From: Megasphaera hominis
GTDB taxonomy: Bacteria > Bacillota > Negativicutes > Veillonellales > Megasphaeraceae
Reading direction: 5' to 3'
Assembly (NCBI RefSeq): GCF_014269395.1
Contig: NZ_JACOGK010000017.1
Location: 1 to 60,855 of the forward strand
DNA length: 60,855 bases
The stretch's first letter is position 1. Each line of letters opens with the position of its first letter. The notes below the pieces were generated by a model, which was not told the DNA's origin, did not search any database, and saw only the letters and a list, made by a program, of their open reading frames with translations. Below, piece by piece: positions 1 through 60,855 of the stretch. The position numbers were made by a program, and so were the translations under genes.

Positions 1-47
1 AGCACCGTATGTAGTTTTTCTTCTGCACAAACCTTAGTTCTATGCAT
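1..47 (-). CDS. N-terminal fragment of a possible transposase OrfA (runs off left edge)
   Basis: A reading frame begins with ATG at 47-45 on the minus strand and stays open to the window edge; the visible residues are MHRTKVCAEEKLHTV. An AGGGAG ribosome site lies about ten bases upstream. The xxxAEEKLxxV pattern resembles the start of the helix-turn-helix OrfA of IS3-type elements, but only 15 residues are visible, so this is an inference. The inverted repeat just upstream (53-113) would fit an element end. Confidence 0.35.
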   Translation of the reverse strand, partial: MHRTKVCAEEKLHTV

Positions 48-52
48 ATTAA

Positions 53-113
53 ATGCTCCCTTCCAAGTAGAGTGAGATTTTATTATTTCTCATGTCTACC
101 TAGAAGGGAGCAT
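53..113. repeat. Imperfect 25-bp inverted repeat
   Basis: Two arms of about 25 bases, both beginning ATGCTCCCTTC when each is read inward on its own strand, face each other across an AT-rich loop (TTTATTATTT). They match at all but about four positions. It could be the terminal structure of the insertion sequence suspected at the left edge, or a hairpin in its mRNA leader. No T-tract follows, so a simple terminator is less likely. Confidence 0.6.
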
Positions 114-150
114 ATCAGTAGGTACTACCGTTGGGAACCGGTCTTTTATA

Positions 151-429
151 CTACATAGGGTCTGCTTTGGCAGCAGCAAGGGTCGTTCGGAGTGCTTTAA
201 AATCGTCGGCCGCCTGCAGGACGATCATGTCTTTGCGGGCTACAAGACCGTCTGTATTGGCACAGACGACAGGACAGCCACAGACGATGAGCCAGTAATC
301 GGCTGTTGTCGTACCCTGCTGGGCGTAGATATAGGTGTGCTCTGGAAAGTCTGCCATCAGGCGCTGTACTTCAGCTGCACGGTCGTACGTGCTGTTACAG
401 CCGCCACAGTATTTGATTCCAATAACCAT
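151..429 (-). CDS. Small Cys-rich protein with CGGCNxxYDR motif
   Basis: A 92-residue protein of unknown function. It begins MVIGIKYCGGCNSTYDR, with a CxxC pair at residues 8 and 11, and has CGCPVVC near residues 50-56. The CGGCNxxYDR signature recurs in short uncharacterised proteins of anaerobes, and the Cys pairs suggest metal or Fe-S binding or thiol redox chemistry. It lies 8 bp downstream of the Nfu-type scaffold gene and almost certainly shares its promoter, which supports an Fe-S link. No signal peptide or membrane segment is visible. Product identity is uncertain; that it is a real gene is fairly sure from its ribosome site and operon position. Confidence 0.75.
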   Translation of the reverse strand: MVIGIKYCGGCNSTYDRAAEVQRLMADFPEHTYIYAQQGTTTADYWLIVCGCPVVCANTDGLVARKDMIVLQAADDFKALRTTLAAAKADPM

Positions 430-437
430 AGTACCTC

Positions 438-728
438 CTAGTGGTGCCGCTGGCTAAGGATTGCCTTGGCTTGGGCAATAAGGTCATCGCTCACACTGGT
501 GTCGAGGATGACATCTTCAATTTCCGGGAAGGCAGCCTTTAATCGTTCGGCAACGATTTCTTCTGTCGTAATCGTCGCCGAAGGACAGCCGCTGCACATA
601 CCGGTCAGGCGGATATATACGTTTCCCTCTTCTAAACGCTGCAAAACGACGTTGCCGTTATGGGCGGCCAGAATAGGACGGATTTCTCGATCAAGAACAT
701 CTTCTATTGCTTGGGTTGTTAATGCCAT
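438..728 (-). CDS. NifU C-terminal-domain (Nfu) Fe-S scaffold protein
   Basis: A 96-residue stand-alone Nfu domain. Residues about 43-50 read GMCSGCPS, the CxxC that carries a transient [4Fe-4S] cluster between subunits in this family. Preceding segments (HNGNVVLQRLEEGNVYIRLTG) fit the usual Nfu beta-sheet. Such proteins take clusters from the assembly machinery and pass them to apo-enzymes in the cytosol. The gene is first in a two-gene minus-strand operon with the CGGC protein and has a consensus promoter directly upstream. No SufBCD or IscS genes are nearby, so this is a detached carrier. Confidence 0.9.
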   Translation of the reverse strand: MALTTQAIEDVLDREIRPILAAHNGNVVLQRLEEGNVYIRLTGMCSGCPSATITTEEIVAERLKAAFPEIEDVILDTSVSDDLIAQAKAILSQRHH

Positions 729-761
729 ATTACAATCCCCCTTTCTTTTTTTGATACTCTC

Positions 762-790
762 ATTGTAATATAGATGACAAACACTGTCAA
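762..790 (-). promoter_or_regulatory. Promoter of the nfu operon
   Basis: On the minus strand TTGACA (790-785) is separated by 17 bases from TACAAT (767-762). It drives the Nfu-CGGC pair. Confidence 0.75.
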
Positions 791-849
791 AAGATAGTGG
801 AAAAAATGATACGAATATACAAATTGATACGTAAAACCGTATAAAATTC

Positions 850-878
850 TTCCTTTTCCGGCGGGGATGTGGTAAAAT
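850..878 (+). promoter_or_regulatory. Possible gldA promoter
   Basis: TTCCTT, a 17-base spacer ending TGG, then TAAAAT (873-878), i.e. an extended -10 with a poor -35. The rest of 729-948 is AT-rich with nothing else recognised. Confidence 0.4.
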
Positions 879-948
879 CAGGTCATACGTGTGTTAATAT
901 TTTACAAAGAAATTTATATGTTGTGCAGAACTCAAGGAGGATTTAGAA

Positions 949-2046
949 ATGGCAGTAGTACTCAGAGATGTGGGTCAGTATATTCAAGGTGCAGGAGAAT
1001 TAGATAATTTAGGTAAATTTGTCAAGAAATTAGGCAATAAATTCCTGCTCATTTGCTCTGAACATAATAAGAGCCGCATTGGAGACCGTGTAGAAGCTGC
1101 ATTGGCAAGCGTAGAAAAAGAAGTGGTATATTCCGAATTCTACAATCAGTGCACGATGGAAGCCATTGATACGGCTGTAGCACATGGTACAGAAGCAGGT
1201 TGTGACGTCATTATCGGCGCTGGCGGTGGTACTGCCATTGATACGGCAAAAGCAGTAGCTACTCTCATGGGTGGTATTCCTTGCGTTATTCTGCCGACGA
1301 TTGCTTCGAACGACGCTCCTTGTGCAGGCCTTTCTGTCGTATACAACGAAGAAGGCGTTGTCGTTAAGGTTATCAACATGCTCCGCAATCCGGACGTCGT
1401 TCTCGTCGATACGGGTATTATTGCCCAGGCTCCCAAGAGCTACCTCGTTTCCGGTATTGGCGATGCCCTGGCTACGTATTTCGAAGCCCGTGCCTGCTGG
1501 CGTACAGGTGCCCGTACCATGGCCCGTGGCAACTGCTCCCATACCTCTTTGACGATGGCCAAGCTTTGCTATGACCTGCTCCTCGGTCATTCCGTAAAGG
1601 CCTTGGCGGCTGTAGAAAACAAAGAAGTGAACGAAGATCTGGAAAACGTAGTAGAAGCCAGCATTTTCCTCAGCGGTTTTGGCGCTATTTGCGGTGGCCT
1701 GGCTGCTGCTCATGCTGTCAACGATGGCTTAGGCGCTATTCCTCAGATCCATGCTAATGGTACTTCGCACGGTGAAAAGGTTGCCTTTGGCCTTTTAGTA
1801 CAGCTTATCCTGGAAAAAGCACCACAGGAAGAATGGGATACAGTACTCCGGTTCATGCAGACCGTTGGCCTGCCGACAACACTGGCTGAATTAGGCTTCA
1901 AGGATTTCGTTGAAGCAGATCTGCGCCGGGCTGCCAAAATTGCTGCATCGCCGAAAGAATTCACGAAAAACGTTCGTGCCGACATTACGGCAGACGAAGT
2001 ATACGATGCTATTCTGGCTGCTGACAAAGCTGGAGCCCGCCAGTAA
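949..2046 (+). CDS. gldA: Glycerol dehydrogenase
   Basis: A 365-residue iron-type (group III) polyol dehydrogenase that oxidises glycerol to dihydroxyacetone with NAD+ in the cytosol. The nucleotide loop GAGGGTAIDTAK spans residues 90-101. Metal-ligand candidates Asp172 (GIGDAL), His255 (AAAHAVNDG) and His274 (GTSHGEKVAFG) sit at almost the same positions as in the characterised Bacillus enzyme, although those positions are recalled rather than aligned. Start ATG follows AAGGAGG. The gene stands alone, with its own hairpin downstream and no dihydroxyacetone kinase nearby. Direction could be either glycerol oxidation or NADH disposal. Confidence 0.93.
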   Translation: MAVVLRDVGQYIQGAGELDNLGKFVKKLGNKFLLICSEHNKSRIGDRVEAALASVEKEVVYSEFYNQCTMEAIDTAVAHGTEAGCDVIIGAGGGTAIDTAKAVATLMGGIPCVILPTIASNDAPCAGLSVVYNEEGVVVKVINMLRNPDVVLVDTGIIAQAPKSYLVSGIGDALATYFEARACWRTGARTMARGNCSHTSLTMAKLCYDLLLGHSVKALAAVENKEVNEDLENVVEASIFLSGFGAICGGLAAAHAVNDGLGAIPQIHANGTSHGEKVAFGLLVQLILEKAPQEEWDTVLRFMQTVGLPTTLAELGFKDFVEADLRRAAKIAASPKEFTKNVRADITADEVYDAILAADKAGARQ

Positions 2047-2076
2047 TATAAAAAAGAATACATAGAAGAGGGAATA

Positions 2077-2127
2077 AGGGGGAACATACCTGAGGCGGCC
2101 AAGCCTGGCGTATGTTCCTCCTCTCTG
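2077..2127 (+). terminator. Hairpin after gldA
   Basis: GGAACATAC (2081-2089) pairs with GTATGTTCC (2110-2118), with further pairing outside. The following stretch is only moderately T-rich, so termination is likely but not certain. Confidence 0.5.
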
Positions 2128-2145
2128 TCTAAATACGCATAAATG

Positions 2146-2154
2146 TGATATAAT
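2146..2154 (+). promoter_or_regulatory. Extended -10 promoter before the carboxyltransferase gene
   Basis: TGATATAAT is a perfect extended -10, about 66 bp before the start codon. No convincing -35 is seen. Confidence 0.55.
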
Positions 2155-2220
2155 ATATGTGTTTTAGTACCTCTTGCCAGGTACGATAAGCAACGAACAA
2201 CACCAGATGGAGGATATAAA

Positions 2221-3585
2221 ATGGCACAGGTAAAAATTACCGAAACGGTTCTCCGCGATGGACATCAGTCTATAGCGGCGACGCGCATGCGCCTGCGGCA
2301 GATGCTTCCGGTTCTGGAAGCAATGGATGAAATCGGCTATAATGCCCTGGAATGCTGGGGCGGCGCGACGTTTGATACGTGTATGCGTTTTCTAGACGAA
2401 GATCCGTGGGAACGGCTGCGGACGATTAAAAAATATGTCAAAAAGACACCGCTGCAGATGTTATTCCGCGGCCAGAATATTTTAGGCTATCGCCACTATG
2501 CAGATGACGTGGTCTATGAATTTGTCAATCGGGCCGTCGATAACGGGATCGATATTATTCGCGTCTTTGATGCACTCAACGATCCGCGCAATATGGAAGC
2601 TGCTATTAAAGCTGCTAAGGATACGAAGAGTGTACACGTTCAGGGTACGCTGGTTTACACGATCAGCCCGATTCATACGCTGGAATCCTTTACAAAGGTA
2701 GCCAGTGAATTGGAATCTATGGGTGTCGACTCCGTTTGCATTAAGGATATGTCCGGCCTTTTGGCACCGTATGACGCATATAATCTCGTACGCATGCTGA
2801 AGAAGCATTTGAGCGTTCCTATTGAACTGCACACACACTGTACCTGCGGCTTTGGCGAAATGACCTACATGAAGGCCGTTGAAGCCGGTGTTGATATTAT
2901 CGACACGGCCTTGTCGCCCTTTGGCGAAATTACGAGCCAGCCTGCTACGGAAACGATGGTTATGGCCCTGCAAGGCAGCATTTATGACACCGGTATCGAT
3001 ACGGAACGCCTGTGGCCGCTGACGGAACATTTTAAAAAGGTCCGCAAGGAACTGGCAGAAGAGTTCAAGCTCACCATGCCGAATCAGATCAATCCGGCTG
3101 TACGGAAATATCAGATTCCCGGCGGCATGCTGACGAATTTATACAATCAGCTCAAAAACCAAGGGGCAGAAGACCGCTTCGATGAAGTTTTGGCTGAAAT
3201 GCCAAATGTACGCCGCGATTTAGGCTATCCGCCACTGGTTACGCCGACCAGCCAGATTACAGGGTCAGCTGCGGCCTTGAACGTGCTCTTTGGCCGGTAT
3301 AAGATGATAACGAACGAAGTACGCGATATTGTACGCGGAAAATATGGTCGTGTACCCGGTACCATTACGGAGGAATTCCGTAAAATGTGTATTGGTGATG
3401 AACCGGTAATTGATCATCGCCCGGCAGACGATTTGGAACCGGAATTGGGGAAAGCAAAAGAAGCTTTAGCAAAGGAAGGGTTCCCCGATGCAAGTCCTGA
3501 AGATATCTTAAGTTATACCTTATTCCCGGAAGTCGCGTTGCCTTTCTTTAAAAGCCGCAAACAGACAGAACAGCCTGTAGATTAA
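2221..3585 (+). CDS. Carboxyltransferase subunit (oxaloacetate decarboxylase alpha / PycB / 5S type), no biotin domain
   Basis: A 454-residue protein with the DRE-TIM carboxyltransferase barrel and the PYC/OADA C-terminal domain. RDGHQS at residues 12-17 opens the barrel. Asp13, Lys175 (CIKDMSG, the carbamylated lysine of this family), His204 and His206 (ELHTHC) form the metal site. The family moves CO2 between oxaloacetate, pyruvate or methylmalonyl-CoA and biotin. It ends without the MKM biotinylation domain that full OadA and pyruvate carboxylase carry, so biotin must sit on a separate protein, as in the transcarboxylase 5S subunit. No biotin carrier, beta or gamma subunit lies nearby, so the exact reaction cannot be told. 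Confidence 0.88.
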   Translation: MAQVKITETVLRDGHQSIAATRMRLRQMLPVLEAMDEIGYNALECWGGATFDTCMRFLDEDPWERLRTIKKYVKKTPLQMLFRGQNILGYRHYADDVVYEFVNRAVDNGIDIIRVFDALNDPRNMEAAIKAAKDTKSVHVQGTLVYTISPIHTLESFTKVASELESMGVDSVCIKDMSGLLAPYDAYNLVRMLKKHLSVPIELHTHCTCGFGEMTYMKAVEAGVDIIDTALSPFGEITSQPATETMVMALQGSIYDTGIDTERLWPLTEHFKKVRKELAEEFKLTMPNQINPAVRKYQIPGGMLTNLYNQLKNQGAEDRFDEVLAEMPNVRRDLGYPPLVTPTSQITGSAAALNVLFGRYKMITNEVRDIVRGKYGRVPGTITEEFRKMCIGDEPVIDHRPADDLEPELGKAKEALAKEGFPDASPEDILSYTLFPEVALPFFKSRKQTEQPVD

Positions 3586-3601
3586 TGAAAGCATAAAATA
3601 G

Positions 3602-3675
3602 CCTTAGACCAGAATCCCTTTTTAGAGGCACGATGTGCCGGCACGGGAAAGATCCGGTCTAAGGTTTTCTTTTTG
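3602..3675 (+). terminator. Long-stem terminator after the carboxyltransferase gene
   Basis: CCTTAGACC (3602-3610) pairs with GGTCTAAGG (3656-3664), enclosing a smaller GGCAC hairpin, and is followed by TTTTCTTTTT. Confidence 0.65.
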
Positions 3676-3683
3676 CACAACAA

Positions 3684-3715
3684 AAAAACCTTTGAACAAA
3701 AGTCCAAAGGTTTTT
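3684..3715 (-). terminator. Terminator of tRNA-Pro
   Basis: AAAAACCTTTG (3684-3694) and CAAAGGTTTTT (3705-3715) form a hairpin directly downstream of the tRNA on the minus strand, with a T-tract on that strand. Confidence 0.75.
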
Positions 3716-3718
3716 ATA

Positions 3719-3795
3719 TGGTCGGAACGGCGAGATTTGAACTCGCGACCTCTTCCACCCCAAGGAAGCGCGCTACCAAGCTGCGCCACGTCCCG
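3719..3795 (-). tRNA. tRNA-Pro (anticodon TGG)
   Basis: The minus strand gives a 77-base cloverleaf with acceptor arm CGGGACG/CGTTCCG (one G:U pair), a D-loop with AGCTTGGTAGCGC, anticodon stem CTTCC/GGAAG around TTGGGGT with anticodon TGG, the T-loop GTTCAAATC and an encoded CCA end. TGG is the usual wobble tRNA for all Pro codons. Confidence 0.95.
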
Positions 3796-3887
3796 CTGGC
3801 CTTTTAATTCTAATGGATTAAGCCGCTCTTGTCAAGGCCTAATGTATAAAAAACTGTATGGGTGGCGTTTTCAAACGAGTAGTTCTA

Positions 3888-3896
3888 TGATATAAT
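3888..3896 (+). promoter_or_regulatory. Extended -10 promoter of the dioxygenase gene
   Basis: TGATATAAT lies 44 bp before the ATG. The AT-rich stretch that follows (3897-3921, ending TAATTATCGATTA) weakly resembles a Fur box; this is a guess. Confidence 0.5.
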
Positions 3897-3939
3897 ATTA
3901 ATAAATAATAATTATCGATTACTTGAAGGGGGAATTCTG

Positions 3940-4725
3940 ATGAAGAAGATGCCTGTTCTATTTGCCGGTCATGGTAGTCCCATGATGGCTCTTGAAGATA
4001 CGCCAGTGACGCAGCAATTTACAGCCCTTGGCAAGGACATACGCATGCAGTTCGGTACACCTAAGGCAATTCTTGCCATTTCTGCCCACTGGTATACGCC
4101 GGATACGTATGTGCAAACAGCAAAGCAGCCACGCCAGATTTACGATATGTACGGCTTTCCGGAAGAACTGTACCGTGTTGTCTATCCCGTGCAGGGGTGT
4201 CTGCCGCTTTCGAAATCGGTACAGTCCCTGCTGGGCCATGACGTAACTGTAAACGATGAGTGGGGCATCGATCATGGCACGTGGACCGTTCTGGTTCATC
4301 TTTTCCCAGAAGCAGATATACCGGTTGTACAGCTTTCTGTGGCCCAGAGACTGACGACGACGGAAGCCTATGCCATAGGAGAACGCTTGGCTCCTTTGCG
4401 TGATGAAGGATATTTGATTGTGGCCAGTGGCAATATTGTACATAACCTGTCCCGTGTAGAATGGCACATGCGTGGCGGGTCACCTATGGCTGAAGAATTT
4501 AGCAATCAGATTCGCAATGCCGTCGTACGGCGGGCTGATGAAGCTGTATTGCAATACACCATGCTGCCGCAGGCCCGCTACGCCGTACCGGCACCGGATC
4601 ATTTTATGCCGCTCGTGTACGTGCTGGGGGCAACCAAAGGGGAAGTTCCCCAGGTCTTTAATGACCACTGTGAATTAGGCGCATTATCCATGACCGGTTT
4701 TGCCTTTGGCATGGATAAAAAATAA
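3940..4725 (+). CDS. ygiD: DODA-type (class III) extradiol ring-opening dioxygenase
   Basis: A 261-residue protein of the YgiD/DODA family, metal-dependent enzymes that cleave catechol-type rings such as L-DOPA between carbons 4 and 5. Ligand-region histidines are visible at His11 (AGHGSP), His50 (SAHWYT), His168 (GNIVHN) and His221 (PDHFMPL), with conserved IDHGTW at 111-116. Length matches the family. Start ATG follows GAAGGGGG. Because the host is anaerobic, an oxygen-using role is puzzling; the natural substrate is unknown for most members. It is monocistronic, with the Cys-rich peptide gene behind its own promoter downstream. Confidence 0.88.
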   Translation: MKKMPVLFAGHGSPMMALEDTPVTQQFTALGKDIRMQFGTPKAILAISAHWYTPDTYVQTAKQPRQIYDMYGFPEELYRVVYPVQGCLPLSKSVQSLLGHDVTVNDEWGIDHGTWTVLVHLFPEADIPVVQLSVAQRLTTTEAYAIGERLAPLRDEGYLIVASGNIVHNLSRVEWHMRGGSPMAEEFSNQIRNAVVRRADEAVLQYTMLPQARYAVPAPDHFMPLVYVLGATKGEVPQVFNDHCELGALSMTGFAFGMDKK

Positions 4726-4734
4726 GTGATTATT

Positions 4735-4778
4735 GATAACGATTTTCTATTGAAAATATCTGCTAAAATGAGTATAAT
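4735..4778 (+). promoter_or_regulatory. Promoter with Fur-box-like sequence
   Basis: TTGAAA (4750-4755), 17 bases, TATAAT (4773-4778). The overlapping upstream sequence starting GATAACGATTTTC (4735) matches about 12 of 19 positions of the Fur box, suggesting iron control of the small peptide gene. The promoter is well supported, the Fur site less so. Confidence 0.55.
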
Positions 4779-4829
4779 AAATATGTAAGGAAAGCATTTT
4801 AGATCATCTGAATGAGGGAGGCGCTGACC

Positions 4830-4991
4830 ATGGGAATAGAATCAGTAAAAAAAGTAAAATACATCGTATCGGAAGTGTTCAAAGGCTACGCCAGCAATAC
4901 CTCTGGCGGGTGCTGCGGCGTGTCATTACCGCCGGAAGAACAGCATAAACTGAAAGAACTTAAAGAAGGATCCCAGTGCAGAAATAAATAA
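4830..4991 (+). CDS. 53-residue Cys-rich peptide
   Basis: A short gene with ATG after GAGGGAGG. The peptide starts MGIESVKKVKYIVSEVF, carries GGCCG at residues 26-30 (Cys28, Cys29) and a third Cys at residue 50, and is rich in Lys and Glu. Its own promoter and a strong terminator show it is a discrete transcription unit. I do not recognise the family. Three Cys in a small soluble peptide suggest metal or sulfur binding. It sits just upstream of an E1-like ThiF enzyme, which raises but does not prove a substrate relationship. Confidence 0.7.
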   Translation: MGIESVKKVKYIVSEVFKGYASNTSGGCCGVSLPPEEQHKLKELKEGSQCRNK

Positions 4992-4999
4992 GGTTGCTG

Positions 5000-5033
5000 C
5001 GGCCCGGAGTATATACTTACGGGCCGTTTTTTG
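5000..5033 (+). terminator. Terminator after the Cys-rich peptide gene
   Basis: CGGCCCG (5000-5006) and CGGGCCG (5020-5026) form a perfect stem followed by TTTTTT. Confidence 0.88.
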
Positions 5034-5062
5034 TTGACAGCACATATACGTTGCAGTACACT
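5034..5062 (+). promoter_or_regulatory. thiF promoter
   Basis: TTGACA (5034-5039), 17-base spacer, TACACT (5057-5062). Transcription would start near 5069, directly before the hairpin at 5077. Confidence 0.75.
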
Positions 5063-5076
5063 GAATACAGAAGAAA

Positions 5077-5129
5077 ACGCACGGCGGGGACACCACCTAG
5101 GGTGTCAGGACGCCGTGCGTTTTATTTTG
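5077..5129 (+). terminator. Leader terminator (attenuator) before thiF
   Basis: ACGCACGGCG (5077-5086) pairs perfectly with CGCCGTGCGT (5111-5120); an inner GACACC/GGTGTC stem extends it and TTTATTTT follows. It lies between the promoter and thiF, so most transcripts should stop here unless antitermination occurs. Confidence 0.75.
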
Positions 5130-5147
5130 TATAGTGAGGTGTTCGTA

Positions 5148-5948
5148 TTGAAAATCGTATTTAATGGAAAGCATCTGAACTGGACAGGTGGTACTGTAAC
5201 GGAATTGCGCCGGCTTTACGGTGCAGGACAGGAAATTGCTATTATTAACGGCTTTGCTGCCGATGAGGATACGGCTCTCAATGAGGGAGATGAAGTATAT
5301 CTCATTCCTAAGGACCGGCTGCCACCTAAGGCAGCACTGGAAGCTATGATGTGCTCCCGCCATACGCCGCGGGTACATGAAAAAGTGCATGCCGGCCGCG
5401 TAGCCATATGCGGCCTGGGCGGTCTGGGGTCCAATGCAGCTGTCTATTTGGCCCGTACAGGTGTAGGTCATTTACACCTGATTGATTTTGATACGGTCGA
5501 TGCGAGTAACCTCAACCGTCAGTCTTACATGGTGCGCGACCTGGGGCAGCGTAAGACAGATGCGCTGGCAAGACAATTACGAGACATTAACCCGTTTATT
5601 GATGTGCAGACCAGCTTTGTACGCCTGACGGAAGAAAATGTACCTGAAATCTTAAAGGACGAGCAGATTATCTGCGAAGCCTTTGACAATCCCGATGCCA
5701 AGACGATGCTTGTCCATACGGTGCTGGAAAAGATGCCGGATACATATATCGTTTCCGCCTCAGGTATGGCTGGCTATGGTGATAGTAATCGTATCCAAAC
5801 CAAAAAGATTACAGACCATTTCTACATCTGCGGTGACCAGACAAAAAATGCCTGCCCCGGCCGGGGACTTATGGCGCCACGCGTCGCTATCTGTGCCGCC
5901 CATGAAGCTAACCTTATTGTGGAACTGCTGGTAGATGTACTGAAATAA
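5148..5948 (+). CDS. thiF: ThiS-ThiF fusion, sulfur-carrier adenylyltransferase family
   Basis: A 266-residue protein with an N-terminal ubiquitin-like ThiS fold (residues 1-55) fused to an E1-like ThiF/MoeB domain. GLGGLGSN at 89-96 is the ATP loop, DFD at 113-115 and NLNRQ at 121-125 are the adenylation motifs, and ICGDQTKNACPG near 230 holds Cys residues. Family members adenylate the C-terminus of a small sulfur carrier. The fused ThiS part does not end in GG, so it is probably not itself the carrier. TTG start chosen because GAGG lies eight bases upstream and the ThiS fold begins there; a longer frame upstream would cross the attenuator. No thiamine genes are adjacent. Confidence 0.85.
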   Translation: MKIVFNGKHLNWTGGTVTELRRLYGAGQEIAIINGFAADEDTALNEGDEVYLIPKDRLPPKAALEAMMCSRHTPRVHEKVHAGRVAICGLGGLGSNAAVYLARTGVGHLHLIDFDTVDASNLNRQSYMVRDLGQRKTDALARQLRDINPFIDVQTSFVRLTEENVPEILKDEQIICEAFDNPDAKTMLVHTVLEKMPDTYIVSASGMAGYGDSNRIQTKKITDHFYICGDQTKNACPGRGLMAPRVAICAAHEANLIVELLVDVLK

Positions 5949-5958
5949 TGAATCGAAC

Positions 5959-5994
5959 GACCCTGAAAGTAGGCTGCTTTTAGGGTCTTTTTTT
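5959..5994 (+). terminator. Terminator after thiF
   Basis: GACCCT (5959-5964) and AGGGTC (5982-5987) form the stem, followed by TTTTTTTATT. Confidence 0.8.
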
Positions 5995-5995
5995 A

Positions 5996-6024
5996 TTGGT
6001 TTCATTCCTTCCCTGTGGTACAAT
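5996..6024 (+). promoter_or_regulatory. Promoter of the NhaC-type antiporter gene
   Basis: TTGGTT, 17 bases, TACAAT (6019-6024), about 25 bp before the GTG start. Confidence 0.65.
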
Positions 6025-6049
6025 AAGGGCCGTAGAGGAGGCGCGTATT

Positions 6050-7342
6050 GTGGATTGGCTTGTATTAGCCCTGTTTATTGCCTGCCTGATCGGCTGTGTG
6101 CTGCAGGGGATTTCTGTTGTTTGGGCCTTGGCGGCAGGGTATGTGATTTTTTTTGCTTACGGCTTGTATTGCCACCTTACTGCAGGGGAACTTTTGCGTG
6201 TCTCGTGGCGGGGCCTGCGCACCGTGCGGACTATTTTGGTCGTCATGGTGCTCATCGGTATGCTGACGACGGCCTGGCGGGCCGGTGGTACCCTGCCTAT
6301 GATTGTGGCCCTGGCAGGTCAGGTTATCCGGCCCGATGCCTTTATCGTTCTGGCTTTTATTTTAAATTGTCTCGTTTCTGTACTGACGGGAACGTCTTTT
6401 GGTACGGTGGCCACCATGGGCGTTATTTGTATGTCCGTATCCCAGTTGCTGGCTGTCAGTCCTGTACTGACAGGGGGCGCCGTCATGAGCGGTGCGTTCT
6501 TTGGCGACCGCTGTTCGCCTCTTTCGACGAGTGCCCTTCTGGTAGCGACGGTAACACGGACGAATATTTTTCATAATCTCGTCCACATGGCCCGCCATGC
6601 TGTTGTCCCGTTTGTCCTTTGCTGCCTTATTTACACCGTGTTAGGCTGGCACCAAGGAGGCGGAACGGTAAATCTCGTAATTCAGGATTTATTTTGGCAA
6701 TATTTTGATCTCAATGGCTTGACGCTAGTCCCGGCTTTGGTCATTATTGCCTTTTCTCTGTTTAAGATAGATGTGCGAAAGACATTAGCCGTCAGCATCG
6801 TCATTTCTTTAGTGCTGGCAGTGTGGTTGCAGGGTATGGATATAGGCGTTTTGTTACCTATGCTCATCAGTGGTTATCATATTGCCAGTCCGGAGCTGGC
6901 GCCCATGCTAAATGGCGGAGGTATAGTCACGATGGTTCCGTCCATTGCAATCATTGCCTTATCGGCTACGTATGCAGGTATTTTTGAACGGACCGATTTA
7001 TTGCACCGTTTGCGTGGCTGCATTACCCGTTTGGCAAAGGTGCTCAATCCTTTTGGCTGTATTTGGGTCGTATCCTGTTTTATCAGCATGATTTCCTGTG
7101 CCCAAACGTTAGCTGTTATCTTGACGAATCAGCTTTGCCGCGACGTGCTGCCAGAAAAAGAGGATATGATGATTGCCCTGGAAGATACGGTTATCGTCAG
7201 TGCAGCACTGATTCCCTGGTGCATTGCCGCGGCCGTTCCCTTGGCAACGATGGAAGCCCCTGTCCTAAGCCTGGCAGCGGCTGTGTATTTGTATATACAA
7301 CCCTTGTACAGCTGGTTTACCTTTGGCCGCAAGGGGTGGTAA
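6050..7342 (+). CDS. NhaC-family Na+/H+ antiporter
   Basis: A 430-residue, strongly hydrophobic inner-membrane protein with roughly a dozen predicted transmembrane segments. FGDRCSPLST at residues 151-160 and TGTSFGTVATMG around 113-124 are the intramembrane signatures of the NhaC ion-transporter group, which includes Na+/H+ and malate/lactate antiporters. GTG start chosen because GAGGAGG lies eight bases before it. It is monocistronic, bounded by its own promoter and a bidirectional terminator. The true substrate (Na+/H+ or an organic acid exchange) cannot be read from sequence alone. Confidence 0.85.
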   Translation: MDWLVLALFIACLIGCVLQGISVVWALAAGYVIFFAYGLYCHLTAGELLRVSWRGLRTVRTILVVMVLIGMLTTAWRAGGTLPMIVALAGQVIRPDAFIVLAFILNCLVSVLTGTSFGTVATMGVICMSVSQLLAVSPVLTGGAVMSGAFFGDRCSPLSTSALLVATVTRTNIFHNLVHMARHAVVPFVLCCLIYTVLGWHQGGGTVNLVIQDLFWQYFDLNGLTLVPALVIIAFSLFKIDVRKTLAVSIVISLVLAVWLQGMDIGVLLPMLISGYHIASPELAPMLNGGGIVTMVPSIAIIALSATYAGIFERTDLLHRLRGCITRLAKVLNPFGCIWVVSCFISMISCAQTLAVILTNQLCRDVLPEKEDMMIALEDTVIVSAALIPWCIAAAVPLATMEAPVLSLAAAVYLYIQPLYSWFTFGRKGW

Positions 7343-7344
7343 AG

Positions 7345-7391
7345 GAAAAGCGCTATTTCTTCATTTGGAGGAAGCAATAGCGCTTTTTTTG
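7345..7391. terminator. Bidirectional terminator
   Basis: AAAAGCGCTATT (7346-7357) and AATAGCGCTTTT (7376-7387) with T-tracts on both strands serve the convergent antiporter and HAD genes. Confidence 0.88.
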
Positions 7392-7398
7392 CGTTTTA

Positions 7399-8220
7399 TC
7401 AGCCTTTGAGGACAAAGCGTTCGATGGCTTCGCCTACGGCACCTTCGTTGTTGTCTGCGTCCGTTACGACGTCGCAGTAGGCCCCAATGGCTGGGTTCAG
7501 GTTACGTACACCTACACTGAGGGAGGCGGCGCGCAGCATTTCGATGTCATTGATGTTATCGCCAATGGCCATGGTTCTTTCTTGCGGAATGTCAAGCAAT
7601 CGGGCTAAGCGTAAGAGTGCCGTTCCTTTGGTGACCTGCTTATGGTTGAATTCCAGGTAGCGGTTACTGGAATAGCTGACGGTAACCTCATCAAGGAGCG
7701 GGCCTAAGTCCTGACGGTACGTATTTAAAGTGTCTATGTCCGGATCCATATAGACTATTTTGTATATCGTTTCGCCACGCAGAAAATCGAGGCTTTTTTC
7801 GAAGGTTTCTATATTCGGCATCCGTCCTTCAAGAAATGCCCGTTCAAAGGGAACGTAATTATACAGGTAGACCTTACCATAGGGATAGACGTGCATCGTG
7901 ATGTTGTGTTCTGTGCCATAGGCATATAGCGCAGCTGCCAGGTCCCACGGTAAACCGTCTTCATAAAGAATAGTATTGCCTTTATTTTCTGTAATCAAGG
8001 CACCGTTATAGGAAATGACGTATTCGCCGGCTTTGCCAAACTGGCCCAGCGGCTTTTGTACCGGTCCTAAGGATTCAAAACCACGGCCTGTGCAGGGAAC
8101 GAAGTGCAGCCCTGCGGCCATGGCCTGACGGATAACACGGATATTGCGCTGGCAAATAGACGCGTCGTCCCCTAGGAGGGTCCCGTCCATATCACAGGCA
8201 AGAAGAGAGTAAGTAAGCAT
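7399..8220 (-). CDS. Cof-type HAD-superfamily hydrolase
   Basis: A 273-residue cytosolic phosphatase. DMDGTLL at residues 10-16 holds the nucleophile and acid/base Asp, a TGRG motif follows near residue 44, a central C2-type cap occupies roughly 85-190, and GDNINDIEML near 212 binds Mg2+. Cof/YbiV-like members dephosphorylate sugar phosphates, nucleotides or flavin precursors; the substrate is not predictable here. It is transcribed divergently from the SorC regulator and its sugar PTS, which makes a sugar phosphate plausible. Confidence 0.9.
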   Translation of the reverse strand: MLTYSLLACDMDGTLLGDDASICQRNIRVIRQAMAAGLHFVPCTGRGFESLGPVQKPLGQFGKAGEYVISYNGALITENKGNTILYEDGLPWDLAAALYAYGTEHNITMHVYPYGKVYLYNYVPFERAFLEGRMPNIETFEKSLDFLRGETIYKIVYMDPDIDTLNTYRQDLGPLLDEVTVSYSSNRYLEFNHKQVTKGTALLRLARLLDIPQERTMAIGDNINDIEMLRAASLSVGVRNLNPAIGAYCDVVTDADNNEGAVGEAIERFVLKG

Positions 8221-8256
8221 CTAAAAGGTCCTTTCATGTAAAAGTGTATTTCTTTT

Positions 8257-8285
8257 ACTATACCGTGCCAGCCTGGGAATAGCAA
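8257..8285 (-). promoter_or_regulatory. Promoter of the HAD gene
   Basis: On the minus strand TTGCTA (8285-8280), 17 bases, TATAGT (8262-8257). Confidence 0.6.
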
Positions 8286-8303
8286 GGCTGCTTTGAAAAC
8301 TAC

Positions 8304-8332
8304 TGGACAAGCAATGCGTTTCTTCGTATAAT
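8304..8332 (+). promoter_or_regulatory. Promoter of the sorC-PTS operon
   Basis: TGGACA (8304-8309), 17 bases, TATAAT (8327-8332), about 39 bp before the regulator start. It nearly abuts the divergent HAD promoter. Confidence 0.7.
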
Positions 8333-8370
8333 AAGACTGTTAAATTTACAAAAAGAAAGGTATAGAACAA

Positions 8371-9381
8371 ATGAAAAAGTTGGTAGATGATCTGCGATTG
8401 ATTTACAAGTGCTGCAGCCTCTACTACGAGGAACAAAAGGGGCAGCAGGAAATTTGCGAGAGTCTCGGTGTTTCCAGACCCTCTGTGTCGCGTATGCTGA
8501 AATCCGGAAAAGAATTGGGTATCGTCCGTATTGAGGTGATCAATCCCCAGGGACGTACACAAGGCATATTGGAAAAGCAGCTGGAGCAGGCTTTTGGCCT
8601 GAAAGAAGCCATGGTCGTAAGTACAGGTGCGACTACGCCGGGGAATGGGACTGTCGGAGCCGCACTGGGGAGTACAGCCTTGGCGTATTTGGCCAGGGTA
8701 CTGCACGGCGGCGATTGTGTGGGTATTTCCATGGGTTTGACCTTGCGCCAGGTGGCTCAGGCACCGTGTAATACGCTGGAACCGGTTCACTGTACATTTG
8801 TCCCCCTTGTCGGCGGTATTGGCGAAGGGGTCGATACGCATGCCAATTTTTTGGCCGGCGAATTTGCCCGTCGTTTCGGTGGCGAACGGCTGCAGCTCTA
8901 TTCGCCTGCCATATTTACGGATCCTGCTGTCTTGCAGGGCTTCCGGCGGGAAGAAGCAGTGCGGCATGTCTTTGAAATGTACGAACATTTGGATACGGTC
9001 GTATTTGGTATTGGCACGTTAGATAACAGCCAGTCTACGGCCGTTCGTTTGCGTTACGTAGACAGGACGACACTGGCTGCCTTCTCGAAGGCTGGAGCTG
9101 TAGGTGATATTTCCCTGCAGTACTATGACAAAGACGGGAATACGGAGCCGTACCGGGCGTATAACGAACGTGTAGCCGGCTTGCAGCTGCCGGCGTTTAA
9201 AAAGATCACGCGGCGCATTGCCATTGCCGGCGGTGCCTATAAAGCCCAGGCTGTATTAGGGGCCTTGCAGGGAGGCTTTATCAATGTGCTTTTAACAGAT
9301 GAAACCTGTGCACAGGAACTGCTCAGATTAAAAAATCATGCTCATTTACGGGAAAGGCAGGGAAAAACATGGAAACAGTAG
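8371..9381 (+). CDS. SorC/DeoR-family sugar-responsive transcriptional regulator
   Basis: A 336-residue regulator with an N-terminal helix-turn-helix (about 20-52, including GVSRPSVSRMLK) and a C-terminal SorC sugar-phosphate-binding domain. Members are usually activated or released by a phosphorylated sugar. It is first in an operon with the glucitol-type PTS, and its stop overlaps the IIC start by 13 bp, so it almost certainly controls that transporter. The effector is likely the imported hexitol or ketose phosphate, but this is inference. Confidence 0.88.
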   Translation: MKKLVDDLRLIYKCCSLYYEEQKGQQEICESLGVSRPSVSRMLKSGKELGIVRIEVINPQGRTQGILEKQLEQAFGLKEAMVVSTGATTPGNGTVGAALGSTALAYLARVLHGGDCVGISMGLTLRQVAQAPCNTLEPVHCTFVPLVGGIGEGVDTHANFLAGEFARRFGGERLQLYSPAIFTDPAVLQGFRREEAVRHVFEMYEHLDTVVFGIGTLDNSQSTAVRLRYVDRTTLAAFSKAGAVGDISLQYYDKDGNTEPYRAYNERVAGLQLPAFKKITRRIAIAGGAYKAQAVLGALQGGFINVLLTDETCAQELLRLKNHAHLRERQGKTWKQ

Positions 9382-9917
9382 CAGCCTTGGCGAATGGCTT
9401 TATGGCGCTCTTTAAAGCGGGCGGTGAGACCTTTACGGCTTTTGTAACAGGCATCATCCCCTTGATTATCGTACTCATGACAGCAGTTAACTCGCTGATT
9501 AAGCTGATCGGGGAAGAACGGTTTTACAAACTGGCAAAAAAAGCCACGCGGTATACACTGACACGGTATACGGTTGTGCCCGTTTTGGCTATTATTTTTA
9601 TGGGTAGTCCGATGTGCTTTACCTTTGGCCAGTTTGTGGAAGAAAAGTATAAGCCGGCATTTTACGATGCGGCCGTCAGTTTTGTCCATCCTGTAACGGG
9701 TTTGTTCCCACATGCGAATGGCAGTGAACTCTTCGTTTACATGGGTATTGCTGCAGGCGTCCAGGCAATGGGCTATGAATTAGGCGAATTAGCAGTACGC
9801 TACTTCCTCGTCGGCCTGGTAGTCATTCTCCTGCGGGGAATTATTACAGAAAAAATTTATTTGTATTTGCGCGCCCGTGACGGACGGCAAGAAACTAAGG
9901 AGGCCGGCCATGTATAA
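9369..9917 (+). CDS. srlA: PTS glucitol/sorbitol-type IIC component
   Basis: A 182-residue membrane subunit of a GutA/SrlA-type permease. Hydrophobic segments fall around 28-50, 65-85 and 120-165, and GSPMCFTFGQFVEEKYKPAF-type sequence near 78-97 is characteristic of the family. In this PTS the IIC channel is split between SrlA and the C-terminal part of SrlE. The start overlaps the sorC end and the stop overlaps the IIB-C start by 8 bp, indicating translational coupling. Confidence 0.9.
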   Translation: METVAALANGFMALFKAGGETFTAFVTGIIPLIIVLMTAVNSLIKLIGEERFYKLAKKATRYTLTRYTVVPVLAIIFMGSPMCFTFGQFVEEKYKPAFYDAAVSFVHPVTGLFPHANGSELFVYMGIAAGVQAMGYELGELAVRYFLVGLVVILLRGIITEKIYLYLRARDGRQETKEAGHV

Positions 9918-10905
9918 GTCCATTATTGTACGCCGCGGCAGTGGCGGCTGGGGCGGTCCTTTGACGCTTATCCCGACAGCAGAAAAACATAAAATCGTCA
10001 GTATTACCGGTGGTGGCATTCACCCGCTGGCCTTAAAAATAGCCGACATGTGTGGCGGTGAAGCCATAGACGGTTTTTCCTCGGCTGTGCCGGAAGCCGA
10101 AATCCTGGCTGTCGTGATCGATTGTGGCGGTACGGCCCGTTGCGGCGTATATCCTAAGAAAAAAATCCTCACGATTAATGTGCTGCCTGTAGGCCAGTCA
10201 GGTGCCTTGGCAAAATTTATGACACCCGATTTATACGTTTCCGATGTCAAAGAGACAACGTTGGATTATGCAGACGAGTCTTCCGTTCAAGCTGCGTTGC
10301 TGCAACAGGAAGACGTAGATGCCGTGCATAAGCGGAAAGATCTGAAACGCAAAATCGATGCGGCCCGGGCTTCGCAAAAACGCAATATCGTCACCCGTAT
10401 CGGGATTACAATCGGTCAGGTAGTCAATAAGTTCTATGCAGCCGGCAGGGAAACGATTGATGTAACCATCAAAAATATTCTGCCCTTTATGGCCTTCGTC
10501 AGCATGATTTTGGGAATCATCAATGCCAGTGGGATTGGCAATTTTATTGCCGAAACCATTTCACCGGCAGCAGGATCCCTGCCAGGCCTGCTGGTTATCT
10601 CATTTGTCTGTGCCATTCCCTTTATTTCACCGATTTTAGGCCCTGGTGCCGTCATTGCCCAGGTCGTAGGAACGCTGGTAGGGGCAGAAATTGCGTTAGG
10701 CCATATCCCCGTACAATATGCTTTGCCGGCCCTCTTTGCCATTGATGCCCAAGTAGGCGCTGATTTTGTGCCTGTTGGCCTGAGCCTGGGTGAAGCCGAA
10801 CCGGAAACGGTAGAACTGGGGGTACCGGCGGTTTTGTATTCGCGGGTTCTCACAGGCCCCTTAGCCGTATTGATTGCCTATGCAGCCAGCATAGGGATGT
10901 ATTGA
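9910..10905 (+). CDS. srlE: PTS glucitol/sorbitol-type IIB-C component
   Basis: A 331-residue protein. Residues 1-110 form the cytosolic IIB domain, with DCGGTARCG at 71-79 holding the likely phospho-acceptor Cys72. From about residue 160 a membrane IIC2 domain follows, with GVGADFVPVGL-like and ILGPGAVIAQVVG motifs. The domain phosphorylates the incoming hexitol. ATG at 9910 chosen because AAGGAGG lies six bases upstream; an earlier GTG lacks a ribosome site. It is coupled to srlA and followed 13 bp later by the IIA gene. Confidence 0.9.
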   Translation: MYKSIIVRRGSGGWGGPLTLIPTAEKHKIVSITGGGIHPLALKIADMCGGEAIDGFSSAVPEAEILAVVIDCGGTARCGVYPKKKILTINVLPVGQSGALAKFMTPDLYVSDVKETTLDYADESSVQAALLQQEDVDAVHKRKDLKRKIDAARASQKRNIVTRIGITIGQVVNKFYAAGRETIDVTIKNILPFMAFVSMILGIINASGIGNFIAETISPAAGSLPGLLVISFVCAIPFISPILGPGAVIAQVVGTLVGAEIALGHIPVQYALPALFAIDAQVGADFVPVGLSLGEAEPETVELGVPAVLYSRVLTGPLAVLIAYAASIGMY

Positions 10906-10918
10906 GGAGGAATATACG

Positions 10919-11290
10919 TTGAAGTATCATAGTGTCATTACTGAAATCGGTGCAGAAGCCTTGAATTTTTTGACGGATGAGTCCGTACCGTTTATTATAT
11001 TATTTGCTGACACAGTACCGCCAGAATTGGCGGAGGTAGCCGTATTGCACCATGCAGATTCTGTTTTTTCAGCGCCTGCAGCTGGAGATACGGTACTGAT
11101 CGGTGAAAAGGTATTTGAAATTACGGCCGTAGGTGACAGTGTGGCCAAGACACTGCAGGAGTTGGGCCACTGTACGTTATGTTTTCAAGGCAGTGAAGAG
11201 CCAGAACGGCCTGGCTGTATTATGCTTGACGGTGAGGAAATGGTGACGCCTGATGATGTAAAAGCCGGGACTGTGCTGGAAATTCACTGA
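10919..11290 (+). CDS. srlB: PTS glucitol/sorbitol-type IIA component
   Basis: A 123-residue cytosolic IIA protein. VLHHADS near residues 41-47 contains the His that accepts phosphate from HPr, matching the position of the E. coli SrlB active His. The C-terminal half (ITAVGDSVAKTLQELGH) is the conserved beta-barrel segment. Start is TTG with GAGGAGG upstream. It completes the IIC-IIBC-IIA set; no sorbitol-6-phosphate dehydrogenase follows, which is unusual for a glucitol operon. Confidence 0.9.
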   Translation: MKYHSVITEIGAEALNFLTDESVPFIILFADTVPPELAEVAVLHHADSVFSAPAAGDTVLIGEKVFEITAVGDSVAKTLQELGHCTLCFQGSEEPERPGCIMLDGEEMVTPDDVKAGTVLEIH

Positions 11291-11326
11291 CAGGATTCGA
11301 GATTAGTATCCCCTATGGTCTGGTTA

Positions 11327-11349
11327 CGAATACCGATACATGCTACAAT
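11327..11349 (+). promoter_or_regulatory. Promoter of the transketolase pair
   Basis: TGC-TACAAT is an extended -10 (11341-11349), with a weak TGGTTA-type -35 starting at 11321. It gives the transketolase genes transcription independent of the PTS operon. Confidence 0.55.
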
Positions 11350-11394
11350 AGGTGTGCAGCTACTATTTTTTATTAAGATAGGAGATTATATCAC

Positions 11395-12213
11395 ATGAAA
11401 AATGAAGAACTGGCGCAACATGCCTGCCATGTGCGCAAAAACATCGTAAAGATGCTGACAGAAGCCGGCTCGGGGCATCCGGGCGGATCTCTTTCCGTTA
11501 CTGATATTTTGCAGGTTCTCTATTTTGAAACGATGCATGTTGATCCGAAGGATCCGAAGAAAGCGGATCGCGATCGTTTTGTCCTTTCTAAAGGTCATTG
11601 TGCACCGGCCTTATATGCGACATTGGTTGAAAAAGGATATTTCCCGGAAGAAGAGTTATGGCATCTGCGTAAATGTGGCGCCATGCTTCAGGGTCATCCC
11701 GATATGAAACATACACCGGGTATAGATATGTCGACCGGTTCTTTGGGCCAAGGGCTTTCCTGTGCAAACGGCATGGCTCTTACGGCTAAGCTCGATAAAA
11801 AAGATTGGCGTGTATACGTCGTCTGTGGCGATGGCGAAATTCAAGAAGGTATGATTTGGGAAGCCGCCATGTCGGCAGCTCATTATAAACTGGATAACCT
11901 GACGGTATTCGTTGACCATAATGGCTTACAGATCGACGGCCCGAACAATGAAGTCATGACGGTTAATCCGATTGACGAAAAATTCCGTGCTTTCGGCTGG
12001 AATGTTCTTTCCATCAATGGTCATGACTACGACGAAATCCGTTCCGCTCTTACGCTGGCACAGCATACGAAAGGCCGTCCGACGGTTATCATCGCCGAAA
12101 CCGTTAAGGGTAAAGGCGTTTCCTTCATGGAAAATCAGGTGGGCTGGCACGGTAAAGCACCGAGCAAAGAAGAATGCGCAGAAGCATTAAAAGAATTGGG
12201 AGGCGAAGCATAA
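11395..12213 (+). CDS. Transketolase, N-terminal subunit
   Basis: A 272-residue thiamine-diphosphate-binding half of a split transketolase. His27 (SGHPGG) and His68 (SKGHCAP) are active-site residues and GDGEIQEG at 145-152 with Asn176 is the TPP/Mg2+ motif. Transketolase moves two-carbon units between pentose, hexose and triose phosphates, linking the PTS-imported sugar to the pentose phosphate pathway. Split pairs are common in clostridia and Negativicutes. The stop overlaps the partner start (TAATG). Confidence 0.93.
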   Translation: MKNEELAQHACHVRKNIVKMLTEAGSGHPGGSLSVTDILQVLYFETMHVDPKDPKKADRDRFVLSKGHCAPALYATLVEKGYFPEEELWHLRKCGAMLQGHPDMKHTPGIDMSTGSLGQGLSCANGMALTAKLDKKDWRVYVVCGDGEIQEGMIWEAAMSAAHYKLDNLTVFVDHNGLQIDGPNNEVMTVNPIDEKFRAFGWNVLSINGHDYDEIRSALTLAQHTKGRPTVIIAETVKGKGVSFMENQVGWHGKAPSKEECAEALKELGGEA

Positions 12214-13133
12214 TGGGTATTGCTACACGTGCCGCATACGGTGAAGTTCTCAAAACTGAAATCTATAAGAACCCGAAAGTCGTCGTCCTGGAAGCCGACT
12301 TAGGTTCGGCTACTAAATCGACAAACTTTAAATCCGTCGCTCCGGAACGGTATTTTGATATGGGTATTTCCGAACAGGATATGATGGGCACAGCTGCCGG
12401 TTTTGCTGCTGCCGGACGTATTCCTATTGCCAGCACCTTTGCCGTGTTTGCCGCTGGCCGGGCTTTTGAAATTATTCGGAATTCCATTTGCTACCCGAAT
12501 CTGAACGTAAAAATTTGTGCTACCCATGCAGGTCTCACGGTTGGGGAAGACGGTGGCAGTCATCAGGCTGTAGAAGATATTTCCCTCATGCGTACCCTGC
12601 CGAATATGACGGTCATCAATCCGGCCGATGCCAAAGAAGCAAAGGAAGCCGTTAAAGCAGCTGTTGACTATGTCGGTCCCGTATATATCCGCCTTGGCCG
12701 TGCGGCTGTAGAAGATATTCACGATGACAGCTACCAGTTCCAGTGGGGCAAAGGCGAAGTCCTGCGTGAAGGCAGCGACGTAGCCATCATCGCTACGGGC
12801 ATCATGGTAGAAAAAGCCTTAAAAGCAGCAGAAACGCTGGCTGCTGAAGGGGTGCAGGCTACGGTCGTCAACATCCATACGATTAAGCCGATTGATGAAC
12901 AGCTGATTATCGACGTAGCCAAAAAGACAGGCAAAGTCGTCACGGCTGAAGAAGCTTCTGTCATCGGCGGCCTGGGCTCGGCTGTAGCGGAAGTGCTGGC
13001 CAAAAATTGCCCGACGAAACAAGCCTTTGTTGGTATTCAGGACACCTTCGGCGAATCCGGCTCTCCGGCGGAGCTGCTTAAGAAATATGGCCTTACGGCA
13101 GAACACATCGTCAAGGCTGCCAAAAGCTTATAA
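12213..13133 (+). CDS. Transketolase, C-terminal subunit
   Basis: A 306-residue partner carrying the pyrimidine-binding domain and the transketolase C-terminal domain. MGISEQDMMG around 50-59 includes Glu54, which activates the TPP aminopyrimidine. It would pair with the N-terminal subunit to make an alpha2-beta2 enzyme. The start at 12213 overlaps the preceding stop by one base. An upstream in-frame start inside the first gene is less likely. Confidence 0.93.
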   Translation: MGIATRAAYGEVLKTEIYKNPKVVVLEADLGSATKSTNFKSVAPERYFDMGISEQDMMGTAAGFAAAGRIPIASTFAVFAAGRAFEIIRNSICYPNLNVKICATHAGLTVGEDGGSHQAVEDISLMRTLPNMTVINPADAKEAKEAVKAAVDYVGPVYIRLGRAAVEDIHDDSYQFQWGKGEVLREGSDVAIIATGIMVEKALKAAETLAAEGVQATVVNIHTIKPIDEQLIIDVAKKTGKVVTAEEASVIGGLGSAVAEVLAKNCPTKQAFVGIQDTFGESGSPAELLKKYGLTAEHIVKAAKSL

Positions 13134-13155
13134 GATAAGATACGTCGCACGACGT

Positions 13156-13193
13156 AAAAAAATCCCGCCCGGCGTTTGCCGGACGGGATTTTG
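13156..13193. terminator. Bidirectional terminator
   Basis: AAAATCCCG plus CCCGGC pairs with GCCGG plus CGGGATTTT; it serves the transketolase and amidohydrolase genes, which converge. Confidence 0.88.
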
Positions 13194-13197
13194 TAGT

Positions 13198-14016
13198 TTA
13201 CGGTAAAGGGCCTATCTGATAGATACGGGCTGCGTTTTTCCAGAAGACGTCTTCCCAGTGTTCTTCCGGAACGATAGCTTTGGTAAAGGCGATGTAGTCT
13301 TCCAAATTGGCTAAAGGCCAGTCGGTACCAAACATGACGCGATCCCAAAGGCCGGCATATTCGAGCCAGCCTGCCAGGGTCTTTACGTACCATTCCTTTT
13401 GCTTCAGGAATCTGGGCATGTCTGCAATCTTTCCTTCCAAAAGGCCGGATAAATCGACGGCTACGTTTTGATTCTTTTCCAAAACGGCAATAGCCGATTC
13501 GAGAAGCGGATTGCCAATGTGGCACATGACGAGCTGAACATTGCGATGGCGCGTGGCCGCTTCGTCCAGGGTAAAGGGATGGCTGTATTTGAGGAGCGCG
13601 TTATCCGTCGCTGTCAGGCCGGTGTGTACGGCCACAGGCTTATGGTATTTGGCAGCCAGTTCAAAAAAAGGATCCATGACAGGATCGTAGACGTAAAAGT
13701 AGTTATAGCCCGGGTACAGTTTAAGGCCGACGCATTCCGGCCGTTGCAGATGGGCTTCTACGAGTTCGAGCTGCTGCGTATGATCTGTACCTGCGGCAAC
13801 AAAGCGGTCTAAGCCTATGCAATAACGCATGAAAGGCGGGTAGTGGCGATCCTCCAAGGCCAAGGTGCGATTGCCCATGACGACACCGCAGACAATGCCC
13901 AGGCGTTTATATTCTTTTTCCAAATGAGCTGCCGTATTTTCGTGGCCTGCCGCACGGGCCAGGTCATCAAAACCGGGAAAATCGGCAAAATGAAAATGTG
14001 CATCGATTATTTTCAA
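13198..14016 (-). CDS. Metal-dependent amidohydrolase (TIM-barrel)
   Basis: A 272-residue protein of the amidohydrolase_2 group. DAHFHF at residues 5-10 supplies the first two metal His, VAVHTGL and MCHIGNP later ones, and MFGTDWPL near 238 the catalytic Asp. Members hydrolyse or decarboxylate small organic acids and lactones. No pathway partner is adjacent, so the substrate is unknown. It stands alone between the transketolase terminator and the divergent csoR region. Confidence 0.85.
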   Translation of the reverse strand: MKIIDAHFHFADFPGFDDLARAAGHENTAAHLEKEYKRLGIVCGVVMGNRTLALEDRHYPPFMRYCIGLDRFVAAGTDHTQQLELVEAHLQRPECVGLKLYPGYNYFYVYDPVMDPFFELAAKYHKPVAVHTGLTATDNALLKYSHPFTLDEAATRHRNVQLVMCHIGNPLLESAIAVLEKNQNVAVDLSGLLEGKIADMPRFLKQKEWYVKTLAGWLEYAGLWDRVMFGTDWPLANLEDYIAFTKAIVPEEHWEDVFWKNAARIYQIGPLP

Positions 14017-14129
14017 GGATATCAGCTTCTTTCTTTATGCGATCCCCCTTATTATAGCATATTTACGTCCTATTCCTGCGAGGGCGTTGAGATAATTTCT
14101 AAATTTTGTTTCCCTGAGGCTATGGGGAC

Positions 14130-14158
14130 TCGACAAAAGGTCTTTGTCCATATACACT
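14130..14158 (+). promoter_or_regulatory. Promoter of csoR
   Basis: TCGACA (14130-14135), 17 bases, TACACT (14153-14158). Small hairpins (GACAGG/CCTGTC, GCCTG/CAGGC) follow in the leader. Confidence 0.5.
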
Positions 14159-14240
14159 ATAAGGGAGAGTGCGACAGGAACACCTGTCCCGGACTAAAAA
14201 AACAGCCTGCCGGAAACAGGCCGCCAGAGGAGGCGAGAGG

Positions 14241-14516
14241 ATGAGACAGTGTATGGATGCAGACAATTTGCACCGCCGTTTAAAAAAAATTATTGGCCAG
14301 GTACAGGCTATTGACCGCATGATTGATGAAGATGTGCCATGTGAAGACGTGCTGGCCCAGATCAATGCAGCCAAGTCGGCCTTGCACAAATGTGGTCAGG
14401 TCGTGTTGGAAGGGCATATTAAACATTGTGTCAAAGATGGCATTGAGCATGGTGATGCGGACGCGACGATAGAGAAATTTACAAAGGCTGTCGAACGGTT
14501 TGCGAATATGGGATAA
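14241..14516 (+). CDS. csoR: CsoR-family metal-sensing repressor
   Basis: A 91-residue all-helical repressor. The Cu(I)-sensing triad C-x24-H-x3-C is present as Cys34, His59 and Cys63, the spacing of the copper sensor CsoR rather than the Ni/Co sensor RcnR. ATG chosen because GAGGAGG lies eight bases upstream. Copper binding would release it from the operators found upstream of the adjacent ATPase gene. It has its own terminator, so the ATPase is separately transcribed. Confidence 0.92.
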   Translation: MRQCMDADNLHRRLKKIIGQVQAIDRMIDEDVPCEDVLAQINAAKSALHKCGQVVLEGHIKHCVKDGIEHGDADATIEKFTKAVERFANMG

Positions 14517-14518
14517 AA

Positions 14519-14572
14519 GCGGCTCCGTACAGGGGATGGTTACATACTTCTGTACGGGCCGTTCTTTTTTTA
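14519..14572 (+). terminator. Terminator after csoR
   Basis: CGGCTCCGTACAG pairs with CTGTACGGGCCG, each arm with one unpaired base, followed by TTCTTTTTTT. Confidence 0.82.
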
Positions 14573-14575
14573 TAA

Positions 14576-14626
14576 TTGACATCCTATACCCCTATAGGTA
14601 TAATATACCTATACCCCATACGGTAT
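14576..14626 (+). promoter_or_regulatory. Consensus promoter with two CsoR operators
   Basis: TTGACA (14576-14581), exactly 17 bases, TATAAT (14599-14604): a perfect sigma-70/A promoter. The spacer and -10 are covered by TATACCCCTATAGGTATA (14585-14602), which matches the classic CsoR operator, and ATACCCCATACGGTAT (14611-14626) is a second copy over the start point. Repressor occupancy would block polymerase. Confidence 0.85.
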
Positions 14627-14638
14627 AAAGGAGGAGCT

Positions 14639-16549
14639 ATGGATACATGCAAACAGTTTGTTACAGAAAAGGGGCCTGTCCTCTGCCTGGTACTTTCCGG
14701 ACTGGCACTGGCCTCCAGTATCTTTGATCTCGTGGCACTGCCCTTTGACGCGGCTTGGGTTGCCATTCTTCTCTGCGGCGTTCCTATCGTCTGGGAAGCC
14801 CTGGCAGGGTTGGTGACGCGCTTTGATATCAAGGCCGATGTCCTTGTTTCCCTGGCCCTGGTGGCGTCTGTTCTCATCGGTGAGGACTTTGCTGCCGGGG
14901 AAATTGCTTTCATCATGCAGATCGGCAGTTTCCTGGAAGAACGGACGGTAGCCCGGGCTCAGGCCGGGCTCGAACGCCTGGTTCATCTCAGTCCGCGTAC
15001 AGCCCGCCTGGTAGAAGGGGAGGCAATGCGTGTCGTACCAGCTGCAGAGGTACCTGTTGGTGCAATCCTGCGTGTCCTGCCCGGTGAAACGATTCCCGTA
15101 GACGGCGTCATCCGGGAGGGCCGTACTTCTGTGGACCAGTCCATCATGACTGGCGAATCCCTGCCAGTCGATAAGGAGACCGGTGACAGTGTCGCCAGTG
15201 GTACAGTTAACCAGTATGGTGCGTTTGATATGGAAGCAACCCGTGTCGGTGAGGACAGTTCGCTCCAGCGCATGATCCGCCTTGTCCAGTCGGCTGATGC
15301 AGGCAAAGCAAAGATCGTCGGCCTGGCCGATCGCTGGGCTACGTGGATCGTCGTCGCAGCCCTGGCCTCAGCAGCGGGTATTTGGGCTGTTGCAGGAGAA
15401 ATAATCCGGGCTGTGACCATTCTTGTCGTCTTTTGTCCCTGCGCCCTGGTTCTGGCGACACCGACCGCAATTATGGCAGCTATGGGCAATGCCACGCGTC
15501 ATGGCATTCTCGTTCGTGCCGGTGGTGCGCTGGAACGGCTGGCCCAGGTAACACGTATTGCTTTTGATAAGACAGGCACACTGACCTATGGCGAACCCCA
15601 TGTGACGGCTATCCATAGCTTTGACGAAGCCATGCCGGAAACAACTCTCTTTGCTTGGACTGCCGCAGCAGAAGCGCGTTCAGAGCATCCGCTAGGCCAG
15701 GCGATCGTCGCTGATTACCTGCAGGAAGAAGGCCGTGTCCTCCCGGCGGCAACAGACTTTATGATGCTGCCAGGCCGTGGCGTCCGGGCCCTCGTCGCAG
15801 GGAAACGCCTCGTGGCAGGCAATCTGCGCCTCTTAGCAGCAGAAGGCCTGACACTCACGGAAAAACAGACGGCACAAGTAGAGCGTTTTCTATGTGATGG
15901 CTGTACGGTCATCTACCTGGCCTTAGACGGAAAGGTAGCCGGTTTTGCCGCCCTTTCAGACCGTCTGCGCAGTGATGCCAGGGAAACCATGGCAGGCCTG
16001 CGCCAGGCCGGCACGGAGCCGGTCCTGCTTACTGGGGATAATGAAAGCGCAGCCTGGCATATAGCCCGTACACTCAGCCTTACGGATGTCCGTGCCGCCT
16101 GCCTGCCGGAAGATAAACTTCGTTATATAGAAGCTCTTCAGACGAAAGGGGAAAACGTTTGCATGGTCGGTGATGGAATCAACGACGCACCGGCCCTGAA
16201 AAAGGCCTGGGTCGGCATTGCTATGGGCGGCGCCGGCAGTGATATCGCTATTGATGCAGCTGATTTGGCTCTCGTCGGGGATGACATTCATGAACTGCCT
16301 CACCTCCTGCGCTTATCGCGGCATATGATGCGGGTCATCCGCTGGAATTTGACCTTTTCTATGAGTCTTAATTTTATTGCTATCATTTTGGCGGCGACGG
16401 GGCTCCTGCATCCCGTTGTAGGTGCCCTGGTTCATAACGCCGGTTCCGTTTTCGTCATCATCAATTCGGCCTTCCTGCTTACGTGGCAGGAAAAGGGAAG
16501 CCGTTCCTATGGCGGACCGGCCGTTTACAGACAGGCAGAAACAACCTGA
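14639..16549 (+). CDS. Heavy-metal P1B-type ATPase (probable copper exporter), no N-terminal HMA domain
   Basis: A 636-residue membrane pump. TGES (171-174), the intramembrane CPC (266-268), DKTGTLT (from 310), SEHPLG (349-353) and GDGINDAP near 520 are all present. It lacks the N-terminal heavy-metal-associated domain typical of CopA; only one Cys (Cys4) lies at the N-terminus. The last helix pair has HNAGS, unlike the usual CopA signature, so metal choice is uncertain. Control by CsoR with Cu-type ligands favours Cu(I) export. ATG at 14639 has AAAGGAGG upstream. Confidence 0.88.
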   Translation: MDTCKQFVTEKGPVLCLVLSGLALASSIFDLVALPFDAAWVAILLCGVPIVWEALAGLVTRFDIKADVLVSLALVASVLIGEDFAAGEIAFIMQIGSFLEERTVARAQAGLERLVHLSPRTARLVEGEAMRVVPAAEVPVGAILRVLPGETIPVDGVIREGRTSVDQSIMTGESLPVDKETGDSVASGTVNQYGAFDMEATRVGEDSSLQRMIRLVQSADAGKAKIVGLADRWATWIVVAALASAAGIWAVAGEIIRAVTILVVFCPCALVLATPTAIMAAMGNATRHGILVRAGGALERLAQVTRIAFDKTGTLTYGEPHVTAIHSFDEAMPETTLFAWTAAAEARSEHPLGQAIVADYLQEEGRVLPAATDFMMLPGRGVRALVAGKRLVAGNLRLLAAEGLTLTEKQTAQVERFLCDGCTVIYLALDGKVAGFAALSDRLRSDARETMAGLRQAGTEPVLLTGDNESAAWHIARTLSLTDVRAACLPEDKLRYIEALQTKGENVCMVGDGINDAPALKKAWVGIAMGGAGSDIAIDAADLALVGDDIHELPHLLRLSRHMMRVIRWNLTFSMSLNFIAIILAATGLLHPVVGALVHNAGSVFVIINSAFLLTWQEKGSRSYGGPAVYRQAETT

Positions 16550-16622
16550 CGCATCCCCTTGAAAAAGAAGAGCGTCCTGTAATAAAAGACAGAAGATAAA
16601 TTATTTTAGCAGGTCATACACA

Positions 16623-16676
16623 GAAACCCGGATAGGAACGTCTTATTTAAGGCACAATCCGGGTTTCTTATATTTT
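16623..16676 (+). terminator. Terminator after the ATPase gene
   Basis: AAACCCGGAT (16624-16633) and ATCCGGGTTT (16657-16666) with T-rich sequence downstream. Confidence 0.78.
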
Positions 16677-16778
16677 TATTTTCCGTTTACGAAAAAATAT
16701 TATGATTTTTCAGGTATAACTTAAAAAATAAGAAAATACATAGCGAAGATAAATGGAAGTGTATAGAAAACTTTCACT

Positions 16779-16808
16779 TTGACAGGTGTATATTATATTG
16801 CGTATAAT
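16779..16808 (+). promoter_or_regulatory. Promoter of brnQ
   Basis: TTGACA (16779-16784), 18 bases, TATAAT (16803-16808); both hexamers perfect. Confidence 0.82.
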
Positions 16809-16855
16809 GAGGCTTGTGGAAAACGGCGGAGGCTTCGGAAGGAGCTTCGCTTATC

Positions 16856-18190
16856 ATGGTAAAAAAAGGTATGCAGATCGGTTTATTGATTTTCGGTATG
16901 ACCTTTGGTGCCGGAAATCTTATTTTTCCACCGTCGTTGGGGTTTCAGGCCGGACCGGCCTTTGTGCCGGCTATTATCGGCTTTATTATATCCGGCGTCG
17001 GTATGCCTGTCGTGTCACTCATCATGGGGACGTTTAACCCTGGTGGCTTCCGGGCGGAAATGAACCGAAAAATATCGCCTTTATTCTCGTTAGTTATTTT
17101 AACCTTAATTTATTTGGCCATTGGACCTTTGATGGCCATTCCCCGTACGGCGGCTACGTCTTTTTCCGTAGGCATTTTGCCTATTGCTGGCGATGGTACA
17201 TGGCAGCTGGCCGTATACACTCTTTTGTATTTTGCACTGGCTTGGTGGCTTTCGATTACGCCGTCCAAACTCCTTTCCCGTATTGGCAAGGTTTTGACAC
17301 CTATTTTTGCTATTATGATCGTGATTCTTTTTGTCGTAGGACTCATGGTCTATACGTCTCCGGAATTGGCTATGCCTGCAGGCAAGTATGCTTCAGCTGC
17401 CTTTGGCAGCGGCTTTATTGAAGGCTATAATACGGTGGATACCATCGCAGCCTTTGCCTTCTGCATCATTGCCCTGCAGACGATGCAGCAAATGGGATTT
17501 GCCTCGAAACGGGAATATTATATCAGCGTTTGGGCAGCCGGTGCCTCCGTGGCAGTCCTCATGGGCGGCCTCTATCTGGGCTTAGGCCTTTTGGGGAACC
17601 ATTTTCCTATTCCGCCTGAAGTGTATCAGAATCCCTCTATCAATCTGGGGGCCTATGTCCTGACTCAGGCTTCGTATACACTTCTCGGTTCTGTAGGGGT
17701 ATGGTTCCTGGCGGTCATGGTAGCCTTGGCATGCTTTACCACCTCTGTCGGCCTGATTGCAGCCGTTTCGGAATTTTTTGCTGCAGAATTTCCCCGTATT
17801 TCCTATAAAGGCTATGTAACGATCATTACGGTTTTCAGCTTTGCCGTTGCCAATATGGGATTGAATCAGATCATTACGGTGTCCCTGCCCTTATTGCTGT
17901 TTGTGTACCCCATCGCTATTACGGTTGTCATGCTGATTATTGTCAACAAATTTGTCCGTCTCTCCCGTCCGGGCATGCGCCTTTGTGTAGCTGTTGCCGG
18001 TATCTGTGCCGTCATCGATATTCTGCATCAATTTGCCGGTGTGGCCCTTGCCGGTACGATTATGGAAGGACTGCCTTTGGGTACCAGCGGCTTAGGCTGG
18101 ATGGTACCGGTTTGCATCTGTCTGCTCCTTTCCTTGGTGTTGCCACAGAAGATAACCGGCCAGGTTGACGTCGTAGAAGAGACAAAGTAA
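16856..18190 (+). CDS. brnQ: Branched-chain amino acid transporter (LIVCS family)
   Basis: A 444-residue inner-membrane protein with about twelve transmembrane segments. The N-terminal FGAGNLIFPPSLG around 14-26 is diagnostic of BrnQ, which imports Leu, Ile and Val with Na+ or H+. ATG at 16856 chosen with GGAAGGAG upstream (spacing about 11); a GTG at 16814 lacks a ribosome site. It is alone between a perfect promoter and a perfect terminator. Branched-chain amino acids could feed branched fatty acid formation, but that is inference. Confidence 0.9.
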   Translation: MVKKGMQIGLLIFGMTFGAGNLIFPPSLGFQAGPAFVPAIIGFIISGVGMPVVSLIMGTFNPGGFRAEMNRKISPLFSLVILTLIYLAIGPLMAIPRTAATSFSVGILPIAGDGTWQLAVYTLLYFALAWWLSITPSKLLSRIGKVLTPIFAIMIVILFVVGLMVYTSPELAMPAGKYASAAFGSGFIEGYNTVDTIAAFAFCIIALQTMQQMGFASKREYYISVWAAGASVAVLMGGLYLGLGLLGNHFPIPPEVYQNPSINLGAYVLTQASYTLLGSVGVWFLAVMVALACFTTSVGLIAAVSEFFAAEFPRISYKGYVTIITVFSFAVANMGLNQIITVSLPLLLFVYPIAITVVMLIIVNKFVRLSRPGMRLCVAVAGICAVIDILHQFAGVALAGTIMEGLPLGTSGLGWMVPVCICLLLSLVLPQKITGQVDVVEETK

Positions 18191-18216
18191 TTGTAAGAGC
18201 CCCGTGCGTTTTCCCC

Positions 18217-18258
18217 AAAAAGACTGCTTCAATGAATGGGCGTTGAAGCAGTCTTTTT
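18217..18258 (+). terminator. Terminator after brnQ
   Basis: AAAAAGACTGCTTCAA (18217-18232) and TTGAAGCAGTCTTTTT (18243-18258) form a perfect 16-bp stem with T-tract. Confidence 0.9.
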
Positions 18259-18274
18259 ACTTTCTAAAAATATA

Positions 18275-18303
18275 TTGACAAGAAATGAATTAGATTCTAG
18301 AAT
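18275..18303 (+). promoter_or_regulatory. TetR-gene promoter with palindromic operator
   Basis: TTGACA (18275-18280), 17 bases, TAGAAT (18298-18303). The perfect palindrome ATTCTAGAAT (18294-18303) covers the -10, a plausible autoregulatory site. Confidence 0.65.
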
Positions 18304-18353
18304 ATAGATAATTATTTTTGTAAGGGGATACCTTAGCAAATGGAGGAGTTTTC

Positions 18354-18986
18354 ATGAAAGAAACAGCCATGACCGGTAAACGGGTAACGAAGCGGCAGTT
18401 ACAGACAGAGGCAAACCGGCAGTACATCATGAACGTGGCACAGGAATTATTTTCCCGGCAGGGCTATGAAAAGACGTCTATGAAAGAAATCAGTACAGCA
18501 GCCCGCCTGCCCATTGGCTCGTTGTATTATCATTTTAAGAATAAAGAAGACCTGTTGCTGAAAATCTGTGTCGACATTGCCAGAACACCTATGCCGAATC
18601 TGTCGCAGGATACGGTACAGAAGGCCAAAAAGCCTTATGGTCACCTGTTTAAAGAAATCGATATGTATGGTGATGTGTGGGCCAATGCAGGGGAAGCCTT
18701 CGCTTATAATGTGTATAAGACGTTTGAATACATTTATGATACGGAACACAGCTACTTATCAATCGATTTTTATAATAATATCCTCAATTTCATCAAGGTT
18801 GCCCAAAACATGGGTACCTTTGACACGTCCGTTTCGGCAGAAGAAGCGACAGAATACCTCTTCATGATCATACGGACACTGATCTACGAATGGTCCCAAA
18901 CGCGGTCGCACCATGAAGACGTGTGGCTTTGTGGCAAGTACTTGCCGCGTATTTTAAAAACCTTTATGAAAGAGCAGACAGAATAA
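18354..18986 (+). CDS. TetR/AcrR-family transcriptional regulator
   Basis: A 210-residue regulator. The N-terminal helix-turn-helix (about 18-62) includes LFSRQGYEKTSMKEIS and IGSLYYHFKNKEDLL, the hallmark of the family. The C-terminal ligand-binding half is not assignable to a subgroup. There is no adjacent efflux pump; the flanking genes brnQ and dnaE have their own signals. It probably represses itself through the palindrome over its promoter, and its other targets lie elsewhere. Confidence 0.9.
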   Translation: MKETAMTGKRVTKRQLQTEANRQYIMNVAQELFSRQGYEKTSMKEISTAARLPIGSLYYHFKNKEDLLLKICVDIARTPMPNLSQDTVQKAKKPYGHLFKEIDMYGDVWANAGEAFAYNVYKTFEYIYDTEHSYLSIDFYNNILNFIKVAQNMGTFDTSVSAEEATEYLFMIIRTLIYEWSQTRSHHEDVWLCGKYLPRILKTFMKEQTE

Positions 18987-19013
18987 CGCCCGGACGGGCG
19001 TTATTCTTTTTTT
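18980..19013 (+). terminator. Terminator overlapping the tetR stop codon
   Basis: AGAATAACGCCCG pairs with CGGGCGTTATTCT, followed by TTTTTTT; the gene's TAA stop lies inside the stem. Confidence 0.85.
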
Positions 19014-19067
19014 GGTGCCCCTGGTGTAGTATAATAAAGTACAGTGTTATGCAAAGGAGAAAACGCG

Positions 19068-22000
19068 ATGAGACCTTTTGTACATCTGCATGTACATACA
19101 CAATATAGTCTCTTTGACGGCATGTGCCGCATACCGGAAATGGTAAGCCGGGCCAAAGAGCTGAACATGCCGGCTGTTGCCATTACGGACCATGGCAACA
19201 TGTACGGCGTCATCCATTTATATAAAGAAGCCGAAAAGCAGGGCATCAAGCCCATCCTGGGCTGTGAAGTCTATATGACACGGGGCAGCCGTTTTGAGCA
19301 GAAAACGAAGGAACGGCTCTGCCACCTGATTTTGCTGGCTAAAAATACGGAAGGCTACCATAACCTGGTGAAGATTGTTTCCAAGGGGTTTACGGACGGC
19401 GAGAACAATTACCATAAGCCCCGCGTCGATTATGATCTCCTGGAACAATATCATGAAGGCCTGATTGCCCTAAGTGCCTGCATTGAAGGCCATATGCAGC
19501 AGGATATTATTAACCATAACGAAGCCGGTGCACTGCGCACGTTAAAGGAATTAACACGCATTTTTGGCCAGGACGATTTCTATTTGGAAGTGCAAAACCA
19601 TGGCCTGCCGGAAGAAGCATTGGTCCGTCAGGTCTTTAAACGCTGGTCCCAGGAGTATGATCTTAAACTGGTAGCAACGAATGACTACCATTATATTCAT
19701 CGCAGCGATGCTGCAGCCCAGGAAGTAAAGCTCTGTATTTCTACGGGTTCGACCTTGGATGACCCAAGTCATTTCCGCTTTTCTAATGATGAGTTTTACA
19801 TGAAAAGCGGCGACGAAATGGCAGCCCTCTTTCCCGATATGCCGGAAGCTCTCGATACGACGCTGGAAATTGCCGACAAGTGTGATGTCAAGATTTCCTT
19901 TGACGAACGGCATTTGCCCCAGTTTCCCGTACCGCCTGGTGAAACGGATGAAACCTACCTGCGCAAGCTTTGTGAAGAAGCACTGCCTAAGCGCTACCAT
20001 CCCATTACGGACGAAGTACGCCAGCGCCTGGACTATGAATTGGGAGTCATCAATCAGATGGGCTTTCCGTCGTACTTCCTCATTGTTTGGGATTACGTCA
20101 AATTTGCCCGCGACCATGATATTCCCGTAGGTCCGGGCCGTGGCTCTGCAGCCGGCTCAGTCGTGGCCTATCTCTTAGGCATTACCGGCCTGGACCCGCT
20201 CAAGTATAACCTGCTTTTTGAACGCTTCCTGAACCCGGAACGGGTGACCATGCCGGATATTGATATGGATTTTTGCTACGAAAACCGCAGCCGTGTCATT
20301 GACTACGTAACGCGTAAATATGGCGCCGATCATGTGGCCCAGATCATTACCTTTGGTACCCTGGCCGCCCGGGCCGTCTTGCGCGATGTAGGCCGCGTCC
20401 TGGACATACCCTTGAACGAAGTAAACCGCATCCTGAAACTGGTGCCCAATGAACTGGGGATTACCCTCGACAAGGCCCTGGCGGAAAGCAAGGAATTCCG
20501 TCAGGAATACGAAGAGAATGAATTGGTACACCGCCTCGTTGAGTATGGCAAGGTTCTCGAGGGACTGCCACGTCATTCGTCAACACATGCTGCGGGCGTT
20601 GTCATTTCTGCTGCGCCTGTCGATGACTATGTACCTGTCCAGTATTCAAAAGAAGGCTATTTGACGACGCAGTTCGATAAGGACCTGGTCGAAGAGCTGG
20701 GCCTCTTAAAAATGGACTTTCTGGGCTTGCGCACGCTCACCGTCATGGGTGATGCAGTAAAGCTCATCAAAGCCAACCGGGGCATCGATTTGGATATCGA
20801 TGCGATTCCCTTAGATGACCCTGCTACGGGAAAACTCCTTACAGAAGGCGATACGGCCGGTGTTTTTCAGATGGAATCCGATGGCATTACCAACCTCGTT
20901 AAGGAATTGGCACCTACCCATTTTGAAGATATGATACCGACCGTTGCTTTATACCGTCCGGGACCTCTGGGCAGCGGCATGGTAGAGGATTTCATCAAGG
21001 GCAGCCATGGGGAAAAAGAAGTCACGTACCTGCACCCGCTTTTAGAGCCCATTCTGAAAGATACGTACGGTGTCATCCTGTATCAGGAACAGGTTATGCA
21101 GATTGCCTCTGTCATGGGTGGTTTTTCCCTGGGAAAAGCTGATTTGCTGCGCCGGGCCATGGGCAAGAAGAAGGAATCGATCCTGATTGCCCAACGCCAG
21201 GATTTCCTGGAAGGAACGCGTAAAAATAACATTGATGACGAGATTGCCAATAAGGTTTTCGATCTCATGGTTTATTTCGCCGGCTATGGGTTTAATAAAT
21301 CCCATTCTGCAGCCTATGCGTATATTGCCTGGCAGACGGCGTATTTAAAGGCGCACTTCCGGCCGGAGTTTATGGCGGCGACCATGACCAGTGTCATTAA
21401 TGATATCAGTAAAATCAGTTACTATATCCAGGAATGTACGCGCCATGGCGTGAAGGTCCTGTCGCCTGATGTCAATGCCAGCGTCTATATGTTTTCTGTT
21501 CAAGGGGAAGACATCCGCTTCGGTCTCTCCGGCGTGAAAAGTGTCGGTGAAAATACGATCCATGAAATTGTGCGTCAGCGTGAAGCCGGCGGCCCGTATA
21601 CGTCCCTGGCTGATTTTTGCGGCCGTGTCGATTTGCACGTCGTCAACCGGCGGGCTATCGAAAGCCTTATCAAATGCGGTGCTATGGATTCCTTTGGCAA
21701 ACGGCGCTCACAGCTCATCGCTGTCCTCGACCAGGCCGTCAGTATGGGAGCGCTCCTGCAAAAAGAAGAGGCGTCAGGCCAGATGGGACTCTTCGATTTA
21801 GAAGATGAACCGTCTGTTGCCGAGCTTACGTACCCCGACGTTCCGGAATACCCTATTGAAATGCGCCTGGCCATGGAGAAGGAATATGACGGCTTTTATT
21901 TCTCCGGCCACCCCTTAAACGCCTATAAAGAGGCGCTGCAGCGTGTGACGCCTCTGTCTGTTTTCTTTGCCGAAGACCGGCAACAATACGATGGCAAAAT

Positions 22001-22571
22001 TATTACCATTGGCGGCTTGATCACTGGCCGGCGGCAGGTGATGACAAAACGGCATGACGCCATGGCGATTCTCACGGTAGAGGATTATACCCATTCGCTG
22101 ACAGTCGTCTTATTTCCCAAGACCTATGCCCGCTATGCGGCTGTAGCAGCTGTTGATGCAGCTGTGTGCATCCGTGGCCGGGCTGATATTACGGATGATT
22201 CTGTCCAGCTCCTGGCCGAAGAAGTGACTCCCTTAGGACAAATGAAGGACCGTGCAGCCGGCCCGGTACGCCCTTCGGCAACCCAAATGCGACAGGGGAT
22301 GGCAGCAGCTCCTGGGAGTGGCGCTGTGTGGCATGCAGGTATGGGGACAAAACTCTATATTAAAATTCCGGCTCATCTGGAACGGAGTAATCTGAGCACT
22401 ACCATTGCCAGTGTGCTGGAACGCCATCACGGCGACGTGAAGGTCTATTTCCACCTCATGGGCAGCCGGCGTACAATTCTTACCAATGAGTGCTATTGGG
22501 TGACGACAGATGAAGCACTGCACCAGGAGCTGCAGGCTCTCCTGGAGCCCCATTCGCTGGTTATCAAGTAA
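19068..22571 (+). CDS. dnaE: DNA polymerase III alpha subunit (DnaE)
   Basis: A 1167-residue replicative polymerase. The N-terminal PHP domain begins HLHVHTQYS (residues 6-14). The catalytic palm carries PDIDMDF, whose Asp residues bind Mg2+, and GPGRGSAAGS lies upstream of it. Helix-hairpin-helix and OB-fold regions follow after about residue 850. The C-terminal end (1080-1167) is poorly conserved. ATG at 19068 chosen with AAGGAG eight bases upstream. In Firmicutes DnaE often works beside PolC; which role applies here cannot be seen. Monocistronic. Confidence 0.95.
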   Translation: MRPFVHLHVHTQYSLFDGMCRIPEMVSRAKELNMPAVAITDHGNMYGVIHLYKEAEKQGIKPILGCEVYMTRGSRFEQKTKERLCHLILLAKNTEGYHNLVKIVSKGFTDGENNYHKPRVDYDLLEQYHEGLIALSACIEGHMQQDIINHNEAGALRTLKELTRIFGQDDFYLEVQNHGLPEEALVRQVFKRWSQEYDLKLVATNDYHYIHRSDAAAQEVKLCISTGSTLDDPSHFRFSNDEFYMKSGDEMAALFPDMPEALDTTLEIADKCDVKISFDERHLPQFPVPPGETDETYLRKLCEEALPKRYHPITDEVRQRLDYELGVINQMGFPSYFLIVWDYVKFARDHDIPVGPGRGSAAGSVVAYLLGITGLDPLKYNLLFERFLNPERVTMPDIDMDFCYENRSRVIDYVTRKYGADHVAQIITFGTLAARAVLRDVGRVLDIPLNEVNRILKLVPNELGITLDKALAESKEFRQEYEENELVHRLVEYGKVLEGLPRHSSTHAAGVVISAAPVDDYVPVQYSKEGYLTTQFDKDLVEELGLLKMDFLGLRTLTVMGDAVKLIKANRGIDLDIDAIPLDDPATGKLLTEGDTAGVFQMESDGITNLVKELAPTHFEDMIPTVALYRPGPLGSGMVEDFIKGSHGEKEVTYLHPLLEPILKDTYGVILYQEQVMQIASVMGGFSLGKADLLRRAMGKKKESILIAQRQDFLEGTRKNNIDDEIANKVFDLMVYFAGYGFNKSHSAAYAYIAWQTAYLKAHFRPEFMAATMTSVINDISKISYYIQECTRHGVKVLSPDVNASVYMFSVQGEDIRFGLSGVKSVGENTIHEIVRQREAGGPYTSLADFCGRVDLHVVNRRAIESLIKCGAMDSFGKRRSQLIAVLDQAVSMGALLQKEEASGQMGLFDLEDEPSVAELTYPDVPEYPIEMRLAMEKEYDGFYFSGHPLNAYKEALQRVTPLSVFFAEDRQQYDGKIITIGGLITGRRQVMTKRHDAMAILTVEDYTHSLTVVLFPKTYARYAAVAAVDAAVCIRGRADITDDSVQLLAEEVTPLGQMKDRAAGPVRPSATQMRQGMAAAPGSGAVWHAGMGTKLYIKIPAHLERSNLSTTIASVLERHHGDVKVYFHLMGSRRTILTNECYWVTTDEALHQELQALLEPHSLVIK

Positions 22572-22580
22572 CGTAAAGAA

Positions 22581-22612
22581 AATGCGTCCGCCGAGGCGGG
22601 CGCATTGTTTTA
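22581..22612. terminator. Bidirectional terminator
   Basis: AATGCGTCCGCC pairs with GGCGGGCGCATT, followed by GTTTT on plus and TTTTC on minus. The stop codon of the convergent cation-transporter gene abuts it. Confidence 0.82.
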
Positions 22613-23800
22613 GGCTGATTTTTCTTCGCTTCCTTCAGGAATGATACGGGCTAAGACGACGTGCAGGCGTTTATTATACTTTTGCATGGACGCGTCGATT
22701 TCTTTCCGGATCCGGATGCAGTTTTCTTCCGTATATTCTTCAGGGGGGATGTGCAGATCACAAATTATATTGGGATGAATGGAACCGGCTGTAAACCGCA
22801 GATTGTCCGTATGATACTGGGGATATTCGTTTTGAATCATTTTATCTAACAGCTGGCGCATGTCGTTGACGATTACCGGATCCATACAGAGTGGATCCAT
22901 ATGGACGTTGATATTGATTTGAAAATTTCGTTTTAACTGGTCTTCCAGCTCGTCGATTGCCGAGTGGACTTCGACAATATCCGACGTAGAAGGTACTTCG
23001 ACATGAATGGAAGCATACGTACGGCCTGGCCCGTAATCGTGTATTTTCAGGTCGTGTACGCCTAGTACATAGGGACAGCGAAGGGCACAGGCCGTAATGT
23101 CTTCAACGAGTTTAGGGTCCGGTGCCTGGCCGAGAAGAATATTGACGACATTTTTAGCCAGCTTGATACCGGAATAGAAGATCAGCACGCCAATAGCTGT
23201 GCCGGCTGCGGCATCGATAGGCAGCGTCGTGTATTGCTGGGCCAGCGTAGCAATCAGTACCCCCGTCGTTGCGATAGCGTCGTTAATACTGTCCGAAGCA
23301 GTAGCCTCATTGACACTGGAGTGGATCTGTTTGGCTATATAGCGGTTATACAGGCACATCCAGAACTTGACGATAATCGAGGCGACGAGAATAGCCATGC
23401 CCCAAAGGGAAAAATCAAGCGTTTCCGGTTCAAAAAACTTCCGGACCGATGCTTCGCAAAGCTTAAAGCCGACGATGAGGATAAGAATGGCGATGGTCAG
23501 GGAGGCAAGATATTCAAAGCGTCCGTGTCCGAAGGGATGGTCTTCGTCAGGCGGCCTGTTGCTGAGCTTGGCACTGATGATCGTAATAAAGGACGACCCC
23601 ATGTCACTTAAGTTATTGAAGGCATCCGAAATAATGGCAATGCTATTGCTGGCCAGGCCGACGAGCAATTTGCCTATAAAAAGAAACAGATTACAGATAA
23701 TGCCGACGATGCCGCCGACGATACTGTATTGTTCCCGTACTTTTTTATCTGTTGTATCCTCGTAATTGCGGACACAATGGTGTATGATATATTCAATCAT
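22610..23800 (-). CDS. Cation diffusion facilitator transporter
   Basis: A 396-residue metal/proton antiporter exporting divalent cations such as Zn2+, Mn2+ or Fe2+. Six helices span roughly 30-215. DAFNNLSD (around 59-66) and DSIND (around 170-174) form the two halves of the intramembrane metal site, and HPFGHGRFEYL follows helix 2. The cytoplasmic C-terminal part is longer than in typical 300-residue members, with an extra roughly 90 residues after the usual dimerisation domain. The first site has Asn-Asn between the Asp residues; I cannot assign the metal. Confidence 0.9.
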   Translation of the reverse strand: MIEYIIHHCVRNYEDTTDKKVREQYSIVGGIVGIICNLFLFIGKLLVGLASNSIAIISDAFNNLSDMGSSFITIISAKLSNRPPDEDHPFGHGRFEYLASLTIAILILIVGFKLCEASVRKFFEPETLDFSLWGMAILVASIIVKFWMCLYNRYIAKQIHSSVNEATASDSINDAIATTGVLIATLAQQYTTLPIDAAAGTAIGVLIFYSGIKLAKNVVNILLGQAPDPKLVEDITACALRCPYVLGVHDLKIHDYGPGRTYASIHVEVPSTSDIVEVHSAIDELEDQLKRNFQININVHMDPLCMDPVIVNDMRQLLDKMIQNEYPQYHTDNLRFTAGSIHPNIICDLHIPPEEYTEENCIRIRKEIDASMQKYNKRLHVVLARIIPEGSEEKSA

Positions 23801-23935
23801 AATCAGTCGCCTCTCTTTTTTGCATCGCCTCTATTATAACATGTTGCAGAAGGAAGGAACAGGCGAAAAGGCAAAGAAAGGCCGCTGGAGAGAGGAGAAA
23901 AATCCATAGGAAATTTAGATTTTTCTTGCAATTCC

Positions 23936-23964
23936 ATACCTCCTATGATATACTATCCTAGCAT
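23936..23964 (+). promoter_or_regulatory. Promoter of the rpmE operon
   Basis: TTGCAA (23936-23941), 17 bases, TATACT (23959-23964). Confidence 0.75.
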
Positions 23965-23999
23965 AGGTTGTGTATGATAGATGAGGAGAGGTGTAAATC

Positions 24000-24209
24000 G
24001 TGAAAGAAGGAATTCATCCGAACTACGGTGTAGCTAAAGTTACCTGCGCTTGTGGCAATACATTCGAAACTGGTTCTACAAAATCGGAACTGCATGTTGA
24101 AATTTGCTCTAAATGCCATCCGTTCTATACGGGTCAGCAGCGTGCTCAGCAGGCTCGTGGCCGTATTGAACAGTTCAATAAACGTTATGGTAAAAAAGCT
24201 AGTAAATAA
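24000..24209 (+). CDS. rpmE: 50S ribosomal protein L31
   Basis: A 69-residue ribosomal protein of the zinc-binding type: CxC at residues 16-18 (TCACGN) and [10 protein letters not shown] at 36-45. It bridges the ribosomal subunits. Start GTG with GAGGAGAGG upstream. The four Cys mean this is the zinc-replete paralogue. First gene of a run of housekeeping genes to upp; a hairpin follows, so downstream expression may be reduced or separately driven. Confidence 0.95.
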
Positions 24210-24224
24210 GCAGTACAAGTGTGC

Positions 24225-24256
24225 AGCAGAGCAGAAATGCTCTGCTCTCTTTGTAT
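24225..24256 (+). terminator. Hairpin after rpmE
   Basis: AGCAGAGCA-gaaa-TGCTCTGCT then CTCTTTG; probably a partial terminator between rpmE and yqhQ. Confidence 0.6.
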
Positions 24257-24278
24257 ATATAGGAAAGGGGTGTGCCTT

Positions 24279-25247
24279 ATGAGCAAGCCAACTACGTATG
24301 TAGGCGGACAGGCCGTCATTGAAGGCGTTATGATGCGCGGCCCGAAATACATTGCGACAGCTGTACGGACTCCGGTCGGTGACATTACCGTAAAAAAGGA
24401 TGAAGTACATTCTCTGTCAGACCGGTACCCGGTTTTAAAAAGGCCCTTGCTGCGTGGCACCATCGCCTTATATGAGTCCCTGGTATATGGCATGAAATGC
24501 CTGTCCTATTCGGCCCAGGCTGCCGGTGAAGAAGATGAAGAATTAACAAAGCCGCAGATGATGGCAACGATGGCTTTTTCCATTGCCCTGGCCATCATCG
24601 TCTTTCTTTTGATTCCTACATATGGTGCCAAATTTGTACCCGGTGTAGCAGACAGTACGATGGGACTGAATATCGTCGAAGGCGTGCTGCGTCTGCTTAT
24701 TTTTCTCTTATATATATGGGGGATTTCGCTGACGAGTGATATAAAGCGCGTCTTTGAATATCACGGTGCAGAACATAAGACCATTTGGACCTATGAGTCC
24801 GGGGAAGAGCTGACAGTGGAAAATGTGCGTAAGCACAGCCGGCTTCATCCGCGCTGTGGCACAAACTTCTTATTGATCGTCATGTTTGTGTCGATTTTTG
24901 TCTTTGCCTTCCTGGGCTGGCCGAATCTCTTTGAACGTGTTCTTTCCCGGGTGTTGCTCATGCCTGTCGTAGCCGGTATCAGCTACGAAATGATCCGTCT
25001 CGCTGCGCGGACAAGAAGTCCGCTCGTACAGACCCTGTTCAAGCCGGGTTTGTATCTTCAGTATTTGACGACGCGGGAACCGCATGATGATCAGATTGAA
25101 GTAGCTATTGAAGCACTCAATGCGGCAAAGCCGGAAGACGTGAATGATCAGGCACAGACGTGTACTGTAGAGATTATTGCCCAAGAAACTGCTCCGGCAG
25201 CTTCTAAGGTACAAGATGCTGTAACATCCGGAACGGAGTCTGCGTAA
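24279..25247 (+). CDS. DUF1385 membrane protein (YqhQ-like)
   Basis: A 322-residue protein of unknown function conserved in Firmicutes. GGQAVIEGVMMRG at residues 9-21 and YHGAEHKTI near 166-174 are the family signatures. Predicted membrane segments lie at about 100-120, 130-150, 195-215 and 220-240. The C-terminal 40 residues are low-complexity and probably disordered. ATG chosen with GAAAGGGG upstream. Its usual place next to prfA and rpmE is preserved. No catalytic role is established. Confidence 0.88.
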   Translation: MSKPTTYVGGQAVIEGVMMRGPKYIATAVRTPVGDITVKKDEVHSLSDRYPVLKRPLLRGTIALYESLVYGMKCLSYSAQAAGEEDEELTKPQMMATMAFSIALAIIVFLLIPTYGAKFVPGVADSTMGLNIVEGVLRLLIFLLYIWGISLTSDIKRVFEYHGAEHKTIWTYESGEELTVENVRKHSRLHPRCGTNFLLIVMFVSIFVFAFLGWPNLFERVLSRVLLMPVVAGISYEMIRLAARTRSPLVQTLFKPGLYLQYLTTREPHDDQIEVAIEALNAAKPEDVNDQAQTCTVEIIAQETAPAASKVQDAVTSGTESA

Positions 25248-25262
25248 TCGCAGACTCCGTTT
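25233..25262 (+). terminator. Hairpin between yqhQ and prfA
   Basis: ACGGAGTCTGCG (25233-25244) and CGCAGACTCCGT (25249-25260) form a perfect 12-bp stem with the yqhQ stop in its loop. There is no T-tract, so it is more likely an mRNA stability or processing element. Confidence 0.5.
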
Positions 25263-25285
25263 CCTAGAGAAAGAGAGGAATTTAC

Positions 25286-26371
25286 GTGTTTATAGATAAA
25301 GTGCAGGCTGTAGAAAATAAATTTATGGATTTGGAGCAGCGCATTAGCGACCCGGCTGTCATTGCCCGTCAGGACGAGTGGCAGAAGCTGACACGGGAAC
25401 ATGCGTCCTTATCGCCTATTGTCGAAACATACCGGAAATATAAGGATGTAAGCGAACAGATTGCAGGCGACCGGGACTTGTTGAAAGACCCTGACAGTGA
25501 TGCGGAAATTATCGCCATGGCCAAGGAAGAACTGGCAGACCTGGAAAAGGAACAGGCGTCCCTCGAAGAAGAACTCCATATCCTCATGCTGCCTAAGGAT
25601 CCGCGGGATGACAAAAATGTCATTATGGAAATCCGCAGCGGTGCCGGCGGCGATGAAGCAGCTCTCTTTGCAGGGGATCTCTTCCGCATGTACATGAAAT
25701 ATATTGAAAAGCAGCCTGGCTGGAAGGCCAGTATTATCAGCTCCAATGAACCGGAACTGGGAGGCTTTAAGGAAGTCATTTTTTCTGTCGAAGGGCATAA
25801 TGTCTATGGCAAGCTCAAATACGAATCGGGCGTACACCGTGTGCAGCGCGTGCCCGTGACAGAAGCCGGCGGCCGTATCCATACGTCTACAGCGACGGTG
25901 GCTGTGCTGCCGGAAGCAGAAGATGTAGAAGTCAACCTGAACATGGATGATGTGCGCGTCGACTATTTCCGTTCCAGCGGTGCCGGCGGCCAGCACGTCA
26001 ATAAGACCAGTTCAGCCGTGCGTATGACCCATATGCCTACAGGTATTGTCGTCGAATGCCAGGATGAACGGTCTCAGCTGGAAAACAGAGCGAAAGCTAT
26101 GCGCGTCCTCAAAGCCCGTCTCATGGATAAGGCCCAACAGGAAGCCGATGCAGAAATTACAGAAGCCCGGCGCAGCCAGGTCGGTACAGGTGACCGCAGC
26201 GAACGTATCCGGACGTATAATTTCCCGCAAGGCCGGGTAACCGATCACCGCATCAATCTGACGCTGTACAAACTGGAAAGCGTCTTAAATGGCGACTTAG
26301 ATGACTTTATTCAGGCTCTGGCAGAAACGCGGCGGACAGAACTGATGAAAGAAGAAAACGAAAATGAGTAA
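25286..26371 (+). CDS. prfA: Peptide chain release factor 1
   Basis: A 361-residue factor that releases the peptide at UAA and UAG codons. The GGQ motif is in [11 protein letters not shown] near residue 233 and the N-terminal coiled region spans about 1-100. Start GTG. Its stop overlaps prmC by 8 bp, and PrmC methylates the Gln of this GGQ, a functional pair. Confidence 0.95.
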
Positions 26372-27227
26372 TATGTGGACCATTGGTTCTATCCTTACGT
26401 GGACGACACAGTATTTTTCCGGCAAGGGTATTGATTCAGCCCGGCTGGACGCGGAAATTCTTCTCTCCCATGTACTCCAAAAGGAACGGATTTACTTATA
26501 TGCTCATTATGACGAACCTCTGAACGGACCGGAACTGGCTGCCTATCGGGAATTGGTCAAAAAGCGGGCCAGCCGCTTATCGGTAGCACACATCCTGGGG
26601 CAGCGCTCTTTCATGGGCTTTGATTTTACTATCAACCGGCACGTTCTCGTGCCACGGCCGGAAACAGAAATGCTCGTCGAAACCGTTATGGAGGACGTCC
26701 CCACTGACGGTACAGCTTCCTTTCTCGATCTGGGAACGGGCAGCGGGGCCATCGTACTCAGCCTCCTGGCCTTGCGGCCACACTGTACCGGTACGGGCGT
26801 GGATATTTCTGCAGATGCCCTGGCTGTAGCCAGGGAAAATGGAGAAAAGCTGGGCCTGACCGAACGCGTGACATGGCTGGAAAGCGACTTGTTTGCCGCT
26901 GTGCCTCCGGCTTCGTACGACTGGATCCTGTCTAACCCGCCTTATTTGACAAAAGAGGATATGCAGCACCTGGAACCGGAAGTTCGCTACGATCCGCCAC
27001 AGGCCCTCTTTGGCGGCGACGATGGGCTGGAACTGTACAGGCGTATTGCTGCGGGAGCTGCGGCATATCTGAAAGAGAATGGCTGTTGCGCTGTCGAAGC
27101 CGGTGCCGGCCAAAGCCAGGCTATTGCCCGGATTTTTACGGAAACAGGAGCGTTTACTCTGAAAAAAATTGTTAAGGACTACGGCGGCATCGAGCGGGTC
27201 GTAGTCTGCCAACGAAAAGAGTGTTGA
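26364..27227 (+). CDS. prmC: Release factor glutamine methyltransferase
   Basis: A 287-residue SAM-dependent enzyme that methylates the GGQ glutamine of RF1 and RF2. DLGTGSGAI near 117-125 binds SAM and NPPYL near 190-194 binds the glutamine side chain. The N-terminal 80 residues form the RF-binding helical domain. Translationally coupled to prfA. Confidence 0.94.
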
Positions 27228-27230
27228 TAA

Positions 27231-28286
27231 ATGAAACAAACAAAGATTGTCCGCATTACAGATGTAGAAAAAGATAAGGCCCTTTTAGAAGAAGCCGGCC
27301 GGATTATTCGCGACGGCGGCATCGTCGTTTTTCCGACAGAAACGGTATATGGTATTGGTGCTAACGGTCTTGATCCGGACTGCTGCCGTAGTATTTATGA
27401 AGCCAAAGGCCGGCCTAGCGATAATCCTCTTATCCTGACTGTGCCGGATCAGGCTGGAGCAAAAAAAATTGCTGCCTCTGTTTCACCGACAGCACAGAAA
27501 TTGCTGGATACCTTTTGGCCTGGCCCCTTGACCATCATTTTTCCGCGAAAGGCTTGTGTCCCTGATGCGGCTACAGGCGGCCTGGATACGGTGGCAGTCC
27601 GTTGTCCTGATCATGCTATTGCCCATGCCTTCCTACAGGCTGCCGGCGTTCCTGTGGCAGCTCCCAGTGCGAATCTGTCCGGACGGCCCAGCCCGACTAC
27701 GGCAGAGGAAGTCGCTCATGATATGAACGGCCGCGTCGATATGATTATCGATGGCGGTCCTTGCCATATTGGTGTCGAATCGACAATTGTCGAATGCAAT
27801 GACGATGGCGGTGTCACTATTTTGCGTCCCGGTGGCGTTACGCTGGATATGCTGCAAGCCGTAGTAGGCGAAGTACACATCGACCCGAACATGGTAACCG
27901 GAAAAGGCGTACCCAAGGCACCGGGCATGAAATACCGGCATTATGCGCCTGCGGCTCCGATGACCGTATATGTAGGTTCTGTTGCTGCTGTGCAGCAGGC
28001 CATGAAAGAACAATACGAAGCTCTGACGGCAGCAGGGAAGAAAGTAGGCTTTCTGGTTAGCCGGGAAGTGGGAGAGATTTTTCCACACGATGCCATGTAT
28101 ATTTGGGGCAGCCATGATGATAAGGCCTCTCTGGCCAGCCAGCTTTATACGGGTCTGCTCAATTTTGATGCCGTTCAGGTTGATTATATTCTCGCCGAAG
28201 GCACAGATGAAGACGGATTGGGCATGGCCATTATGAACCGGATGAAAAAATCGGCCGGTGGCGATGTACGTCACGTGCAGGGATAA
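27231..28286 (+). CDS. tsaC: L-threonylcarbamoyladenylate synthase (Sua5/YwlC type)
   Basis: A 351-residue enzyme that makes threonylcarbamoyl-AMP for the t6A37 modification of ANN-decoding tRNAs. The YrdC domain covers about 15-205 (KGRPSDNPL, VPSAN-like APSANLSGRPSPT), followed by a linker and the Sua5 C-terminal domain (about 235-345) that short TsaC proteins lack. Starts 3 bp after prmC. Confidence 0.94.
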   Translation: MKQTKIVRITDVEKDKALLEEAGRIIRDGGIVVFPTETVYGIGANGLDPDCCRSIYEAKGRPSDNPLILTVPDQAGAKKIAASVSPTAQKLLDTFWPGPLTIIFPRKACVPDAATGGLDTVAVRCPDHAIAHAFLQAAGVPVAAPSANLSGRPSPTTAEEVAHDMNGRVDMIIDGGPCHIGVESTIVECNDDGGVTILRPGGVTLDMLQAVVGEVHIDPNMVTGKGVPKAPGMKYRHYAPAAPMTVYVGSVAAVQQAMKEQYEALTAAGKKVGFLVSREVGEIFPHDAMYIWGSHDDKASLASQLYTGLLNFDAVQVDYILAEGTDEDGLGMAIMNRMKKSAGGDVRHVQG

Positions 28287-28318
28287 TAAGATTACTTTAT
28301 TTTTTCCTCGCAGGAGAG

Positions 28319-28324
28319 TATAAT
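28319..28324 (+). promoter_or_regulatory. Possible -10 for rpiB
   Basis: TATAAT 70 bp before rpiB, with only a poor TTTATT-like -35. Confidence 0.4.
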
Positions 28325-28393
28325 ATTATCGGATTTGTATGTTGCGTATCATTTTATGATTTGCCCAACGTATATAAGGAGGAATTGACAATT

Positions 28394-28831
28394 ATGAAAT
28401 TAGTAATCGGCTGTGACCACGGTGGCTTCGACTTGAAGGAAAACATTAAGCAGTACTTGGATGAACAAGGCATTGCTTATACCGATTATGGTACGCTGAC
28501 ACCGGAACGGTGTGACTATCCGGTTATTGCGAAGAAAGTGGCAGAAGCTGTTGCAGATGGTACCTTCGACCGGGGCATTCTCATTTGTGGTACCGGCATC
28601 GGCATTGGCATTGCGGCCAATAAGGTGCATGGCATCCGGGCAGCCCTTTGCCATGACATGTTTTCGGCTGAATACTGCCGTCGTCATAACGATGCCAACA
28701 TTCTCACCATGGGCGGCCGCGTCATTGGACCGGGCCTGGCCAGAGAAATTGTCCGTATCTTCTTGAATACAGGGTTTGATGGCGGCCGTCACGAAGTGCG
28801 CGTCAATATGATCAAGGAAATGGATAAATAA
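28394..28831 (+). CDS. rpiB: Ribose-5-phosphate isomerase B
   Basis: A 145-residue LacAB/RpiB isomerase interconverting ribulose-5-P and ribose-5-P. GCDHGG at residues 6-11 and CGTGIGIGIAANK near 66-78 are diagnostic; that Cys is the catalytic base. ATG at 28394 chosen because AAGGAGG lies just upstream. It links with upp in nucleotide precursor supply. Confidence 0.94.
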   Translation: MKLVIGCDHGGFDLKENIKQYLDEQGIAYTDYGTLTPERCDYPVIAKKVAEAVADGTFDRGILICGTGIGIGIAANKVHGIRAALCHDMFSAEYCRRHNDANILTMGGRVIGPGLAREIVRIFLNTGFDGGRHEVRVNMIKEMDK

Positions 28832-28864
28832 GCAATCAGTCAGCAGAGAAAGGAATTAATCGCC

Positions 28865-29488
28865 ATGCAGGTACAAGTAATGAATCACCCGCTTATACAG
28901 CACAAAGTAACGCTCATGCGGAAGAAAGAAACAGGTTCTAAGGATTTTCGTCAGCTTTTGGAAGAAATTACCATGCTCATGGGCTATGAAATCACCCGGG
29001 ACCTTCCCTTGGAAGATGTAGAAATTGAAACGCCTATGCAGAAAATGACGGGCAAGCAGATCAGTGGTAAAAAACTGGTCATCGTCCCCATCCTGCGTGC
29101 CGGACTGGGGATGGTTCAGGGTATGCTCAACCTGATTCCGACAGCAAAGGTTGGCCATATCGGTTTATACCGTGACCCGGAAACGAAGAAGCCTGTAGAA
29201 TACTATTGCAAGATGCCCGATATCGACGGTCGTGATTTTATTATTGTCGACCCTATGCTGGCTACAGGTGGCAGTGCAGCTGCTGCCATTACGCTCCTCA
29301 AGCAGCGCGGCATTAAGAATATCAAGTTCATGTGTCTCGTCGCAGCTCCCGAAGGCGTACAGTGCCTGAACCGTGAACATCCGGATGTTAAAATTTATAC
29401 GGCAGCCCTGGATGATAAACTGAATGAAAACTGCTATATCCTGCCTGGCCTTGGCGATGCAGGGGACCGTATTTTCGGTACGAAATAA
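28865..29488 (+). CDS. upp: Uracil phosphoribosyltransferase
   Basis: A 207-residue salvage enzyme: uracil + PRPP to [14 protein letters not shown] near 130-140 is the PRPP loop and [14 protein letters not shown] at the C-terminus binds uracil. Its last 101 bases overlap, on the opposite strand, the extended C-terminus of metA. Confidence 0.95.
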
Positions 29489-30473
29489 AAAGACAATAAA
29501 AATCCGGACTCTCCCAGGAGAATCCGGATTTTTTCATTAATGGGGCAGGCACGGCCACGGAGGCAATCTGTTCGGGAACGTAGGGCGTTTCCTGATAGAC
29601 CAGGTTGAGCCAGTTATGGTAGAAGATATGGGCATAGCTGCACCAAATGAAATTAGGCGTGTTGCGGTCGTCGTTGCCGGGGTAATAATTTTCCGGCGGA
29701 GCAATGGGCAGCCCCTTATTTTTATCGCGGAAGTATTCCTTCGCCAGCGTATCCCGGTCGTACTCAAAATGACCGAGAATGAAGAAACGGCGGTGATCAG
29801 GTGTGCCGATGATGTTGATGCCGTTGTGGACGTTGCGGGAAAGGATATCCAGTCCTGGTGTATTATAGACGGCAATATCGTCGATGGCTGTATGGCGGGA
29901 CTGGGGGATGAAATAACGGTCGTCAAAACCGCGCAAGAGGGGATGGTTGCGTACGGTCAGCTGATATTCATAAATGCCAAAAAGCTTGGCCGGTAACAGC
30001 CGCTTTTCAATATTGTAGAAATGATATAATGCAGCTTGGGCGCCCCAGCAGAAAGAGAGCAGGGAGAAGACGTGGGTCTTAGACCATTCCAGGTATTGCA
30101 GCAGTTCATCCCAATAATCTACATCCGTAAAATCCAGCGTTTCTACCGGTGAGCCTGTAATGATCATGCCATCGTAATAGGAATCCTTGATTTCATCAAA
30201 GGTATAGTAGTTTTCTTCCAGATACGACGAGTCCGTATTGGCGCTGACGTGGGTAACGGTATGACAGAAGTCGACTTCGACCTGCAGCGGTGAGTCGCCT
30301 AAGAGACGCAGGTATTGTAATTCGGTAATCTTTTTTAAGGGCATCAGGTTCAAGATAAGAATACGCAAGGGCCGGATATCCTGGTGAATGGCTCTGCCTC
30401 TATCGATCGTAGAAATTCCTTCTTGTTGTAATTTTTCTTTTGCGGACAAACCGTCAATGATTTTGATAGGCAT
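29388..30473 (-). CDS. metA: Homoserine O-acetyltransferase (MetA family), C-terminus extended by stop loss
   Basis: The first step of methionine synthesis: acylation of homoserine. The catalytic Cys142 (SFCWGA), His235 and Glu237 (GHFEYD) align with E. coli MetA numbering. Residue 111 is Glu (SPVET), which in this family marks acetyl-CoA rather than succinyl-CoA use. The conserved part ends at about residue 298 (YQETPY). The frame then continues to 361 residues, through the terminator and 101 bp antisense into upp; family length is about 305. Losing one C of the CCCC run (29542-29545) would give a stop at residue 312, just before the hairpin. So the tail is probably a frameshift, real or an assembly error. 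Confidence 0.85.
29498..29535. terminator. Bidirectional terminator, upp/metA
   Basis: AAAATCCGGACTCTCC pairs with GGAGAATCCGGATTTT with T-tracts on both strands. It lies inside the metA reading frame as sequenced. Confidence 0.88.
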
Positions 30474-30540
30474 GAAATATTCTCCTCTTTTCTAAACTAT
30501 AACAGGGAAAACCAGATAAAATTTGACGTTTGCAGACAAT

Positions 30541-30800
30541 AAAAAAAGCTCCCTGTCCCACATGGGACGGAAGCACCGTGATACCACCCAACTTTACCAT
30601 TGCCTCGCGGCAACAGCCTCTGCAGGTACGCTGGCCTGAGCCATTAATACCTTGGCACTGTAACGGGTGCACCCGGACGGTCTGACTATTCGACACGCCT
30701 GCTCGGAGTCCATCTTCAGCAACATTTCCTGCGCATCCTTTCACCAGCATGGATGCTCTCTGTGTCATTTCCTGTTGCGTACTCTTCTCGTTTTAGCAAT
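30541..30800 (-). promoter_or_regulatory. Met-type T-box leader of metA
   Basis: On the minus strand a stem I domain with GAGAGCATCC and GCTGGTGAAAG, a specifier candidate ATG (30713-30711, in CTGAAG-ATG-GAC), the antiterminator motif GGGTGGTATCACGG, and a terminator (GTCCC/GGGAC, AGC/GCT, then seven Ts). Uncharged tRNA-Met would stabilise the antiterminator and switch on methionine synthesis. The TGGT bulge fits an ACCA end. Confidence 0.88.
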
Positions 30801-30820
30801 ACTATCAAATTATTTCCATA

Positions 30821-30849
30821 ATCTTATCATGGAAACAAGCTCTTGTCAA
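30821..30849 (-). promoter_or_regulatory. Promoter of the metA T-box transcript
   Basis: On the minus strand TTGACA (30849-30844), 17 bases, TAAGAT (30826-30821). Confidence 0.72.
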
Positions 30850-30936
30850 ATATAAGAAAAGGAGTAGCAGCGCAGCAATTGTTGCCAACGGGCATAGGCT
30901 GCATGTGAGGAAAGTATAACGAAGAGAAAAAAATCC

Positions 30937-30965
30937 TTGACAAATAGCAGTCAGATGGATAGAAT
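30937..30965 (+). promoter_or_regulatory. Promoter of rplM-rpsI
   Basis: TTGACA (30937-30942), 17 bases, TAGAAT (30960-30965). Confidence 0.78.
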
Positions 30966-30971
30966 ATATAG

Positions 30972-31036
30972 GTAAGCTTTTCACTTGGACTCCACTAGCC
31001 CCGGAGAAAAAGAACCTAAAGCTTAGGTTTAGTCAG
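30972..31036 (+). promoter_or_regulatory. Structured leader of rplM
   Basis: TAAGCTTT (30973-30980) can pair with AAAGCTTA (31018-31025), enclosing a loop with CCCCGGAGAAAAAG. The AACCTAAAGCTTAGGTT segment is itself nearly palindromic, so two folds compete. This suits an L13 autoregulatory leader, but the class was not confirmed. Confidence 0.4.
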
Positions 31037-31058
31037 TATTCAGGGAGGATTGTACAGC

Positions 31059-31499
31059 ATGAAAACTACATTTATGGCTAACGCTGGCAACATCGAACGT
31101 AAATGGTATGTTGTTGACGCTGAAGGCCAGACATTAGGTCGTCTTGCTGCCGAAGTCGCAAAAGTTCTTCGGGGAAAAAATAAACCGACGTTTACCCCGC
31201 ATGTAGATACAGGCGATTATGTAATCGTTATCAACGCAGCAAAAGTCAAACTCACAGGTAAGAAACTCATTCAGAAAACGTATTTCCACCATTCCGGTTA
31301 TCCCGGTGGTTCCAAATTCACACAGGCCGGACATATGCTTGAAAAACGTCCGGAACGCGTTGTTGAAATGGCCGTTCGCGGTATGTTGCCGAAGAACAAA
31401 CTCGGTGAACAGATGTATCGCAAACTGAATGTATATGCAGGTGCTGAACATCCGCATCAGGCACAGCAGCCAGAAGCATTAGAATTGGACATTCGTTAA
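31059..31499 (+). CDS. rplM: 50S ribosomal protein L13
   Basis: A 146-residue early-assembly ribosomal protein. [30 protein letters not shown] and the C-terminal [16 protein letters not shown] are typical. ATG at 31059 has GGGAGG upstream. It forms the usual pair with rpsI, 21 bp downstream. Confidence 0.96.
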
Positions 31500-31520
31500 T
31501 CGTACCGGGAGGAAGATTTC

Positions 31521-31913
31521 ATGGCAGTAGCACAGTACTACGGCACTGGCCGTAGAAAAACATCCGTTGCCAGAGTTCGTCTGGTTCCGGGTCAGGGCAA
31601 GATCATCGTTAACAAAAAAGAATTAACAGAATATTTCGGCCGTAAAACGCTGGAACTGGTTATTAAACAGCCGCTCGTACTGACTGGTGTAACAGAACAG
31701 TATGACGTAGTCGCCGATGTAAAAGGTGGCGGTCCGTCCGGCCAGGCCGGCGCTATCCGTCACGGCATTAGCCGCGCCCTTTTGGAAGTGGATGCTGATT
31801 TCCGTCAGCCCCTGAAAAAAGCCGGTCTCCTTACACGTGACCCGCGTGAAAAAGAACGCCGTAAATACGGTCTCAAAAAAGCCCGTAAGGCTTCTCAGTT
31901 CAGCAAGCGCTGA
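31521..31913 (+). CDS. rpsI: 30S ribosomal protein S9
   Basis: A 130-residue ribosomal protein ending in the basic tail QFSKR, which reaches the P-site t[18 protein letters not shown] near the N-terminus and [15 protein letters not shown] in the middle are diagnostic. Cotranscribed with rplM and followed by a strong terminator. Confidence 0.96.
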
Positions 31914-31923
31914 TTATTTTGCC

Positions 31924-31963
31924 AAAAACACTGCATGTCCTATGGACAGGCAGTGTTTTTTTT
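31924..31963 (+). terminator. Terminator after rpsI
   Basis: AAAAACACTGC and GCAGTGTTTTTTTT form stem plus T-tract. Confidence 0.88.
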
Positions 31964-31970
31964 ACGTATA

Positions 31971-32008
31971 CAAAAAGAGGAAGACTGTGTTATGTCTTCC
32001 CCTTTTCA
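31971..32008 (-). terminator. Terminator of the PH-domain gene
   Basis: AAAAGAGGAAGAC and GTCTTCCCCTTTT form a stem readable on either strand just past the minus-strand gene. Confidence 0.6.
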
Positions 32009-32020
32009 GGTATGAATCTA

Positions 32021-32401
32021 TTATTTTACTTTTTCGACGAGGATTGCAATGATGTCGCGCATTGGGGCTGTGTCTTCTAAGAACGTAAAGGTGACACAAT
32101 CCATACCCGGAATCCAGACTTTGATTTCCGTATCCATATCTTTATTCAGACTTACTTCAGCCGAATACGCGGAGATGCTGCTGTAGGGAATGCACAGGCC
32201 GGCCTTGTGTTTGGCCGTATAGGCTTCAATACGGATGGCGATAATCTTTTCATCTGTAAAGACAAGAACATTGCGCTGGGACATGAATTCCATGAGGACC
32301 CGTTCGTTTTTGCCAAGCAGTTTATCATACAGGTCATGTTTAAAGCCGATTTCATTCTTTTCAGAGAGCATAATTTTTCTTTCATCTTTGTCGTTAAACA
32401 T
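32021..32401 (-). CDS. Bacterial PH-domain (bPH_1-like) protein
   Basis: A 126-residue protein. The pattern of strands (NVLVFTDEKIIAIRIEAY, ISAYSAEVS, EIKVWIPGM) ending in an amphipathic helix (MRDIIAILVEKV) fits a single PH-like domain, often found in Firmicute proteins of unknown role. The second ATG was chosen since GGAGG lies seven bases before it; the first ATG is too close. No membrane segment. The next 170 bases upstream contain a promoter-like TATAAT (32494) facing the neighbour gene. Confidence 0.7.
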   Translation of the reverse strand: MFNDKDERKIMLSEKNEIGFKHDLYDKLLGKNERVLMEFMSQRNVLVFTDEKIIAIRIEAYTAKHKAGLCIPYSSISAYSAEVSLNKDMDTEIKVWIPGMDCVTFTFLEDTAPMRDIIAILVEKVK

Positions 32402-32493
32402 AGACATACCTCCTTATGATGAAAAAGCATCTTTTGATTTTCTCATAGCGTATCCGTATGAGAGGTGAGTATTTTCTTTATTCTAATATATAG

Positions 32494-32499
32494 TATAAT
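32494..32499 (+). promoter_or_regulatory. -10 element before the HdrB-like gene
   Basis: TATAAT with an AT-rich upstream region but no clear -35. Confidence 0.4.
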
Positions 32500-32572
32500 A
32501 TACTTGTTATCAAATGGGAAAGACTTTTGCTTATAATAATGGGCAAAATGTTTTAAAAAGGGGGTTTTTGTG

Positions 32573-33313
32573 ATGAGCAAATACTATATTGCAAGTTGTG
32601 TCTTTACGTGGCATTATCCGCAGCTTAGCCAGCGCGCCCAGGCCTATGCAGAAAAACAGGGGCTCACAGTAGTACGCTGCTGCGTGCCGAAATATAAACT
32701 GGAACATTTTACAGGCCATATGCCGGCAGCGTACCAGGATACATGGGCTGCTTTGCCTGATAGCGGTGATTTTGCAGCGGGAGATACGGTCTATACCCTT
32801 TGCCATAACTGTTCTGCCATTATCGAAGAAACCAAGCCGGGTGTAACCGTCAAATCTCTTTGGGAGCTCATGGATGAAGATCCGGATTTCTCCTATCCTG
32901 ATTTTACGGGCCACACGATGATCCTGCAGGATTGCTGGCGCGCCTTTGACCGCACGGCAGAACAGGATGCAGTACGCTCGTTGCTGAAAAAAATGAAGAT
33001 TACTGTAGTAGAGCAGGAAGAACGCCGGGAAAAGACTGATTTTTGTGGTGTTTCCACGCTCCGGCCGGCACCACCGCGCAATTTGAAGCTGGCACCACAG
33101 CGTTTTGTACACAATGCTAATGTGCAGGGGAAATTTGAAGATTGCACGCCTGAAGAACAGAAACGCCGCATGACTGAATATTGTCATCGCTTTAACGGCA
33201 AGGAAGTCGTTTCCTACTGTCATTATTGTATGGAAGGCCTTCTCCTGGGCGGTGCCCGGGCGAAACATTTGGCAGAACTGGCGTTTAATCAATTTGAAAC
33301 ATATCGGAAATAG
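32573..33313 (+). CDS. HdrB-like protein with two degenerate CCG domains
   Basis: A 246-residue Cys-rich protein. Cys9, Cys36-Cys37 and CHNC (about 76-79) follow the C-xn-CC-xn-CxxC order of the CCG domain that binds a non-cubane [4Fe-4S] cluster in heterodisulfide reductase HdrB. A second, less complete set is DCW (near 122), FCG (near 158) and CHYC (near 223), where the CC pair is reduced to one Cys. HdrB-type proteins reduce disulfides or pass electrons. Here no HdrA or HdrC is adjacent; neighbours are a gamma-carbonic anhydrase and an alcohol dehydrogenase in one operon. Function unknown. Confidence 0.65.
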   Translation: MSKYYIASCVFTWHYPQLSQRAQAYAEKQGLTVVRCCVPKYKLEHFTGHMPAAYQDTWAALPDSGDFAAGDTVYTLCHNCSAIIEETKPGVTVKSLWELMDEDPDFSYPDFTGHTMILQDCWRAFDRTAEQDAVRSLLKKMKITVVEQEERREKTDFCGVSTLRPAPPRNLKLAPQRFVHNANVQGKFEDCTPEEQKRRMTEYCHRFNGKEVVSYCHYCMEGLLLGGARAKHLAELAFNQFETYRK

Positions 33314-33324
33314 GAGGGAGTTCC

Positions 33325-33861
33325 ATGGCAAATCTGTATCCGTTTCACGGCCATTCGCCGCAAATTGATCCGGGAGCCTTTGTGGCAGATACGGCAACGA
33401 TTGTCGGCGATGTAACCATAAAAAAAGGGGCCAATATCTGGCCCGGCGTCGTCATACGGGCTGATGAAAGTCCTATTGTTATCGGCGAGGGCGTTAATAT
33501 TCAGGATAATACTGTCTTGCATACAGATCCCGGTTCGCCCATGATTTTAGATGATTATTGCATGATCGGACATAAAGCGATTATCCATGGCCGGCATATC
33601 GGTTCGGGTACGCTGATCGGCATGGGTGTCATTCTCATGGGCGAAACTGATATTGGCGACAGCTGCCTCATCGGCGCCGGTACGATGATCACGCAAAACA
33701 AGGTCATTCCGCCGCGGTCCCTGGTCTACGGCACGCCCTTCCGTATCGTGCGTAGCCTGGAAGAAGAAGAAATCAAGAACATCCATGAAGATATCATGGG
33801 GTATTACCGGCTGGGCCAGGAATATAAAGCCCTGCAGGACGAACGGAACCGGGGAAAATAA
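33325..33861 (+). CDS. Gamma-class carbonic anhydrase-like hexapeptide protein
   Basis: A 178-residue left-handed beta-helix protein. Hexapeptide repeats run through about 15-130. Candidate metal His residues are in LHTDPGSP, IGHKAIIHG and similar positions, as in YrdA/CaiE/PaaY proteins. Some members hydrate CO2, others hydrolyse thioesters. It starts 12 bp after the HdrB-like gene and is followed 14 bp later by the alcohol dehydrogenase gene. Confidence 0.87.
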   Translation: MANLYPFHGHSPQIDPGAFVADTATIVGDVTIKKGANIWPGVVIRADESPIVIGEGVNIQDNTVLHTDPGSPMILDDYCMIGHKAIIHGRHIGSGTLIGMGVILMGETDIGDSCLIGAGTMITQNKVIPPRSLVYGTPFRIVRSLEEEEIKNIHEDIMGYYRLGQEYKALQDERNRGK

Positions 33862-33874
33862 GGAGGAATCTGCC

Positions 33875-34969
33875 ATGTTCATGTATGAAATGCCGACACG
33901 GCTTTATTTTGGTAAAGACTGCATTGCCCAATCGGGGCAGGAACTATGCCGTTTAGGAAAAAAGGCGCTGCTCGTTACAGGCCGTCATTCGGCTAAGATC
34001 AACGGTTCCCAGAAGGCAATGACTGAGCATCTCGAAACGTTGGGAATTGCCTGGGTTTTATTCGATGAAGTAGAAAATAATCCTTCCATTGAAACGGTCC
34101 GCAAGGCAGCGGCGCTCGGCAAAGCAGAAGGCGTCGATTTCGTCATCGGCATCGGCGGCGGCTCGCCTATGGATGCGGCGAAGGTCATTGCCCTCTTGTG
34201 CACGAATGAGCTCGATGATGCAGCCCTCTTTACAGGGCCGTATGTCCGCCCCTTACCGATCGTGACTGTACCGACGACGTCCGGCACGGGCAGTGAAGTA
34301 ACGAAGGTGGGCGTTTTGACCAATCCGCATATTGGCACGAAGCAATCTGTCAATACGCCGCTTATATTCCCGGCTGTATCCTTTGCCGACCCGGCCTTTA
34401 CAGAAAGCGTAAACCCTGTCGTCACAGTAGATACGGCAATCGATGCCTTATCACATGCCATTGAAGGCTATATGTCAAAAAAAGCAACGCCTATGAGTGA
34501 TGTCTGGGCGGAAGAAGCGATGCGCTTCTTGGGCGTCCATTTGACAGAATTGGATGGGGCGTCCCTGTCCTATGCCGTACGGGAAGATTTGATGTATGGT
34601 GCCGTCTTGGCCGGTATGGTCATTGCCCAAACCGGGACGACGCTGGTACATGGTATGGGCTATCAGCTGACCTATTATAAGGGCCTGACCCACGGACGGG
34701 CCAATGGTATCCTTTTACCGCATTACATGTCGCTCATGGAAGAAACCATGGCAGACAAGGTGGAAAAGGTATGGGAAATTCTGGGGCTTTCGGGCCTCGC
34801 TGATTTTACGGCGTGTATTAAGAATCTCATGCCCGATACGGTATGCTTGACCGACGCGGAACTTGCCGAATATACGGCACTTACTATGCCTATGGGTGCC
34901 GTGACCAGTACGGCCTATGACGTAACAGAGGCCGTTGTAAAAGAGATGTACCAGTCCTTAGAACACTAA
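33875..34969 (+). CDS. Iron-containing alcohol dehydrogenase
   Basis: A 364-residue group III dehydrogenase. GIGGGSPMDAAK near 94-105 binds NAD(P); DALSHAIEGY (Asp, His) and VHGMGYQLTYYKGLTHG supply metal ligands. It likely reduces an aldehyde to alcohol, or the reverse, in fermentation. ATG at 33875 has AGGAGG upstream; a longer frame overlaps the previous gene and lacks a site. Third gene of the HdrB-like operon. Confidence 0.88.
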   Translation: MFMYEMPTRLYFGKDCIAQSGQELCRLGKKALLVTGRHSAKINGSQKAMTEHLETLGIAWVLFDEVENNPSIETVRKAAALGKAEGVDFVIGIGGGSPMDAAKVIALLCTNELDDAALFTGPYVRPLPIVTVPTTSGTGSEVTKVGVLTNPHIGTKQSVNTPLIFPAVSFADPAFTESVNPVVTVDTAIDALSHAIEGYMSKKATPMSDVWAEEAMRFLGVHLTELDGASLSYAVREDLMYGAVLAGMVIAQTGTTLVHGMGYQLTYYKGLTHGRANGILLPHYMSLMEETMADKVEKVWEILGLSGLADFTACIKNLMPDTVCLTDAELAEYTALTMPMGAVTSTAYDVTEAVVKEMYQSLEH

Positions 34970-34983
34970 TTACATAGCTTTTT

Positions 34984-35030
34984 TATTATAACCAGGTGCT
35001 AGTATCTATGCACCTGGTTATAATATTTTG
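34984..35030 (+). terminator. Terminator after the alcohol dehydrogenase gene
   Basis: TATTATAACCAGGTGC (34984-34999) and GCACCTGGTTATAATA (35010-35025), then TTTTG. Confidence 0.82.
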
Positions 35031-35151
35031 TTTATAATTGTGCAAAGGGATAGACAAATTGTCAAAAAAAGTATATAGTACAGAGTATGTGATGAAAAGT
35101 ACATAACGTGACTAAAACATTACAAATAATAATGAAATCTAAAACCTTTGC

Positions 35152-35178
35152 GCGTCTATAATAAGAAATTTAAGACGC
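35152..35178. repeat. Inverted repeat upstream of the acyl-CoA dehydrogenase promoter
   Basis: GCGTCT (35152-35157) and AGACGC (35173-35178), 15 bases apart. It lies about 60 bp upstream of the -10 and could be an operator. The rest of 35031-35220 is AT-rich and shows nothing else. Confidence 0.35.
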
Positions 35179-35214
35179 ATAATAAAAGTTTTATGTAAAT
35201 ATTTCGATAAAAAG

Positions 35215-35243
35215 TCTACAAATTTGTTATTATGTGATATAAT
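35215..35243 (+). promoter_or_regulatory. Promoter of the acyl-CoA dehydrogenase gene
   Basis: TCTACA (35215-35220), 17 bases, and extended -10 TGATATAAT (35235-35243). Confidence 0.65.
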
Positions 35244-35281
35244 GAACGTATATTAACGAAAGACGAGTGTTTGATTTCAGC

Positions 35282-35359
35282 AGTTGCCCCATGTTGGTAA
35301 CTGTATGATATATTAATAGCCCCTAATGGCATAGTCTATACTATACTATTTTGACTATG
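35282..35359 (+). promoter_or_regulatory. Two-hairpin leader of the acyl-CoA dehydrogenase gene
   Basis: The 5' UTR of about 135 bases holds AGTTGCC/GGTAACT (35282-35302) and CATAGTC/GACTATG (35330-35336 with 35353-35359). No T-tract follows, so these are likelier mRNA-stability or ligand-sensing elements than terminators. Confidence 0.4.
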
Positions 35360-35384
35360 ACTTTATCAAAAGGAGAGATGTAAA

Positions 35385-36548
35385 ATGGGTTATATTCTTA
35401 ACAAAGACCAGCAGGACCTCGTAGATTTGGCGAAAGACTTTGCACAGAAAAAGGTTGCTCCGTTCGTAGCTGAATTAGACCGTGCAGAAGTACCGGGCGA
35501 AAAATTGTATGAAATTTACAAAGAAGCTGTAGATATCGGCTTCTGCGGCCTCGAAATTCCGGAAGAATACGGCGGCATGGGTCAGGATTACTACACAGTA
35601 GCAGCTGTATACGAAGAACTCGCTAAAGTAGATGCTGGCTTTGCTACAGCCGTAGCAGCATCCGGCCTCGGCTTGAAACCGGTTCTGCAGCACGGCAACG
35701 ATGCTCAGAAACAGTTATATGCTGATAACCTGACAGGTGAAAAAGGCAGCGGTTTCTGCGCATTCTGCTTGACAGAACCTAACGCTGGTTCTGATGCTGC
35801 TGCAGGCACGACGGTTGCAGTTAAACAGGGCGATGAATATGTCATTAACGGCACGAAATGCTTCATCACAAACGGTGGTGTTGCTTCCGTATTCACAGTA
35901 TTCGCTATTACGGACAAGACAAAAGGCGTAAAAGGCATTTCCGCTTTCATCGTTGAAAAAGACCGCCCGGGCGTTTCCATTGGTAAAGAAGAAGACAAGA
36001 TGGGCATTCGTCTTTCCAACACGACAGAAGTTATCTTCCAGGACGTTCATATCCCGGCTGATCACCTGATCGGACAGGAAGGCAAAGGCTTCGTATATGC
36101 TATGCAGACACTGGACCTCGCTCGTCCGATGGTTGCATCTCTGGCTGTTGGTATTGCACAGCGCGCTCTTGATGAAGCTGTTAAATATGCTCATGAACGT
36201 GTTACATTCGGCAAACCGATCATCAAACATGAAGCTATTGCTTTCAAATTAGCTGATATGGATATTAAGACAGAAGTTGCTCGTTCCGCTATCATCAACT
36301 TCCTCAACACGTACTATGCAGAACCGAAACGCAACTATACACGTGAAGCTGCTATTGCTAAATGCTATGCTGGCGATATCTCCGTTGAAGTTGCTCTGGA
36401 CGCTGTTCAGATCCTCGGTGGTTTCGGCTACAGCCGTGAATATCCGGTAGAAAAACTCGTTCGTGATGCTAAGATCATGCAGATTTATGAAGGCACCAAC
36501 GAAGTACAGAGAATCGTTATCTCCGGTTTCCTCGCAGCTAAGAAATAA
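35385..36548 (+). CDS. Acyl-CoA dehydrogenase
   Basis: A 387-residue FAD flavoenzyme. CLTEPNAGSD (near 127-136) contacts flavin and substrate, FITNGG follows, and the catalytic Glu lies in IYEGTNEVQR near 367-376. These enzymes interconvert acyl-CoA and enoyl-CoA; in fermenters they often run as enoyl-CoA reductases. LARPMVAS replaces the common GRxxVAA in the substrate pocket, so chain specificity is open. Codon use is strikingly uniform, with many GCT, GCA and GTT codons compared with neighbours, indicating very high expression. No etfAB genes flank it. Confidence 0.9.
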   Translation: MGYILNKDQQDLVDLAKDFAQKKVAPFVAELDRAEVPGEKLYEIYKEAVDIGFCGLEIPEEYGGMGQDYYTVAAVYEELAKVDAGFATAVAASGLGLKPVLQHGNDAQKQLYADNLTGEKGSGFCAFCLTEPNAGSDAAAGTTVAVKQGDEYVINGTKCFITNGGVASVFTVFAITDKTKGVKGISAFIVEKDRPGVSIGKEEDKMGIRLSNTTEVIFQDVHIPADHLIGQEGKGFVYAMQTLDLARPMVASLAVGIAQRALDEAVKYAHERVTFGKPIIKHEAIAFKLADMDIKTEVARSAIINFLNTYYAEPKRNYTREAAIAKCYAGDISVEVALDAVQILGGFGYSREYPVEKLVRDAKIMQIYEGTNEVQRIVISGFLAAKK

Positions 36549-36565
36549 TTTCTCTAACGCATGCC

Positions 36566-36602
36566 TTAAACGGCCCCTTGCTTGCAAGGGGTCGTTTTTT
36601 GC
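36566..36602 (+). terminator. Terminator after the acyl-CoA dehydrogenase gene
   Basis: AACGGCCCCTTGC pairs with GCAAGGGGTCGTT (one G:T), followed by TTTTTT. Confidence 0.86.
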
Positions 36603-36649
36603 GGTGCAGCTGCTTCTTTTGCGCTTGCACCTGGTATTTGAAGCGCTAT

Positions 36650-36658
36650 CATGGTATA
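36650..36658 (+). promoter_or_regulatory. Extended -10 before the U32 gene
   Basis: TGG-TATAAT about 128 bp upstream of the start codon. Confidence 0.5.
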
Positions 36659-36696
36659 ATCAAAAGACGTGTATATTACATGTTTTTTCAGATAAC

Positions 36697-36749
36697 AAAG
36701 GGAACAGGAAAATCACGGGTATGGTGCCTGTGATTTTTTCTATCCCTTT
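36697..36749 (+). terminator. Attenuator-like hairpin in the U32 leader
   Basis: An inner stem AAAATCAC (36709-36716)/GTGATTTT (36730-36737), ending in TTTTTT, lies within an outer stem AAAGGGA (36697-36703)/TCCCTTT (36743-36749). The inner hairpin looks like an intrinsic terminator between promoter and gene. Confidence 0.55.
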
Positions 36750-36785
36750 CTTACGAGTTAAGTAAGGATATGTACAGGAGGTACT

Positions 36786-38984
36786 ATGGCAGAATTACTG
36801 GCCCCGGCTGGTTCTCTCGAAACGGTATTGACAGCTATTGATGCAGGTGCAGATGCTGTTTATTTTGGCGGCAAGAGCTTCAACGCCCGCAAGTTTGCAC
36901 ATAATTTGGCTGATGAAACAATGGCACAGGCCGTAGAAACAGCCCATTCTTTTGGTGTCAAAGTATATGTGACTGTCAATATCGTCATGGCAGATACAGA
37001 ATTAGACGAATTAAAAGGATATTTGCAGAAATTGGATGCCCTGCAGGTTGATGGGATTATTGTGCAGGACTTGGCCGTGGCCGCCCTGGCCCGGGAATGT
37101 GCCCCGAATTTGCCGCTCCACGGCAGCACGCAAATGACGGTTTCTGATCTGCACGGCGTTCGTTTCCTCGAAAAGCTGGGCTTCACACAGGTCGTCTTGG
37201 CGCGGGAACTGCCCCTTACGGAAATCCGCTATATTTGTGCCCATGCTAAAGCGGCTATTGAAGTCTTTATCCACGGTGCGTCCTGTATGGCCTATTCGGG
37301 ACAATGTCTCATGAGCAGTTTTATTGGTGGCCGTAGCGGTAACCGTGGCGCCTGTGCCCAGCCGTGCCGCTTGCCTTATCAGCTCTATGACGGTGAAAAA
37401 GCTGTTTCTCCGTCTGAACGGTATTTATTGAGCCTTAAGGATTTAAATGGCGCTGCCTATATCGATGACCTTCTTGATGCCGGTGTGGCGTCCTTAAAAG
37501 TAGAAGGCCGTATGAAGGGGGCTGCTTATGTTCGTGCTGTGACCCGGGCTTATCGGCTGCTCATTGACGGGCACTACCAGGCGCCGCGGCAACGGCAGGC
37601 GACACGGGAAGAAGCAGATCGCCTGCTGGCAGAAAGCTTCAATCGTACGTATCAGGATGACTTTTTAGGCGGCCACATCAGCCGCCATACTGTGACGGAA
37701 CAAACCTCCGGCAATCTAGTGCCCAAGGCTGCCGGCACGGATCCCGGGTTGACACGCCGCATTCCCCTGTATGCCCATATCGATACAACAGAAGCAAAGC
37801 AGCTGCGCCTGACCTTTTGGGATGAAGCCGGTCATACAGTGCAGGCTGTGGCAGACTATGTTGTGCAAAAGGCCTCGCACCGGCCGGCTACGCAGGCCTG
37901 GGCTGAAGCGCAGCTCTCCCGTCTGGGTGACAGCCTCTTTTCCCTAGTACAGGCTACGCTTTGGGATGAAACGTATATGATTCCTGCCAGCGTACTCAAT
38001 GACTTGCGGCGCCAGTGCTGCCATGCCTTGCAGAAGCAAATAACACAAAGCTACGCACGGCCTGCGGCAGGTAACCTGGCGGCCGCCCCACTGCGCGATG
38101 TGCCGGAACTGACACGGCCGGCCCGGCTGGAACTGACTGTGCGCTGTGACTCTCTCGACGGAGCAGAAGCAGCTATAACCAATGGCGCATCCCGCGTGAT
38201 TTACGGTGGTGAAACGTATACGCATAGCTTTACCCTGGGGGCTGATTGGGAGCGGCTGGCAGGTCTTGCTGACGCAGCCGGCATTCCCTTCTGGGTAGCC
38301 ACACCCCGTGTTTTTTGGCCCAGCCAGGCCACAGCCGTATTGACCGAAATCAAACAGGCTATGGCAGCCGGTGCAGCCGGTGTCTATGCCGGTTCTATGG
38401 GGATTTTTGACCTCCTCCAGGAAAACCATATCAGCCTGCCCGTAAGTGCAGACTGGTCGCTCAATATATTTAACCACCTTAGCGCCGGCCTTTATGCCGG
38501 ACTGGGCTGTCAGGAAGTGACCTTGTCACCGGAGCTGATGCTGCGGCAAATAAAGGACATCGTAAAACACCTTTCTGTTCCTGTTGAAGTGCTGGCTGAA
38601 GGGCGTATCGAAATGATGATTACAGAATACTGCCAGGCCGCTGCCTTATTGAGTAAGGAAGGCAAGACTCATTGCGGTGGTGCCTGCCGCAAACGGAATT
38701 TGTCTTTAAAAGATCGTCATGACGAGCATTTCCCTGTCGTTACAGACGAATTTTGCCGTAATCATATTCTTAACAACCGGGACCTCGATATGGCGCCGTA
38801 TGTGAAGGAACTGCGTCAGGCTGGTATCGCCCGCTTACGGATTGAAGGACGGGGCCGGACGCCGCACTGGATAGCAGAACAGGTACGCCGCTATGGCCGC
38901 CTCTGTGACGGTACGGAAACGATGCTGCTCACGAAGGAAGACAGGACCGTAACGCGGGGTCATTTCTTCCACGGCATTTTATAA
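36786..38984 (+). CDS. U32-family protein with DUF3656, RlhA-like
   Basis: A 732-residue protein. The N-terminal TIM-barrel (about 1-300) holds HGASCMAYSGQCLMSS and RSGNRGACAQPCR, the Cys-rich U32 signature. The known E. coli relative RlhA hydroxylates 23S rRNA C2501, and U32 proteins generally bind Fe-S and work on RNA or prephenate-derived cofactors rather than as proteases. The central DUF3656-type domain (about 320-420) and a second barrel-like half follow, ending with another Cys set CGGACRKRN near 632. Length matches the long RlhA class. mutS2 starts 22 bp downstream, probably in the same transcript. Confidence 0.88.
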   Translation: MAELLAPAGSLETVLTAIDAGADAVYFGGKSFNARKFAHNLADETMAQAVETAHSFGVKVYVTVNIVMADTELDELKGYLQKLDALQVDGIIVQDLAVAALARECAPNLPLHGSTQMTVSDLHGVRFLEKLGFTQVVLARELPLTEIRYICAHAKAAIEVFIHGASCMAYSGQCLMSSFIGGRSGNRGACAQPCRLPYQLYDGEKAVSPSERYLLSLKDLNGAAYIDDLLDAGVASLKVEGRMKGAAYVRAVTRAYRLLIDGHYQAPRQRQATREEADRLLAESFNRTYQDDFLGGHISRHTVTEQTSGNLVPKAAGTDPGLTRRIPLYAHIDTTEAKQLRLTFWDEAGHTVQAVADYVVQKASHRPATQAWAEAQLSRLGDSLFSLVQATLWDETYMIPASVLNDLRRQCCHALQKQITQSYARPAAGNLAAAPLRDVPELTRPARLELTVRCDSLDGAEAAITNGASRVIYGGETYTHSFTLGADWERLAGLADAAGIPFWVATPRVFWPSQATAVLTEIKQAMAAGAAGVYAGSMGIFDLLQENHISLPVSADWSLNIFNHLSAGLYAGLGCQEVTLSPELMLRQIKDIVKHLSVPVEVLAEGRIEMMITEYCQAAALLSKEGKTHCGGACRKRNLSLKDRHDEHFPVVTDEFCRNHILNNRDLDMAPYVKELRQAGIARLRIEGRGRTPHWIAEQVRRYGRLCDGTETMLLTKEDRTVTRGHFFHGIL

Positions 38985-39006
38985 AGAGAACAAGGAGCAA
39001 AGAGTA

Positions 39007-41373
39007 ATGAATAAACGTAGTATGCGGATTTTAGGGTTTTATCAGGTCCAGAATATGCTCGTACAATTGACACCGTCGCGGTTATCCAAGGAAATTGCCC
39101 GGCGCCTGCGGCCGAGCAGTGATGAAACGGAAATCCGTCAGATGCTGAACGATACGGAAGAAGCATACCTCTGCCTGCAGCGGGAAGTTTCTACGCCCTT
39201 TGGCGGCATCACGGATATTCGTCCGGCCCTGGAAAAGGCTAAACGGGAAGTAACCCTTGACGGGCAGGAATGTGTCGATATTTGGAATAATATGGAACGC
39301 TACAGTGCGGTACAGGCTTATTTTGCAGACCGGAAGGACCTCTATCCCCACTTGTATGAACAGGCCCAGAGTATTGGCGAGTTTTCTTTCCTCAGCCATA
39401 AGATGGCCCAGGTTTTTGACCAGAACCATCAAATACGCGACAATGCCTCACCAGAGCTGCTGCGCCTGCGCAACCGGATTATGGAGCTCGAACGGCAGAC
39501 GAAGCGGTACATGCAGAGCGTTCTCCAGAGTAAAGAATATCAGAAATATTTTCAGGACGTCCTCATTACGATTCGTAACAACCGCTACGTCATTCCCGTC
39601 AAGCAGGAGTACCGCCATGCTTTTCCCGGCATTGTCCATGATACATCGGCCAGTGGCTCGACGCTCTATATTGAACCTATGGCCATCGTTAATGCCAATA
39701 ATGACCTGCAGGCAGCCCGTATTGGCGAAACGCGGGAAATCGAAAAGATCTTCCGCCGTCTGACTACGCAGGTGCGGGAAAAATATACGGATCTCTATGA
39801 GAGCACCCTGTGTACGGGACAGCTGGAATTTATCTTTGCCAAGGCTCAGCTGGCACAGCAGATGAAAGCCTGCCGGCCGGATATATCGAAGAGCGGACTG
39901 GTACGGCTGCTGCAAGCCCGTCATCCGCTCATCGACCCGAAGGTTGTCGTGCCGAACACGATCGTCCTGGGTGGCGACTACCGCATTCTCCTCATTACAG
40001 GCTCGAACACGGGGGGCAAGACGGTCTCTATGAAAACGCTGGGCCTTCTGGTTCTCATGCATCAGGCCGGCCTCTTTTTGCCTGTAACGGAAGGATCGGA
40101 ATTGCCCGTATTCCGCGATGTTCTGGCTGATATTGGCGATGAACAGAATATTTCCCAAAATCTCAGTACGTTTTCAGGTCACATGAAGCAGCTCATTTAT
40201 ATCATCAAGCACTGCTCGGCTAACGATCTGATCCTGGCAGACGAATTGGGCTCCGGTACCGATCCGGCAGAAGGCAGTGCCATTGCCATTGCCATTTTGG
40301 AGGAGCTGTACCAAAAAGGGGCTTATGTCATGGTGACAACCCATTACAACGACCTGAAAAACTATGCCTATCGTACGGAAGGCATAGAAAATGCCCACGT
40401 TGAGTTTGATGTGGAAACGCTCAAACCGACGTATAAACTGCGCATCGGCTCAGCTGGCAGCTCTCATGCTTTCAGTATCAGTGAACGTTTGGGCATGCCC
40501 AAGAATGTCCTTGAAAAGGCACGAGACCTGCGTAGCAAAGCACAGGACGTGAATATGGAAGCTATCCTGACGAAGCTTAACAACCAGGTTAAGCAAGTGG
40601 ACGAAGAACAGGCGGAATTGGAAAAACGCCTGCAGGAAACACGGCGCCTGGAAGACGAGCTGCGCAAGGAAAACGAAAAAGTCAGGGAAAAACGGCAGGA
40701 TATCATCGACTCGAGCCGCCGTGAAGCCGTCGATCTCAAGCGGGGCCTGCGGCTCGAAGCAGAAAAGATCATCCGCGAATTAAAGGAACAGACGAAGGAA
40801 AAGCTGACGGAAAAAGAACGGACTAAGGCTATCGAACAGGCCCGCCGTGCCATTCAGCAGATTTCCTTGCCGGAAGCACAGGTGGAAAAGCGGGATCCCG
40901 TCGATCTGGCCCGCTTAAAAGCAGGCCAGCAGGTGTACGTCAATTCCTTGTCCGGCCTGGGGACGGTGACGGAAATCAACTGTAAGAAACTGACTGTTTC
41001 CGTACGGGGCATGACGGTCCGCGTCAAGGCCTCGGATATTAGCGCTCCCTACTTATCGGAAATCAAGCAGGAAAAGCAGGCCGAAAAGAAAGAAGCTACT
41101 CGTTCGTCATACCGGCCCATCCGTACCGGCGCCGTAGCAACGGAAGTCAACGTCATCGGTATGACCGGTGCCGAAGCCATGCCGGTGGTTGAACGCTTCC
41201 TTGACCAGGCCTTGGCGGCCGGCTTCAGCCCTGTCCGCATCATCCATGGTAAGGGAAGCGGTGCCCTGCGTAAGGCCATCCATGCCTTTTTGGACCGCCA
41301 GCCCTTTGTTACGTCGTACCGCCTGGATGATGCGCAAAACGGCGGCGACGGTGTTACGTTAGTATATTTCTAA
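39007..41373 (+). CDS. mutS2: MutS2 ATPase/endonuclease
   Basis: A 788-residue MutS2. The ATPase region has the Walker A GSNTGGKTVS near 337-346 and DELGSGTDPAEG near 413-424. A long coiled coil (about 515-625) and a C-terminal Smr domain with IHGKGSGAL (about 744-752) follow. The protein lacks the mismatch-reading domain of MutS. It acts on recombination intermediates and collided ribosomes in Firmicutes. It shares a transcript with the U32 gene. Confidence 0.95.
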   Translation: MNKRSMRILGFYQVQNMLVQLTPSRLSKEIARRLRPSSDETEIRQMLNDTEEAYLCLQREVSTPFGGITDIRPALEKAKREVTLDGQECVDIWNNMERYSAVQAYFADRKDLYPHLYEQAQSIGEFSFLSHKMAQVFDQNHQIRDNASPELLRLRNRIMELERQTKRYMQSVLQSKEYQKYFQDVLITIRNNRYVIPVKQEYRHAFPGIVHDTSASGSTLYIEPMAIVNANNDLQAARIGETREIEKIFRRLTTQVREKYTDLYESTLCTGQLEFIFAKAQLAQQMKACRPDISKSGLVRLLQARHPLIDPKVVVPNTIVLGGDYRILLITGSNTGGKTVSMKTLGLLVLMHQAGLFLPVTEGSELPVFRDVLADIGDEQNISQNLSTFSGHMKQLIYIIKHCSANDLILADELGSGTDPAEGSAIAIAILEELYQKGAYVMVTTHYNDLKNYAYRTEGIENAHVEFDVETLKPTYKLRIGSAGSSHAFSISERLGMPKNVLEKARDLRSKAQDVNMEAILTKLNNQVKQVDEEQAELEKRLQETRRLEDELRKENEKVREKRQDIIDSSRREAVDLKRGLRLEAEKIIRELKEQTKEKLTEKERTKAIEQARRAIQQISLPEAQVEKRDPVDLARLKAGQQVYVNSLSGLGTVTEINCKKLTVSVRGMTVRVKASDISAPYLSEIKQEKQAEKKEATRSSYRPIRTGAVATEVNVIGMTGAEAMPVVERFLDQALAAGFSPVRIIHGKGSGALRKAIHAFLDRQPFVTSYRLDDAQNGGDGVTLVYF

Positions 41374-41383
41374 ACCTTGTTTA

Positions 41384-41417
41384 CAAAAAAACGCTGCCTG
41401 TTAAGGCAGCGTTTTTT
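41384..41417. terminator. Bidirectional terminator
   Basis: AAAAAACGCTGCC and GGCAGCGTTTTTT with a six-base loop separate the convergent mutS2 and flavodoxin-like genes. Confidence 0.9.
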
Positions 41418-41439
41418 GTAAAACAGTACTATTTTCCCC

Positions 41440-42015
41440 TTATTCGCTTGTAATCTGACGGGCAAATTCCCGGGCGTGCTCTGCTTTATTTTCATCCATA
41501 AAGACCGTCTTATAGCCCAAGTGGCGTTCCGTAAACATGGAAAGGTATGTGAGCTTTGAGTGCTTACAGTAGCGTTTGATGCCTTCTTCAAAGAGGTCAG
41601 CCCCTTTTTCCGGCTTGTAGCCGCAGGTGACGAAAAGGGCCAGCTTCTTGCCGGCCCAAAGGGCCGGACCGACGTCATCGCCGTAATATTTGTTGAAGCC
41701 GTAGACGAAGCGGTCCAGGACATTTTTCATAGGCCCCGTACAGTACCACGAATAAATGGGCGTAGCCAGGACCAGCAGGTCTGCTGCCAGGACGTCTTCG
41801 GCAATGGGCGCCAGGTCGTCGTGGCGCACGCAGGCAAAGTGCTGCCAATCCTTTTGACAGGCCCGGCAGGCGTAGCACGGGTCGATTTTCTTTTCGTATA
41901 AATAGTGCAGGGTATACGTATGGCCCAGCGTTTGCAGCTCGTCACAGAAAGGTTCCAGACATTGGGCCGTGTTACCATGTTTGCGGGGACTGCCCATGAG
42001 AATCGTGATCTTCAT
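41440..42015 (-). CDS. Flavodoxin-like NAD(P)H-dependent FMN reductase
   Basis: A 191-residue iron-sulfur flavoprotein-type oxidoreductase. GSPRKHGNTA at residues 8-17 is the FMN phosphate loop and CYACRACQKD near 47-56 carries a CxxCxxC-like cluster of Cys typical of the Isf group. TPIYSWYCTGPMKNVLDR is the conserved middle part. It may reduce flavins, quinones or disulfides. Last of a minus-strand operon, 8 bp after the sirtuin gene. Confidence 0.88.
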   Translation of the reverse strand: MKITILMGSPRKHGNTAQCLEPFCDELQTLGHTYTLHYLYEKKIDPCYACRACQKDWQHFACVRHDDLAPIAEDVLAADLLVLATPIYSWYCTGPMKNVLDRFVYGFNKYYGDDVGPALWAGKKLALFVTCGYKPEKGADLFEEGIKRYCKHSKLTYLSMFTERHLGYKTVFMDENKAEHAREFARQITSE

Positions 42016-42023
42016 AGAGCCTC

Positions 42024-42746
42024 CTAAAGCGTGATTTTGGCGAATACCTGGCCGATCGGTTCGTGCAGGACCAGATCTGCCCGGCTATCCATATCAGTGG
42101 ACGATTTGTTGATGAGGACCAGCTTGTGGCCGTGATAATAATTGATTAGACCGGCTGCCGGATAGACAACGAGGCTCGTGCCACCGATGATCAGCATATC
42201 TGCGTGGCTGATGTAGTAGAGCGCCTGCTGGACTGTATCGTTATCAAGGCCTTCTTCGTAGAGGACGACGTCCGGCTTGATCGTGCCGCCACAATCGTCA
42301 CAGTGGGGAATACCCGTTGAATTTTTGATGTATTCTGCCGAAAAGAGCTTGTGGCAATGCTGACAGTAGTTACGATGTACGCTGCCGTGCAGCTCCAGGA
42401 CATTTTTACTGCCGGCTTTTTGATGGAGGCCGTCAATATTTTGGGTGACGATGGCTTTTAATTTGCCGGCCTGTTCCAGCTCGGCCAGTTTGATGTGGGC
42501 CATGTTGGGCTGGGCGTCTAAGGCCAGCATCTTGTCCCGGTAGAAACGGTAAAATTCATCCATATGTTGTTCGTAAAAGGTGTGGCTGAGCATCGTTTCC
42601 GGCGGATATTTGTAATGCTGATGATAGAGGCCGTCTGTGCTGCGGAAATCGGGAATACCACTTTCCGTAGAGACGCCGGCACCACCGAAGAAAACGATGT
42701 TGTCTGAGTGTTTTACGAGATCGAGAAATGTATCTATGTCTGCCAT
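42024..42746 (-). CDS. cobB: NAD-dependent protein deacylase, SIR2 family
   Basis: A 240-residue sirtuin. GAGVSTESGIPDFR (about 23-36) binds NAD, TQNIDGLHQKAGS has the QNID catalytic region, HGS the catalytic His, and CQHC with CDDC form the zinc site (about 125-152). It removes acyl groups from lysines, for example on acetyl-CoA synthetase. ATG at 42746 chosen since AAAGGAGC precedes it; the frame opens six codons earlier without a site. Confidence 0.93.
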   Translation of the reverse strand: MADIDTFLDLVKHSDNIVFFGGAGVSTESGIPDFRSTDGLYHQHYKYPPETMLSHTFYEQHMDEFYRFYRDKMLALDAQPNMAHIKLAELEQAGKLKAIVTQNIDGLHQKAGSKNVLELHGSVHRNYCQHCHKLFSAEYIKNSTGIPHCDDCGGTIKPDVVLYEEGLDNDTVQQALYYISHADMLIIGGTSLVVYPAAGLINYYHGHKLVLINKSSTDMDSRADLVLHEPIGQVFAKITL

Positions 42747-42793
42747 GTTACCAGCTCCTTTCAACTGCAGGCGTGATGCGGCATAGGTGCCGC

Positions 42794-43285
42794 CTATGAT
42801 AAAGCAAAGGTCGTGTTGAGGAGGTCTATGCCACTCTTGGTACGGAAAATTTTATCGCGGAAGGTAGTGATGGCCTTCTTGTCGAGACTGTCCTCGTAGG
42901 CATTAACCAGGAAATCGGCTTCTAACAGAATCTGGTAATCGGCACCGTCGACACTGGTATACGTATGATGATGGGCTATGAGCCAGCATACGCGTTCTGT
43001 CAAGGCTGGCGGGCACTGCATCTGGTCGAGAATCTCTTTGGCAATGGCCGGGCCCTCCAGTTCCTGATACTTGCCGGAAGGACTGCCGTATTTTTCTTCT
43101 GCTGCGTGAATGCCAATATCGTGCAGAACGGCGGCTACAGTGAGAATTTCCTGCGTTTCTGCCGGCAGTTGTTCCAGACGGCCAATGAGGTCGGCATAGG
43201 TATAGACCTTAAGGAAGTGCTGGATGCGCCGGGCATCGCCGCGATCATAGGCGACGGCCCGTTGTATGAGCTGAGGGATGTTCAT
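42794..43285 (-). CDS. HD-domain phosphohydrolase
   Basis: A 163-residue cytosolic protein. AVLHDIGIH near 52-60 is the HD motif and HHH near 102-104 adds metal ligands. Substrates are usually nucleotides or phosphoester second messengers; none can be named. First gene of the operon with cobB and the flavodoxin-like gene. Confidence 0.85.
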   Translation of the reverse strand: MNIPQLIQRAVAYDRGDARRIQHFLKVYTYADLIGRLEQLPAETQEILTVAAVLHDIGIHAAEEKYGSPSGKYQELEGPAIAKEILDQMQCPPALTERVCWLIAHHHTYTSVDGADYQILLEADFLVNAYEDSLDKKAITTFRDKIFRTKSGIDLLNTTFALS

Positions 43286-43419
43286 AGGTAAACCACCTTT
43301 CTTTTATGTAAAGTACAGTATATGCTTATATTATACAATAATCCTCTTTGGACGTACAAGAGAAGAGGCAGCCATCCCAGTCCGGCAGGTAGTCCGGGAC
43401 GGATCAGGCCGTGATTCTC

Positions 43420-43448
43420 TTGACAAATAGATAACAAACCTTTAAAAT
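43420..43448 (+). promoter_or_regulatory. Promoter of the ileS T-box transcript
   Basis: TTGACA (43420-43425), 17 bases, TAAAAT (43443-43448). The stretch 43286-43419 otherwise shows nothing recognisable. Confidence 0.75.
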
Positions 43449-43487
43449 ACCCGTATATACAAAGTATAAAGTATATAAAAGTAATAA

Positions 43488-43722
43488 GCTAAAATGCCAG
43501 GAACAAGACGGCCTGCGTCGTCAGTCTTTTCAGCGAACCGGGGAAAGTGTGAGCCCGGGAAAGACCGTATGCAGGCGGATCACTTGGGAGCAGCAGCCGC
43601 GTACCGGCTGCCGGGTTGCACCGTTATGACGCAATAAAGTGGCTGCGAGGCAGTCAATAGGGTGGTACCACGGTGATTACGTCTTCGTCCCTTTGGGGGA
43701 TGGAAGGCGTTATTTTTTTACT
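43488..43722 (+). promoter_or_regulatory. Ile-type T-box leader of ileS
   Basis: Stem I carries CAGCGAACCGGGG and GTGTGAGCCCGG, and the specifier is ATC (43579-43581, in GGCGG-ATC-ACTT). The antiterminator motif GGGTGGTACCACGG (43669-43682) precedes a terminator hairpin (CGTC...GGCG, then TTATTTTTTT). Uncharged tRNA-Ile raises ileS expression. Confidence 0.93.
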
Positions 43723-43740
43723 TTAAAAGGAGGAACAACA

Positions 43741-46548
43741 ATGGATTACGGTAAGACGCTGCATTTACCAGAAACCGAATTTCCTATGCGTGGCAATTTG
43801 CCGAAACGCGAACCGGATATGCTTGCATTCTGGACGGAAAATAAGATCTATGAAAAAAGACTGGAAAAAAGAAAGGGCTGCAAAAAATTTATTTTGCACG
43901 ACGGTCCTCCGTATGCCAATGGTAAACTCCATATCGGTCATGCCCTGAATAAGGTGCTGAAAGATATCATCTTAAAATATAAGACCCAGACCGGTCATTA
44001 TACGAAATACATCCCTGGCTGGGATACGCACGGCCTGCCGATCGAACATGCCGTCATCAAGGCTACGGGCCTCAACCGTCATGAAATTGCGCCGCTCGAT
44101 CTGCGTGCCAAATGCCGCGAATACGCTTTAGAAAATGTAGAAATGCAGAAAAAGGATTTCATCCGCTTCGGCGTCCTCGGCGATTGGGAACATCCCTATC
44201 TGACACTGCAGAAGCCCGTTGAAGTCGCTCAGATCGGCGTCTTTGGCGAAATGGCTAAAAAGGGCTATATTTACAAGGGACTGAAAACAGTCTACTGGTG
44301 CCCGCACTGCGAAACAGCCCTGGCTGACGCAGAAATCGAATACAAGGACGATAAATCCTTCTCCCTCTATGTCCGGTACCCGGCTCATGACCTGGGCAAT
44401 GACAAGGGCAGCCACATGCCGGCCGGCGCCGATCCCGAAAAGGTTTCGGCCCTCATCTGGACGACGACGCCCTGGACCGTACCGACTATCATGTGTTTGT
44501 GCGTCGGCCCGGACATCGACTATGTATGGGTCAAGGTTGGCGATCAGTACATGCTCATGGCTAAAGAACTGGTAGCATCTGCTATGGCTGCCGGCAAGGT
44601 AGAAGATTACGAAGTATTGCCGGACGTCATGAAGGGCAGCCAGCTCGAAGGCCTGGTCTTCCAGCACCCCTTCTACCCGGATCGTAAGCTCCCCGTCGTC
44701 TGCGGCGACCACGTCACCCTGGAAAGTGGTACCGGTGTCGTCCACACGGCTCCTGACCACGGCGAAGATGACTTCAACGTCTGCAAGAAATATGCGGCTT
44801 GGGGCCTCAAACCGATGGGTACGACGGACTCCCGTGGCTGCTACACGAAGGTCATTCCTGATTACCAGGGCATGTTCGTCTTCGATGCCAATGTGCCTAT
44901 TCTGAAACGACTGGCTGAAGAAGGCTGGCTCTTTGCCAAAGCTTCCATGCGCCATCAGTATCCGCATTGCTGGCGTTGTAAGGAACCGATTCTCTACCGT
45001 GCTACGGAACAGTGGTTTGCTTCTGTCGATGGTTTCCGCCAGGAAGCACTGGACGCGATCGATAAAGTCCGCTGGATCCCGGCCTGGGGCCACGACCGTA
45101 TTTACAATATGATCCGTGACCGCGGTGACTGGTGCATTTCCCGTCAGCGTGTCTGGGGTGTGCCGATTCCTATTTTCTACTGCAAGGATTGTGGCGAACA
45201 CATCATCAATGACGAAACGATCCAGCACCTGCAGGAAATGTTTGCCAAGGAAGGCTCCAACACGTGGTGGATGCACGACGTAAAGGAACTCCTGCCGGAA
45301 GGCTACAAGTGCCCGCACTGCGGCGGTACAGAATTTACAAAAGAAACGGATACGATGGATGTTTGGTTCGATAGCGGCTGCACGCACCAGGGCGTTATGA
45401 AGAATGATCCTGATTCGGGCTACCCTGTCGATATGTATCTCGAAGGCTCTGACCAGCATCGCGGCTGGTTCAACAGCTCCCTTCTCACGTCTGTTGCCAT
45501 CAATGGCATTGCACCGTACCGTCAGGTACTGACCCACGGCTTCACTGTAGATGGCGAAGGCCGTAAGATGAGTAAATCCGTAGGCAATACGGTAGCACCG
45601 CAGGAAGTTATTGATCAGTACGGTGCCGACGTCATGCGTCTCTGGGTTTCCTCGGCTGACTATCAGGGTGATATCCGCCTGTCGCCGAAGATCCTGAAAC
45701 AGCTTTCCGACGTATACCGCAAGATCCGTAATACCTTCCGTTACCTCTTGGGCAACCTGGCCGATTTCAATCCTGAAACCGATGCTGTAGCCTATGAAAA
45801 TATGACGGAACTCGATAAATGGGCACTCCTGCGCCTGGAACAGGTCTTTGAAACTGTCACAGATGCCTATGAAAACTATCAGTTCCACGTTATGTATCAC
45901 GCTATTCACAACTTCTGCACTGTTGATCTGAGTGCTATCTACCTGGATATCATTAAAGACCGCCTCTATACGGAAAAGACGGATGCCCTCAGCCGCCGCA
46001 GCGCCCAGACCGCCATGTATCAGATTCTCGATACACTGGTCAAGATTATCGCGCCGGTTCTTTCCTTTACGGCAGAAGAAGTATGGCAGAACATGCCGGC
46101 TGTCACAGGCAAGGAAGAAAGCGTCCTTCTCACGGATTGGCCCCAGGCTCATCCGGAATACCTGAACGCCGCTTTGGACGAACATTGGCGTCAGCTCCTT
46201 TCCTACCGCAGCGACCTCATGCGGGTCCTCGAAAATGCGCGTAAAGCCCACCTTATCGGTCATCCTCTTGATGCGGCTGTTACCATTTACGCTAGCGGTG
46301 AAGATTATGACTTCCTGGCAGCGGTTCAGGATAAGCTTGCTACACTCCTCATCGTCAGTGAAGTTACCCTGGTGCAGGGTGATGCTCCGGCTGAAGCTGA
46401 AGCAGGCGAAGACCATCCGCAGATGAAGGCCGTCGTCGCTCCGTCGGCTAGCGAAAAATGCGAACGTTGCTGGCGTCATGACGCCACCGTTGGCACGGAT
46501 GCCGATCATCCGACACTGTGTGCCCGTTGTGCATCGGTTCTTAAATAA
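43741..46548 (+). CDS. ileS: Isoleucyl-tRNA synthetase
   Basis: A 935-residue class I synthetase. HIGH at residues 64-67, the editing domain (about 180-390, with TTPWT), KMSKS near 609-613, and a C-terminal zinc finger CERCW...CARC. ATG at 43741 has AAAGGAGG upstream; a longer open frame runs back into the T-box and is not used. The zinc finger marks the eubacterial type. Confidence 0.97.
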   Translation: MDYGKTLHLPETEFPMRGNLPKREPDMLAFWTENKIYEKRLEKRKGCKKFILHDGPPYANGKLHIGHALNKVLKDIILKYKTQTGHYTKYIPGWDTHGLPIEHAVIKATGLNRHEIAPLDLRAKCREYALENVEMQKKDFIRFGVLGDWEHPYLTLQKPVEVAQIGVFGEMAKKGYIYKGLKTVYWCPHCETALADAEIEYKDDKSFSLYVRYPAHDLGNDKGSHMPAGADPEKVSALIWTTTPWTVPTIMCLCVGPDIDYVWVKVGDQYMLMAKELVASAMAAGKVEDYEVLPDVMKGSQLEGLVFQHPFYPDRKLPVVCGDHVTLESGTGVVHTAPDHGEDDFNVCKKYAAWGLKPMGTTDSRGCYTKVIPDYQGMFVFDANVPILKRLAEEGWLFAKASMRHQYPHCWRCKEPILYRATEQWFASVDGFRQEALDAIDKVRWIPAWGHDRIYNMIRDRGDWCISRQRVWGVPIPIFYCKDCGEHIINDETIQHLQEMFAKEGSNTWWMHDVKELLPEGYKCPHCGGTEFTKETDTMDVWFDSGCTHQGVMKNDPDSGYPVDMYLEGSDQHRGWFNSSLLTSVAINGIAPYRQVLTHGFTVDGEGRKMSKSVGNTVAPQEVIDQYGADVMRLWVSSADYQGDIRLSPKILKQLSDVYRKIRNTFRYLLGNLADFNPETDAVAYENMTELDKWALLRLEQVFETVTDAYENYQFHVMYHAIHNFCTVDLSAIYLDIIKDRLYTEKTDALSRRSAQTAMYQILDTLVKIIAPVLSFTAEEVWQNMPAVTGKEESVLLTDWPQAHPEYLNAALDEHWRQLLSYRSDLMRVLENARKAHLIGHPLDAAVTIYASGEDYDFLAAVQDKLATLLIVSEVTLVQGDAPAEAEAGEDHPQMKAVVAPSASEKCERCWRHDATVGTDADHPTLCARCASVLK

Positions 46549-46580
46549 CAATACTATATTGGGGGTATCCCCATGTGCTA

Positions 46581-46619
46581 AAGAGTACTGCAGCGTTTTT
46601 TCTGCAGTACTCTTTTTTT
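46581..46619 (+). terminator. Terminator after ileS
   Basis: AAGAGTACTGCAG (46581-46593) and CTGCAGTACTCTT (46602-46614), then TTTTTT. Confidence 0.9.
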
Positions 46620-46688
46620 ATATATGCATTTAGTTTATATATTTGTAACCATAGTAACAAATATGTATGATGAATATTTCTAAATGTA

Positions 46689-46734
46689 TTGACACTATTG
46701 CAATGGAGTAGTATGCTACATACAAGTACTGTAT
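46689..46734 (+). promoter_or_regulatory. Promoter and operator of the sugar-acid cluster
   Basis: TTGACA (46689-46694), 17 bases, TATGCT (46712-46717). ATACA-AGTAC-TGTAT (46720-46734) is an inverted repeat at the start point, the style of site that GntR/FCD regulators use. Confidence 0.6.
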
Positions 46735-46763
46735 ATTAAGAAGGTGAGTTGCAGGAGGAAGTC

Positions 46764-47432
46764 GTGATTACCAGAATTTCAATTAAGGAACAAGTCTATG
46801 AATACTTAAAAAAAGGCGTTGTCGAAGGCAAGCTTCAGCCTGGTATGGTCTATTCGGAACAGATGATTGCCGATACGCTGCACGTATCGCGGACGCCTGT
46901 CCGTGAAGCCATCCAGTTGCTACGCCATGAAAATCTGGTAGAGGTATACAGCAACCGTGGCTTTGGCGTCAAAGATATTTGCGCTGCCGATATAGAGGAA
47001 ATTATCCAGGCACGTCTGGCTATCGAAGGCTTTGGCGTCCGGTTATTGGCGCGCCAATACGCTAGTGCTCCGGCACAAGACACAAGACGGCAGTTACAGA
47101 AAACAGTAGAAGATATGAAAAAAATCAAGGCAGGCAAAAAAAATCACTATTTGTTTACCCAAGCCGATGTATCTTTTCACCGTTTACTCGTTCAATTCAC
47201 GAATAATCCGTATTTGATGCAGGTTTCGGATATGATACAGACGAAGCAGGCACAGGCAACAGTACATTCGTTACAGGAACAATCGCGTATGGATCAGGCT
47301 GTTGAAGAGCACGAAAGAATCCTTTCTGCGTTGGCGACAGGAGAAGAAGAGGAAGCCGTACATGCTTTTGAATATCACATGCAAGTAACACGGCAGATTC
47401 TTCATGCTGAAAGTGGTCTCGAAGACGCGTAA
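46764..47432 (+). CDS. GntR-family regulator, FCD type
   Basis: A 222-residue regulator. An N-terminal winged helix (about 5-70, with VSRTPVREAIQLL) precedes an all-helical FCD domain (about 75-215) with metal-His candidates in FHRLLVQF and EEHERIL. It probably binds a sugar acid or its phosphate. GTG at 46764 chosen because GGAGG sits six to seven bases upstream; a TTG at 46749 is the alternative. It opens the dehydrogenase-kinase-aldolase cluster and likely represses it. Confidence 0.88.
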   Translation: MITRISIKEQVYEYLKKGVVEGKLQPGMVYSEQMIADTLHVSRTPVREAIQLLRHENLVEVYSNRGFGVKDICAADIEEIIQARLAIEGFGVRLLARQYASAPAQDTRRQLQKTVEDMKKIKAGKKNHYLFTQADVSFHRLLVQFTNNPYLMQVSDMIQTKQAQATVHSLQEQSRMDQAVEEHERILSALATGEEEEAVHAFEYHMQVTRQILHAESGLEDA

Positions 47433-47485
47433 AGTAAGAGTGGTATTTATTTTTACATGTAGTTATATTAAAGGAGGAAACGAGT

Positions 47486-48382
47486 ATGTTAAAAGTTGGC
47501 TTTGTAGGATTAGGTGTTATGGGTAAACCGATGGTTATGAACATGCTGAAAGCAGGCATTGAAGTAACCGTATCGGATTTGAAACAGGAATTAGTTGATG
47601 AAGTCGTTGCTGCAGGTGGTAAATCGGCTGCATCGCTGAAAGAATTGGCAGCCGGTAAAGACGCTGTCTTCACGATTTTGCCGACGGCTGCTATCGTACA
47701 GAGCGTACTTACGGCTGAAGACGGCATCCTCGCCGGTGTCGATGCCGGTACGGTAGTCGTAGACAGCAGCTCCGTATCTCCTATTGAATCCCAGCAGTGC
47801 CGCGATTTGGCAGCTGCCAAAAATTGCCCCTTCCTCGATGCGCCTGTAAGCGGTGGCGAAGAAGGCGCTATTAACGGTACCCTGGCTTTCATGATCGGTG
47901 GCGACGAAAAAGCAGCCGAAAAGATCAAAGAAGCCTTTGAAGCTATGGGTTCGAGCTGGCTCGTCGTCGGCCCGACAGGCAGCGGCTCCGTTACTAAACT
48001 GGCTAACCAGATCATGGTTAACGTCAACATTTGCGCCGTTGCTGAAGCACTCGTTCTGGCACAAAAAGCCGGCGCCGATCCGAAAAAAGTTTTTGAAGCT
48101 GTTCGTTGCGGCTTAGCAGGCAGCACCGTATTGGAAACGAAAGCTCCGAAAATGTTCAACCGTGACTTCCGCGCTGGCGGTACGATCAAGGTTAACCTGA
48201 AGGATATTACAAACGTCATGAATACAGCCCGTGACCTCCAGGTACCTCTCCTCCTTTCCAGCATTGTACAGCAGATCCAGCTCAGCCTTAAACAGTCTGG
48301 CCATGTCATGGACGATCATGCCGGCTATGTACAGTTCTACGAACAGATTTCCGGCGTTACCGTAAAGACCAACGAAAAATAA
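47486..48382 (+). CDS. Beta-hydroxyacid dehydrogenase (GarR / L-threonate dehydrogenase family)
   Basis: A 298-residue NAD(P)-dependent enzyme. GFVGLGVMGKPM at residues 5-16 is the Rossmann loop, DAPVSGGEEGA (near 117-127) the substrate loop, and GSGSVTKLANQ carries the catalytic Lys (near 172). It is close to tartronate-semialdehyde reductase and to the LtnD enzymes that oxidise L-threonate or D-erythronate. The kinase next to it favours the four-carbon acid role. Codon use is even and highly expressed-like. Confidence 0.85.
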   Translation: MLKVGFVGLGVMGKPMVMNMLKAGIEVTVSDLKQELVDEVVAAGGKSAASLKELAAGKDAVFTILPTAAIVQSVLTAEDGILAGVDAGTVVVDSSSVSPIESQQCRDLAAAKNCPFLDAPVSGGEEGAINGTLAFMIGGDEKAAEKIKEAFEAMGSSWLVVGPTGSGSVTKLANQIMVNVNICAVAEALVLAQKAGADPKKVFEAVRCGLAGSTVLETKAPKMFNRDFRAGGTIKVNLKDITNVMNTARDLQVPLLLSSIVQQIQLSLKQSGHVMDDHAGYVQFYEQISGVTVKTNEK

Positions 48383-48410
48383 GACCTGAGCGAAAGGGGA
48401 GACAAACAGC

Positions 48411-49841
48411 ATGGCAAAAGTATTAAAGGCTGAATTATTTCAGTCCTTGCCGAAAGTACAGGTAGATGAAGAAAAAATCAGTCAGGAACTCCTGAAGGAA
48501 TTAAAGGAATTCAATAAAAAAATCGTTGTGCTCGATGATGATCCGACAGGTACGCAGACGGTTCACGACATTTCTGTATATACAGAATGGACGGAAGACA
48601 CGCTGACCCAGGGCTTTAACGAAGAAAATTCGGAATTTTATGTGCTCACCAATTCCCGTGCGTTTACCCAGGACTATACGCGCCAGGTACATACAGATAT
48701 TGCCAAACGCGTGTCCGACGTAGCCAAAGCAACGGGTAAAGATTTCATCATCATCAGCCGCAGCGACTCTACACTGCGCGGGCACTATCCGCTGGAAACG
48801 AAAACCCTGAAAGAAACGCTCGAAACCAACGGAGCTCCCGTCATCGATGGGGAAGTACTCATGCCGTTCTTTAAAGAAGGCGGCCGCTTTACCATTGGCA
48901 ACGTTCACTATGTACAGGAAGGGGAATACCTCGTTCCGGCTAACGAAACGGAATTTGCCCAAGACAGCACCTTTGGCTATAAAGCGGCTACGATGCCTGA
49001 ATACATTGAAGAAAAAACGGGCGGCGCCTTTAAAGCAGACAGCGTAACCTGCATTTCTTTAGAAGATCTGCGGGCCGGTAATGTCGATGCTATTGCTCAG
49101 CAGTTGGTTGCCGTTCATGACTTCAACAAAGTAATCGTCAACTGCACCGATTATATCGACGTAAAAGTATTTGCGCTGGCTTTGCTGAAAGCCATGCGTG
49201 AAGGCCGTCATTTCATGTTCCGTTCGGCAGCTGCACTGACGAAGGTATTGGGCGGCGTGTCCGATAAAGAATTGCTGACGAAAGATGAATTGGTCGTCAA
49301 AGGCAATACGAACGGCGGTCTCATCATCATTGGCTCCCATGTAAAGAAGACGACTCAGCAGCTGGAAAAGCTGCAGGAACTGGATAGCATTGAATTCATC
49401 GAATTCAATCACCTCATGGTTCTGGAATCGGATGAAAAACTGGAAGCTGAAATCGAACGGGTTATTAAAAAGACGGAAGATAATATTAAACATGGCGTAA
49501 CGACAGCCGTTATGACAGGCCGTAAGCTGTTAAAGATGGATACGAAAGAAGATTCGCTGCGCGTTTCCGTTAAGATTTCTGATGCCCTCGTACAGATTGT
49601 CAACCGTCTGACGATTCAGCCGAAATTTATCATTTCTAAAGGCGGTATCACGTCCAGTGACGTAGCTACCAAGGGCCTGCATATTAAAAAAGCCCTGGTT
49701 CTGGGCCAGGTTGCTCCGGGGATTCCTGCCTGGAAAGCCGGCAGTGAAAGCAAGTTCCCGGGTATGAGCTATGTTGTATTCCCGGGCAATGTAGGCGAAG
49801 TAACGACGCTGCGTGACGTCGTTGCTATGATGAATGCCTGA
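48411..49841 (+). CDS. Four-carbon acid sugar kinase (DUF1537)
   Basis: A 476-residue kinase. The N-terminal substrate domain begins VVLDDDPTGTQTVHD (near 35-49), with ISRSDSTLRGHYPLE near 115-129. The C-terminal nucleotide-binding domain has KGGITSSDVA near 409-418. Family members phosphorylate 3-keto or 2-keto four-carbon acids made by the preceding type of dehydrogenase. It starts 28 bp after the dehydrogenase and ends 15 bp before the aldolase. Confidence 0.87.
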   Translation: MAKVLKAELFQSLPKVQVDEEKISQELLKELKEFNKKIVVLDDDPTGTQTVHDISVYTEWTEDTLTQGFNEENSEFYVLTNSRAFTQDYTRQVHTDIAKRVSDVAKATGKDFIIISRSDSTLRGHYPLETKTLKETLETNGAPVIDGEVLMPFFKEGGRFTIGNVHYVQEGEYLVPANETEFAQDSTFGYKAATMPEYIEEKTGGAFKADSVTCISLEDLRAGNVDAIAQQLVAVHDFNKVIVNCTDYIDVKVFALALLKAMREGRHFMFRSAAALTKVLGGVSDKELLTKDELVVKGNTNGGLIIIGSHVKKTTQQLEKLQELDSIEFIEFNHLMVLESDEKLEAEIERVIKKTEDNIKHGVTTAVMTGRKLLKMDTKEDSLRVSVKISDALVQIVNRLTIQPKFIISKGGITSSDVATKGLHIKKALVLGQVAPGIPAWKAGSESKFPGMSYVVFPGNVGEVTTLRDVVAMMNA

Positions 49842-49856
49842 GACAGGAGTTAGTCT

Positions 49857-50699
49857 ATGCTGATCAATCTTAAACAAATGCTGCAATATGCAGAGGAAAG
49901 GAAGATTGCTGTACCTTCTTTTAACGTGTATAACGTAGAATCGGTACAAGCTGTCTGGCAGGGGGCGCAAGAAACCCAGACGCCGGTTATTATCTCGTTT
50001 GGTGAGTCCTATGACAGCCATATGCCTATTGAAGCAGCTGCAGCGCTCATTTTGTCTTATGTACGTGATGCGTCTTTGCCTGTCGTCTTGCATTTGGACC
50101 ATTGCCGCAATGAAAAGAATATTCTTCGTGCCCTGCGGGCTGGCTTTACTTCCGTCATGTTTGATGCGTCAGCCCGTCCGCTTCAGGAAAATATTTCCCT
50201 GTCCCGCCATATTGTCTCCCTGGCCCATGCCTTGGATGTCAGTGTAGAAGGGGAACTGGGCTACATGAATGAAGAAGACGGCAGTGGTGTAGTGCAAGGA
50301 CCACAAGGGTATACGACCGTTGCAGCGGCACAGCAGTATGCGTTGGAAAGCGGTATAGATGCATTGGCAATTGCTATTGGCAATGCCCACGGTATTTATA
50401 AAGGAACACCGACACTCGATTTGGAACGCCTTTCTGAGATTGAAGCCGCTACGGATATTCCCTTGGTGCTTCATGGCAGCTCCGGAATTCCGTTCCCCTT
50501 ACTGCAAGAGGCCATTGGCCGGGGCATCCGCAAGATCAACATCAATACGGAAGTGTCTACTGCAGGCATTCAGGCTGCGCGTGTGTTCCTGGCAGAACAT
50601 AAGGATCCGAATACGCGGTTTGAAACCATGACCAAGGCCGCTGAAGCAGCTATGGCCCAGGTAGTAAAAAAATATATACATTTATGCAGCCAGCAGTGA
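49857..50699 (+). CDS. Class II ketose-bisphosphate aldolase family protein
   Basis: A 280-residue zinc aldolase. HLDHC (near 81-85) holds the first metal His, GNAHG (near 179-183) another, and LHGSSG (near 209-214) the third; INTEVSTA is the phosphate site. It resembles fructose- or tagatose-bisphosphate aldolases. In known four-carbon acid pathways the partner is instead an OtnC-type decarboxylating aldolase, so this member may act on a different phosphorylated keto acid or take over that role. Confidence 0.87.
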   Translation: MLINLKQMLQYAEERKIAVPSFNVYNVESVQAVWQGAQETQTPVIISFGESYDSHMPIEAAAALILSYVRDASLPVVLHLDHCRNEKNILRALRAGFTSVMFDASARPLQENISLSRHIVSLAHALDVSVEGELGYMNEEDGSGVVQGPQGYTTVAAAQQYALESGIDALAIAIGNAHGIYKGTPTLDLERLSEIEAATDIPLVLHGSSGIPFPLLQEAIGRGIRKININTEVSTAGIQAARVFLAEHKDPNTRFETMTKAAEAAMAQVVKKYIHLCSQQ

Positions 50700-50718
50700 G
50701 TAACTGATGACTGCGCTT

Positions 50719-50766
50719 ACGCACGACACCGGATAAGGGAAGAATCGGGTGTCGTGCGTATTTTTT
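50719..50766 (+). terminator. Terminator after the aldolase gene
   Basis: ACGCACGACACC (50719-50730) and GGTGTCGTGCGT (50748-50759), then ATTTTTTG. Confidence 0.9.
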
Positions 50767-50845
50767 GTGTCTAAAAGGCGATCATTGCATTTTTGATATA
50801 AGAAATGATTTATTTATGTTTTGTATGCATGACACACATTCCTGA

Positions 50846-50873
50846 TTGACATTTTTTAAATATGTTATATAAT
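50846..50873 (+). promoter_or_regulatory. Promoter of the leader/small-peptide unit
   Basis: TTGACA (50846-50851), 16 bases, TATAAT (50868-50873); both hexamers perfect. Confidence 0.8.
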
Positions 50874-50898
50874 AAAAATATAAAGAAACCAGTGTGAT

Positions 50899-50918
50899 CA
50901 TTAAGTACGTACTTAATG
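50899..50918. promoter_or_regulatory. Perfect 20-bp palindrome, probable operator
   Basis: Each half is CATTAAGTAC, joined without a spacer. It lies about 20 bp after the expected transcription start, a repressor position. The adjacent FCD-type GntR regulator is the best candidate to bind it, since GT...AC half-sites suit that family. A second short palindrome, TAACATTGTTA, follows at 50919-50929. Confidence 0.7.
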
Positions 50919-50929
50919 TAACATTGTTA

Positions 50930-51096
50930 GTGTCCTAGTATTATACAAAAACGATTCCCTAGCATTGCGAGCGAGAAGTCAAAAGGAGACTCTGCCTTAC
51001 CGTACTCTGCGAGTAGCTCTGACAGTATTGGTTCTGCCCCCCGTTTTAACAAAACGAACGATGAACAACGCTGAGAACCAACTGGAGGGGAGGGCA
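50930..51096 (+). ncRNA. Structured leader with possible pseudoknot over the ribosome site
   Basis: Hairpins AGTC/GACT (about 50977-50991) and TACTC-tgc-GAGTA (51003-51015) come first. Then TTGGTTCT (51028-51035) pairs with AGAACCAA (51074-51081), and TGCCCCCC (51035-51042) in its loop can pair with GGGGAGGGCA (51087-51096), which contains the ribosome site of the 27-residue gene. This is an H-type pseudoknot geometry like translational riboswitches. No known class was recognised. Confidence 0.55.
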
Positions 51097-51101
51097 TCAT
51101 T

Positions 51102-51185
51102 ATGAATAGAATTAAAAACGCTATTCCGCTGTTAACAACTGTGGTTATCATTAGCCTTGCAGCTGCCGTCATTTATTTTGAATAA
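51102..51185 (+). CDS. 27-residue single-span membrane peptide
   Basis: ATG with GGAGGGGAGG eight bases upstream, 27 codons, TAA. The peptide has a basic N-terminus (MNRIKNAIP), one hydrophobic helix (about residues 9-25) and a final YFE. Its strong ribosome site, structured leader and own terminator argue that it is made. I do not recognise it. It could be a regulatory membrane peptide, a small subunit of a transporter, or a type I toxin-like peptide, whose mRNAs also hide the ribosome site. Confidence 0.6.
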   Translation: MNRIKNAIPLLTTVVIISLAAAVIYFE

Positions 51186-51219
51186 TTTGTTTGTAGAGAT
51201 GATACAGAAAGAGGCATAG

Positions 51220-51257
51220 AAACTGCCGCTGCGTTAGTGCAACGGCAGTTTTTATTT
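51220..51257 (+). terminator. Terminator after the 27-residue gene
   Basis: AACTGCCG and CGGCAGTT, then TTTATTTT. Confidence 0.82.
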
Positions 51258-51263
51258 TGTCCG

Positions 51264-51299
51264 TGTGGCTCCTAGGCTACACCCCGCCAGATGGCGGGT
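51264..51299 (+). promoter_or_regulatory. Two hairpins upstream of the second gntR gene
   Basis: GTGTGGC/GCTACAC and then CCCGCC-agat-GGCGGG, 65 bp before the start codon. No promoter is evident between the terminator and the gene, so these may act on read-through transcripts. Confidence 0.4.
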
Positions 51300-51363
51300 C
51301 GTATGCAGAGGTACTGGAACACTAACAACTGCAACGATCACAGAGGAGAAAAAGGAGAGGCAT

Positions 51364-52056
51364 ATGGCAGAAAACCGTATTTTAGCACAAGATATAGCCG
51401 ATCAAATTTTAGCCATGATTACGGAAGAAAAACGCTTCCATGCAGGCGACCGGCTGCCCAATGAAAACGATTTTTCCAGGGAACTCCATATTAGCCGCAA
51501 TACGTTGCGCGAAGCAATCCGTATTCTCAGTGCCTATGGCATTTTACATATCCGTCGGGGCAGCGGTACCTTTGTTACCGACGCTGTCAAAAAAAAGGAT
51601 TTGGAAAAACGGATCAATCCCTTTTCGGAGATGGAATTGGACGTACACGACTTTAATGAATTAAATGAAATGCGGCTCATTCTGGAACCGGCAGCTGCCT
51701 ATTTGGCGGCCAAACGGGGCAGCGAGCGGGAAATTAAGCGTATCGTAGAATTAGGTCACGAAGTTGAAAAAAAAATCCGTAACCGTGAAGACCGCACGGA
51801 AGCGGATAAAGCGTTTCATGCAGCCATTATCCAGGCTGCGCACAACCGCTATCTGGAAAAGATGATTCCTATTTTGTACCGCATCATAGCCCAGGATGTA
51901 TCCTATTACGATCAGTATGTACAAGCCGGCGAAAGCACCATAACGGATCATCTGTTAGTAGCAGAATTTTTGGAACGCCGCGATCCGATTGGAGCGCGTG
52001 ATGCCATGCGAATCCATATGCAGCATGGTATTACTAAAAATCATTTTGATATATAA
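51364..52056 (+). CDS. GntR-family regulator, FadR/FCD type
   Basis: A 230-residue regulator. The winged helix (about 5-75) has LHISRNTLREAIRILSAYGIL and the FCD domain follows (about 90-225), with possible metal residues in DKAFHAAII and HLLVAEFLERR. ATG has AAAAGGAGAGG upstream. Because it sits next to the palindrome at 50899 and the sugar-acid cluster, it may control either or both. It is a second FCD regulator within 5 kb, distinct in sequence from the first. Confidence 0.88.
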   Translation: MAENRILAQDIADQILAMITEEKRFHAGDRLPNENDFSRELHISRNTLREAIRILSAYGILHIRRGSGTFVTDAVKKKDLEKRINPFSEMELDVHDFNELNEMRLILEPAAAYLAAKRGSEREIKRIVELGHEVEKKIRNREDRTEADKAFHAAIIQAAHNRYLEKMIPILYRIIAQDVSYYDQYVQAGESTITDHLLVAEFLERRDPIGARDAMRIHMQHGITKNHFDI

Positions 52057-52068
52057 TGTGAACGATAG

Positions 52069-52111
52069 AGAGAATACTTCCACCCTTTGTGGCAGAGGTA
52101 TTCTTTTTTTT
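52069..52111 (+). terminator. Terminator after the second gntR gene
   Basis: AGAATACTTCCACC pairs with GGCAGAGGTATTCT with two mismatches, then TTTTTTT. Confidence 0.8.
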
Positions 52112-52143
52112 GAATTTATCTTTCTAAAGGTTTGGAAATTTCC

Positions 52144-52172
52144 TTGACAGAAGAAACAAGTAAGCATATAAT
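52144..52172 (+). promoter_or_regulatory. Perfect consensus promoter of a candidate small RNA
   Basis: TTGACA (52144-52149), exactly 17 bases, TATAAT (52167-52172). Confidence 0.85.
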
Positions 52173-52178
52173 ATCCAA

Positions 52179-52293
52179 ATTAGTTGAACAACTTCATCAT
52201 GTCCAACTAATGTGAGCATGTTTGCCACCAATACAAATAATAGCCACATCCACAAGAGAAAAAGACTCCGGAAGCCACGCCGGAGTCTTTTTC
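52179..52293 (+). ncRNA. Candidate small RNA of about 115 nt
   Basis: The transcript would start near 52179 with the hairpin arms ATTAGTTG (52179-52186) and CAACTAAT (52204-52211), continue through an unstructured A/C-rich stretch (about 52215-52258) and end at a strong terminator (AAAAAGACTCCGG/CCGGAGTCTTTTT). No plausible reading frame with a ribosome site lies in it. The minus-strand gene downstream has its own terminator, so this one belongs to the plus-strand RNA. Confidence 0.65.
52259..52293 (+). terminator. Terminator of the small RNA
   Basis: AAAAAGACTCCGG and CCGGAGTCTTTTT form a perfect 13-bp stem with T-tract. Confidence 0.88.
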
Positions 52294-52325
52294 GTTATAT
52301 AGAGATACCTCTTGCTATAGTATAT

Positions 52326-52361
52326 AAAAAAGCCAGCCTATAACAGGCTGGCCTTTTTATA
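52326..52361 (-). terminator. Terminator of the DUF1858 gene
   Basis: AAAAAGCCAGCC and GGCTGGCCTTTTT, T-rich on both strands. Confidence 0.82.
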
Positions 52362-52367
52362 TGTTCA

Positions 52368-52577
52368 TTAGTTATTGCTGTCAGCAATGCATTCATTGAG
52401 ATCGGCAACTAAGGCATCTACGTCAATTCCGTGTGCACCGGCACCTTCGCCGATAGTTTCGAAATGAGCGGCCATGCAGCCAATGCAGCCCAGACCATAA
52501 GCCTGGAAGATCTGAACGATCTGCGGATATTTCTGGACAGCAGCAATAATACCTGTATCTTTAGTAATAGCTGGCAT
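52368..52577 (-). CDS. DUF1858-domain redox protein
   Basis: A 69-residue protein. It has the DUF1858 pattern: ITKDTGIIAAVQKYPQ followed by YGLGCIGCMAAHFET, whose CxGC pair (Cys31, Cys34) is the hallmark of these small hybrid-cluster-associated proteins. It may relay electrons or sense redox state. It has GGAGG upstream and its own terminator. No hydroxylamine reductase gene is adjacent. Confidence 0.85.
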   Translation of the reverse strand: MPAITKDTGIIAAVQKYPQIVQIFQAYGLGCIGCMAAHFETIGEGAGAHGIDVDALVADLNECIADSNN

Positions 52578-52722
52578 TTTGATTCCTCCCTACGAAATAC
52601 AGTTCCGGACGTTAATCTCCGGACTTGAGTTTATTATATCATACTTATTTCGCTTGACTAGTGCCATTTGCAACGAAAAATGAAGAAAGTTTACGTTTTT
52701 TGTCCTCTTAAGGGAAAAGACG

Positions 52723-54045
52723 TTATTTTTCGACACTTGCCGTATCGAGAAGGGTACCGTCAGGCAGGAAGCACTGGAAGGTAAGCTTATTTTTCGTTGC
52801 TTCCATGACCATGTAATTGTCTGTTTCCGGCTGGGGTGGTACGTATTCGTCTAAGGGATGGGTGGCCCAGAGGCTGGGATACCGTACGTTGCCGGCAACG
52901 CCCGTGAGGATGTAGAGCGGACCTGCGGGATCGCGCTTAAACTGGCGGATGTGGCCGCGGTTACGGTACGTGTGGAGATGGGCCGACAAGACGACGTCGA
53001 CGCCGATTTGGTCGAAAATAGGCATGAACGTTTCCCCTTCAGCAGAAAAGCCGTTTTGCCGGTCGCCACTACGTACAGCCGGATTGAAGGCGTATTGCAG
53101 AGGATCCTTGTGCATGATGATGATTTTCCATTTCTTGTCCGTCTTAGCAGCGTCGTCCGTAAGCCAGGCCACTTCGTCGGCTTCCAGGGACGGCTGGAAC
53201 TGTTCCATTTCCGTAAACTGCGTGTCCAGGCAGATAAAGTGGATGTCGCCGTAATCGAAGGTATAGAACTGGTTCTTGTATTTCTTCAGGCCGTTATCGG
53301 GCAAGGAGAAGTAATGTACGTAGGCTTCGGGGAAGCGGACCTTCCAGTCGCGGTTGTACGTTTCGTGATTGCCCGGAATGGGTGCAATCGGAATGGTACT
53401 GGCCATCTTTTCAATGGCACCGAACCAGGCGCTCCACTGATAGTGGTCCTGGCCGTTATCGACGAGGTCGCCCATGTTGATGTAGAACTGGGCGTCTTGG
53501 TTGCGTTCATACGCCGGCACGGCCGTATCACGTCAGACGGAGTAGTCACTGGACTGGGAATCGGGGAAGATGAGGGCCTTAAAATCGCTGCCCTCTGCCG
53601 TGTGAAGCGGATACCAGTCACTCCGTTTGTCGCCGTAACCAATGCGGTACTCATACGCCGTACCGGGCTTTAAATCCTGGATTGTCGCTGTGTGGAGGTA
53701 CGTCGTCGTATCGTCGTCCGTAAAAGTTTCATTGCCGGCAGAAATGACAAAGGCATCTTCAGCATCCTTTAGGCGGTATTCGACAACCGCTTCTTCCTCA
53801 GAAAGGGCTGATTGCCAGGAAATGGTACGTGACGTACGGCTGTCTGCCGTAATGACCTGCCACAAATGGAGCATGTCCACATCGCTCGTGAGCTCATAAT
53901 GGGCAGCCGCCGCCTTGGTCGAGCGCACAGCCTGATGGGTCACGGTTTTGGCGCCGGGAATAAATTCATATGCTAAACCGCCGGCAACACCGATAGCGGC
54001 CAGGCCGGCGAGCTTTAAAAATGTTCTGCGTGAAATAGGTTCCAA
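52723..54045 (-). pseudogene. Tat-exported metallophosphoesterase with in-frame TGA
   Basis: A 440-codon calcineurin-type phosphatase with one internal TGA at 53535-53533. The N-terminus carries a twin-arginine signal (SRRTFLKLAG) and then a fibronectin-like domain (about 60-150). The phosphatase core follows: FPDSQSS just before the TGA, then MGDLVDNG, PGNHETY, and SAHLHTYRN after it. Downstream of the stop the frame continues intact (RDTAVPAYERN). A Trp would fit that position, so TGG to TGA is the simplest cause. The two halves show no other decay, so the change is recent, or the codon is read through (context TGAC). Confidence 0.8.
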
Positions 54046-54197
54046 ATAAAAGGCCCCCTCTATATCCTTTTAAACATAAAGAAATAATAATATCTATTAT
54101 AGGACCTGAAGTGTGCTTTAAGTCAAGTATTGGCAGGGAAAAATATGACTTTTAGAGGAAGGTATCCCCTTGAAGGCAGTGATTTCTGTGTCATATA

Positions 54198-54226
54198 TTG
54201 ACAAGGCCTGTGAGAGGATATACAAT
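54198..54226 (+). promoter_or_regulatory. Promoter of the trpS T-box transcript
   Basis: TTGACA (54198-54203), 17 bases, TACAAT (54221-54226). Confidence 0.78.
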
Positions 54227-54239
54227 TACACCTGTACAA

Positions 54240-54508
54240 AGAGATACAGTCTATGAACGGGAGCAAGTACCTTTTTCAAAACCCTTTTCAGCGAGCCGGT
54301 GGTGGTGCAAGACCGGTAAGAGGCGGAAAAGCGAATGGGCCCGGGAGATGCCGTCTGAAGCGAGTAAGATAGGCCGGAGCTTTCACCGTTACCACGAAAG
54401 AGTGCATATGATGTGCATTGCAGAGCCGGGCATTTAGCCAACCAGGGTGGTACCGCGGAACCTACTTTCCTTTCGTCCCTTATGATAGGGGATGGAAGGC
54501 TTTTTTTA
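54240..54508 (+). promoter_or_regulatory. Trp-type T-box leader of trpS
   Basis: Stem I shows CAGCGAGCCGGTGGTGGTGC and the specifier TGG (54336-54338, in GCGAA-TGG-GCCC). The antiterminator motif CAGGGTGGTACCGCGG (about 54442-54458) precedes the terminator (CCTTTCGTCCC/GGGGATGGAAGG, then CTTTTTTT). Uncharged tRNA-Trp raises expression. Confidence 0.94.
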
Positions 54509-54515
54509 TATCTAG

Positions 54516-55514
<999 letters not shown>

Positions 55515-55523
55515 GGAGTCCCT

Positions 55524-56114
55524 ATGAGCCATTTCTTTGCTATCCTCGCGAGAATGCGCTTTATCCGGCGCTGGAGCCTCATGCGCAATACGATTGAGGA
55601 AAATATTCAGGAACATACCCTGCAGACGGCTATGATTGCCTATCACCTGTGTCTCTTGCACAATCAGCGTGTAACAGCAGCAGAGGATCAGGTTGATGCC
55701 GGCCGGGCGGTCCTCCTGGCTATGTATCATGATGCCAGCGAAGTCTATACAGGCGATATGCCTACGCCAGTCAAATATTTTAGCCCTGTTATGCGTAAAA
55801 CCTATGGCGAAGTAGAAAAGCTGGCGCAAAAACGGCTTTTGGAAACACTGCCTGTCTCTTTACAGGCTGCGTATGAACCGTTGCTCTGCCAGGCGGAAGA
55901 GGATCCCGTCTGGCCCTATGTGAAGGCTGCGGATATGCTCAGTGCGTACTTAAAATGCTTGCAGGAAAAGTATGCCGGCAATCGCGAATTTGATGAAGCG
56001 TATGATACGATTGGCGCTAACCTGCGCGCCCTGCCCTTACCGGAAGTAACCCAGTTTCTTGAGGACTATGCGCCCAGCTTCCTCCTGTCTGTAGATAAGA
56101 TGAATACGTTGTAA
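55524..56114 (+). CDS. yfbR: 5'-deoxynucleotidase, YfbR family HD hydrolase
   Basis: A 196-residue HD-domain enzyme. The N-terminal motif RMRFIRRWSLMRN...ENIQEHT and MYHDASEVYTGDMPTPVKY (about 68-86) are specific to YfbR, which removes the 5' phosphate from deoxynucleoside monophosphates. The HD pair is His-Asp in MYHDAS. It is downstream of trpS with a 10-bp gap, so Trp starvation should induce it too. Confidence 0.92.
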   Translation: MSHFFAILARMRFIRRWSLMRNTIEENIQEHTLQTAMIAYHLCLLHNQRVTAAEDQVDAGRAVLLAMYHDASEVYTGDMPTPVKYFSPVMRKTYGEVEKLAQKRLLETLPVSLQAAYEPLLCQAEEDPVWPYVKAADMLSAYLKCLQEKYAGNREFDEAYDTIGANLRALPLPEVTQFLEDYAPSFLLSVDKMNTL

Positions 56115-56126
56115 GATGTGCATGAT

Positions 56127-56180
56127 AAAAGGCAAGCCGTTTTGTGCGTGATATAGCATGAGGACGGCTTGTCCTTTTTG
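56127..56180 (+). terminator. Terminator after yfbR
   Basis: AAGGCAAGCCGT pairs with ACGGCTTGTCCTT across a 23-base loop, then TTTTG. Confidence 0.72.
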
Positions 56181-56204
56181 TTTCCTTTTGTTCTGGCCTG
56201 GGAG

Positions 56205-56244
56205 TTGCAGAATTATTGAAAAATGTATAAAATTATGGTAATGG
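56205..56244 (+). promoter_or_regulatory. Promoter-like region before the structured RNA
   Basis: TTGAAA (56216-56221), 17 bases, TAATGG preceded by TGG; an overlapping TTGCAG with TAAAAT is an alternative. Neither is strong. Confidence 0.4.
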
Positions 56245-56249
56245 AAAGG

Positions 56250-56545
56250 TCACAGTTTGTTTTGATGAACTGTGCTTTTCCTTATCTAATGTAAGCCGAA
56301 GGAGCGTACCTCTACAGGCAGTATATGCTGTCATCAATGGGGAATTGCACCTTCTGTGTAAAAACAACGTTGCGGGCCTTAGTGCCCTATACGCCACAGG
56401 CGAAGTGAATGCGCCTGTAAGAATAAGGGTAGCCTGAATCCTATGGGATATATACCAAACTTCTTAAACGGATACGGATCGTATCCCCAAAGCCCCTGCT
56501 TCCAACGGCTTACGTTATGCGGGGTGCAATTCACTATATGGATAT
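56250..56545 (+). ncRNA. Large structured RNA of unassigned class
   Basis: A 10-bp helix GAATTGCACC (56342-56351)/GGTGCAATTC (56523-56532) closes a 171-base domain. Inside are GGGC-cttagt-GCCC, ACAGGCG/CGCCTGT, ATCC-tat-GGGAT, GGATACG-gat-CGTATCC and CCCC/GGGG-type pairings. Upstream hairpins CACAGTTT/GAACTGTG (56251-56274) and GGCAG-tata-TGCTGTC precede it. No reading frame explains it. It ends about 20 bp before the ribosome site of the next gene, so it is a leader or an independent RNA. Size recalls raiA or 6S RNAs, but I could not confirm a class. Confidence 0.6.
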
Positions 56546-56565
56546 ACCATTAGGAGGTAATCGGA

Positions 56566-56976
56566 ATGACTCTTGGTTTATTCTGGTCCCGCTATGAACT
56601 GGAATTACATGGGCAACATTTGCGTGAGATCGATGCGAAATACGAGTATCTTATACAATATGAAATGTGGAACTGGCTCATTGCCAAAATACCGGAAAAG
56701 GTACAGATACAGATTTTGCGCGGTCACAACCACGGAGAACAGTCCTGGTCCTGTCATGATTGGGTAATACATATGCTGGAATGGCTGAAAGAAAATAAAT
56801 CAGCTGAAGTGTATGATGCCGTCATTGACAAAATTTCTATTGTAAAGGCGCAGCCACGGGAAGAAGCAGAACGGCATGCAGCCCGGACGCTTTCTGACTC
56901 TGAGCTGGCAGCCATGCAGGCTGCAGGATATTTTAAAGGGATCGAACGGCGGACCAAGGGGGAGGAGAAACCATAA
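56566..56976 (+). CDS. Hypothetical protein
   Basis: A 136-residue soluble protein I do not recognise. It is rich in Trp and charged residues in its first 90 residues (MWNWLIAKIPEKV, HDWVIHMLEWLKENK), suggesting a small helical domain, and ends in a Glu/Arg/Lys-rich tail. No Cys pair or signal peptide. ATG with TAGGAGG upstream. It lies between the structured RNA and nfeD; the TTG start of nfeD lies 17 bp after its stop, so it may be the first gene of the nfeD-floA operon. Confidence 0.6.
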   Translation: MTLGLFWSRYELELHGQHLREIDAKYEYLIQYEMWNWLIAKIPEKVQIQILRGHNHGEQSWSCHDWVIHMLEWLKENKSAEVYDAVIDKISIVKAQPREEAERHAARTLSDSELAAMQAAGYFKGIERRTKGEEKP

Positions 56977-56992
56977 CGCGGAGGTGAGGCCA

Positions 56993-58306
56993 TTGAAACG
57001 TGCCAGATTAATTGGCATATGCTTATTTATTTTCTTCTTTTGGGCCGGGCTGGCAGGCATGCAGCCAGCGCAGGCAGAAGATGCCGTCCGGGTCATTACA
57101 ATCTCCGGCGAAATCGATGCCGGCCAGGCTGCATTAGTCCAACGCGGCGTAAAGGATGCTGAAGAAAATCAGGACAAGGCCATTGTCGTAGAGATCAATA
57201 CGCAGGGCGGTCTTGTCGACAGTGCGCTCCGTATTCGTGATATCTTGCAGGGGACATCAATCCCGACCATTGCCTTTGTTTCGTCACGGGCCTGGTCAGC
57301 AGGGGCGCTCATTGCCCTTTCCTGCAGGCACATCATTATGGCACCGGGCAGCAGTATTGGCGCGGCAGAACCCATACCGGCTACGGAAAAAAATATTGCT
57401 GCTTTAAAATCAGAGTTCAGTACGACCGCTGCCGATATGGGGCATAATCCGCGTGTAGCCGAAGCGATGGTAGATAAAAATGCCGGCCTGCCCCATTATG
57501 CGGCGGCTGGTGAAATTTTAGCACTTACAGATACGCAAGCGCGGGAATTGAACCTCTCAGAAGGGTCCGCTGATACCGTAGAAGATGCGCTTCATTTGTT
57601 CAGTCTGGGTAATGCCAAGGTCTACTATGAAAATAAAACCTGGTGGGATAGTGGTCTCGGCCTGTTGCAAAATGAATACGTGCGCATGCTCCTCATCGGC
57701 CTCATTCTGACAGCTGTGCTTATTGAGATCAAGACGGCCGGCGTCGGTATAGGCCTCTTGACAGCCCTGCTGCTCAGCGGTGTCCTCTTTATTTCCGGCG
57801 ATGGATCGCTGGCTGATGGCCTAAAAGGGTTAGGTGCCTTTTTTGCCGGCCTTTTGCTCATCGGGCTGGAATTGGTCACGCCGGGCATCGGTATCTTTGG
57901 CGTAGTGGGGATTTTGTTTGTATTTGGCAGCTTGTTTTGGCTGCTGGGGGCTACAGTGCAGGCGTGTTATATTCTGGCTGGTGGTATTGTCATTGCCATG
58001 GTGCTCTTTTATTTCATTGGCAAGCATTTACCAAAAAGTCGTCTTTTTGCCAAAATTGCCTTGACTACCCGCTCGACGAAAGAAAAGGGATATACGTCAC
58101 AGGAAGATAAAAGCAAGTACCTGTTTCAACGGGGTACAGCGATTACCGTTTTGCGTCCTGCCGGGATTGTCCGCATCGGTAAGGAACGGGTAGATGCCGT
58201 TTCGAATGGTTCCTATATCGACCGCGGCGTGGCAGTACGGGTCATTGAAGTGGAAGGTACACGGGTCGTCGTCGAACCGGTACCGGAACAGAATAAAGGA
58301 GGGTAA
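56993..58306 (+). CDS. nfeD: NfeD-family membrane serine protease
   Basis: A 437-residue membrane protein. A signal peptide (about 1-26, ending AQAED) leads to a ClpP-class protease domain (about 28-210); SRAWSAGALIALS holds the Ser and a downstream Lys completes the dyad in this family. Four to five membrane helices follow (about 230-345), and a C-terminal OB-fold NfeD domain (about 365-430). It works with flotillin on membrane microdomains. TTG at 56993 chosen because GGAGGTGAGG precedes it and the signal peptide begins there. Confidence 0.9.
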   Translation: MKRARLIGICLFIFFFWAGLAGMQPAQAEDAVRVITISGEIDAGQAALVQRGVKDAEENQDKAIVVEINTQGGLVDSALRIRDILQGTSIPTIAFVSSRAWSAGALIALSCRHIIMAPGSSIGAAEPIPATEKNIAALKSEFSTTAADMGHNPRVAEAMVDKNAGLPHYAAAGEILALTDTQARELNLSEGSADTVEDALHLFSLGNAKVYYENKTWWDSGLGLLQNEYVRMLLIGLILTAVLIEIKTAGVGIGLLTALLLSGVLFISGDGSLADGLKGLGAFFAGLLLIGLELVTPGIGIFGVVGILFVFGSLFWLLGATVQACYILAGGIVIAMVLFYFIGKHLPKSRLFAKIALTTRSTKEKGYTSQEDKSKYLFQRGTAITVLRPAGIVRIGKERVDAVSNGSYIDRGVAVRVIEVEGTRVVVEPVPEQNKGG

Positions 58307-58309
58307 CGT

Positions 58310-59350
58310 ATGTCTATGCTTTCGTTATTGGCGGCACCGCTGGTCATCATTGTAGCGGCAATCGTCGTAATTTCCCTGTTTTTACATTTTGTCCCTATTG
58401 GTCTCTGGATTTCGGCCATGGCAGCCGGTGTTTCCGTAGGGATTATCAACCTTATCGGTATGCGCCTGCGCCGTGTCGTACCGTCGAAAATTATCCTGCC
58501 GTTGGTAAAAGCCAACAAGGCCGGCCTCGATGTCAATGTCAATCAGCTTGAAGCTCATTATTTGGCCGGTGGCGACGTCGACCGCGTTGTCGATGCCCTC
58601 ATTGCAGCGCACCGGGCCACGATGTCCCTGACCTTTGAACGGGCCTGCGCCATCGATTTAGCCGGCCGTGATGTCCTTGAAGCCGTACAGATGAGTGTCA
58701 ATCCGAAGGTTATTGAAACGCCATTTATTTCGGCCGTCGCCAAAAACGGTATTGAATTAAAGGTACGGGCCCGCGTCACGGTTCGCGCCAATATCGACCG
58801 TCTCGTAGGCGGCGCCGGTGAAGCGACGATTATTGCCCGTGTTGGCGAAGGGATTGTTACCAGCGTCGGGTCTGCTTCGGATCATTCGCAGGTACTGGAA
58901 AATCCTGATGAAATCAGTAAGACCGTCCTCAGTAAGGGCCTTGATGCCGGGACAGCCTTTGAAATTCTTTCCATCGATATTGCCGACGTCGACGTAGGCC
59001 GTAATATCGGTGCCCGTCTGCAAACCGATCAGGCTGAAGCAGATAAGCAGATTGCCCAGGCGAAAGCCGAAGAACGCCGGGCTATGGCGGTTGCCAAGGA
59101 ACAGGAAATGCAGGCTTACACGCAGGAAATGCAGGCTAAGGTCGTAGAAGCCCAGGCTGAAGTACCACTGGCTCTGGCCCAGGCTTTCCGCGAAGGTCAT
59201 TTGGGCGTAATGGATTACTACACCATGCGCAATATTATGGCTGATACAAAGATGCGTGACGCCGTAGCCCAAGCCGGCGTGCCTAAAGGCCAGGCGCCGA
59301 TGACGACACATAAAGACGATCATACTATGCCGCCGGTTACAGATAAGTAG
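58310..59350 (+). CDS. floA: Flotillin-like protein FloA
   Basis: A 346-residue membrane scaffold. Two short hydrophobic segments (about 7-28 and 32-55) precede an SPFH-like domain, with [20 protein letters not shown], and an alanine- and glutamate-rich helix near 240-285. FloA organises membrane microdomains. It starts 3 bp after nfeD, the standard pairing. Confidence 0.94.
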
Positions 59351-59358
59351 GTGAGCCT

Positions 59359-59826
59359 ATGGAAACCATCATTGGTATAATCTTGCTCATGGCACTCCTT
59401 TCGCTGCCTGATTTGCTACGGAAAAAACGCAAATATCCTACACGCGGCCATAGCCGTCCGGGACAAAAGCCGCCTCAGACGACAGGCCGGCCACAAACGC
59501 CGCCGGCACAGGCGCCTTATGAGACTGAGCCCGAAGAAGAAGGGCCGTGGCCGTGGCAGCGTCGCACACCGGAGCCGGAACCGGAGAGCGTACCGGAACG
59601 GCGCCGCACTTCTTCTTCTCAGCCGGCGTATACGCAGGCCCAGCTCCAGGCGGCAGCAGCGTTACCTTCTTCACAGCATGATGCAGGTCCGGAAACGGTG
59701 GTGCCTCAGCGGGTGCAGCCTGCGTATTGGAGCGGCCTTGAAGGGCCGGCCCGGGATATTTACGCTGGCCTCGTGTGGTCGGAATTACTGCAAAAGCCTG
59801 TCTCAATGCGACCGAAAGAACGATAG
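59359..59826 (+). CDS. Hypothetical single-span membrane protein, Pro-rich
   Basis: A 155-residue protein starting with one membrane helix (METIIGIILLMALLSLPDLL) and a basic stretch (RKKRKYP). It continues with about 100 residues of Pro, Gln and Glu-rich low-complexity sequence and a more conserved end (LEGPARDIYAGLVWSELLQKP). The tail probably extends into the cytoplasm. It follows floA by 8 bp, suggesting a role in the same membrane system; unknown otherwise. Confidence 0.7.
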   Translation: METIIGIILLMALLSLPDLLRKKRKYPTRGHSRPGQKPPQTTGRPQTPPAQAPYETEPEEEGPWPWQRRTPEPEPESVPERRRTSSSQPAYTQAQLQAAAALPSSQHDAGPETVVPQRVQPAYWSGLEGPARDIYAGLVWSELLQKPVSMRPKER

Positions 59827-59837
59827 TACGACTCTCA

Positions 59838-59877
59838 ATGGCCGTGCCGGAAAGAGGACACGGCCCATTTGATTTTT
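59838..59877 (+). terminator. Terminator after the Pro-rich gene
   Basis: AATGGCCGTG pairs with CACGGCCCATT with a bulge, then TGATTTTTG. Confidence 0.7.
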
Positions 59878-59899
59878 GTCTCAGAAGGATGATACGTGA

Positions 59900-60634
59900 A
59901 TGATTACAGAAGAAAAAATATATATTGGGGACATTCCTTGTCTCAAAATTGAAGGCCATGAAAAAGTAAAGGGCGTCATTATTTTTTACCACGGCTGGAG
60001 TTCCACGAAAGAGCTGCAATCCCTGCGCGGTCATATTCTGGCAGCCTATGGATATGACGTACTGATTCCGGAAGCTATTTATCATGGCGAACGGGGGCTG
60101 ATCGATTATGACGAAAATCCCCGGGCGTATAAACGGTTTTGGGAAACGATTTTCCGTAATCTGGAAGAGGCCCGCCAGCTTATTGACTATGCCCAGGCTT
60201 GGCAGCCTCACGTACCGTTGGCTGTTATGGGACATTCCTTAGGCGGCTTTACGGCCTTAGGCGTACTTACTTGGTATTCTGAAGTCGTAACGGCCGTGTC
60301 TATGAATGGGTCCGGCTGGTGGGATGAATCAGAGCGGCGTCTGCGGGCAGAGCTGCCCCTGAAGCCTATGGATTTCCTGCCGGAATTACAAGAAAAAATT
60401 GCCTGCTTTGATCCCTATACGCATGTAAATCAGTTGTCAGGCCGCTCAGTCCTGGCCTTGACGGCAGGAGACGATGATACGGTCAATCCGGCAGCGGAAA
60501 CCTTCTATATGGACAGGCTGTACCAATACGCCGGCGTACGTAGCCGCTATATTACGTATCCGGGCTTAAAGCACTTCGTTACGACGAACATGATGCAAGA
60601 TGCGATCTCGTGGCTGGAAGATATTTTAGCATAA
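59900..60634 (+). CDS. Alpha/beta hydrolase
   Basis: A 244-residue cytosolic serine hydrolase. IIFYHGWSSTK near 29-39 is the oxyanion loop, GHSLGGFTALG near 113-123 the nucleophile elbow with Ser115, and the final His is in YPGLKHFVT. Asp in TAGDDDTVNP completes the triad. It resembles YitV-type esterases. Starts behind GAAGGATGATACGTG. No pathway context. Confidence 0.88.
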   Translation: MITEEKIYIGDIPCLKIEGHEKVKGVIIFYHGWSSTKELQSLRGHILAAYGYDVLIPEAIYHGERGLIDYDENPRAYKRFWETIFRNLEEARQLIDYAQAWQPHVPLAVMGHSLGGFTALGVLTWYSEVVTAVSMNGSGWWDESERRLRAELPLKPMDFLPELQEKIACFDPYTHVNQLSGRSVLALTAGDDDTVNPAAETFYMDRLYQYAGVRSRYITYPGLKHFVTTNMMQDAISWLEDILA

Positions 60635-60637
60635 AAA

Positions 60638-60685
60638 ATGGGAGTGTGACAAAATGCGAAAGCATTTTGTCCACTTCCTTTTTTT
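60638..60685. terminator. Hairpin between the hydrolase and transposase genes
   Basis: GGAGTGTGACAAAATGC pairs with GCATTTTGTCCACTTCC around GAAA, then TTTTTTT. It may serve as terminator and also lie at the end of the insertion element, whose terminal repeat it could include. Confidence 0.75.
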
Positions 60686-60768
60686 CATGCTCTTTTTCCT
60701 TTTTTAGAGAATGACCTTTGAAAAATGGGCGCAAAGCCCCTTTCCCCATAAAGCAGTATTTTTACAGT

Positions 60769-60855
60769 TTATGCGGATTTCTGCAAGCGTAGTTTTTTAT
60801 TGTGATATTTATAGAGGTTATGTCCGATGGAAACCAGGAAAATCTCTAATCGAAC
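60769..60855 (-). CDS. C-terminal fragment of a transposase (IS1182-like), runs off right edge
   Basis: On the minus strand the frame is open from the window edge to TAA at 60771-60769. The 28 residues include RLEIFLVSIGHNLYKYH, the ending seen in IS1182/DUF772-type DDE transposases, where IGHNLxK closes the RNase-H-like fold. The rest of the element is outside the window. Confidence 0.75.
   Translation of the reverse strand, partial: VRLEIFLVSIGHNLYKYHNKKLRLQKSA

Follow-up and report, generated by a model that had tools for sequence, protein, structure and literature searches.

A 27-residue membrane peptide gene of Megasphaera hominis whose long leader holds short conserved blocks and a possible docking loop

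The window, i.e., the whole stretch of 60,855 nt of Megasphaera hominis DNA that was analysed, contains a small transcription unit located between a class II aldolase gene and a gene encoding a GntR-FCD regulator (gntR2, 51364-52056). This locus raises the question of whether its leader governs the translation of a tiny membrane peptide, and whether a run of six C residues in the leader does so by pairing with the ribosome site in a pseudoknot, as stated in the original prediction, or in another way.

The transcription unit and its peptide

A self-contained unit with a perfect promoter, a leader, a peptide frame and a terminator had been predicted, and these parts are present together with the C6 run (51037-51042), the helix arms and the ribosome site at the positions claimed. 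The features, with L001 denoting the locus of Veillonellaceae bacterium Marseille-P2974, are as follows.

50846..50873, + strand: sigma-70 type promoter TTGACA-16-TATAAT, 12/12 matches
50899..50918, no strand: perfect 20-bp palindrome CATTAAGTACGTACTTAATG, the longest perfect palindrome of the window, just past the inferred transcription start
50928..50943, + strand: leader hairpin 1, stem UAGUG/UAUUA, loop UCCUAG, pairing kept in L001
50953..50959, + strand: GATTCCC block, identical in L001 (by reading)
50978..50990, + strand: putative GUC-AAAAGGA-GAC hairpin, L001 counterpart GUC-AGAACAGGA-GAC
51028..51081, + strand: helix TTGGTTCT (51028-51035) / AGAACCAA (51074-51081) enclosing the C6 block, read from sequence and kept in L001
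51036..51047, + strand: GCCCCCCGTTTT block, 12/12 identical in L001
51071..51081, + strand: CTGAGAACCAA block, 11/11 identical in L001
51084..51094, + strand: ribosome-binding site GGAGGGGAGGG, read from sequence, 7 nt before the ATG
51102..51185, + strand: 27-residue membrane peptide MNRIKNAIPLLTTVVIISLAAAVIYFE, 22/27 residues identical in L001
51220..51258, + strand: terminator hairpin and T tract, folded at -19.8 kcal/mol

L001 carries the unit at the same position. Its promoter (17279-17306) has the same hexamers with 16-nt spacing and likewise scores 12/12, and its frame is followed by a 14-bp terminator (17591-17622) that is unrelated in sequence to that of the window. The terminator hairpin of the window is absent from the output of a simple terminator scan despite its folding energy. 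Transcription probably starts near 50881; with this start the leader comprises approximately 220 nt instead of the approximately 170 nt originally assumed, and the whole transcript is predicted at approximately 380 nt.

Between the frames of the window and L001, changes at codon positions 1, 2, and 3 amount to 6, 1, and 15, respectively, with a dN of 0.156 and a dS of 1.58. Since the changes are mostly located at third positions and dN is low compared to dS, the frame is regarded as coding and under purifying selection. Together with the homologue at the same place, the 22 identical residues, and the promoter and terminator of its own, this pattern argues for a real gene, so that the tiny membrane peptide of the original prediction holds, and its frame is conserved in the relative. 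As judged from sequence, the two-species comparison shows a coding frame, a consensus promoter in both species and separate short leader blocks that are kept. The mean hydropathy of the peptide is 2.37 over 19 residues. Due to this hydrophobic stretch and the positive residues close to the N-terminus, the peptide likely spans the membrane once as a helix, its N-terminus facing inwards.

No family match of the peptide was obtained in Pfam, NCBIfam or PADLOC, its best PHROG match was phrog_18592 (function unknown) with an E-value of 0.19, and a comparison by sequence with solved structures gave no lead. An upstream 46-codon frame (50965-51105) that ends on the start codon of the peptide was rejected, with a TAA situated two codons earlier in L001 (by eye).

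Distribution and genomic setting

Among 35 loci, the sole clear DNA match to the unit was L001 17429-17585 (72.5% over 160 nt, E 2e-14). In the family, 1/17 genomes contains the unit, both by DNA and by peptide; this genome is referred to as G001. A second DNA match in G010 (E 0.013) was discarded because no similar peptide was seen by eye. At the level of the order, 2/61 genomes matched at E <=0.02, namely G001 and one other, of which the latter match falls within the longer frame of a different protein and was rejected. In the class, 16/380 genomes matched a loose pattern; the 15 besides G001 have unrelated spacers and were, like a second match in G001, rejected as homologues, as judged on the printed match only. 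The peptide profile reached an E-value of 1.1e-19 in G001 and at least 0.0016 elsewhere, with 209/380 genomes at E <=1, of which the other 208 were rejected as homologues (7 loci opened). An RNA model of the last 82 leader positions scored 94.9 bits in G001, the maximum in the other genomes being 30.1 bits, with 19/380 genomes at E <=0.05; the 18 weaker ones were rejected, and of these 11 were opened, none of which has a similar peptide following.

No homologue was found by tblastn in phage and plasmid collections, and six IMG/VR pattern matches were rejected by eye. The weak BLAST matches L037-L040, L042-L044, L046, L047, L050, and L058 were opened, none with a similar peptide, and a scan of the loci up to L055 for short hydrophobic frames likewise found no similar peptide. 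On the best reading, the unit is a lineage-restricted mRNA of a small membrane peptide. In agreement with the original prediction that no known RNA class fits, the covariance search with Rfam 15 yielded no gathering match at the unit, the best sub-threshold matches ranging from 11.5 to 19.5 bits, and a known RNA class was thus rejected. A widespread riboswitch class is unlikely as well, due to the fact that a recognisable homologue occurs in only 1/380 genomes of the class.

Upstream of the unit, a run of genes comprises gntR1, a 2-hydroxy-3-oxopropionate reductase-like gene, a gene encoding a SBD_N/NBD_C kinase and, as its last member, the class II aldolase gene. Several NCBIfam scores are under the curated cut-offs, and these names therefore stand for families, not functions. 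The IleS protein of the window is 85% identical to that of L001 and 71-81% identical to those of other Megasphaera and Anaeroglobus loci. In L001 the gene order is as in the window up to the aldolase gene, followed by the unit and then by a DUF1858 gene. GntR2 was not found in the 22.8-kb L001 locus, and the best match throughout G001 is 26% identical and located elsewhere. As L001 carries the unit without a downstream gntR2, attenuation of gntR2 transcription is ruled out as the purpose of the unit. Relatives of GntR2 occur in 9/17 family genomes, the closest being 57% identical; an initial genome scan with the GntR2 protein as query gave no lead.

The neighbouring kinase gene occurs in 2/17 family genomes, G001 and G012. 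The gntR1-reductase-kinase-aldolase operon of G012 (L131 6134-11520) terminates in a GntP-like permease, as read from the frame. No unit was found in G012, which means that operon and unit do not strictly go together.

The palindrome CATTAAGTACGTACTTAATG sits approximately 30 bases into the inferred transcript and possibly represents an operator. L001 has no perfect palindrome of at least 8 bp within 17250-17640, and no exact copy of CATTAAGTACGTACTTAATG occurs among 144 loci. As both the palindrome and the nearby gntR2 are missing at L001, GntR2 may control the unit in the window species. A role of the palindrome as GntR2 operator is not supported by the surroundings of the GntR2 relatives L133, L134, L142, L135, and L140, near which no similar palindrome was found.

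Further regulatory elements were observed in the window. A T-box leader precedes ileS (43490-43695) with 82.3 bits, which is under the Rfam gathering score of 93 and was missed by the default scan, and another precedes trpS (54244-54483) with 106.4 bits. Just before gntR1, a 23-nt block (46706-46728) identical in L001 contains the inverted repeat GTATG-cta-CATAC and looks like a candidate operator of GntR1.

The leader and its C-rich loop

Without the frame, the leader matches L001 at an E-value of 0.010 only, and the stretch between the GATTCCC block and the TTGG helix comprises 68 nt in the window vs 42 nt in L001 and is mostly unalignable. The shared 12-nt run GCCCCCCGTTTT has a length that was reached in 0/200 shuffles. 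Longer runs shared with L001 occur elsewhere in the locus, namely upstream of gntR1 (23 nt) and of ileS (22 nt). Since these two fall in an operator-like repeat and a T-box leader, respectively, long shared runs mark function here, yet they are not special to the unit. Within GCCCCCCGTTTT, the C run is predicted mostly unpaired and the GTTTT part paired in both species, the probability of being unpaired ranging from 0.68 to 0.98 across the C run, except for the last C in the window (0.16).

Hairpin 1 reads CAGUA-UCCUAG-UACUG in L001 and has 5/5 standard pairs in both species; one pair is changed on both sides and two on one side, but for a comparison of just two sequences the shuffle control (263/500) is uninformative. 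In case of the TTGG/CCAA helix, which is kept in L001, 9/10 cells are paired and zero compensatory changes were observed. Taken by itself this helix does not exceed chance, as a perfect 8-bp inverted repeat with a loop of 3-60 nt begins at 175 positions in the window (2.9 per kb). For the GUC-AGAACAGGA-GAC region of L001, predicted folding prefers another structure. The folding energy of the stretch 50885-51185 corresponds to a z of -0.08, and 41/100 shuffles fold at least as well. Of the structured leader that had been predicted, the conserved 12-nt block thus goes beyond chance, whereas the folding energy does not, and of the conservation expected for its helices, the TTGG/CCAA helix is kept in the one relative but with no compensatory change. 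Claims on structure are weak, since only two sequences are known.

The predicted pairing of the C6 run with the ribosome site is strong in the window, but lost in L001. The duplex amounts to -17.6 kcal/mol in the window vs -4.6 kcal/mol in L001, and shuffled ribosome sites pair with C6 as well in 47/1000 vs 802/1000 cases. The L001 ribosome site is GGAGAGGAAG and contains no GGG, and the C6 block is identical to that of the window. The best partner of GCCCCCCG in the window transcript is the ribosome site (-15.3 kcal/mol), whereas in the L001 transcript it is part of the reading frame (-7.0 kcal/mol). No covariation between the C6 loop and the ribosome site was seen in this one relative. Due to the loss of the pairing with C6 unchanged, the conserved element is the C-rich block and not its pairing with the ribosome site. 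In nested folding, the ribosome site is masked in the model of the window and partly in that of L001, both at chance level (37/100 and 76/100 shuffled leaders, respectively, mask as much or more), and the start codon of L001 is predicted open (0.97 unpaired).

Possible modes of control and their meaning

It is tempting, though tentative, to propose that the leader controls the translation of a real membrane peptide and that the C-rich loop is a docking point in trans, not one side of a cis pseudoknot. The single-gene unit would yield a single-pass membrane peptide of 27 residues, the amount of which would be set by the leader. The conserved GCCCCCC loop, followed by paired GUUUU, would be positioned next to the UUGG/CCAA helix, shortly ahead of the ribosome site, and might serve as docking point for a trans factor, be it an RNA, a protein or the ribosome, which upon docking would open or close the ribosome site. 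The loop of the window species can additionally pair with the G-rich ribosome site of its own transcript, which would have been added locally and would not belong to the conserved mechanism. As to the peptide, its most probable role is that of a small regulator or stress peptide residing in the inner membrane. The proposal is in agreement with the syntenic homologue that has a consensus promoter and its own terminator, with the selected frame, with identical blocks of 12 and 11 nt in a diverged leader, with the two-sided change in hairpin 1 and with a C run that is largely unpaired in both species and has no strong cis partner in L001. Against it stand the number of known sequences (two) and the poor match of the leader alone, the folding energy and the ribosome-site masking at chance, the predicted open start codon of L001, the finding of Hfq and CsrA in 0/6 family genomes, and searches for a trans partner by 11-mers, C-block complements and 2169 start regions, in none of which a partner was found.

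Other readings account for parts of these observations. In the window only, the locus is similar to translational pseudoknot riboswitches of the preQ1 and SAM-II type, in that pairing is possible between a loop and the ribosome site immediately 3' of the helix, which would hide that site; the strength of this duplex and the rank of the ribosome site as best transcript partner favour such a mechanism. The relative differs in having lost this pairing with an identical C6, the helix is joined to the ribosome site by a linker that, according to the known geometry, is short for bridging 8 bp, the distribution is narrow and limited to two species, Rfam gave no match, and the frame encodes a 27-residue peptide, so that we consider a pseudoknot unlikely. 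Somewhat less unlikely is a type I toxin mRNA, strongly transcribed and translationally silent, in which the structure of the leader together with an antisense RNA would prevent synthesis of a hydrophobic, membrane-damaging peptide. The hydrophobic peptide with its positive N-terminus, the long leader and the own promoter and terminator fit, and occlusion of the ribosome-binding site by an anti-SD sequence is a described hallmark of type I toxin loci (PMC6733600). In addition, an opposite-strand promoter-like site lies over the first part of the leader in each species (window 50898-50869, 9/12; L001 17355-17327, 10/12). These sites, however, differ in position between the species and would read back over the promoter, and no promoter-like site was found on the opposite strand over the ribosome site or the frame in the window or L001. 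Exact 11-mers shared with the surroundings (approximately 10 kb on each side in the window, approximately 10 and 5 kb in L001) were not above chance, with 1 in the window and 4 in L001 and at least as many in 183/200 and 60/200 shuffles, respectively. Moreover, G001 has a single copy of the unit, as does the window according to the R1 model, and the peptide belongs to no Pfam or PADLOC family, its PHROG match being poor. The aapA/IsoA system of Helicobacter pylori is similar in that an mRNA for a short peptide has a promoter and a terminator of its own, its leader presumably governing how ribosomes reach their site, whereas here no antisense RNA was found and no anti-SD pairing is common to both species.

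A dual-function RNA similar to RNAIII of Staphylococcus aureus would act on other mRNAs: in Negativicutes apparently without Hfq and CsrA, the invariant GCCCCCC loop together with UCCU and UUCCC would pair with their ribosome sites or be read by an RNA-binding factor, which we regard as improbable. In its favour, both species share the three CU-rich motifs and most of the C run is predicted unpaired. Accessible C-rich boxes have been suggested as a possible signature of regulatory RNAs in general, and the UCCC motif as a possible one of Hfq-independent sRNAs in Gram-positive bacteria (PMC3861533, PMC8383071). The families of Hfq and CsrA were found in 0/6 family genomes each (controls positive in 5/14 and 3/14 named genomes, respectively), which removes two usual trans factors and also a candidate CsrA site in the GGA-bearing loop at 50978-50990. 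RNAIII, which encodes the 26-residue delta-hemolysin, likewise unites unpaired C-rich motifs and a very short frame on one transcript, but it is 514 nt long compared to approximately 380 nt here, its fold is different, and the unit has no excess of targets. Of 2169 start regions scored within 2.4 of the 2.65 Mb of G001, 159 pair with the C loop at <=-15 kcal/mol vs a mean of 166.7 for 30 control seeds with shuffled flanks (19/30 with at least as many) and 40 vs 45.8 at <=-18 kcal/mol (22/30 with at least as many). Its best energy was reached by 29/30 controls; the scan tests an excess, and single true targets may exist. Four of the five best-pairing regions were identified as those of GTP cyclohydrolase I, a substrate-binding protein, an oligopeptide-type permease and MraZ, and these identities are no evidence of targeting. 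No perfect complement of the C-rich block exists in G001 apart from the unit itself, and one mismatch adds five sites, compared to five for the reversed control. All five fall within open frames on the same strand (130 to 992 codons), and L125 among them has an ATG 4 nt downstream. A plain small-protein gene, finally, whose long untranslated region holds a few promoter-proximal or ribosome standby signals, would explain why neither leader energy nor ribosome-site masking departs from chance. The identical 12- and 11-nt blocks, located far from the promoter in a leader that has otherwise diverged, speak against it, and it is the least probable reading. A docking loop that controls the peptide is the most likely reading, ahead of the toxin-like, pseudoknot, dual-function and plain-gene readings.

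A literature search short of a full review retrieved nothing on small proteins or riboswitches of Megasphaera, nor on small RNAs or transcription start sites of Negativicutes, and within the sources searched this peptide gene, with its long leader and the short blocks conserved therein, is not described. The locus adds a real 27-residue membrane peptide gene without Pfam, NCBIfam or PADLOC match. If the leader guards only its own peptide, one further guarded small-peptide gene would be added. If the C-rich block acts in trans, it would open up post-transcriptional control in bacteria seemingly devoid of Hfq and CsrA (0/6 family genomes each).
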